Assembly (NCBI RefSeq): GCF_009733735.1
Contig: NZ_WNJP01000013.1
Location: forward strand, 1 to 34,287
From: Sandarakinorhabdus oryzae
GTDB lineage: Bacteria > Pseudomonadota > Alphaproteobacteria > Sphingomonadales > Sphingomonadaceae
DNA length: 34,287 nt
Reading direction: 5' to 3'
Below are positions 1-34,287 of the stretch, piece by piece (the stretch's first letter is position 1; each line of letters starts with the position of its first letter). Under the pieces are notes generated by a model. It had not been told where the DNA came from. It searched no databases and worked only from the letters and a program-made list of their open reading frames with translations. The translations under genes were made by a program, and so were the position numbers.

Positions 1-156
1 ACGGTCAAGAGCCGTGTCGCCCGCGCCCGCGCCGCGCTGCGCATCCTGCTCGATGGCGGCCAACTGGCGCAGAGCCGCGCCGATGCGCCGGCCGGCCGCG
101 GCTCCGCGCTCGATCAGATCATGGCCCAGGCCGAGTTATTGTCGGCGCCGCGCTGA
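1..156 (+). CDS. ECF-type RNA polymerase sigma factor, C-terminal end (partial)
   Basis: Only the last 51 codons lie in the window, in frame from base 1 to a TGA at 154-156. The fragment opens with TVKSRVARARAALR. This is the recognition helix of sigma region 4.2, which contacts the -35 element and is typical of ECF sigma factors; known family members usually have a Gly before it. A short polar tail ending LLSAPR follows. The motif is compatible with the EcfG general-stress sigma factor of alphaproteobacteria, but no NepR or PhyR neighbour is visible, so the subgroup is inference. The gene runs into a strong terminator at 176-206 that it shares with the opposing lipoprotein gene. Confidence 0.62.
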   Translation, partial: TVKSRVARARAALRILLDGGQLAQSRADAPAGRGSALDQIMAQAELLSAPR

Positions 157-175
157 CCAACGCCCCACGCGAAAA

Positions 176-206
176 GGGGCACCGGATCAACGCGATCCGG
201 TGCCCC
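176..206. terminator. Bidirectional intrinsic terminator between convergent genes
   Basis: A perfect 13-bp inverted repeat (176-188 pairs with 194-206) with a 5-nt loop lies between the stops of the sigma-factor gene (156) and the lipoprotein gene (231, minus). Four A residues precede it at 172-175, so a minus-strand transcript reads hairpin then UUUU, as an intrinsic terminator should. The plus side is followed by a weaker GTCTTCCC. Confidence 0.85.
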
Positions 207-230
207 GTCTTCCCGTCCAGGAACTGGCAG

Positions 231-545
231 TTACTTGGGATCGGTCGGCGCAGTCGTCGTCGTCATCGTGTCGGTCTTGGTGGTGGCACCCACCTTGCCG
301 TCCTCGATGGCATCGGCCTTGGCTTCAGCCTGGTCGCGCACGGCATCGGCCTTGTCGCGCATGGCATCGCCAGTGGCTTCGCCCTTGGCTTCGGCGCTAT
401 CGGCCTTGTTCTCGATATCGGTGGCGGCAGCGTCGCTGGTGTCGCGCACGGCATCGGCCTGGGCATCAGTGACCTTCTTCTCACAGGCGGCAAGGCTCAT
501 GGTGCCGGCAACCAGTAGCAGCAGGGTAATGGGTTTCAACGGCAT
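231..545 (-). CDS. Small Ala-rich lipoprotein
   Basis: This 104-residue protein starts with a type II signal peptide ending in the lipobox LAAC, so Cys21 should be lipidated and the protein anchored in the inner or outer membrane. The mature part is a charged Ala/Asp/Lys-rich helix with repeating ADAVRD / KADA-type units, followed by a Thr-rich tail. The ATG at 545 was chosen because AGGAGA stands 8 nt before it and the signal peptide begins there; the frame is open further upstream. It is last in a five-gene minus-strand run, 71 bp after the transglutaminase-like gene, and ends at the 176-206 terminator. No named family was recognised; a structural or stress-related envelope role is inference. 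Confidence 0.78.
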   Translation of the reverse strand: MPLKPITLLLLVAGTMSLAACEKKVTDAQADAVRDTSDAAATDIENKADSAEAKGEATGDAMRDKADAVRDQAEAKADAIEDGKVGATTKTDTMTTTTAPTDPK

Positions 546-616
546 CGAAAGGTCTCCTGTTTGGTGTTCGGTGGGTGTGCAACGCGCGGCAACGAGAAAG
601 GTTCCATCGCCAAGGA

Positions 617-1483
617 TCAGGCCCGCCACGACCAGAGCGGGGCGGGCGCCGGCGGTGCCGGCGGCGGCGTTGCAGCGAGGCTGGCCACCTCATGGGTCCA
701 TACCGAGAAGCCTTCGAGCAGATGCGGGCCGAAACTGTTGAGCAAGGGCACGTCGGCGGCATCGCGGCCGCGGGCGATGACGATGCGGCCGATGCGCCGG
801 CGGTTGTTGCGCGGATCGAACACGTGCCAGCCGCCGCCCAGATAAACCTCCATCCAGGCGCTGAAATCCATCGGCTCGACCACCGGCACGCCGATGTCGC
901 CCAGGTGGCCGTTGACATAGCGCGCCGGGATATTGAGGCAGCGGCACAGCGCAATCGCGAGATGGGCAAAATCGCGGCACACGCCGACGCCCTGGTCCAG
1001 CGTGTCATGCGCGGTGCGGGTGGCGCTGGCCTGATCATAGGCAAAGCGCACATGGCCATGCACGAAATCGCAGATCGCCTGCACCCGGCCCCAGCCGGGC
1101 GGCACTGCACCAAACTGGTCCCAGGCAAACTGGCTCAGCCGGTCGGTCTCGCAATAACGGCTGCCGAGCAGATAGAGCAGGCAAGCGGCCGGCAGATCGG
1201 AGACCGGCACCTCCACCGCCTGGGGCACCAACTGGTCGGGAAGGCCGCTGCAGCGGATGATGGTATCGCCTTCCAGCAGCAGCGCGCCGGCTGGCGCCAC
1301 CAGCCGTTGGCAGCGGTTGCCGGCCAGATCGCGATAAAGGCTCACCGGCACGGCCGGAAGGCTGTGCCAGTGATCACGCAGGATCTCCACGTCGGGCTGG
1401 TCATCACGCACGGCCAGCATGGTGATCAGCGGCGTGGGTTCGGCGCAGACCAGGCTGATCTGGTAGCCGCAGCGGATCAGCAT
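617..1483 (-). CDS. Transglutaminase-like cysteine protease family protein
   Basis: The protein has 288 residues. An N-terminal beta-rich region (about 1-110) precedes a transglutaminase-like core (about 130-230). The nucleophile region is GVGVCRDFAHLAIALC, with Cys169, and the Asp motif is WHVFDPRNN, with Asp223. This matches the COG1305 transglutaminase-like superfamily, whose bacterial members mostly act as peptidases or have unknown substrates. Where the family usually has the catalytic His (HAW), this protein reads DFSAW (Ser208), so the standard Cys-His-Asp triad is not obvious. The C-terminus is a Pro/Ala-rich tail ending WSWRA. No signal peptide is seen. The gene lies 3 bp after the small gene at 1487-1813, so the two are very probably co-transcribed. 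Confidence 0.85.
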   Translation of the reverse strand: MLIRCGYQISLVCAEPTPLITMLAVRDDQPDVEILRDHWHSLPAVPVSLYRDLAGNRCQRLVAPAGALLLEGDTIIRCSGLPDQLVPQAVEVPVSDLPAACLLYLLGSRYCETDRLSQFAWDQFGAVPPGWGRVQAICDFVHGHVRFAYDQASATRTAHDTLDQGVGVCRDFAHLAIALCRCLNIPARYVNGHLGDIGVPVVEPMDFSAWMEVYLGGGWHVFDPRNNRRRIGRIVIARGRDAADVPLLNSFGPHLLEGFSVWTHEVASLAATPPPAPPAPAPLWSWRA

Positions 1484-1486
1484 GGG

Positions 1487-1813
1487 TCAGGCGTGCTGGC
1501 GCGGCGCAACTGCGGCGGCCGGCAGGGCACCGGGCAGCAGATTCGGATTGCTGGCCGCCAGCCGATCGGCCCGCAGGCAGGCATCCAGATCGGCGAGGTC
1601 GATCAGCACATGGCTGGTCGCCAGCAGTCCGGTGCCCAGCGCCGGCAGTTCAAGGAACGCCATCAAGGTGCGATAGGTGGTGAACGACAGGCCGCTCAGC
1701 TGTTCCTGGTCGGCGATCAGCCGATAGAGGCCGGGCGGCAGGGGGCTCGTCATGCCCTTCAACCGGAAGGGATAGAGGAACAGCACGTTCGATTGGATGG
1801 TGCGGGTGTTCAT
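1487..1813 (-). CDS. Small conserved hypothetical protein
   Basis: This 108-residue soluble protein begins with a short beta-type segment (VLFLYPFRLKGM) and then LPPGLYRLIADQEQLSGLSFTTYRTL. The layout 'aromatic/hydrophobic strand, G..LP.G.Y.....E.L.GLSF..YRR' recalls small uncharacterised alphaproteobacterial proteins, but no named domain can be assigned. No signal peptide or membrane segment is seen. The stop codon is 3 bp before the start of the transglutaminase-like gene, which suggests translational coupling and a linked role. A GGAG lies about 13 nt before the ATG. Confidence 0.7.
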   Translation of the reverse strand: MNTRTIQSNVLFLYPFRLKGMTSPLPPGLYRLIADQEQLSGLSFTTYRTLMAFLELPALGTGLLATSHVLIDLADLDACLRADRLAASNPNLLPGALPAAAVAPRQHA

Positions 1814-1869
1814 CGGTGGGGGCTCCGGAACAGGTGGGTCAGGTCAGGCGCGGCAACGGCGCCGCCGCT

Positions 1870-2838
1870 TCAGCCGCCATCGGGTTGTGGCCGGCGGTCG
1901 TCGCGCTGCTGGTCGTCGCGCTCGTCGCGGTCGCGCCGGTCACGATATTGGCCGTCGCGTTCCGGGCCATTGCCCCAGCTGGAGCGGTAATTCTGCTGAT
2001 ACTGGCGCTCCCAGCGGCCGCGTTCGGCATAGAAGGGCTGGTTGCGATAATGCTCGTCCCAATAGCGGCCGAAGCTGAAGTTTCGCACACCCACACCCAT
2101 GCCCGGCGCGATGCTGGCCAGGCTTTGCAGGCGACCGCGATAGCGCGTGCCGATATGCTTGCTCGACAGCCAGCCGCGATCACGCCCGACGGCGACGTCA
2201 CACCAGGTCCAGTCGCGCAGGCAACCAAACACGGTCACCCGCATGCGGGCGCGGGCAACACCGATCCGCGGATAGGCAACATCGGGTCCGGCGCGCAGAT
2301 AGGCCATGCGCAGCATGGTGCCGGTGATGCTGCGCCCGCCGTCGCCGCGGTCGCCATAATTGCGATCGCCCCAGCGTCTGTCGGTCTGGCGATCGCCCAG
2401 GCCCTGCCGGTCATCCTGCACATAACGCTGTTCCCAGCGGCTGCGCTCGCCATAGAAAGGCTGCTGGCGATAATGGTCGTCCCAGTAATCGCCGAGGCGG
2501 AAATCGCGGTCGCCCAGCTGGAAATTGCCATAGGCATTGGCCAGGCTGTCGCGGCGGCCGCCGACATCGGCCTGCAGGTCAAGCCCGCTCACCCAGCCGC
2601 GCGCATTGCCTTGCCCGACATCGCACCAGCTGCGATCCCGCAGACAGCCGAACAACTGCACGGCCTGGCCCTGTTCGATGCGGCCCACCGGCGGATAGCC
2701 GGCTTCGGGACCGGCGCGCAGCATGGTGTCACGGCCGGCCATCACGGGCGGGCCCTGGTCACGGCGGTCACTCTGGGCGACGGCTGGCGCCGCCAGCAGG
2801 GTCGCCATGCCGGCGGCAAGCATCATGGTTCTGATCAT
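1870..2838 (-). CDS. Exported protein with two SH3-like repeats
   Basis: The protein has 322 residues and a clear Sec signal peptide (about 1-21, cleavage after APAVA). It contains an internal duplication at about 38-140 and 179-280. Each unit has an SH3b-like part (LRAGP..xYP..G, then FGCLRD.xWCDV and RGW(V/L)S) followed by a (Y)WD(D/E)HYR.QPFY.ER.RWE segment. The copies have diverged but keep the Cys pair. The C-terminal 40 residues are extremely rich in Arg, Asp and Gln. SH3b domains often bind peptidoglycan, so a periplasmic wall-associated role is likely but inferred. ATG 2838 was preferred over the upstream start at 2871 because AAGGA lies 8 nt before it and the signal peptide begins there. 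It lies in the same minus-strand run as its neighbours. Confidence 0.83.
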   Translation of the reverse strand: MIRTMMLAAGMATLLAAPAVAQSDRRDQGPPVMAGRDTMLRAGPEAGYPPVGRIEQGQAVQLFGCLRDRSWCDVGQGNARGWVSGLDLQADVGGRRDSLANAYGNFQLGDRDFRLGDYWDDHYRQQPFYGERSRWEQRYVQDDRQGLGDRQTDRRWGDRNYGDRGDGGRSITGTMLRMAYLRAGPDVAYPRIGVARARMRVTVFGCLRDWTWCDVAVGRDRGWLSSKHIGTRYRGRLQSLASIAPGMGVGVRNFSFGRYWDEHYRNQPFYAERGRWERQYQQNYRSSWGNGPERDGQYRDRRDRDERDDQQRDDRRPQPDGG

Positions 2839-2882
2839 CTTGATTGTCCTTGCAGGCGCTGTCAGGGCCACACCCCGATGCG

Positions 2883-3284
2883 TCAGCGGCAGCGTACGTT
2901 GTTGCGATCGATGGCGTTGCCGGCAGCGCCGCCAGCGACGGCGCCCAGAATGGTGCCCAGCACTTCCGAACCGCCCGGCGCGATCACGTTGCCGAGCACA
3001 CCGCCGGCCACGGCACCCACGATCAGGCCGGTGCTGCCATCGGAGCGGCGGCAGTAATAGCGCCCGTCCTGGCCGCGATAGACCCGGTCGTTGTAGCCGA
3101 GCCGGCGTTCGCGCATGCGCGGCGTTTCCCGGTAATAGCGGCCGGCGTCATAGCCGCCGTATTGCGGATCGGGTCGGTTGTAATCATACCCGCGCCAGTT
3201 GCGCTGGGGCCGGCTGTCCGACATGTCCGACATGCAGCCACTGATCAAAAGCGATGCCGCGACGGCACCATATGCGATCTTCAT
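2883..3284 (-). CDS. Glycine-zipper 2TM domain lipoprotein
   Basis: The 133-residue precursor has a lipoprotein signal with lipobox LISGC (Cys17). A Tyr/Arg-rich linker follows (about 20-80), then a glycine-zipper hairpin (about 88-128: GLIVGAVAGGVLGNVIAPGG... and ...LGTILGAVAGGAAGNAIDR) of the type found in 17-kDa surface antigen-like outer-membrane lipoproteins. Two helices with small residues every fourth position suggest membrane insertion or oligomerisation. GAGGAG lies 8-10 nt before the ATG. It is the first gene of the minus-strand run and is followed 44 bp later by the SH3 protein, so both may belong to one envelope operon. The specific function is unknown. Confidence 0.83.
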   Translation of the reverse strand: MKIAYGAVAASLLISGCMSDMSDSRPQRNWRGYDYNRPDPQYGGYDAGRYYRETPRMRERRLGYNDRVYRGQDGRYYCRRSDGSTGLIVGAVAGGVLGNVIAPGGSEVLGTILGAVAGGAAGNAIDRNNVRCR

Positions 3285-3402
3285 CGCCAGTCTCCTCGGG
3301 TGAGGTCCGCTCCGCGAGGGGCAGGCCGCCAGCACCGTGGCCGTTGGTTCCGGCCCTGTCGGCCAGGCAATCCCACTTTCCGTCCTCACGCGCGGGCTGG
3401 CG

Positions 3403-3419
3403 AGCGCCGGAATCTACGC
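3403..3419 (+). repeat. 17-nt intergenic repeat, copy 1
   Basis: AGCGCCGGAATCTACGC is present here and again, in the same orientation, at 8887-8903. Both copies lie in intergenic DNA upstream of a minus-strand gene for an exported protein (starts at 3284 and 8807). A shared promoter or operator is possible. In GC-rich DNA a single 17-nt coincidence in 34 kb is not very improbable. Confidence 0.4.
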
Positions 3420-3574
3420 CTGCCAGAGCCCTGGTGGTCTGAGTATAATCCGGTACTGCCGGCTGCCGGGGCCGCTGGTTAATTCTCGCTCACTGCCCCG
3501 GCCAGACCTCCCGGTTCCCCCCGGACCCGGCGCCGGGGCAGTACCCCTGCCAGCAGGCCGGAAAGGAAGGCGCC

Positions 3575-3763
3575 ATGAGCATCAACAAGAATCGCATCGC
3601 CGGTGCTGGCAAGCAGGTTGCCGGCGCCACCAGGGAAGCCGCTGGCAAGCTGGTCGGCGACAAGAGCCTGGAACTGTCGGGCAAGGTCGAAAAGACCGCG
3701 GGCAAGGTGCAGAGCGCCGTCGGCAAGGCGACGGCCAAGATCAAGGACAGGGCTAAAAAGTGA
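3575..3763 (+). CDS. CsbD family stress-response protein
   Basis: This 62-residue, very basic hydrophilic protein opens with MSINKNRIAGAGKQVAGATREAAGK and continues in Lys/Ala/Gly-rich amphipathic helical repeats (GKLVGDKSLELSGKVEKTAGK...). That is the compact CsbD layout. CsbD-like proteins are small cytosolic proteins induced by general stress in many bacteria; their biochemical role is unknown. A good GGAAAGGAAGG lies just before the ATG. It is followed 48 bp later by a DUF3309 gene, and the two may form one unit. Confidence 0.9.
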   Translation: MSINKNRIAGAGKQVAGATREAAGKLVGDKSLELSGKVEKTAGKVQSAVGKATAKIKDRAKK

Positions 3764-3811
3764 CGGGCAACGGCCGGGCGCCCGCCCTGCCGACCTGACA
3801 GACGCCTGAAC

Positions 3812-3970
3812 ATGTCGATCGTCACGATCATCATCATCCTGCTCGCGCTCGCGTTGCTTGGCGTGCTGCCCATCTGGCGGCACAGCGGCCGCTGGGGCTT
3901 TGCCCCCAGCGGCGTGTTCGGCGTCGTTCTGGTCGTGCTGGTCATCATGGTTGTTGCCGGCCGCCTGTGA
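3812..3970 (+). CDS. DUF3309 family small membrane protein
   Basis: This 52-residue open frame begins MSIVTIIIILLALALLGVLP, then has IWRHSGRWGFAPSG and a second hydrophobic stretch to the end (VVLVIMVVAGRL). Two membrane segments separated by a short W..S..WG..PSG loop are the hallmark of DUF3309 proteins, which are 50-60 residues long and common in alphaproteobacteria. They are of unknown function and often sit near stress genes. It lies directly downstream of csbD-like 3575-3763. The short length and full match to the family pattern make this a genuine gene rather than chance. Confidence 0.87.
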   Translation: MSIVTIIIILLALALLGVLPIWRHSGRWGFAPSGVFGVVLVVLVIMVVAGRL

Positions 3971-4067
3971 CCGCTGAACGGCCGGAAATCTGCGCATTCG
4001 ACGGGACGGTCCGCATGGTCTATGCTGTGCGGGCGTCGGCCCCCCGGCGCATGAGAGGCACGATCAA

Positions 4068-7000
4068 GTGAAGAAGAGTCGGCCTCCACGCCTGCCGGAT
4101 GCGGCAGCGCCTCACACGTCGCGCATGATGGTGGTGGCCATTGGCGGTTCCGCCGGTGCGCTGGATGCCGTGCGCGGGCTGATTGCCGGGCTGCCGGCGC
4201 GCAGTGGCATTGCCTATATCCTGGTCCAGCATCTCGATCCCGGTCATCCCTCGCTGCTGGCCGATCTGCTGGTCGATGAAACGCCCTTTCCGGTGCTTGA
4301 AGCCAGCGATGGCATGCCCCTGCTGGCCGATCGCCTGCATGTCATCCCGTCGGGCACCCGCATTGCGGTGGCCGATGGCATATTGCGCCTCACGCCTTCG
4401 ACCCAGAACGAGGGCCCGCGCCTGCCGGTCGATTTCCTGCTGCAATCGCTCGCCACCCAGCCCGAACTGCGGGTGGTGGCCGTGCTGCTGTCGGGCAATG
4501 GTGCCGATGGCCGCGAAGGCGTGCGCGCCATTCACGATGCCGGCGGCTATGTGATCGCGCAGGATCCGGCTGAAGCCGGCCACGACAGCATGCCCGCCAC
4601 CGCCATCGCCACCGGCTGCGTTGATGCCATCCTGCCGGTGGCGGCCATGGGCGCCGCGATCATCGATCGCCGCAACCGGCTGCCGCTGCCAACCCTCACC
4701 GGCAAGGACTGGATCAGCCCGGTGCTCGACCGGTTGAAGAGCAGCGGCCATGATTTCAGCGGCTACAAGCTGGGCACCATGCAGCGCCGCATCGAACGCC
4801 GCGCCCGCATGGCCGGCCATGGCGCCGGCAGCGGTGCCGAGGCGCTGGCCGTCTATGTCAGCCGGCTTGACGATGACGAGGCGGAGCTGCAGGCGCTGGC
4901 CAACGACCTGCTGATCAACGTCACCGGCTTCTTCCGCGACCACGAGGTGTTTGCGACGCTGGCCAGCTCGATCCTGCCCGACCTGGTGCGCCGCCACGAC
5001 GACGTGCAGCCGATCCGGCTGTGGTGCGCCGGCTGCAGCACGGGGGAGGAGGCCTGGTCGCTGGCCATGCTGGTGCTGGAGGAAATCGCCCGCAGCCGGC
5101 CGACGCTGAAGCTGCAATTGTTCGCCACCGATCTTGATCCCGATGCCATCGCCGCGGCGCGCCACGGCGTCTATCCGCCCGGCATCGAACGCGAAGTCTC
5201 GCCCGAACGGCTGCAACGCTTCTTTGCCGCCGATGATCATGGCTGGCGGGTCGGCCCGGCGCTGCAATCATCGGTGGTGTTTGCCGTCCACGATCTGCTC
5301 ACCGATCCGCCGTTCAGCCGCATCGACATGATCTCCTGCCGCAACCTGCTGATCTATCTGCAGCCGCCGGCCCAGGCCCGGGCCATCGGCCTGTTCCACT
5401 TCGCGCTGCGCCCCGGCGGCCTGCTGTTGCTGGGCAAGGCCGAAACCGTGTCCGACCCGGCCGACGCGCCGGCGCCGGCCTTCACCCTGATCTCGCGCCA
5501 GGCCCATATCTATCGCCGCAACGCCAGCCACCGGCCACCGCCAGCGCTGGGCACCGATACCGGCGCGCCGGTGGGGCTGCGGCTGGCCGCGCCCACCCTG
5601 CCGTCGGCCCGTCTGCAGGCGCTGGAGGCGGAATTGGCCAGCATCCGCGCCGAACTGGCCAACGCCGATCGCCATCTGGGCGATTTCGATCCCGAACTGC
5701 AGGCCATCCAGGCCGACACGCTGTCGCGCAATCAGGAATATCAGAGCACCAACGAGGAATTGATCACCTCGCAGGAGGAACTGCAATCGCTGAACGAGGA
5801 GCTCGTGGCGCTGAACGGCCAGCTGCAGGAGACCATCGATCGCCAGCGCACCATGGCCGACGATCTGCAGAACATCCTCAACAGCACCAATGTCGCGACC
5901 ATCTTCCTCGATCTCGACAGCCACATCCGCTTCTTCACGCCGGCCACCCGCACGCTGTTCAACATGCTGCCCGGCGACATTGGCCGGCCCTTTGCCGATC
6001 TGGCGCCGATCACCCCGGATCCAACACTGGCCAGCGACATCGCCAGCGTGCGCACCGGCGCGCAGCCGCCGGATCGCGAGATCGAATCCGCCGATGGCAC
6101 CTGCTTCAGCCGCCGGGTGCTGCCCTACCGCGCCCACGACAATCATGCCGAAGGGGTGATCATCACCTATACCGATGTTTCAGAACGCAAGCGATCCGAA
6201 CATGTCATGCTGGAGGCGCGGGAGTCGGCCGAGGCCGCCAACCTTGCCAAGTCACGCTTCCTGGCCGCGGCCAGCCATGATCTGCGTCAGCCGCTGCAAT
6301 CGATGGTGCTGTTGCAGGAACTGCTGGCGCGCAAGACGACTGACCCTGAAAAGCAGGCGCTGCTCGCCCGGCTGGACCACACGCTCGATGCCATGGCGGC
6401 GATGCTGGACGGCCTGCTCGACATCAACCGCATCGAAGCCGACGCGGTGGAAATCGCGCCGGGCAGCTTCCCGCTCGACAGCCTGCTGGCCGAAACCGTG
6501 TCCGGGTTGAGCGAACAGGCGGCCGCCGGCCAGCTGACCCTGCGCCATGTGCCGACCAGCTGCCATGTCGTCTCCGATCGCCGCCTGCTCGCCGGCATGG
6601 TGCGCAACCTGGTGGCCAATGCCATCAAGTACACCGAAAAGGGCGGCGTGCTGCTCGGCGCGCGCCGGCGCGGCAACATGGTGCGCATCGAGGTGTGGGA
6701 CACCGGCATCGGCATTCCGACCGACAAGCTGGAAACCATCTTCAAGCCCTATCAGCAGCTGGGCCCGACCCTGATCGACCGCAGCCGCGGCCTGGGCCTG
6801 GGCCTCGCCATCGTGCGCAGCCTGGCGGACATGCTGGACCACAAGATCGAGGTACAATCCTGGCCGCATGGCGAACATCCGCGCCATGGCTCGGTGTTCA
6901 GCATCATCGTGCCCCTGGCCACGCCGGATCCGACCGGTTCAGGCGATGGGCCGCTGTTGCTGGCCGCGCCCGCCACGCCGGCGTCGGAGCCGGCCGCTGC

Positions 7001-8048
7001 GCCTGCCCCCGGCTCGGCCAGCATCCTGGTGATCGACGATGATCCCGATCTGCTGGAGCTGCTCGACGAACTGCTGCGCGCCGCCGGTCACGCGGTGGCC
7101 ACCGCCCGCGACGAGGCCGAGGCGATGGCCAGCCTTGCCGCACAGACGCCAGACCTGATCATTTCCGATTTCCGCCTGATGGGGCCGCGCGACGGGCTGG
7201 AACTGGTGGTCGATCTGCGCGCCGCGCTGCTGGAAACCCACGGGCGCACCGTGCCGGTGATCATGTTGACCGGCGACATTGCCATCGAGGCGCTGGTGCG
7301 CTTTGCCGCCAACGACATCGTGCGCCTGGCCAAGCCGGTCCGTCCGGTGGAATTGCACGCCGCCATTGCGGCGGCCCTGGGCGATGCGGCGGCCGATGCA
7401 GCGGCAGCGCCGGTCGCTGATCCGAACGCGCCCGCCCTTGTGCATGTGATCGAGGATGATCCCGATGCACTGGCCGAATTCGGCATCCTGCTGGCCGGTG
7501 CCGGCCTGCCTGCCCTGCTGCATGCTTCGGCCGAAGCCTTCCGCGCGGCGTGGCGGCCCGGACAGGGCGGTTGCCTGCTGGTCGATGCCGTGCTGCCCGG
7601 CGAAGGCGGCCTGGAACTGCTGGCCAATCTGAAGGCTGCAGGCGCGCTGCCGCCCAGCATCATGATCACCGGCCAGGGCGATATCGGGCTGGCCGTGGCG
7701 GCGATGAAGGCCGGTGCCATGGATTTCATTGAAAAGCCGGCGCCCGGCCAGGCCATTATTGACAGCATCCGCCGCGCCCTGGCCCAGGGCCGTGCCGGCG
7801 GCGAAGTGGCAAGCGCCGCGCATCTGGCCGCCGTGGCCCGGCTGGCGACGCTGACACCGCGCCAGCGCGAGGTGATGGCGCTGGTGCTGGATGGCCATCC
7901 CAGCAAGAATATCGCGGCCGATCTGAAACTGAGCCAGCGCACCGTGGAAAACCACCGCGCCGAAATCATGCACCGCACCAAGTGCCGATCCTTGCCGGAA
8001 CTGGCCCGGCTGGCCATGGCCGCCGATCCCGGCGGGGTCCGCGGCTAA
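4068..8048 (+). CDS. CheB-CheR-PAS-histidine kinase-REC-REC-LuxR fusion protein
   Basis: This is a 1326-residue cytosolic signalling protein with no membrane segment. Domains in order: CheB methylesterase (about 20-200; GGSAG Ser28, QHLDP His55, GNGADG Asp147 form the expected triad); CheR methyltransferase (about 212-485; RRIERR, TGFFRD, CAGCSTGEEAWS, ISCRNLLIYL); a Glu/Gln-rich coiled coil (about 515-600); PAS (about 600-705); HisKA with His737 in AASHDLRQP; HATPase_c (N851, DTGIGIP, GLGLGLAI); receiver 1 (about 984-1105, Asp1034 in ISDFRL); receiver 2 (about 1123-1240, Asp1173 in LLVDAVLPG, Lys at IEKP); and a LuxR/FixJ HTH (about 1258-1318, LTPRQREVM...SQRTVENHRAEI). All catalytic residues look intact, so one chain could sense, phosphorylate and regulate DNA. 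The start is GTG with GAGAGG about 10 nt upstream. It is apparently monocistronic. Confidence 0.93.
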   Translation: MKKSRPPRLPDAAAPHTSRMMVVAIGGSAGALDAVRGLIAGLPARSGIAYILVQHLDPGHPSLLADLLVDETPFPVLEASDGMPLLADRLHVIPSGTRIAVADGILRLTPSTQNEGPRLPVDFLLQSLATQPELRVVAVLLSGNGADGREGVRAIHDAGGYVIAQDPAEAGHDSMPATAIATGCVDAILPVAAMGAAIIDRRNRLPLPTLTGKDWISPVLDRLKSSGHDFSGYKLGTMQRRIERRARMAGHGAGSGAEALAVYVSRLDDDEAELQALANDLLINVTGFFRDHEVFATLASSILPDLVRRHDDVQPIRLWCAGCSTGEEAWSLAMLVLEEIARSRPTLKLQLFATDLDPDAIAAARHGVYPPGIEREVSPERLQRFFAADDHGWRVGPALQSSVVFAVHDLLTDPPFSRIDMISCRNLLIYLQPPAQARAIGLFHFALRPGGLLLLGKAETVSDPADAPAPAFTLISRQAHIYRRNASHRPPPALGTDTGAPVGLRLAAPTLPSARLQALEAELASIRAELANADRHLGDFDPELQAIQADTLSRNQEYQSTNEELITSQEELQSLNEELVALNGQLQETIDRQRTMADDLQNILNSTNVATIFLDLDSHIRFFTPATRTLFNMLPGDIGRPFADLAPITPDPTLASDIASVRTGAQPPDREIESADGTCFSRRVLPYRAHDNHAEGVIITYTDVSERKRSEHVMLEARESAEAANLAKSRFLAAASHDLRQPLQSMVLLQELLARKTTDPEKQALLARLDHTLDAMAAMLDGLLDINRIEADAVEIAPGSFPLDSLLAETVSGLSEQAAAGQLTLRHVPTSCHVVSDRRLLAGMVRNLVANAIKYTEKGGVLLGARRRGNMVRIEVWDTGIGIPTDKLETIFKPYQQLGPTLIDRSRGLGLGLAIVRSLADMLDHKIEVQSWPHGEHPRHGSVFSIIVPLATPDPTGSGDGPLLLAAPATPASEPAAAPAPGSASILVIDDDPDLLELLDELLRAAGHAVATARDEAEAMASLAAQTPDLIISDFRLMGPRDGLELVVDLRAALLETHGRTVPVIMLTGDIAIEALVRFAANDIVRLAKPVRPVELHAAIAAALGDAAADAAAAPVADPNAPALVHVIEDDPDALAEFGILLAGAGLPALLHASAEAFRAAWRPGQGGCLLVDAVLPGEGGLELLANLKAAGALPPSIMITGQGDIGLAVAAMKAGAMDFIEKPAPGQAIIDSIRRALAQGRAGGEVASAAHLAAVARLATLTPRQREVMALVLDGHPSKNIAADLKLSQRTVENHRAEIMHRTKCRSLPELARLAMAADPGGVRG

Positions 8049-8073
8049 CGGGACCGGGATCGGCGGCAACCTT

Positions 8074-8105
8074 CCCCCGCCCCGGGGGCGGGACGGGGAA
8101 AGGCA
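8074..8105. terminator. GC-rich hairpin between convergent genes
   Basis: CCCGCCCC (8076-8083) and GGGGCGGG (8085-8092) form a nearly continuous palindrome. Less perfect outer complementarity extends it (CCTTCCCC against GGGGAAAGG). It fills the 60-bp gap between the stops of the CheB/CheR fusion gene and the minus-strand PEP-CTERM gene. No good T-tract follows on either strand, so the terminator call rests on position and stem strength. Confidence 0.5.
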
Positions 8106-8108
8106 AGC

Positions 8109-8807
8109 TCAGGACGCGACGGTTGCCATGGTGGCCCGGCGACGCGCGGTGAAGCCGACCATGCCGAAGCCGGCCAGCATCATCGCCCAGCTCGACGGTT
8201 CCGGCACACCGCCGGTGGGGCCTTCGCCAACCGAACCGGCGAACGAGCCGGCGACATTGGCGTTGAACGGGGTGCCATAACCGTTGGCGGCCACGGTGAA
8301 GGCCGGCGTCAGCCCGGTGAAGGCCAGCGAGAAGTTGCGGAAGTCGAAGTCCGGCAGGGTCAGCAGGTTCGACGTATAGCTGATCGGATTGCTCGGATCG
8401 GTCGAGATCATGCTGGCCGAACCGCCGGCGCCATCAAAGCTGAAGGTGGCGTTGGTGAAGTTCACGTCAAGATAGTTGGCGCCATTGCCGAAGTGGATGT
8501 TGCCGGTCCAGCCGAGCTGCTGAAACTGCGGGCCCAGGCTGGTGACCATGGCGTTCGAACTGGCCGACATCGTCATGGTCGACGGATAGAAACCGATCGG
8601 GCCAAACGCGCTGACCACGAAATAGACCGGCGATTCCAGGATGGTCAGGCTGTTGCCACCGGCAATCGCGTTGTACTGCGCGATCTTGTTGGAGGTCTGC
8701 TGGGTGAACTGCGCAAAGGTCACCGAGCCGCTGTCAACGGCCAGCGCCGGGCTGGCGAGAATGGCAGCCGCAATCGCGGCGCCGGCGAAATTTCGGAAGA
8801 GTGTCAT
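8109..8807 (-). CDS. PEPxxWA-CTERM sorting domain protein
   Basis: The protein has 232 residues. A Sec signal peptide (about 1-23, ASPALA) leads a Ser/Gly/Asn/Phe-rich secreted body of beta-type composition. The C-terminus has the full sorting tail: VPEPSSWAMMLAGFGMVGF followed by ARRR. This PEPxxWA variant is characteristic of sphingomonads. Such tails are processed by exosortase (EpsH/XrtA-type) enzymes, often linked to exopolysaccharide or biofilm; no exosortase gene is in this window. The body does not resemble a known enzyme. AAGGGGC precedes the ATG by about 9 nt. The substrate or role of the mature protein is unknown. Confidence 0.88.
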   Translation of the reverse strand: MTLFRNFAGAAIAAAILASPALAVDSGSVTFAQFTQQTSNKIAQYNAIAGGNSLTILESPVYFVVSAFGPIGFYPSTMTMSASSNAMVTSLGPQFQQLGWTGNIHFGNGANYLDVNFTNATFSFDGAGGSASMISTDPSNPISYTSNLLTLPDFDFRNFSLAFTGLTPAFTVAANGYGTPFNANVAGSFAGSVGEGPTGGVPEPSSWAMMLAGFGMVGFTARRRATMATVAS

Positions 8808-8886
8808 GAGCTAAGCCCCTTGCTTTCTGCCCCGCCTGAATGACGGAAAGATGAAGAAAGTCTTAGGGATTGGGCCTGTGAGGGAC

Positions 8887-8903
8887 AGCGCCGGAATCTA
8901 CGC
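8887..8903 (+). repeat. 17-nt intergenic repeat, copy 2
   Basis: This is identical to 3403-3419 over 17 bases; flanks differ. It lies about 80 bp upstream of the minus-strand PEP-CTERM gene start, where a promoter or operator could lie. Confidence 0.4.
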
Positions 8904-9121
8904 TGGTGCCGCGCTCTGCTCTGTGGGGGAATGCCGCAAGCCAGGCCGCACGCCGGCGCGACAGCAAGGTCGGGCGATCGACACCCGGGGCGCGTTCAGG
9001 ATATGGTGTTGCGCTCGGCCCAAACTTAACCTTGGCACCGCAGGCATCTGTCTGACTGGTTCCCCGTCCCAGCGGAAGGGGCTCGTCTGAACGAAGTGGA
9101 CATTCTAACGGACAAGAAATC

Positions 9122-9144
9122 GCAGGGGAAGGTTGTTCCCCCGC
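9122..9144 (-). terminator. Hairpin downstream of tRNA-Leu
   Basis: 9122-9130 pairs with 9136-9144 (one A-C mismatch, core GGGGAA/TTCCCC, 5-nt loop). On the minus strand it follows the tRNA by about 27 nt and is followed by GATTTCTTG. A separate run of five T (minus strand) directly follows the tRNA CCA end. Either could end the tRNA transcript. Confidence 0.45.
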
Positions 9145-9170
9145 GAATTCAACATGTCAGCTCAGAAAAA

Positions 9171-9257
9171 TGGTGCCCAGAAGAGGACTCGAACCTCCAC
9201 GCCCTTGCGAGCGCCAGCACCTGAAGCTGGTGCGTCTACCAATTCCGCCATCTGGGC
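9171..9257 (-). tRNA. tRNA-Leu (anticodon CAG)
   Basis: Read on the minus strand, this is a complete class II tRNA with encoded CCA. The acceptor stem is GCCCAGA/TCTGGGC. The D arm contains AATTGGTAGAC. The anticodon stem CCAGC/GCTGG has loop TTCAGGT, giving anticodon CAG for codon CTG. A long variable arm and the T arm GGTTCGAGTCC follow. CTG is the dominant Leu codon in this GC-rich DNA, so this should be a major tRNA. A consensus promoter lies just upstream at 9274-9302. Confidence 0.97.
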
Positions 9258-9273
9258 ACGGGGTAGGCGGCGG

Positions 9274-9302
9274 CTGATATGGGTGGAATCGGGGGTTGTC
9301 AA
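9274..9302 (-). promoter_or_regulatory. Sigma-70-type promoter of tRNA-Leu
   Basis: On the minus strand, TTGACA (9297-9302) and TATCAG (9274-9279) are separated by exactly 17 nt. Transcription would start about 10 nt before the mature tRNA 5' end at 9257. The perfect -35 box and spacing make this one of the clearest promoters in the window. Confidence 0.82.
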
Positions 9303-9399
9303 TCGCCTGCACGCCGCCAGGGCGATTTTTCCGGCGGTGGCAGCGTCGCGGGGCAAGATGGGCCAAGACAAGGCCGGCGCCAGCGGCTAAATCGCCGGC

Positions 9400-10383
9400 A
9401 TGACTGACATCTCCGCTCCCACCCTTGCTCCCGGCAGCCTGGTCACAGTGATCGGCGGTGCCGGCTTCATCGGCCGTTACGTGGTGGAGGCGCTGGCCAA
9501 GGCGGGCTATCGCGTGCGGGCCGTCTCCCGCCATGCCGACAGCGCCCTGTTCCTGAAACCCCTGGGTGACCTTGGCCAGATCCAGGTGGTGTCGGGCAAT
9601 ATCCGGTCCGATGCCGATATGGCCGCGGCCTTTGCCGGCGCAGCAGCCGGCGTCAACCTGGTCGGCATCCTGGCCGAAAGCGGCGACCAGCGCTTTGCCG
9701 ATCTGCAGGCGGCCGGCGCTGGCCGTGCGGCGCGCGCGGCCTCGGCGGCGGGGGTGAGCGCCTATGTGCAGGTCTCTGCCATCGGCGCCGATGCGGCGAG
9801 CCCCATCCCCTATGCCCGCTCCAAGGGCGAAGGCGAACAGGCGGTGCTGGCGGCATTGCCGTTCGCCACCATCCTGCGCCCCAGCCTGGTCGCCGGGCCG
9901 GAAGACCAGTTCTTCAACCGCTTTGCCGGCATGGCCCGCATCGCGCCGTTCCTGCCGGCGATCAGCGGCGACAGCCTGTTCCAGCCGGTCTATGTGCGCG
10001 ATGTCGCCGATGCGGTGCTGGCGGCGCTGCAATCGGCCGATGCGCGCGGGCGCACCTATGAACTGGGCGGGCCGAACGTGCTGAGCTTCACCGCCATATT
10101 GCAGATGATCTCCGATCTGACTGGCCTCGATCGCCCGGTGGTGCCGCTGTCGGACTTCACCTCGGGCCTGCTGGCGAAGATGGGCGATGTATTGCCGTTC
10201 ATGCCGATGAACAGTGACCAGCTGGCGATGCTGAAGAAGGGCAATATCTGCGCCCCCGGCGTGCCCGGCCTTGCCGATCTGGGCGTCACGCCCACCCCGC
10301 TGTCGGGCTTCGTGCCCGACATGATGCTGCGCTTCCGCCGCGGCGGGCGCTTTGCCAAGGCGGCCCAGGATGCCGCCGCATGA
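9400..10383 (+). CDS. Complex I NDUFA9 subunit family / atypical SDR NAD(P)-binding protein
   Basis: The 327-residue protein has an N-terminal Rossmann fold: VIGGAGFIGRYVVEAL (GGxGxxG at about 18-24) and NLVGIL near residue 90. In place of the classical Tyr-x3-Lys it has PYARSKGEGEQAV, followed by ATILRPSLVAGPED and FQPVYVRDVADAV. This order fits the atypical extended SDR group that includes mitochondrial NDUFA9 and bacterial homologues; these bind NAD(P)(H) and may act in ubiquinone-linked or complex I-related functions. It overlaps uppP by ATGA, indicating translational coupling, as often seen for this pair in sphingomonads. No clear Shine-Dalgarno precedes the ATG. The substrate is unknown. 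Confidence 0.88.
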   Translation: MTDISAPTLAPGSLVTVIGGAGFIGRYVVEALAKAGYRVRAVSRHADSALFLKPLGDLGQIQVVSGNIRSDADMAAAFAGAAAGVNLVGILAESGDQRFADLQAAGAGRAARAASAAGVSAYVQVSAIGADAASPIPYARSKGEGEQAVLAALPFATILRPSLVAGPEDQFFNRFAGMARIAPFLPAISGDSLFQPVYVRDVADAVLAALQSADARGRTYELGGPNVLSFTAILQMISDLTGLDRPVVPLSDFTSGLLAKMGDVLPFMPMNSDQLAMLKKGNICAPGVPGLADLGVTPTPLSGFVPDMMLRFRRGGRFAKAAQDAAA

Positions 10384-11186
10384 CGCAGCCCGATCTGCTC
10401 ACCATCATCCTGCTCGGCATTGTCGAGGGGTTGACGGAATATCTGCCGGTATCCTCCACCGGGCATTTGATCCTCGCCAGCGAACTGCTCGGCTTCAAGG
10501 GCGAGGCCGGGGCCACCTTTGAAATTGCCATCCAGTCAGGCGCGATCCTGGCCGTGCTGGTCGCCTATTGGGGGCGGTTCATGGGGGTGGCGCGCGGCCT
10601 GCTGGCGCGCGAGGCGGGCGCATTTGCCTTCCTGCGCAATGTCCTGCTCGGTTTCCTGCCGGCGGCGATCATGGGCGTGCTGTTCATCAAGACGGTGGAG
10701 GCGTTGCTCGAAAGCCCGACCACTGTCGCGGTCTCGCTGATCGTCGGCGGCATCGCGATATTGTGGATCGAGCGGCGCATGACGGTGCCGCGCGTGTTCA
10801 GCGTTGAAGCCTTGCCCACACGCACATCGTTGCTGATCGGGTTGGGCCAGTGCCTCGCCATGATTCCCGGCGTGTCGCGATCGGGGGCGACGATCATGGC
10901 GGCGCTGCTGCTTGGGGTGGACCGCAAGACGGCGGCGGAGTTCAGCTTTTTCCTGGCGGTCCCGACAATCTCGGGCGCCACCGCGCTGGTGCTGTGGAAG
11001 AACCGCGACACGCTCGACGCGTCCAACCTCAGCGCCATCGGCATCGGCTTTGCCGTCAGCTTCGTGGTGGCCTTGCTGGTGGTGAAGGGCTTTGTCGCGC
11101 TGGTCAGCCGCTTCGGATTCGCGCCCTTCGCCTGGTACCGAATCGCGGCAGGCAGCGCGGCGCTGGTGTGGCTGGCGATGCGTTAG
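10380..11186 (+). CDS. uppP: Undecaprenyl-diphosphate phosphatase UppP/BacA
   Basis: This 268-residue integral membrane protein has the two diagnostic UppP motifs. One is EGLTEYLPVSSTGHL (about 16-30); the other is PGVSRSGAT (about 163-171), which together form the active site. It is hydrophobic throughout, with about eight membrane segments, and of normal family length. It dephosphorylates undecaprenyl pyrophosphate to the monophosphate on the periplasmic side. This recycles the lipid carrier for peptidoglycan and polysaccharide synthesis and gives low-level bacitracin resistance. Its ATG overlaps the stop of the NDUFA9-like gene (ATGA). Confidence 0.97.
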   Translation: MTQPDLLTIILLGIVEGLTEYLPVSSTGHLILASELLGFKGEAGATFEIAIQSGAILAVLVAYWGRFMGVARGLLAREAGAFAFLRNVLLGFLPAAIMGVLFIKTVEALLESPTTVAVSLIVGGIAILWIERRMTVPRVFSVEALPTRTSLLIGLGQCLAMIPGVSRSGATIMAALLLGVDRKTAAEFSFFLAVPTISGATALVLWKNRDTLDASNLSAIGIGFAVSFVVALLVVKGFVALVSRFGFAPFAWYRIAAGSAALVWLAMR

Positions 11187-11208
11187 GGCCGGAACGGCCA
11201 TAAAATAC

Positions 11209-11266
11209 CGCCCAAATCGCCCAAATCGCACGGCCAGTCCGGATTTAGGGCAGTTTTATTGCCCTA
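11209..11266 (+). promoter_or_regulatory. Leader region of gltD: tandem 9-mers and hairpin
   Basis: Two head-to-tail copies of CGCCCAAAT occupy 11209-11226. Downstream, TAGGGCA (11246-11252) and TGCCCTA (11260-11266) form a 7-bp inverted repeat around GTTTTAT, and a GTTTTT follows at about 11272-11277. The inverted repeat could be an operator or, with the later T-run, a weak terminator for uppP. The most AT-rich part, up to TATATGG, probably includes the gltD promoter. The exact role cannot be settled from sequence. Confidence 0.4.
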
Positions 11267-11336
11267 TATGGCGTTTTTCGCGTGACAATCGCCGCCGTTC
11301 ATGGTTTCGCGCATCCGAACGAAAGGATACGCGCCC

Positions 11337-12761
11337 ATGGCCGCAACAAAATTGCTGAAGTTTGTCGAACGCAGCCAGGCCTATCCGGCCAAGCGCGCCG
11401 CCGACGAACGCGCCCATGATTTCCTCGAGATCAGCCGGCCTTATATCCTGGCCAAGGCCGAGGAGCAGGCCGGGCGCTGTAGCCAGTGCGGCGTGCCCTT
11501 CTGTCAGGTGCATTGCCCGCTGCAGAACAACATCCCCGACTGGCTGAAGCTGACGGCGGAAGGCCGGCTGCAGGAAGCCTATGAAGTCTCGTCGGCCACC
11601 AACGCCATGCCGGAAATCTGCGGCCGCATCTGCCCGCAGGACCGGCTATGCGAAGGCAATTGCGTGATCGAGCCCGGCTTTGGCAGCGTCACCATCGGTT
11701 CGGTGGAAAAATTCCTGACCGACAACGCCTGGGAACAGGGCTGGGTGAAGCCGCTGAAGCCCGTCGCCGACCGTTCGGGCCAGAGCGTCGCCATCATCGG
11801 CGCCGGCCCGGCGGGCCTCACCGCCGCCGAGGCGCTGCGGGTGAAGGGTTATGAGGTGCATGTCTATGACCGGCACGATCGCGCCGGCGGGCTGCTCACC
11901 TATGGCATCCCCGGCTTCAAGCTGGAAAAGCCGGTGGTCATGCGCCGGGTTGAGCGGCTGCGCGAGGGCGGCGTGCACTTCCACGCCGGTTTTGCGGTGG
12001 GTGTTGATGCCAGCCTGGCCGATCTGCGCGAAGAGCATGACGCGGTGCTGATCGCCACAGGGGTCTACAAGGCGCGCCAGGTCGAGGTGCCGGGCGCCGA
12101 TGGCCCGAGCACGATGGAAGCGCTGGACTATCTGATTGCCGCCAACAGGAGTGGTTTCGGCGATGTGCTGGCCGATGCAGCGATGTTCGATGCGGCGGGC
12201 AAGCATGTCGTTGTGATCGGTGGTGGCGACACCGCGATGGACTGCGTGCGCACCGCTGTGCGCCAGGGCGCGGCCAGTGTGAAATGCCTCTACCGCCGTG
12301 ACCGCGCCAACATGCCGGGGTCGGTGCGTGAAGTCGCCAATGCCGAGGAAGAGGGCGTCGAATTCGTCTGGCTGGCCGCGCCGGCCGAGATCACGGCCAC
12401 CGGTGTGGTGGCGCAGGGCATGCGGCTGGGCCAGCCCGGCCCGGATGGCCGCCGCTCGCCGGAGCCTGATGCCGACAATCGCTTCACTCTCAAGGCCGAT
12501 CTGGTGATCAAGGCGCTGGGCTTTGATGCCGAGGATCTGCCCACCCTGTTTGGCGCGCCCGAACTGCCGGTGACGCGCTGGGGCACGGTGCGGGTGGATC
12601 ACAAGACGATGATGACCGGCATGGATGGCGTGTTCGCCGCCGGCGACATCGTGCGCGGCGCCAGCCTGGTGGTGTGGGCGGTGCGTGACGGACGTGACGT
12701 GGCGGCGCAGATGCACCAGTATCTGCGCAGCCGTGCCACTGCGGCCGTCGAGGCCGCCTGA
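11337..12761 (+). CDS. gltD: Glutamate synthase (NADPH) small subunit GltD
   Basis: The 474-residue subunit has N-terminal Cys motifs for two [4Fe-4S] clusters: C48-x2-C51-x4-C56-x3-C60 and C95-x3-C99-x5-C105-x3-C109. An FAD-binding Rossmann motif (IIGAGPAGLTAAEAL, about 150) and a second nucleotide motif (VIGGGDTAMDCVRTA) for NADPH follow. A C-terminal FAD segment contains GVFAAGDIVRG. It passes electrons from NADPH to GltB for conversion of glutamine and 2-oxoglutarate to two glutamates. ATG 11337 was preferred to the upstream start at 11301 because GAAAGGA lies just before it and the family N-terminus begins there. gltB follows after one intervening gene. Confidence 0.97.
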   Translation: MAATKLLKFVERSQAYPAKRAADERAHDFLEISRPYILAKAEEQAGRCSQCGVPFCQVHCPLQNNIPDWLKLTAEGRLQEAYEVSSATNAMPEICGRICPQDRLCEGNCVIEPGFGSVTIGSVEKFLTDNAWEQGWVKPLKPVADRSGQSVAIIGAGPAGLTAAEALRVKGYEVHVYDRHDRAGGLLTYGIPGFKLEKPVVMRRVERLREGGVHFHAGFAVGVDASLADLREEHDAVLIATGVYKARQVEVPGADGPSTMEALDYLIAANRSGFGDVLADAAMFDAAGKHVVVIGGGDTAMDCVRTAVRQGAASVKCLYRRDRANMPGSVREVANAEEEGVEFVWLAAPAEITATGVVAQGMRLGQPGPDGRRSPEPDADNRFTLKADLVIKALGFDAEDLPTLFGAPELPVTRWGTVRVDHKTMMTGMDGVFAAGDIVRGASLVVWAVRDGRDVAAQMHQYLRSRATAAVEAA

Positions 12762-12793
12762 TGCGGCCGGCGTTTTCCCAAGGACAATCGACC

Positions 12794-13368
12794 ATGAAGA
12801 TTCTGATCGCTGCCACTGCTGCTGTCGCCCTGGCCGGCACCGCCCAGGCGCAGGCGGCAAAGGCCGATCCGGCGACGCTGCAATCAGCGGCGGCTGTGGT
12901 GGCGCAGCTGGGGGTGAAGGCCAAGCTGCAGGCGCAGATGGCGAACACTGTGGCGCAGATGCGAACGGGCGTCGTCATCCGCTCGATGCTGGCGCAGCAG
13001 CCGGGCTTCATCCCGGCCTATCAGGCCAACAAGGCGAAGTTTGATACGGTGCTGGCCAAGGCCGGGGCGCTGCAGGCGGACATTGCCCAGGGCGTCATCA
13101 ACCAGAATCTCAATGGCGTGGTGAATGCTGCCACCCAGGCCTATGCCCGCCAATATACCAAGGCCGAACTTGATGGGATTCTGGCCTTTTATCGCAGCCC
13201 GGCCGGCCAGGCGGTAATCCGCAAGGAACCCGCCGTCGCCGCGGCCATCGGCCAGGCCACCGGCCAGATGATTGGCGCGAAGATCGATGCTGCCATGCAA
13301 GCCAATGCCAAGCGGCTGACCGAAGTGCTCAGCCCGCTGAACGGCACCGGACAACAGGGACGCAAGCC

Positions 13369-13372
<4 letters not shown>
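12794..13372 (+). CDS. Exported DUF2059 domain protein
   Basis: The 192-residue precursor has a Sec signal peptide (MKILIAATAAVALAGTAQAQ). The helical body carries the DUF2059 signature near residues 115-145 (YARQYTKAELDGILAFYRSPAGQAVIRKEP). DUF2059 proteins are periplasmic and of unknown function. ATG 12794 was chosen because AAGGA precedes it and the signal peptide starts there. It is inserted between gltD (33 bp upstream) and gltB, whose ATG overlaps its stop as ATGA, so translation of gltB is probably coupled to it. Nothing known links DUF2059 to glutamate synthesis, so the placement may reflect expression coupling only. Confidence 0.88.
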
Positions 13373-17922
<4,550 letters not shown>

Positions 17923-17930
17923 GCGCCATC

Positions 17931-17958
17931 TTGAAACCGGGTTCTTCGCTGCTATATT
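17931..17958 (+). promoter_or_regulatory. Sigma-70-type promoter for 17986 gene
   Basis: TTGAAA (17931-17936) and TATATT (17953-17958) are spaced by 16 nt in a locally AT-rich patch, 9 bp after the gltB stop. Predicted transcription start is near 17966, leaving a leader of about 20 nt with AAGGA before the ATG at 17986. Confidence 0.72.
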
Positions 17959-17985
17959 TCACTATAACAGTTGAAGGACCCGGCC

Positions 17986-18372
17986 ATGGCCAAGAACAAT
18001 GATCCGCTGATCGAAAGCCTGATGCAGATGGCGGTGGCGGCTGCCCCGCTGATCCGCAAGGCGCGCGAAAGCGGCATTTTCCGTGATCGTGACGACGGCG
18101 TGGTGGACGCCGAGATCGTGACCCCGAAGGCGCCCGAAGCCCCGACACCACCGGAACCGGCTAAAGCCCCGGACGCCACTAGCGCAGCGCCGGCCGCGCC
18201 CAGCCCCGACACCGGTGCCCTGCAGGACATCATCGTCCGCCAGGCGCTGCGCATCAACGAACTGGAAGCCGAACTGGCGGCGCTGAAGGCCACGGCGGCG
18301 CCCAAGGCCAAGGCAAAACCCAAGGCCAAGCCGAAGGCCAAGGCCCGTGCCCGGACAGCGACGCCCGGCTGA
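17986..18372 (+). CDS. Coiled-coil protein with Pro-rich linker and Lys/Ala basic tail
   Basis: This 128-residue soluble protein is in three parts. An N-terminal helix (about 1-30, DPLIESLMQMAVAAAPLIRKARESG) is followed by a low-complexity Pro/Ala linker (about 45-75). A short coiled coil (about 78-102, IIVRQALRINELEAELAALKA) precedes a tail of KAKAKPKAKPKAKAR repeats resembling histone H1-like C-termini. No named family was recognised; nucleic-acid or polyphosphate binding by the tail is inference. A TTG at 17971 is in frame, but AAGGA spaced correctly before the ATG at 17986 supports the shorter form. Its own strong promoter lies at 17931-17958. Confidence 0.75.
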   Translation: MAKNNDPLIESLMQMAVAAAPLIRKARESGIFRDRDDGVVDAEIVTPKAPEAPTPPEPAKAPDATSAAPAAPSPDTGALQDIIVRQALRINELEAELAALKATAAPKAKAKPKAKPKAKARARTATPG

Positions 18373-18442
18373 GGCCTTATTGCCTCCAGTGTGATTGCCG
18401 GGCCTTTCCAAGCCGGCAAACATCATTAAGAACGGAGACGCA

Positions 18443-19108
18443 ATGTGGCGTCTCTATCATTTCACGCTCTGCCCGTTCAGCCGCAAGGTGCGTTTCGCAC
18501 TGGCGGTGAAGGGCGTGACGCATGAACTGGTGCAGGAACGGCCGTGGGAAAAGCGGCCGGGCTTCACCGCGCTGAATCCCGCCGGGCAGACACCGGTGAT
18601 GCAGCGCGACGCCAGCGTGCTGGCCGATTCGACTGCCATCCTGGAGCATTTCGAGGAAACGCTGGACCGCACGCCATTGCTGGGCGCGACGCCCGATGAT
18701 CGCGCCGAATCCCGCCGGCTGGTCGCCTGGTTCGATCAGAAATTCTATGCCGAGGTGAACGCGCCGCTGCTGGGTGAGCGCATGTACAAGCGCGCCGTGG
18801 TGCGCGGCACGCCCGATGGCGGCATCATCCGCGCCGCCAGTCGCATGGCGGACATGCACCTGGATTACATCGATTTCCTGCTCGAGCGCCGGGCCTGGCT
18901 GGGCGGCGGCCAGTTCGGCCTCGCCGATATCGCCGCGGCCGCGCATCTTTCGGTCGCCGATTATCTGGGTGGCCTGGAATGGGATGGCCATGAACCGGCC
19001 AAGACCTGGTATTCGGCGATCAAGTCGCGCCCCACGTTTCGCCCGCTGCTGGCCGAACGGCTGGAAGGCCTGCCGCCGCCGGCGCACTACGACAAACTGG
19101 ACTTCTGA
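18443..19108 (+). CDS. Glutathione S-transferase family protein
   Basis: The 221-residue protein has the two-domain GST layout. The N-terminal thioredoxin-like half begins WRLYHFTLCPFSRKVRFAL, with CPFS at the active-site turn. It has NPAGQTPVM for the cis-Pro/glutathione contact and LADSTAILEHFEE. The all-helical C-terminal half contains QFGLADIAAAAHLSVADYL with the conserved N-cap region and Asp. It probably binds glutathione in the cytosol; the substrate is unknown. ATG 18443 is supported by CGGAGA 5-10 nt upstream; an in-frame TTG at 18395 was not chosen. It is 70 bp downstream of the coiled-coil gene. Confidence 0.9.
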   Translation: MWRLYHFTLCPFSRKVRFALAVKGVTHELVQERPWEKRPGFTALNPAGQTPVMQRDASVLADSTAILEHFEETLDRTPLLGATPDDRAESRRLVAWFDQKFYAEVNAPLLGERMYKRAVVRGTPDGGIIRAASRMADMHLDYIDFLLERRAWLGGGQFGLADIAAAAHLSVADYLGGLEWDGHEPAKTWYSAIKSRPTFRPLLAERLEGLPPPAHYDKLDF

Positions 19109-19155
19109 GCTGCACCCGTCCAAGCCTGTCGCAAAAGCCCCTAGGGAGAGGCGAA

Positions 19156-20394
19156 TTGAACACGGGGACCGCGGCTGAAACACAGGCCCAATCGGGCGCC
19201 CGCTGGCTGCTGATCACACTGCTGTTTGCCGGCACCGCGCTGAACTATGTCGACCGTCAGGTGCTGGCGCTCTTGAAACCCACGCTGGAAGTCGAATTCG
19301 GCTGGACCGATCAGGAATTCGCCCACCTCGGCAGCGTGTTCCAGCTCTCCGCCGCCTTCGCACTGCTCGCCGTCGGCTGGTTCGTGGACAAGTTCGGCGT
19401 GCGCCTCGCCTATGGCATTGCCGTTGCCATCTGGAGCGCGGCCGGCATGGCCCACGCCGCTGCCGCCACAGTCGGCCAGTTCGTCGTCGCCCGCTCCGTG
19501 CTGGCGGTGGCCGAAAGCGTCAACACGCCGGCCGCCGTGAAGGCCTCGGCCACCTATCTGCCGCTCACCCAGCGCAGCCTGGGCCTCGGCCTCGTCAACA
19601 CCGCGCCCAACATCGGCGCCATCCTCACACCCTTGCTGATCCCGCCATTGGCGCTGGTCTTCGGCTGGAAGGCGGCGTTCATCGTCACCGGCGGGCTGGG
19701 CTTTGTCTGGCTGGCCTTCTGGGTGATGGGCACGCGCCGGCTGGAACCGGTGGGCGTGGCGAAGAACGCCGCGCTGGAGGGGAACTGGGCCGAGCTGCTC
19801 AAGGATCACCGCACCTGGACGGTCGTCGGCGCCAAGGCGCTCACCGATTGCGTCTGGTGGTTCGTGCTGTTCTGGTCCCCCGATTTCCTTGCCAAGACCT
19901 TCGGGCTCAGCCAGGCCGAGATCGGCATCCCCACCGCCATTATCTTCACGCTGGCCGGCGCCGGCGCACTGAGCTGCGGCTTCCTGTTCCCGGCGCTGCT
20001 GCGCCGTGGCCTCTCCGTCAACCGCGCCCGCAAATCGAGCATGCTCTTCTACGCTGTCCTCATACTCCCCATCCCGCTCGCCCTCACTGCCCCCAGCGCC
20101 ACCGTCGCCGCCCTCATCATCGGCCTCGCGCTCTTCGCCCACCAGGGCTTCTCCACCAACATCTTCGGCCTCGCCGCCGATACCGTCCCCACCTCGCGCG
20201 TCGCCGGGGTGATGGCGCTGGGCGGCGTCGCCGGCAACCTCACCGGCACCGGCATCATCGAACTGACCGGCTGGTGCCTCACCAACGGCGTCGGCTACTG
20301 GCCCATGTTCGCTATCGCCGCCGGTGCGTATTTGACCGCGCTGCTGTTCATCCAGCTGATGCAACCGGATATCCGCGCTTTGGATGAAGGCTGA
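19156..20394 (+). CDS. MFS transporter
   Basis: This is a 412-residue polytopic protein with about 12 hydrophobic segments. The first-segment motif LNYVDRQVLALLKPTL and the following loop with GWFVDKFGVR fit the anion:cation symporter-like branch of the major facilitator superfamily (relatives of ExuT/GudP hexuronate and aldarate carriers). A central cytoplasmic loop lies near 195-215. The substrate is not evident; an organic acid or sugar acid is a family-based guess. The only good start is TTG at 19156, with AGGGAGAGG directly upstream. It is followed immediately by the palindromic repeat at 20399-20451, probably acting as or next to its terminator. Confidence 0.9.
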   Translation: MNTGTAAETQAQSGARWLLITLLFAGTALNYVDRQVLALLKPTLEVEFGWTDQEFAHLGSVFQLSAAFALLAVGWFVDKFGVRLAYGIAVAIWSAAGMAHAAAATVGQFVVARSVLAVAESVNTPAAVKASATYLPLTQRSLGLGLVNTAPNIGAILTPLLIPPLALVFGWKAAFIVTGGLGFVWLAFWVMGTRRLEPVGVAKNAALEGNWAELLKDHRTWTVVGAKALTDCVWWFVLFWSPDFLAKTFGLSQAEIGIPTAIIFTLAGAGALSCGFLFPALLRRGLSVNRARKSSMLFYAVLILPIPLALTAPSATVAALIIGLALFAHQGFSTNIFGLAADTVPTSRVAGVMALGGVAGNLTGTGIIELTGWCLTNGVGYWPMFAIAAGAYLTALLFIQLMQPDIRALDEG

Positions 20395-20398
20395 AGCA

Positions 20399-20451
20399 AG
20401 GGGCCTCCGGCGGGCAGGGACGCAGTCCCTGCACCCGTTTGTTTTCGGGTG
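20399..20451 (+). repeat. REP-like palindromic element, copy 1
   Basis: Five bases after the MFS stop comes GGGCCTCCGGCGGGCAGGG (20401-20419), then a perfect hairpin: 8-bp arms 20414-20421 / 20425-20432 around a 3-nt loop. CACCCG, TTTGTTTT and CGGGTG follow, forming a second small stem with a T-rich loop. The same element occurs inverted at 21041-21088, with the 19-mer identical and one hairpin pair changed on both sides. Each copy lies just downstream of a stop codon in the same orientation relative to that gene, as expected of REP-type or terminator-associated repeats. Confidence 0.85.
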
Positions 20452-20519
20452 TGCGGGTTGGGAGTGTGTCAGCTTGCAACACCGTTGCAGCCAAATTCTG
20501 GTCTTGCTTTACTCGCTGA

Positions 20520-20960
20520 ATGCAGGCCCTCGAAACTCTCTTTCGTAAGTTCGCTCGGCGGTCACACGCGCGCTGGTGGGTTGGGAAACGACCCGAGGTT
20601 CGCAAAGGGCAACTCGTAAAGGCGATTGCCGGGCAGGTAGGGCTACCGACTTCGCCTGATGACCCCTTCGACGGTGATCGGATGACCTATCTTGATTCGG
20701 AAAATGCCGCGCGCGTTCTTGCGGTGGCTGGAACGACGAGCTTAGCGTATGGGAAGCTGTCACCAACTGCCGGATCAGTTAAAGATGCAAGGGAAGCGCT
20801 GAAGGATTTGGCCGCAGATGCGACCTTCTTGAGCAATGGGCACTGGAGTGCCAGCGCACCAGTTTCATGGAATCGCATCACTTCGGCGACCTTCGACTGT
20901 GGCGTCATAGGCTTCGACCGTGAAAACGCTTTCATATTCTGGGTTGAAGAGGAGGACTGA
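20520..20960 (+). CDS. Orphan hypothetical protein with atypical codon use
   Basis: The frame encodes a 146-residue soluble protein: a basic N-terminus (FRKFARRSHARWWVGKRPEVRKGQ), a middle with Ser/Thr and Asp, and an acidic aromatic end (FDRENAFIFWVEEED). No domain, signal peptide or membrane segment was recognised. Codon use differs from neighbours: ATA, TTA, GTA, CTA, AGG, CGA and many T/A third positions appear, whereas neighbouring genes use almost only G/C there. It stands alone between two inverted REP-like copies. No good ribosome site precedes the ATG at 20520; a later ATG at 20682 would lose the basic part. Horizontal acquisition is likely; function unknown. Confidence 0.6.
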   Translation: MQALETLFRKFARRSHARWWVGKRPEVRKGQLVKAIAGQVGLPTSPDDPFDGDRMTYLDSENAARVLAVAGTTSLAYGKLSPTAGSVKDAREALKDLAADATFLSNGHWSASAPVSWNRITSATFDCGVIGFDRENAFIFWVEEED

Positions 20961-21040
20961 TCAGACCGTCTGCTGATTGGCGATCAATCCCGAAGGCAGA
21001 ACGTCTCCTGTCCAGCCAAAAACTGCCAGTCGGACCGCCC

Positions 21041-21088
21041 AAAACAAAAGTGGGTGCAGGGGCTCAGCCCCTGCCCGCCGGAGGCCCA
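21041..21088 (-). repeat. REP-like palindromic element, copy 2 (inverted)
   Basis: On the minus strand it reads GGGCCTCCGGCGGGCAGGG (21069-21087), then a perfect 8-bp hairpin with a 3-nt loop (21056-21063 / 21067-21074), then CACCCACTTTTGTTTTG. It begins 12 bp after the sirtuin stop codon. Relative to copy 1, one arm position changed from A-T to G-C on both sides of the stem, so pairing is kept. The T-rich end would suit termination of sirtuin transcripts. Confidence 0.85.
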
Positions 21089-21099
21089 CTTTCTCGCCT

Positions 21100-21795
21100 T
21101 CACTTCCCCGCCAGCATCTCCTCCACCCAAATCGGCACCAAAACCCCGGCTGGCCCGTGGCGGGCTTCGTCGAATAGGGGGGTGCCGGCGGAGGGTTCGA
21201 GGTTGAGTTCCAGCGTGTGCGCGCCGGCGTCGCGGGCCCATTGCACGAAGCCGGCGGCGGGATAGACCGCGCCGGAGGTGCCGATGGAGACGAACAGATC
21301 GCACGCCGCGATGGCCGCACTGATGTCGTCCATGTGGTAGGGCATTTCGCCGAACCAGACGATATCGGGGCGCAGGCCGCCCGGCTGCTTGCAGGCGGGG
21401 CAGGGTGGGTTGCCGAGCAGCGGTCCGCGCCAGGGCCGGGCGGCGCCGCAGCGGGTGCAAAGGGCGGAGTTCAACTCGCCGTGCATGTGGAGCAGGCGGT
21501 TGTGGCCGGCGCGATCGTGCAGATCATCGACATTCTGGGTGACGAGCAGGAAGTCGCCGGTCCAGTTCGCTTCCAGCCGGGCCAGTGCCAGGTGGGCGGC
21601 GTTGGGCACGACCTGGCCGAGGAAGGCGCGGCGCTGGTCGTAGAACTGCTGGACGAGCGCAGGGTTGCGGCGGAAGGCTTGCGGGGTGGCGACGTCTTCG
21701 ACGCGGTGGCCTTCCCACAGGCCATCGGCGGCGCGGAAGGTGGGCACGCCGCTTTCGGCCGAAATGCCGGCGCCGGTGAGGATGACGATGTTCAT
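21100..21795 (-). CDS. cobB: NAD-dependent protein deacylase (sirtuin, CobB-type)
   Basis: This 231-residue sirtuin begins MNIVILTGAGISAESGVPTFR (NAD-binding GAGxSxxSGxPxFR). It continues with TQNVDDLHDRAG, catalytic His105 in HMHGEL, and a zinc site C113-x2-C116...C132-x2-C135. FGE and GTSGxVYPAA motifs follow. Tyr52-x2-Arg55 (FYDQRR) matches the Tyr/Arg pair that lets E. coli CobB and SIRT5-type enzymes remove succinyl as well as acetyl groups, so dual deacylase activity is likely. ATG 21795 forms an ATGA overlap with the stop of the GNAT gene, fixing the start. Coupling to an acetyltransferase recalls the pairing of acyl-lysine writer and eraser genes, although this GNAT may not modify proteins. 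Confidence 0.95.
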   Translation of the reverse strand: MNIVILTGAGISAESGVPTFRAADGLWEGHRVEDVATPQAFRRNPALVQQFYDQRRAFLGQVVPNAAHLALARLEANWTGDFLLVTQNVDDLHDRAGHNRLLHMHGELNSALCTRCGAARPWRGPLLGNPPCPACKQPGGLRPDIVWFGEMPYHMDDISAAIAACDLFVSIGTSGAVYPAAGFVQWARDAGAHTLELNLEPSAGTPLFDEARHGPAGVLVPIWVEEMLAGK

Positions 21796-22325
21796 GCGGT
21801 CAGCGCTCGGGGATCTGGCCACCAGATGCGCTGATAGGCCTGTGTGCTGCCATCGGGCGCGGCTTCCTTTTCGGCCAGCGATTCAAGGCCCCCCAGCCGG
21901 CGGTAGAAGCCGCGTGCGGCGGTGTTGGCGGCATAGACGTGGAGGTCGAGCCCCAGCCCCGGCGCTTCGGCCAGCGCGATCTGCGCCGCGGCGGCGAGCA
22001 GGCGGCGGCCGAGGCCCTGGCCCTTCAGGCCGGGACGGACGTGGAGATTGTCGACATGGCTGCCCCAGTGCGGATCGGCGGCGACAAAGAGGCAGACGAA
22101 GCCGGCCAGGCCCTCCGCATCCTCGGCCAGCAATACATGCATGGCGGGATCGGGCGCGGCAAAGCGGTCGCTCCACGCGCGCAGCCGGTCGGCGGGCAGC
22201 TGATTGGCCAGCCAGTCGGCGCCGAGGATATGGGCATAGGCCGTCTGCCAGCTCGCCGTGTGCAGGGCGGCGATGGCGGCGGCGTCGGCGGCGGTGGCGG
22301 GGCGCAGGTGCATCGCTGCAGTCAT
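21792..22325 (-). CDS. GNAT family N-acetyltransferase
   Basis: The 177-residue single-domain protein begins MHLRPATAADAAAIAALH. It has the central strand VDNLHVRPGLKGQGLGRRLLAAA, whose Q/R-x-x-G-x-G/A (GLKGQGLGR) loop binds the acetyl-CoA pyrophosphate. The motif-B region is LDLHVYAANTAARGFYRRLGG, with Asn and Tyr in the usual places. The substrate is unknown. The start is ATG 22325 or the second ATG at 22313; neither has a strong ribosome site. Its stop overlaps the sirtuin ATG. It is transcribed divergently from dapB with only 62 bp between them. Confidence 0.9.
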   Translation of the reverse strand: MTAAMHLRPATAADAAAIAALHTASWQTAYAHILGADWLANQLPADRLRAWSDRFAAPDPAMHVLLAEDAEGLAGFVCLFVAADPHWGSHVDNLHVRPGLKGQGLGRRLLAAAAQIALAEAPGLGLDLHVYAANTAARGFYRRLGGLESLAEKEAAPDGSTQAYQRIWWPDPRALTA

Positions 22326-22371
22326 AGCAAACAGCTGCGGCGGCGCCAGCGGTTGCGCTGGCCTGCGGCAT

Positions 22372-22386
22372 CGCCCAAAGTGGGCG
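22372..22386 (+). promoter_or_regulatory. Hairpin directly before the dapB start codon
   Basis: CGCCCA (22372-22377) and TGGGCG (22381-22386) make a perfect 6-bp stem with loop AAG. It ends one base before the dapB ATG at 22388 and occupies the place of the Shine-Dalgarno sequence, none of which can be recognised. It may modulate translation initiation. Confidence 0.4.
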
Positions 22387-22387
22387 C

Positions 22388-23191
22388 ATGACGAAGAAGC
22401 CGATCCGCGTGGGTGTGCTGGGGGCTGGCGGCCGCATGGGCCAGGCCATCATCGGCCAGATTGCCGATTGGCCGGGCCTGGCGCTGGCCGGCGCGGTGGA
22501 GCGGGCCGGGCACGCCAGTTGCGGCCTGCCGGCCGGGCCGGGGCATCCGGAAACCCTCACCGTCTGTTCCAACATCGGCGCCATCGCCCACAAATGTGAC
22601 GTGCTGATCGATTTCTCGGTGCCGGCCGCGCTCGCCACCAGCATCGAGGCCGCGCAGGAAGGCCGCTGTGCGCTGGTGGTGGGCACCACCGGGCTGGAGG
22701 CGGCGCATCATGCCCTGATCGACGAGGCGGCGCGCGACATCGCCATCCTGCAATCGGCCAACACCAGCCTTGGTGTCACCCTGCTCGCCCGGCTGGTGGA
22801 GGACGCTGCCCGCGCGTTGGGGCCGGATTGGGACATCGAGATTGCCGAGCTGCACCACCGGATGAAGGTGGATGCGCCGTCGGGCACTGCGCTGGCGTTG
22901 GGCGAAGCGGCGGCCAGGGGTCGCGGCATTGATCTGGCCAGCCACAGCGACCGTGGCCGCGATGGCATCACCGGGGCACGCGTGGAGGGCCATATCGGCT
23001 TTGCGAGCCTGCGCGGGGGCAGCGCCGCGGGCGATCACATGGTGCTGCTGGCCAGCGAGGGTGAGCGCATCGAGCTGTGGCACCGCGCCGAAAATCGCGG
23101 CATCTTCGCGCGCGGCGCGCTGAAGGCTGCGCAGTGGCTGGCCGGCAAACCGGCCGGGCGTTACGCCATGACCGACGTGCTCGGCCTCTGA
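22388..23191 (+). CDS. dapB: 4-hydroxy-tetrahydrodipicolinate reductase DapB
   Basis: The 267-residue enzyme has an N-terminal NAD(P)H motif VGVLGAGGRMGQAI (about 8-21), DVLIDFSVP and VVGTTG in the Rossmann half. The family signature is ELHHRMKVDAPSGTAL, containing the catalytic His pair and Lys. The C-terminus is EGERIELWHRAENRGIFARGALKAAQWL. It reduces the dihydrodipicolinate precursor in the lysine and meso-diaminopimelate pathway, needed for peptidoglycan. No Shine-Dalgarno is seen; a hairpin abuts the ATG. The last 31 bp overlap the opposing DUF2244 gene. Confidence 0.97.
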   Translation: MTKKPIRVGVLGAGGRMGQAIIGQIADWPGLALAGAVERAGHASCGLPAGPGHPETLTVCSNIGAIAHKCDVLIDFSVPAALATSIEAAQEGRCALVVGTTGLEAAHHALIDEAARDIAILQSANTSLGVTLLARLVEDAARALGPDWDIEIAELHHRMKVDAPSGTALALGEAAARGRGIDLASHSDRGRDGITGARVEGHIGFASLRGGSAAGDHMVLLASEGERIELWHRAENRGIFARGALKAAQWLAGKPAGRYAMTDVLGL

Positions 23192-23640
23192 TTCCTGTAT
23201 CGCGCGAGTGCCTCGCGGATCAGCGCGCCGACTTCGCGGCGTTCAGGGGCTGAGAGGAACTGGCCGACCCGCAGCCGCCGGCCGCTGACATTGAGGAACA
23301 AGAGCGCGTCGCCCAGCGGCGTTTCCTCGATGTCGACGCGGGTGAAGAAGGGTTCGAGCACATGCTCCACCTCTTCGCCCCACGGGTTGACGCGGGTGAG
23401 GGTGAGCGCGTCGCCGGCCAGCACCAGGCGCTCGTGGGCGCCGCCGGAGCGGTAGTTGCTGCGAAAGGCCCAGGCCAGCAGCGCCACGTCGGCGATCATG
23501 AACGGGATCACCGGCCACAGCCCCAGCACCAGGAAGCGGATCGAGCCGATCAGGAACAGGCCGCCCACCGCCAGCACCAGCGTGCGCGCATTGGCCCGGG
23601 TGAGCGAGCGATTCGGCCGGAGGGTGAGATCAAGCAACAC
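23161..23640 (-). CDS. DUF2244 domain integral membrane protein
   Basis: The 159-residue protein begins LDLTLRPNRSLTRANARTLVLAVGGLFLIGSI and has two hydrophobic segments (about 22-60, including LGLWPVIPFMIADVALLAWAF). A cytosolic beta-rich part follows (RLVLAGDALTLTRVNPWGEEVEHVLEPFFTRVDI...). This 'LRPNRSL, two TM, PWG' order is that of DUF2244, a family of unknown function. It is divergent from nth with a 60-bp gap. Its 3' end runs 31 bp into dapB on the other strand; the TAA at 23161 is the first in-frame stop. Start ATG 23640 is preceded by AGGAGTCCGG on the minus strand. Confidence 0.9.
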   Translation of the reverse strand: MLLDLTLRPNRSLTRANARTLVLAVGGLFLIGSIRFLVLGLWPVIPFMIADVALLAWAFRSNYRSGGAHERLVLAGDALTLTRVNPWGEEVEHVLEPFFTRVDIEETPLGDALLFLNVSGRRLRVGQFLSAPERREVGALIREALARYRNQRPSTSVMA

Positions 23641-23700
23641 CCGGACTCCTTATTCGGAAGGGCCTTGCAGCGCCAACGGCTTTGGCGGAAGGGCGACACC

Positions 23701-24366
23701 ATGACCAAGCAATATCAACGCCTGATGACGGCGGCCGAGATCGACGATTTCTTCCGCATCCTCGCCGCCGCCCGCCCGGAGCCGGAGACGGAGCTCGCCT
23801 ATGGCAATGGCTATCAGCTGCTGGTCGCCGTCGTGCTCTCGGCCCAGGCCACCGATGTGGGCGTGAACAAGGCGACGAAGCGCCTGTTCGAGGCGGTGAC
23901 AACGCCGCAGCAGATGCTCGATCTGGGCGAGGAAGGCCTGAAACAGCATATCCGCACCATCGGTCTGTTCAACGCCAAGGCGAAGAATGTCATCGCGCTG
24001 TCGCGCCGGCTGGTGGAGGAATTCGGCGGGGAAGTGCCCCGCAGCCGCGACGTGCTGGAAACCCTGCCCGGCGTGGGCCGCAAGACGGCGAACGTGGTGG
24101 TGAACGTGCTGTTCGGCGAAGAGACCTGCGCGGTTGACACGCATGTGTTCCGCCTCGCCAACCGCACCGGCCTGGCACCGGGCAGGACGCCGCTGGCGGT
24201 GGAGACCGGCATCATGAAGCGGGTCAAGCCGCCGTGGCGGCGGCACGCGCACCATTGGCTGATCCTGCACGGCCGCTATGTGTGCACCGCCCGCAAGCCG
24301 ATGTGCCTGGATTGCCCGGTGGCGCCGCTGTGCCAGTTCAAGGCGAAGCAGCAGCTGGTGGGCTGA
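23701..24366 (+). CDS. nth: Endonuclease III (Nth)
   Basis: The 221-residue base-excision repair glycosylase/AP lyase removes oxidised pyrimidines. It has the helix-hairpin-helix TLPGVGRKTANVVVN with catalytic Lys128, Asp146 in AVDTHVFR, and a C-terminal [4Fe-4S] motif C195-x6-C202-x2-C205-x5-C211. All key residues are present. ATG 23701 was selected, although the frame is open for another 340 bp upstream, because GGAAGGG precedes it and family homology starts here. Confidence 0.97.
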   Translation: MTKQYQRLMTAAEIDDFFRILAAARPEPETELAYGNGYQLLVAVVLSAQATDVGVNKATKRLFEAVTTPQQMLDLGEEGLKQHIRTIGLFNAKAKNVIALSRRLVEEFGGEVPRSRDVLETLPGVGRKTANVVVNVLFGEETCAVDTHVFRLANRTGLAPGRTPLAVETGIMKRVKPPWRRHAHHWLILHGRYVCTARKPMCLDCPVAPLCQFKAKQQLVG

Positions 24367-24424
24367 AATTCAGCATCGGTTCAGCAGCATCGCGCGAGGC
24401 TGGCGCCAATCGAGGGAGGCCCTG

Positions 24425-24805
24425 ATGCGCGCACTGATCTTGCCCCTGTTCCTGGCTGCCGCGCCGGCACTGGCCCAAACCCCGGCCCCTGCGGCCCCAT
24501 CCACCCCTGTCACGCGCGGCTGCCTGTCGTTGGTGCAGATCCAGAGCACCAACGTGGTTGATGAGCAGACCATCGATTTTCGCCTCCGCGATGGCAGCGT
24601 GTGGCGCAACCGGCTGCCGCGCAGCTGCCCCGGCCTCGGCTTTGATCGCGCCTTTTCCTATTCGACCAGCATCCCGCAGCTGTGCAATGTCGATCTGATC
24701 CGGGTGATCGTGCAGAACAACCCCGGCATCATGGGCGCCACCTGCGGCCTAGGCAAGTTCGAGCGCCTGTCGGTCAGGGCAACCAAGGCCAAGGCCAAGG
24801 GCTGA
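24425..24805 (+). CDS. Exported DUF6491 family protein
   Basis: The 126-residue precursor has a Sec signal peptide (MRALILPLFLAAAPALA). The mature part follows the pattern GC(L/I)SL..I.ST.V.D..TIDF...DG..WRN.LP..CPGL.FDRAFSY.TS..QLC..D, with three to four Cys residues probably forming periplasmic disulfides. This is the DUF6491 layout frequent in sphingomonads; function unknown. The start ATG 24425 follows GAGGGAGG. The C-terminus is basic (ATKAKAKG). It lies 58 bp after nth and 70 bp before tRNA-Arg. Confidence 0.8.
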   Translation: MRALILPLFLAAAPALAQTPAPAAPSTPVTRGCLSLVQIQSTNVVDEQTIDFRLRDGSVWRNRLPRSCPGLGFDRAFSYSTSIPQLCNVDLIRVIVQNNPGIMGATCGLGKFERLSVRATKAKAKG

Positions 24806-24875
24806 AGCCGGGCAGGGCGAAGGGGCTGAATCAGGCTGGCGCCCGCCGCCCGGCGCTGCTAACAGCCCATCGTCC

Positions 24876-24952
<77 letters not shown>

Positions 24953-25009
24953 GCCTTTTCCAACCAATATTACAATTTTGTCGGACTTGTGGCACGTGGC
25001 GCGCCAATA

Positions 25010-25038
25010 TTGACCCTTGGCTGCAGATTTCATAAATT
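25010..25038 (+). promoter_or_regulatory. Sigma-70-type promoter for HAF/PEP-CTERM gene
   Basis: TTGACC (25010-25015), a 17-nt spacer and TAAATT (25033-25038) place a transcription start near 25045, about 30 nt before the ATG at 25076. The 24956-25045 region is much more AT-rich than its surroundings and contains CCAATATT twice (about 24963 and 25004). Confidence 0.7.
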
Positions 25039-25075
25039 TTGTGTGGATGGGTTCTGTCAGGCCGTGGGGGGGCAT

Positions 25076-26311
25076 ATGGGCAGGGTTCAATTGCTGGCGG
25101 CCGCGCTGTTGGGTGCGGGCCTGTCGGGGGCGGCGGGTGCTGCCACCATTGCATATAACATCATCGATCTCGGCACGTTCGGGACAGCCGCCAATGTGCG
25201 CAGCTATGGCCATGCGGTGAACAATTTTGGCCAGGTGACCGGCTTTTCCGATACCGGCACCACCAATCGCGGGGCCACTCATGCGTTCCTGTGGGCCAAC
25301 AACACGCTGCAGGATCTGGGCACGCTGGCCACCGGCACCATTGCCGTCGGCTATGGCATCAACAACAAGGGCCAGGTGACGGGCTACAGCAATGTGTCTG
25401 GCAACTTCCAGCATGCCTTCCTCTGGCAGAACGGCACGATGACCGACCTGGGCACCAATGGCGGTGTCCACGCCCAGGGCCGCGACATCAACGATGCCGG
25501 CAAGATGGTCGGGTTCAGCATCTTTTCCGGTAGCCGGAACGTGGGCTGGGCCAACGAGAACGGCTTCGAGAGCCTGCAGATGCTCGGCACCGGAAACCAG
25601 TCCAACGCCTATCGCGTCAACAGTGCGGGCGTGGCCGCTGGCTATGCCACCAATCCCCTGGTCTATGGCGTTCGCCGCGCGGTGACCTGGGATGCCAATG
25701 GTGTTGTCACCAATCTCAACATCGGCAACGGCAACGACAGTATCGCCTACGGGCTGAATGATGGCGGCGACGTGGTGGGGCGCTACCTGACGATCAACGG
25801 CAACAACGACACCATCGCGCGCGCATTCTGGTGGCACAAGGCGACCGGCACCTATCAGACGCTGGGCGGGCTGCCGGGCGAGGTCAATTATTACGCCTAT
25901 GGCATCAGCAACGACGGCAAGATCGTCGGTATCGCCGATCATGCCAATGCCTTCGGCAACAGCGCGATCATTTCCGGCGTGATCTGGCAGAACGGCATCG
26001 CCACCAAGCTCAACGACCTGATCGACCCGCTGCTGGGCTGGAACGTGCAATTCGCCCAGGACATCAGCCAGAACGGCTTTTACATCACCGGACAGGGCAC
26101 GATCGCGGGACGCCAGCACGCCTTCCTGATGTGTGCGGTGGGCCAGCCGTGCAACGGCGTCATTCCTGGCCTCGATCCGCCCCCGCCGCCCCCGCCGCCC
26201 CCGATCGGCGGCGTGCCCGAGCCCGGCACCTGGGAACTGCTGGCCGCCGGCTTTGGCCTGATGGGCCTGGTTCAGCGCCGGCGCGGCAGCGCTCCGGCGA
26301 CTGCCGCCTGA
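25076..26311 (+). CDS. HAF-repeat PEP-CTERM sorting domain protein
   Basis: The 411-residue secreted protein has a signal peptide (about 1-24, ending AAGAA). It then carries repeated units of the extracellular HAF type: AFLW.N.(T/G)(L/M)(Q/T)DLGT.....A.GIN..GQV.GYS, at least five times through residue 330. The repeats probably form a beta-propeller-like fold. Near the C-terminus come a run of nine prolines and a sorting tail ([19 protein letters not shown], then QRRR), a PEP-CTERM anchor processed by exosortase. ATG 25076 gives the signal peptide directly; the longer frame from 24989 would bury it. The ribosome site is only a G-run. It is likely a surface or exopolysaccharide-associated protein. 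Confidence 0.9.
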
Positions 26312-26379
26312 CCAGACCCACACGGGCCTGATATCGCGACAAGGCGGGGCCGTGTCTGTTTAAATTCATTAAGATTAAA

Positions 26380-26431
26380 TTGACAAATTAACCAAGTGCG
26401 GCTTGACTCGCCTACTGGTTAAGAAAATAAC
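26380..26431 (+). promoter_or_regulatory. AT-rich promoter region with TTAACCA/TGGTTAA inverted repeat
   Basis: The strongest AT-rich patch in the window (about 26360-26435) contains four TTAA tetramers, TTGACA at 26380-26385 and TTGACT at 26403-26408. AAATAA lies 16 nt after the second. TTAACCA (26388-26394) and TGGTTAA (26416-26422) form an inverted repeat with 21 nt between arms. It probably drives the tadE/tadG pair. The TTAA spacing does not fit the CtrA pattern TTAA-N7-TTAA. Confidence 0.5.
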
Positions 26432-26487
26432 AACACTCACGTTCAGTCTATCGCGTCGTTCGTGGCAGTAGCAGAACAGGTGTTGTT

Positions 26488-26940
26488 GTGGCTCTTTGCT
26501 TTCCATTGCCTACTCTTGGGAGAACGCGGTCTGGCGGACTCGCCAGGTGTCGCCGCGGATCCGCCGCCGCCGAGCTGGCTCTCACGCTGCCGCTGCTGAC
26601 CACGCTGATCCTCGCCGTCTTCGAATATGGCTGCGTGATCTATTCCTACAGCCTGATGCAGCTGGGGGCCAACCGCGTCGCCCGCTCCGTGGCCGTCCAC
26701 ACCATGACCGATGCGCAGGCGCAATCGGCGATCGTGGGCTATCTGCCCGGCTGGCTGGCCAGTGGCGCGACGGTGACGGTCGCCGAATCGGCGGCGGCAG
26801 ATCCGACCACCAACATGATCAACATCCGGGTTTCGGCGCCGGCATCCGCGGCGACGCCGCTGGCGCTGCTCACCCGGGTGGCGCCCTGGCAACTGACCAC
26901 CACCGTGTCGGTGAAGCAGGAGCTGCCGTATGTCGATTGA
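26488..26940 (+). CDS. TadE-like pilus assembly protein
   Basis: The 150-residue protein has RRGSAAAELALTLPLLTTLILAVFEYG near residues 22-48. This TadE/pseudopilin N-terminus has a Gly-Ser-Ala-Ala-Ala-Glu site followed by one hydrophobic helix. The remaining part is extracytoplasmic and beta-rich (ASGATVTVAES, TTTVSVKQELP). TadE minor pseudopilins act with TadG in Flp/Tad pilus systems. The start is taken as GTG 26488; no ATG lies in frame before the helix. It overlaps the TadG-like gene by 11 bp. Confidence 0.82.
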   Translation: MALCFPLPTLGRTRSGGLARCRRGSAAAELALTLPLLTTLILAVFEYGCVIYSYSLMQLGANRVARSVAVHTMTDAQAQSAIVGYLPGWLASGATVTVAESAAADPTTNMINIRVSAPASAATPLALLTRVAPWQLTTTVSVKQELPYVD

Positions 26941-28117
26941 ACAGCGCCTGGGGGGCGTGCTGCGCCGGCTGCGGGCCGGGCGGCAGGGGGCGACGGCCAC
27001 CATCTTTGCGCTGGCCATGCCGGTGATGACCGGCGGCCTGGCATTGGGCATCGACTTCAGCCTCTACAACATGGTGCACAACCGCATGCAGACGGCGGTT
27101 GACGGCGCGGCGCTGGCCGCGGCAGCGCAGATCGAGAAGGGCGGCGACATCACGACGACGGCGCTCAATTTCCTGGCGGCGGACACGCCGGCGGCCTTCG
27201 GCAACATGACCACGGCCGGTGACATCACGCTTGGCATCTATGACAACGAAAACGGCTTCCGCCCCGACAGCAGCAGCAACGCCAATGCCGTGCGGGTGCG
27301 CGGCGAGCGGTCGCCGGCGCGCGGCAACCCGGTGAACCAGCTGTTCACTGCGCTGTTCGTGGATGATGTGAAGACGATCTCGGTTGAAGCCATCGCGGCG
27401 CGGCCGGTCAACGTCTTCTATCAGCCGCCCGAGAGCAAGTCGCTCGACCCGGAGGCTGGCGACTACAACGAGCTCTACGTCTATTGCTTTGACTCCAAGG
27501 GGTCAGGCTCGCCAGAGTCGCGGCGCACGCAGATGACCTTGGTGTCCAACAACCTGCCGGCCGGGCAGGACATCGTGCAGATTTCCGGTGGCCGCATCAG
27601 CGCCAATCCGCCGGCCAATCCGGTGTGGCCGCGTTGCACCCAGGAAGGGCAGACGCTCTCGATCCGGCTGCGCAATGTTCGCCACGTGAAGGCCAACCCG
27701 GTGCTGTGGGCCAATCCCGCCGCCACCATCAGCGGCGTCCAGCCGGGCCGGCCGGAATATAATTATTATACCGACACGCTGCTGGAGGACTGGGTCGAGC
27801 GCTTCGACCTGCAGGGCTTCAACATCCTTGAGACCGTGCGCTGCGATTCGCTGGCGCAGTGCACGCCCGGCACCAGCAGCTCGATCCTGCCGTCGGGCCG
27901 CAATCGCCAGGCCACGCGCCGCCGCGAGACCCAACCGTGCGAGCCGAACAAGTATATGTATTTCGGCTTTGAGGACCGGCCGCCGGGCCAGACTGGCGCC
28001 AATGCCAACTGGCTGCAGCCGGCGTGGACCGACACCGACTATGACGATATCCGCATCGTCATGCGCTGTCCGGCCAGCGGTCGGCTGGGCGATGCCTATG
28101 TGCGGCTGGTGGGCTGA
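26930..28117 (+). CDS. TadG-like pilus assembly protein
   Basis: The 395-residue protein starts with a TadG-type N-terminus: RRLRAGRQGATATIFALAMPVMTGGLALGIDFS, one membrane helix, then the helical segment NRMQTAVDGAALAAAAQI found in TadE/TadG and von Willebrand-like Tad proteins. The rest (about 150-395) is a large extracytoplasmic region with Cys residues, which does not show the MIDAS motif of a vWA domain. It begins by overlap with the TadE-like gene, so the two are coupled. No prepilin, CpaB, secretin or TadABC genes are present in the window. Confidence 0.82.
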   Translation: MSIEQRLGGVLRRLRAGRQGATATIFALAMPVMTGGLALGIDFSLYNMVHNRMQTAVDGAALAAAAQIEKGGDITTTALNFLAADTPAAFGNMTTAGDITLGIYDNENGFRPDSSSNANAVRVRGERSPARGNPVNQLFTALFVDDVKTISVEAIAARPVNVFYQPPESKSLDPEAGDYNELYVYCFDSKGSGSPESRRTQMTLVSNNLPAGQDIVQISGGRISANPPANPVWPRCTQEGQTLSIRLRNVRHVKANPVLWANPAATISGVQPGRPEYNYYTDTLLEDWVERFDLQGFNILETVRCDSLAQCTPGTSSSILPSGRNRQATRRRETQPCEPNKYMYFGFEDRPPGQTGANANWLQPAWTDTDYDDIRIVMRCPASGRLGDAYVRLVG

Positions 28118-28146
28118 AACGGCCCGACCCAACGATCGCCGCGCCG

Positions 28147-28183
28147 GTGGTCCGGCTTTGACAGGCTCAGCCCTAGCGGTCGG
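28147..28183. repeat. Dispersed repeat fragment (GACAGGCTCAG type)
   Basis: GTGGTCCGGCTTTGACAGGCTCAGCCCTAGCGG-type sequence lies between the convergent TadG-like and TadE-like genes. It resembles the 'TTCGACAGGCTCAGGxxGAxCGG' intergenic repeat common in proteobacterial genomes. It overlaps the stop codon of the minus-strand TadE gene. Only one copy is in the window, so the assignment rests on recall of the motif. Confidence 0.4.
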
Positions 28184-28583
28184 CAACGCGCGGCATTGAT
28201 CCCGTCACGCTGATCTGTGCCGGCATCGGCACGAGGCCCAGGATGGCGGCAGCCGATCCCGGCACGCTCAGCGTCATCCGCGCCACGCCATTGTCATTTT
28301 CCACCGTGGCAATCGTCACCGACCCATTCACCCAGCCGGGCAGGCTCTGACGCACATAAGTTTCGGCGGCGGTGCGATCCTGCCCGAACGCCATCAGCCG
28401 GGCGCCGTTACGCGCGCTCGTCGTCATGGCGTTGGTGGTATAGATCAGAAATCCATATTGCAGCGCGCCGAACAGCATCACGGCGAGCAAGGGCACGATG
28501 ATGGCGAATTCGGCCGCAGCGGCACCGCTGCGGCGCCGCTGGCCGTCCCTTGCAGTGGACGAAGTCCTTGGACTGATTGCCAT
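28173..28583 (-). CDS. TadE-like pilus assembly protein (second)
   Basis: The 136-residue protein has RRRSGAAAAEFAIIVPLLAVMLFGALQYGFLIYTTNAMTTSARNGAR in its first 60 residues, the typical TadE helix with the AAAEFA cleavage-site-like motif. A short extracytoplasmic domain rich in Val/Thr follows. It faces the TadG-like gene with 55 bp between stops. ATG 28583 was preferred over a GTG at 28598 because GGGGGTGTGAG lies directly before it. It is less similar to the 26488 TadE than expected of a recent duplicate. Confidence 0.82.
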   Translation of the reverse strand: MAISPRTSSTARDGQRRRSGAAAAEFAIIVPLLAVMLFGALQYGFLIYTTNAMTTSARNGARLMAFGQDRTAAETYVRQSLPGWVNGSVTIATVENDNGVARMTLSVPGSAAAILGLVPMPAQISVTGSMPRVADR

Positions 28584-28716
28584 CTCACACCCCCGCACTG
28601 TCGCGCATGATACCGTGCGTGCGCCCGGCCGGCAAGCGAGCCCGCCCAGCGGCCCGCCGCCGTCTGTGGCAAAGGCGCAACGCTGTCATGAAATTGCCAA
28701 GAACCGCCGCGCGACC

Positions 28717-28743
28717 TTGACCAAGGGAACGTTCTCATATAGC
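28717..28743 (+). promoter_or_regulatory. Putative promoter of TonB receptor gene
   Basis: TTGACC (28717-28722) and TATAGC (28738-28743) are separated by 15 nt, slightly short. The first GAACGTTC palindrome occupies the spacer exactly, which would make the promoter repressible. The leader to the ATG at 28815 would be about 65 nt. Confidence 0.45.
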
Positions 28744-28766
28744 AATCGGCATTAGTGAACGTTCAC
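28725..28766. promoter_or_regulatory. Two GAACGTTC palindromes, likely operator pair
   Basis: GGGAACGTTCTC (28725-28736) and the perfect palindrome GTGAACGTTCAC (28755-28766) share the core GAACGTTC. Their centres are exactly 30 bp apart, about three helical turns. A palindrome with a central CG flanked by AA/TT is the usual shape of LacI-family operators, which commonly control TonB receptor and sugar-use loci. No LacI gene is in the window, so the regulator is inferred. Confidence 0.68.
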
Positions 28767-28814
28767 AAACGCGGTTTGAAGCCGGTTGGGCGATCCTGGG
28801 GGAGATGATTGGGG

Positions 28815-31805
28815 ATGAATACGTCGATCCGTCCGGCCTTTGGCCGTTTCATGGCTTGCGCATCGGTCGTGGCCCTGGGTGTGGCTGCACAGCCGGCGCT
28901 GGCACAGGCGCAGACGGCTGCCGCTGCCGATGAGGGCAACAGCGAGGAAATCATCGTCACCGGCATCCGCGCCAGCTTGCAGAAATCACTGAGCGTGAAG
29001 CGCGACGCGCTGGGTGTCGTCGATGCCATCTCCGCCGAAGACATCGGCAAGTTCCCCGATACCAACCTCGCCGAATCGCTGCAGCGCATCACCGGCGTGT
29101 CGATTGACCGCCAGAACGGCGAAGGCTCCAAGGTCACCGTTCGCGGCTTCGGCCCGGATTACAACCTGGTGCTGCTGAACGGCCGTCAGATGCCGGCCTC
29201 GGGACTGGGCAGCTGCTGCGAGGCGCCGGCCTCGCGCTCGTTCGATTTCGCCAATCTTGCCGCCGAAAGCGTCGCGGGCGTCGAAGTCTACAAGTCGGGC
29301 CGTGCCACGCTGCAGACCGGCGGCATCGGTTCGGTCATCAACATCAAGACGCCGCGTCCGCTTGATCGCCTGGGTTTCAAGGGCAGCATCTCGGTCAAGG
29401 GCATGATCGATCATACCTTCGAGGACACGAAGGTGACGCCGGAAATCTCCGGCATTCTCAGCAAGACATTCGCTGATGATCGCGTCGGCATCCTCGTCAC
29501 TGGCGTCTACCAGCGCCGCAAGGCGAGCCTGACGCAGTTTGGCGCCGGCTTCCGCGAAGGCTATCAGGGCTTTGAAAACAACTGGGGCTCGCTGCCGGTC
29601 GACGCCAACGACTGGCGCGGCAATTATGCCAAGACCCAGAACCGCCCGGGCGCGAACGACATCTATCAGGTCGTCCAGAACGCCGGCTATGACTTCATCG
29701 ACATCGATCGTGAACGCATCAATGGCCAAGTCGTGCTGCAGGTGAAGCCCACCGACACGCTCGACATGACCGTGGACTATACCTTCTCGCAGAACACCAT
29801 TGACGCCCGCACCAACAGCATCGGCGTGTGGTTCAACCACAACAACACCAGCAGCAGCTGGACGCCTGGCCCGGTTTCGGGCGCCAACTTCTATGCCGAG
29901 GATTTCGGCCCGGGCGAAGGCAAGGATCTGGCCATCACCGGCGCGCTGGCGGCCAACCGCAACATCAACCGTTCCATCGGCGGCAACATCAAGTGGGACG
30001 GCCCCGGCGGCCTGCGCGTCGAACTCGATGCGCACCACTCGACCGCGGAATCGAAGCCGACCTCGCCTTATGGCAGCAACAGCGCCGTCGGCAGCGCCAT
30101 CTATGGCGTCGCCAGCCAGAAGGTCGATTTCAGCACCAAGATGCCGGTGATCTCGGTCGCCATGTATCCGGGCGCGGAAATCAAGGCGTCCAACATCCGG
30201 CCGGCCGGCAACAGCTTCCGCAACGGCTACATGAAGGACACGATCAACGAAGTCTCGCTGCGCGGCGGCTATGACTTTGAATCGGATCTGATCAAGAGCC
30301 TCGATTTCGGCGTCACCTACACCGAGAACAAGGTGCGCTCTGCCTTCGGCGTCATCCAGAACGACACCTGGGGCGGCACGCTGAGCGCGGCCGACACGCC
30401 GGATGCCCTTTATGCCATCACCCCGCTGGCCGCGAACCTGGCCGGCATGGACGGCTCGCAGAGCTCGGCCATCATCCCGAGCTATTTCCAGGTTGATACC
30501 GCCGGCCTGGTGACGCTGCTCCAGAGCCGTATCGGCATCTGCAACGCCAGCACCGTCCAGGGCGCTTGCCTGGCCAGCTATGGCACCGACCGGCGCATCC
30601 GCGAGGAAACCTGGGCGCCCTATATCCAGTCGACGCACCGGTTTGACATCGGCGACATGCGCGCCAACATCCGCCTTGGCCTGCGCTACGAACAGACGCG
30701 CATTTCCTCGTCGGCGCTGGCCCCGGTTCCGACCGGTGTCGTCTGGCAGGCCGCCAACGAAATGGGCCTGATCGGTGGCAACAGCAACTCGAGCTTCACC
30801 ACGCTCAAGGGCAAGTATGAGAACTGGCTGCCGGCCTTCGATTTCGACCTGGCACCGACCAGCAGCATCCGCCTGCGCGCGTCCTACAGCCACACCATCA
30901 CGCGCCCGGATTACACCAGCATGCAGGGCGGCATCACGGTCAACCAGCCGCTGCGCCCGAACGGTGGCAGCACTGCCGGCAGCGGCAACCCAGGCCTGCT
31001 GCCCTACAAGTCGAAGAATATCGACCTGTCGGCGGAGTGGTATTACGGCAAGGACAGCTACATCTCGGTGGGCTTCTTCCACAAGGATGTGAGCAACTAT
31101 ATCGCCAACACCACCACTCAGGGGCCGCTGTTTGATCTGCCCAACCCGGCGCAGGGCGCGGCGGTGCAGGCGGCGCGCACGGCGCTGGGTGGCACGCCCG
31201 GTTATGCCGACATCCTGGCCTGGCTGGCCACCAACAACCCGGCCGTCGTCCGCTTCGAGAATATTGAAGGGGTCAACACGCCCACCGGCATCATCGGCCA
31301 GGCGTCCGATCCAAAGGTGGTGTTCACTATCACCCAGCCGGGCAACAGCAGCCAGACCGCCAAGCTGCACGGCTTTGAATTCGCCGTTCAGCACAGCTTC
31401 TGGGATACCGGCTTCGGCGCAATCCTGAACTACACGATCGTGCGCAGCGACACCCGTTTCGACAACACGCTGCGCTACACCGCCACCCAGTTCGCGGTGA
31501 CCGGGGTCAGCGACAGTGCCAACGCCGTGCTCTATTACGACAAGAACGGTATCCAGGCCCGTGTCGCCTACAACTGGCGCGATGGCTTCCTGTCGGGCTA
31601 TGGCTTCGATCCGTCCTACATCGAACCCTATGGCCAGTTCGACGTCTCGGCCTCGTGGGAGTTCAAGAAGGGCTTCACCGCCTTTGTTGAAGGCATCAAC
31701 ATCACCAATGCCGATCGCCGCGGCCACATGCGCAGCGACAAGGCGGTGCAGTTCGCCGCGCCGGGCTATGCCCGCTACACGGCCGGGGTGCGCTACAGCT
31801 TCTGA
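28815..31805 (+). CDS. TonB-dependent receptor
   Basis: The 996-residue outer-membrane receptor has a signal peptide (about 1-31, QPALAQ) and a TonB-box-like stretch (EEIIVTGIRASLQKSL). The plug domain (about 45-180) contains GKFPDTNLAESLQRITGVSIDR and VRGFGPDYNLVLLNGRQMP. A long 22-strand type barrel follows, and the last residue is Phe (YTAGVRYSF). The 'GIRASLQ.SL..KR.A..VVDAISAEDIGKFPD' start belongs to the Xanthomonas/Caulobacter-type receptor subfamily linked to oligosaccharide uptake. The plug has adjacent cysteines (GSCCEAP). The ligand is unknown. It is followed by halogenase-like, SapC and cupin-like genes, a typical set. ATG 28815 follows a G-rich ribosome site. Confidence 0.95.
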   Translation: MNTSIRPAFGRFMACASVVALGVAAQPALAQAQTAAAADEGNSEEIIVTGIRASLQKSLSVKRDALGVVDAISAEDIGKFPDTNLAESLQRITGVSIDRQNGEGSKVTVRGFGPDYNLVLLNGRQMPASGLGSCCEAPASRSFDFANLAAESVAGVEVYKSGRATLQTGGIGSVINIKTPRPLDRLGFKGSISVKGMIDHTFEDTKVTPEISGILSKTFADDRVGILVTGVYQRRKASLTQFGAGFREGYQGFENNWGSLPVDANDWRGNYAKTQNRPGANDIYQVVQNAGYDFIDIDRERINGQVVLQVKPTDTLDMTVDYTFSQNTIDARTNSIGVWFNHNNTSSSWTPGPVSGANFYAEDFGPGEGKDLAITGALAANRNINRSIGGNIKWDGPGGLRVELDAHHSTAESKPTSPYGSNSAVGSAIYGVASQKVDFSTKMPVISVAMYPGAEIKASNIRPAGNSFRNGYMKDTINEVSLRGGYDFESDLIKSLDFGVTYTENKVRSAFGVIQNDTWGGTLSAADTPDALYAITPLAANLAGMDGSQSSAIIPSYFQVDTAGLVTLLQSRIGICNASTVQGACLASYGTDRRIREETWAPYIQSTHRFDIGDMRANIRLGLRYEQTRISSSALAPVPTGVVWQAANEMGLIGGNSNSSFTTLKGKYENWLPAFDFDLAPTSSIRLRASYSHTITRPDYTSMQGGITVNQPLRPNGGSTAGSGNPGLLPYKSKNIDLSAEWYYGKDSYISVGFFHKDVSNYIANTTTQGPLFDLPNPAQGAAVQAARTALGGTPGYADILAWLATNNPAVVRFENIEGVNTPTGIIGQASDPKVVFTITQPGNSSQTAKLHGFEFAVQHSFWDTGFGAILNYTIVRSDTRFDNTLRYTATQFAVTGVSDSANAVLYYDKNGIQARVAYNWRDGFLSGYGFDPSYIEPYGQFDVSASWEFKKGFTAFVEGINITNADRRGHMRSDKAVQFAAPGYARYTAGVRYSF

Positions 31806-31833
31806 CCGGGGGCAACCGGTTGGGTCGCCGGAA

Positions 31834-31867
31834 GGGCCGCGCGCGCAAGCGTTGCGGCTCTTCTTGC
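31834..31867 (+). terminator. Hairpin between TonB receptor and halogenase gene
   Basis: GGGCCGC (31834-31840) pairs with GCGGCTC (31854-31860) with one G-T pair, and TTCTTGC follows. It may partially end receptor transcripts, so that the downstream genes are expressed at lower level, or be a processing site. The 94-bp gap has no clear second promoter. Confidence 0.42.
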
Positions 31868-31899
31868 GCTCTGCCACTGTGTGAGCACGAGAGGACGAG

Positions 31900-33423
31900 G
31901 TGACGGGTGAGACGCCATATCGGGTGGTGATCGTTGGCGGCGGCAGCGCCGGCTGGCTCACCGCCTGCGTGCTCGCCGCGCGCCGGCCCGGCCTCGCCAT
32001 CACGCTGGTCGAATCGCCCGACATCCCGACCATCGGCGTGGGTGAGGGCACCTGGCCGACGATGCGCGAGACGCTGGCCAACATCGGCATCAGTGAAAGC
32101 GAATTTCTCGTCGCCTGCGATGCCGCGTTCAAGCAGGGCTCGCGCTTCGATGGCTGGGTGACCGGCGAAGCCGGCGATTCCTATCTCCACCCCTTCACCC
32201 TGCCGCCCGCCGGCGACACGGCGGCGCTGCTGCACGCCTGGGCCGCCATGGCACCCGGCATGCCGTTTGCCGCGGCGATGACAGCCCAGGCCGCGGCCTG
32301 CGCCCGTGATCTGGCGCCGCGCCAGCGGACCATGCCGGACTATGGCGGCGCACTGAACTATGCCTATCACTTCGATGCCGGCAAGTTCGCCCGGCTGCTC
32401 GGCCGCCACGCCACGCAGCGCCTGGGCGTCACCCACATCGCCGCCGACGTGGTGGCGACGCAGGGGGCGCCCAATGGCGACATTGAAGCGCTGGTGCTGG
32501 GCGATGGCCGCACGCTGGCGGCTGACCTGTTCATCGATTGCACGGGCCAGGCCGCGCGGCTGATCGGCGGCCATTGCGGCGTGGCGTGGATCGACCGCAG
32601 CACCGTCTCGTTCAATGATCGCGCGCTCGCAGCCCAGGTGCCGGTGCTGCCCGGCAGCCCGGTCGCCTCGCAGACCATCGGCACCGCGCACAGGGCGGGG
32701 TGGATCTGGGACATTGCGCTGCCGACACGGCGCGGCATTGGTTGCGTCTACAGTTCCCGCTTCATGGCCGATGACGAGGCCGATGCGGTGCTGCGCGCCC
32801 ATGTTGCCGCCCATGTGTCGGGCGTCGATGTCGCGGCGCTCAGCCCGCGCAAGCTCAGCTTTGCCACTGGCCACCGCGCGCGCTTCTGGCAGGGCAATGT
32901 CGTTGCCGTCGGTTTGTCGGCCGGCTTCATCGAGCCGCTGGAGGCGTCCGCCATCGTGCTGATCGAGCTGTCGGCCCGGGCGCTGGCCGAGGCGCTGCCG
33001 GCCAGTCCGGCGGTGATGGCGGTGCAGGCCAAGCGCTTCAACGACCAGTTCCGCACCCGCTGGGAGCGGATCATCGCCTTCCTGAAGCTGCACTATGTGC
33101 TCAGCCAGCGCAGCGAGCCCTATTGGCTGGCGCAGCGCGACCCGGCGACCATCCCGGAACGGCTGGCCGAAGACCTGGTGTTGTGGCGCGAACAGCCGCC
33201 CTCGGCCCGCGATTTCCCGTTGCACGACGAGATGTTTCCGGCCGCCAGCCAGCATTATATCCTCTACGGCATGGGCTATGGCCTGCCGCTGCCACCGCCG
33301 GCGCCTGCAATCACCGCTGCCGCCGCCCGCATCGCCGAGGTGCAGGAGCGCGCGCGTCGCATCACCGCCGCTCTTCCCGACAACCGCAGCTATCTCGCCG
33401 CCATCGCCGCCCAGGCCGCCTGA
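31900..33423 (+). CDS. Tryptophan 7-halogenase family flavoprotein
   Basis: The 507-residue flavin-dependent halogenase homologue has an FAD site [18 protein letters not shown] (GxGxxG at 13-18) and [11 protein letters not shown] (about 45-55). The FKQG motif holds Lys78, matching the Lys that activates hypohalous acid in PrnA/RebH. GWIWDIAL (about 267-274) corresponds to the WxWxIP motif but ends in Ala-Leu instead of Pro. The second conserved Glu region is [11 protein letters not shown] (Glu345, Glu348). These residues suggest a working enzyme; the substrate in TonB-receptor loci is generally unknown, with indole-type substrates reported for related locus-borne enzymes. The start is GTG 31900 with AGAGGA before it. 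SapC follows 8 bp later. Confidence 0.92.
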
Positions 33424-33431
33424 GGATCATC

Positions 33432-34148
33432 ATGCCCAACCACCAGATTGTCACGCCCGCCGAACACGCCGATCTGCGCGTGCATGTGGGGGCCGGCGCG
33501 GCGCTGGGCGATGCGGTGATGGCCTGCATTGCCGTGCCCGCCGAATTCCGCCGTCTCGCCGTCGATTACCCGATACTGTTTCGGCAGGACGAGGAAAGCG
33601 GCGCCTTTTCGGCGCTGGCCCTGTTCGGCTTCGAACCGGGCGAGAATCTGTTCCTTGATGGTAATGACTGGGATGCCGTCAACCGGCCGCTCGCGATGGT
33701 CGTGCAGCCCTTCCTCGTCGGCCGCAGCCGCGACGGCGATGGGCCGGGCCAGGTCCATATCGACATGGACCATCCGCGCGTGTCGCACAGCGGTGAGGGC
33801 ATGCGCCTGTTCGAACCGAGCGGCGTGGCGACGCCCTATCTCGAACAGATTGCCGATCTGCTCGGCGCGCTCGATGGCAGCCACCGCGCCAGTGGCGATT
33901 TCTATGCCGCGCTCAGCCGCTATGACCTGCTCGAGCCGTTCTCGATGGACGTCACGCTCGACAACGGCGCCATGCACCGGCTGGTTGGTTATCACCTGAT
34001 CGCCGAGGAGAGACTGGCGGCGCTGGAACCCGGCGTGCTGTCCGAACTGCACGCCGCCGGCCATCTGCTGCCGATCTACATGGCGGTGGCGTCAGTGGGG
34101 AACCTGACCCGGCTGGTGCGCCGCAAGAACAAGCGCGGTGATGGCTGA
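33432..34148 (+). CDS. SapC family protein
   Basis: The 238-residue protein shows the SapC pattern. The N-terminal part is AVPAEFRRLAVDYPILFRQDEESGAFSALALFGFEPGENLFL. WDAVNRPLAMVVQPFLVG follows, then HIDMDHPRVS and LFEPSG.ATPYL. The C-terminus is helical (EERLAALEPGVLSELHAAGHLLPIYMAVASVGNL). SapC proteins were named from Campylobacter S-layer neighbours, but in sphingomonads and Caulobacter they accompany TonB receptors and halogenase-like genes, role unknown. No signal peptide. ATG 33432 is 8 bp after the halogenase stop; the long frame extending upstream inside the halogenase gene is a shadow. Its stop overlaps the next gene by 8 bp. Confidence 0.92.
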   Translation: MPNHQIVTPAEHADLRVHVGAGAALGDAVMACIAVPAEFRRLAVDYPILFRQDEESGAFSALALFGFEPGENLFLDGNDWDAVNRPLAMVVQPFLVGRSRDGDGPGQVHIDMDHPRVSHSGEGMRLFEPSGVATPYLEQIADLLGALDGSHRASGDFYAALSRYDLLEPFSMDVTLDNGAMHRLVGYHLIAEERLAALEPGVLSELHAAGHLLPIYMAVASVGNLTRLVRRKNKRGDG

Positions 34149-34287
34149 GGCGGCGCGTCTCGAGCGGCTGCCGCGTGTCGCCGAGGAGCCGGTGACGCTG
34201 GCAGACCTTGCTGCGCGCGTCACCGGTGCCACGGCACCGTTCGTGGTGCGCGGCCTGGCGCGCGGCTGGCCGCTGGTGCAGGCCGGC
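34141..34287 (+). CDS. Cupin-like/JmjC-type domain protein (partial, 5' end)
   Basis: Only the first 49 codons are in the window: a leader ending ERLPRVAEEPVTLADLAARV, then APFVVRGLARGWPLVQAG. The 'P.VVRGL...WP.V' segment is the start of the Cupin_8/JmjC-like fold found in Fe(II)/2-oxoglutarate oxygenases and in the cupin gene of TonB-receptor/halogenase/SapC loci. The metal-binding residues lie beyond the window. The ATG overlaps the SapC stop (ATGGCTGA), so the halogenase, SapC and cupin genes form a tightly coupled operon. Confidence 0.8.
   Translation, partial: MAEAARLERLPRVAEEPVTLADLAARVTGATAPFVVRGLARGWPLVQAG

Follow-up and report, generated by a model that had tools for sequence, protein, structure and literature searches.

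In chemotaxis adaptation, CheR and CheB act on glutamates of chemoreceptors (MCPs) that lie seven residues apart. Sensor, kinase, receiver and DNA-binding domain share one chain in the Bacteroides hybrid two-component systems, which are membrane proteins with an AraC-type HTH and one receiver and, to our knowledge, without CheB or CheR. The hybrid kinase NahK is likewise, as far as we know, without CheB-CheR and without a fused HTH. CheB-CheR-PAS fusions, some of them with a histidine kinase, occur in plasmid records as 'chemotaxis protein CheB' or 'CheR family methyltransferase', and CheB-CheR fusions are widespread in annotation under such chemotaxis names. In the available text of an Azospirillum study, hybrid kinases with CheB and methyltransferase domains are tabulated and the domains are termed 'sensing' (PMC4618731); CheB and CheR are never mentioned in the available text of the S-helix paper (PMC1592074). 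Among open-licence full texts, titles and abstracts, we found no paper on self-methylating CheB-CheR kinases or characterising the exact fusion described here.

We analysed a window of 34,287 nucleotides from Sandarakinorhabdus oryzae, which carries a gene for a CheB-CheR fusion of this kind. The protein shares the N-terminal CheB-CheR, a Glu-rich helix and PAS_10 with the CheB-CheR-PAS fusions, some of which have no kinase match after PAS, and adds a kinase, two receivers and a FixJ-type HTH. With chemotaxis receptor adaptation it has in common the two enzymes and a helix with Glu pairs at 7-residue steps, followed by small residues; it differs in that kinase and output lie in the same chain and that its genome has no MCP or CheW match. 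As in the Bacteroides systems, sensor, kinase, receiver and DNA-binding domain form one chain. The fusion itself is not unique; the new part is the likely role of CheB and CheR.

Domain content of the fusion protein

The gene is one open frame of 1326 codons with a GTG start. Profile matches bear out the order proposed in an earlier note made from the letters alone (CheB, CheR, PAS, HisKA, HATPase, two receivers, FixJ-like end), and all seven catalytic residues named there are right (S28, H55, D147, H737, N851, D1034, D1173).

4068..8048, + strand: fusion gene CheB-CheR-PAS_10-HisKA-HATPase-REC-REC-GerE, 1326 aa (frame and Pfam)
4134..4661, + strand: CheB methylesterase domain, residues 23-198, triad S28/H55/D147, without N-terminal receiver (Pfam, residue check)
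4737..5456, + strand: CheR, with a CheR_N part at residues 224-250 (below the Pfam cut-off) and a SAM domain at residues 284-463 (Pfam, GCSTGEE motif)
5691..5885, + strand: long helix, residues 542-606, Glu-Glu pairs E563/564, E570/571 and E577/578 at 7-residue spacing, putative methylation sites (sequence comparison, AlphaFold)
5865..6179, + strand: PAS_10 domain, residues 600-704, presumed sensor (Pfam)
6246..6920, + strand: HisKA and HATPase_c kinase core, residues 727-951, H737, N851 (Pfam, residue check)
7023..7367, + strand: receiver 1, residues 986-1100, D1034 (Pfam, residue check)
7434..8027, + strand: FixJ-like module, residues 1123-1320, receiver 2 (D1173) and GerE/LuxR HTH (NCBIfam, PDB match)

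The CheB domain (CheB_methylest, PF01339) scores 158.5 bits against a cut-off of 24, with its Ser-His-Asp triad present. It begins at residue 23 and, unlike chemotaxis CheB, has no receiver of its own; receivers are found only at 986-1100 and about 1127-1215. CheR (PF01739) reaches 163 bits over a cut-off of 27 and carries the SAM-binding motif GCSTGEE (pattern GC.TGEE). CheR_N, at 25.8 bits, falls slightly under its cut-off of 27, which the relatives L033, L115, L120, L034 and L038 exceed. Further along the chain, Pfam matches PAS_10 (87.8 bits), HisKA (residues 727-791, 41.7 bits), HATPase_c (residues 837-951, 74.1 bits), Response_reg in two stretches, the best at 986-1100, and GerE (residues 1261-1316, 56.7 bits).

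With HisKA, HATPase, a receiver and their His, Asn and Asp residues in one chain, the protein is a hybrid histidine kinase. Residues 722-1102 (kinase core and receiver 1) match the NahK/ErcS hybrid kinases (NF041832) at 300 bits, below the 400-bit cut-off. The C-terminus looked to the earlier reader like a complete FixJ protein, and this held: in the order receiver then GerE, residues 1123-1320 align over the entire FixJ, and the best PDB match is full-length FixJ (5xso, 117 bits over 1123-1319), with 204.2 bits to the FixJ equivalog NF006900, below its 255-bit cut-off. In comparison with FixL/FixJ, the FixJ-like part is here fused to its kinase. The label 'whole phosphorelay' had to be given up; no HPt family is among the 24 Pfam matches of the fusion protein at E up to 1, and therefore an in-chain His-Asp-His-Asp relay cannot be claimed.

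Distribution of the fusion and its genomic setting

The rarity implied earlier for this architecture proved wrong; measured by a refuting condition named in that note, the exact domain order is common. CheB, CheR, kinase and GerE share a single frame in 34 of the 56 scored rows, the window counted, which rules out a unique fusion, and the CheB-CheR part of the protein matches 252 plasmid records. Relatives were drawn from a class sample (a PAS_10 search across 96 genomes) and a plasmid set (21 of 27 records examined). L212, a duplicate of L165, was kept out of both trees and the scoring; the partial frames L113 and L215 count in the scoring but not in the 54-row tree. Outside the 56 rows stand CheB-CheR-PAS_10 proteins without a kinase-model match (L038, L050, L056, L121, L152-L156, L158, L160, L163), each with at least five Glu-Glu pairs ahead of PAS; in L152-L156, L160 and L163 our kinase model has no match downstream of PAS. 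GGDEF-EAL forms the C-terminal end in 2 of 23 rows, taken to be L050 and L056.

A sequencing or assembly artefact that joined two genes, which split frames in related genomes would have revealed, is ruled out by intact frames in isolates and plasmids. Full-length frames occur in the closest relatives at 70-81% identity (L110; L111, a Sandarakinorhabdus rubra isolate; L112) and in other genera at about 50%. One of the five closest loci with CheB-CheR (the window and L110 to L113), the metagenome assembly L113/L031, has a frameshift directly after the ATPase domain.

The genes around the fusion are as follows:

3575..3763, + strand: CsbD-like stress protein gene, upstream of the fusion gene, same direction
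3812..3970, + strand: DUF3309 small protein gene, between csbD and the fusion gene
8109..8807, - strand: PEP-CTERM protein gene, convergent neighbour conserved in L110-L115

Chemoreceptors and CheW, which would mark a chemosensory system, gave no match in the host genome (99.3% complete; PF00015 and PF01584 searches, each of which matches in 7 of 14 genomes as a control), and the CheR of the fusion gene is the only one found there. A chemotaxis role in this genome is thus not supported. The non-chemotaxis role suggested earlier agrees with this result and with the stress-type neighbours CsbD and DUF3309.

Co-loss of CheR and the Glu-Glu helix

An AlphaFold model of residues 1-720 (mean pLDDT 66.8, pTM 0.34) supports a continuous helix at 542-606; at this pTM it gives no usable arrangement of domain contacts. 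Every row that has the CheB triad and both CheR motifs (38 of 38) keeps all three Glu-Glu pairs of the helix. So do another six rows (6 of 6) whose sequence is cut, split or frameshifted or differs in one motif. Where CheR is lost or degenerate, zero or one pair is left (10 of 10 rows). On the kinase-receiver tree of 54 rows, six of six independent CheR losses coincide with loss of the motif (sign test p 0.031, range 0.031-0.0625, from six events whose bootstrap is not settled). The co-loss hypothesis came from L114, so five of the six events are later tests. L114 occupies the orthologous locus and has the same genes on its flanks, and therefore its loss occurred in place; its kinase is also degenerate (N-box, G2 box).

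Among the 2308 distinct ORFs of 250 aa or more in the loci analysed, 89 contain a motif of three EE..small units at 7-residue spacing; because the loci overlap, the 89 are not all different genes. The CheR motif lies in the same frame in 85 of them, and the remaining four appear from length and sequence to be CheR fusions whose frame is broken or cut or whose motif is a variant. One of the 89 has Gln within a pair.

Some rows fit less well. L206, the exception, has a frameshift within CheR yet keeps all three pairs. Since L205, a near sister, is intact and the frameshift could be recent or erroneous, we placed L206 among the CheR-bearing rows. L034 keeps CheR with only one of three pairs, its CheB being mostly deleted. 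We called CheR degenerate in L164 because the row is without CheB and CheR_N and has CRH instead of CRN; the Glu-to-Gln change in its SAM motif says little about this, as the sister L216, with all pairs, has the same change. L206 and L216 made us slightly less confident of the methylation reading given below. In the four loss rows that keep the helix, Glu pairs are retained at 10 of 24 positions versus 37 of 64 for neighbouring conserved helix columns, both eroded more than the PAS (113 of 128 kept). By this comparison, the whole helix block decays, not the glutamates alone.

Possible roles of CheB and CheR

Given the computed domain content and catalytic motifs, the lack of any match to a chemoreceptor or to CheW, and the joint loss of CheR and the Glu-Glu helix in relatives, we regard it as somewhat more probable than not that this hybrid sensor kinase carries its own adaptation enzymes, in that CheR and CheB would tune its helix, kinase and transcription. 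We infer a course from signal through methylation, kinase control and phosphate flow to target genes. The PAS domain would sense an intracellular signal, and the long helix ahead of it would relay its state to the HisKA/HATPase core. At E563/564, E570/571 and E577/578, CheR may add methyl groups and CheB may remove them, in cis or across a dimer, and the methylation state would reset kinase activity, like receptor methylation in chemotaxis. Phosphate would pass from H737 to both receivers: to D1034 of receiver 1, which may serve as a sink or as a feedback input, and to D1173 in the FixJ-like end. Once phosphorylated, the FixJ-like end would bind DNA, with csbD and other stress genes as its probable targets.

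Alternatively, CheB and CheR could have ceased to be enzymes and could control the kinase by binding to the Glu-rich helix, with no methyl group transferred; they might, for instance, sense the level of SAM or serve as a scaffold. Non-covalent docking would account for the co-loss equally well, and it is in keeping with the CheR_N score slightly under the cut-off, with the decay of neighbouring helix residues along with the Glu pairs, and with L050 and L056, which keep the pairs with Asn in place of the CheB Asp. What makes this reading rather unlikely is the state of the catalytic motifs. Outside two defect groups, GC..GEE of CheR is intact in 42 of 44 rows and CRN in 44 of 44; the CheB triad is intact in 39 of 44, and in the other five CheB is out of frame (L116), lies in a different frame (L206), is cut by a contig edge (L208, L214) or is encoded by a gene of its own (L233).

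That the Glu-Glu heptads are a mere coiled-coil spacer for the large N-terminal part, decaying once that part is deleted, seems improbable. None of these 44 rows deviates at the Glu pairs, which is more conservation than a coiled coil should require, and in our sample the motif is found only in CheR fusions. Two of the six losses (L165/L211 and L226) do resemble N-terminal truncations, and in each a single truncation could have removed both CheR and the helix. L228 and the Shinella rows (L229, L236-L238), however, keep CheB and the post-CheR stretch: in L228 the CheB triad is intact, CheR is absent and one pair is left, whereas in Shinella CheR and helix are both gone, the remaining CheB triad is broken and the stretch between CheR and helix, read by eye, is retained. 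We think it very unlikely that CheB and CheR work in trans, with chemoreceptors or some other proteins as their substrates and the kinase as a separate function in the chain. Chemoreceptors are present in three relatives (G053, G064, G081), but MCP matches are absent in 9 of the 12 other genomes with homologues, the co-loss would stay unexplained, and for chemoreceptors of the host genome, where MCP and CheW matches are lacking, such action is mostly refuted.

If the substrate of CheR and CheB is the protein's own signalling helix, methylation-based adaptation belongs to two-component gene regulation and not to taxis alone, and the names of a sizeable CheB-CheR fusion family need correcting. 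With slightly better than even confidence, we propose a one-protein adaptive circuit: a transcription-regulating sensor kinase that would methylate and demethylate its own helix glutamates, extending CheR/CheB adaptation beyond chemoreceptors, in a family across Alphaproteobacteria and some plasmids that would regulate stress genes. The three glutamate pairs make the self-methylation idea testable with one purified protein.

An inverted repeat upstream of csbD

3493..3541, no strand: inverted repeat CTGCCCCGG-N31-CCGGGGCAG, single copy per genome at the locus, 6 genomes

Of 14 genomes of the genus that were searched, 6 have the repeat, as a single copy bound to this locus; it has no Rfam match. 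Folding of the six copies gives z values between -2.2 and -3.8. The repeat may act as an operator for the HTH or form a hairpin in the csbD 5'UTR, and is therefore only a lead toward target genes.

Domain content and distribution of the fusion protein

We examined the domain content of the following gene and its relatives:
4068..8048, forward strand, fusion gene (1326 aa)

The single frame that the earlier note had read here is real, and the residues it listed were all right on checking. Pfam places CheB, CheR, PAS_10, HisKA, HATPase_c, two receivers and GerE in the protein and finds no HPt domain, so that the "whole phosphorelay" also claimed for it is not demonstrated. The C-terminal 200 residues cover FixJ (NF006900) along its whole length (204 bits, under the 255 cut-off), and the FixJ structure PDB 5xso also matches this part. 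The kinase and receiver 1 resemble NahK/ErcS hybrids (300 bits, under the 400 cut-off).

Homologues at E <= 1e-100 occur in 13 of the 98 genomes searched, counting the window genome; the window genome and genome G022 belong to the same genus. Relatives with ~50% identity over almost the full length are found in Rhodopila, Humitalea, Oleispirillum and others, and plasmid-borne relatives in Sphingomonas, Acidiphilium, Methylocystis, Caballeronia, Agrobacterium and others. CheB, CheR and GerE share one frame in 34 of the 56 scored homologues (window counted), 30 of which have all checked CheB and CheR motifs. Many relatives exceed the window protein in length, with ~125-140 additional residues between CheR and the helix described below in L033, L035, L036 and L115. 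Variants L119, L120 and L231 are without receiver 2 and GerE, the Devosia copy (L034) misses most of CheB, and Methylocapsa polymorpha (L233) has CheB as a separate adjoining gene. The architecture is common and already annotated. We found no study of the CheB-CheR-kinase-FixJ architecture in the literature, covering open-licence papers; an Azospirillum survey lists hybrid kinases with CheB and methyltransferase domains (PMC4618731).

In one metagenome assembly, the orthologue (L113:5925-9918) has a frameshift right after the ATPase domain that splits off the FixJ part. Two CheB-CheR-PAS fusions, L050 and L056, apparently have a GGDEF-EAL end; the Asp of their CheB triad is replaced by Asn and their Glu-Glu helix is nevertheless retained.

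Co-loss of CheR and a Glu-Glu helix

A helix predicted from residue 542 to 606 sits immediately N-terminal to the PAS domain. It contains Glu-Glu at 563, 570 and 577, with Thr, Ser or Ala at +4 from the first Glu of each pair, a spacing and environment shared with the methylation sites in chemoreceptors. The triple Glu-Glu motif is present in 89 (88 with strict Glu) of the 2308 distinct ORFs of 250 aa or more from all fetched loci, and 85 of the 89 have an in-frame CheR motif; the remaining 4 were identified as CheR fusions whose frame is broken or cut, or whose motif is a variant.

The first case of joint loss was L114, a relative without CheB and CheR that has no Glu-Glu pair, and further relatives were gathered afterwards. 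Of the 56 rows scored, 38 combine the CheB triad with both CheR motifs, and each of the 38 has three pairs. Three pairs are also present in six further rows: L216 (SAM motif with a Gln), L116 (CheB start out of frame), L208 and L214 (CheB cut at a contig edge), L233 (the separate CheB gene) and L206 (frameshift within CheR). All ten rows with CheR lost (L114, L165, L211, L226, L228, L229, L236, L237, L238) or degenerate (L164) have 0 or 1 pair. Where CheR is intact and CheB mostly deleted or triad-less, L034 has one pair and L162 two.

A maximum-likelihood tree was built from the kinase-receiver part of 54 rows. It shows 6 changes of CheR state and 7 of motif state, the seventh being L034. Independent pairs on well-supported branches all change in the same direction (6/6; p 0.031, range 0.031-0.0625), with L206 scored as CheR-bearing; scored as broken, this row, on a short branch next to its intact sister L205, would be a CheR loss without motif loss. 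On an earlier tree, built from a smaller set of rows, the result was 3/3.

The losses differ in quality. L114 is an orthologous locus, with a transglutaminase gene upstream and a PEP-CTERM gene downstream as in the window; its helix is retained but rewritten, and its kinase is degenerate too. L164 has no CheB or CheR_N, and its CRN is changed to CRH; the GCGTGQE that it carries counts for less, because its sister L216 has GCSTGQE plus all three pairs. L228 lacks CheR, retains CheB with its triad and has one pair remaining. In the Shinella rows, CheB is retained with broken triads, CheR and the helix are separately absent, and the stretch after CheR is retained. The L165/L211 and L226 losses could be simple truncations. 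Per column, Glu pairs are retained in 10/24 cases vs 37/64 for conserved helix neighbours, and are not lost more; PAS columns are mostly retained (113/128). What depends on CheR is the motif block as a whole.

Self-adaptation as the proposed mechanism

Starting from the observed anatomy and co-loss, we propose that a signal would pass from the sensor PAS through the helix to the kinase, with the methylation level of the helix set by CheR and CheB. H737 would then pass phosphate to D1173 of the FixJ-like end. It would also phosphorylate D1034, perhaps a sink or, since the fusion's CheB is without its own receiver, perhaps the feedback input that CheB lacks. The strongest rival is that CheR and CheB dock on the helix and no methylation takes place. 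This proposal of self-adaptation is what is new and testable about the fusion protein. In the window genome neither chemoreceptors nor CheW gave a match, and the only CheR found is that of the fusion. Chemoreceptor matches are likewise absent from 9 of the 12 other homologue-bearing genomes; the others have 20 (G053), 7 (G064) and 13 (G081).

Genomic neighbourhood

Upstream of the fusion, in the same direction, lie genes for a CsbD-like stress protein and DUF3309. Among 91 fetched loci, CsbD-like genes are near the fusion in 6 (L110-L114, L033) and DUF3309 in 4 (L111, L112, L033, L225). Some plasmid fusions adjoin stress-type genes (Dps, universal stress protein, ferritin-like, DJ-1); other plasmid neighbours are not stress-type. 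Just ahead of the csbD-like gene is a further feature:
3493-3541, perfect inverted repeat, CTGCCCCGG - 31-35 bases (variable loop) - CCGGGGCAG

The repeat is present in one copy per genome in all 6 genomes with the locus and in 0 of 8 other same-genus genomes searched. It folds as a hairpin, and its outer stem shows, by eye, paired changes between relatives. L114 retains the repeat and the HTH, with CheB-CheR gone. The repeat could be an operator for the HTH or an RNA hairpin.

In L227, L228, L229, L230 and L238, the fusion is flanked by a response-regulator gene and glutamate-1-semialdehyde aminomutase, and by polysaccharide genes, hinting at exopolysaccharide control in this subgroup. A lone receiver gene lies upstream and divergent in L218, L223, L225 and L234, and beside the Polymorphobacter fusion in L221, at 691-1660, a solitary CheB domain and a solitary receiver are encoded by separate genes in divergent orientation. 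Elsewhere in the window, a DUF2059 gene (12761-13372) lies between gltD and gltB with a few-base overlap with each, and TonB receptor, tryptophan halogenase and SapC genes follow one another at 28809-34148.
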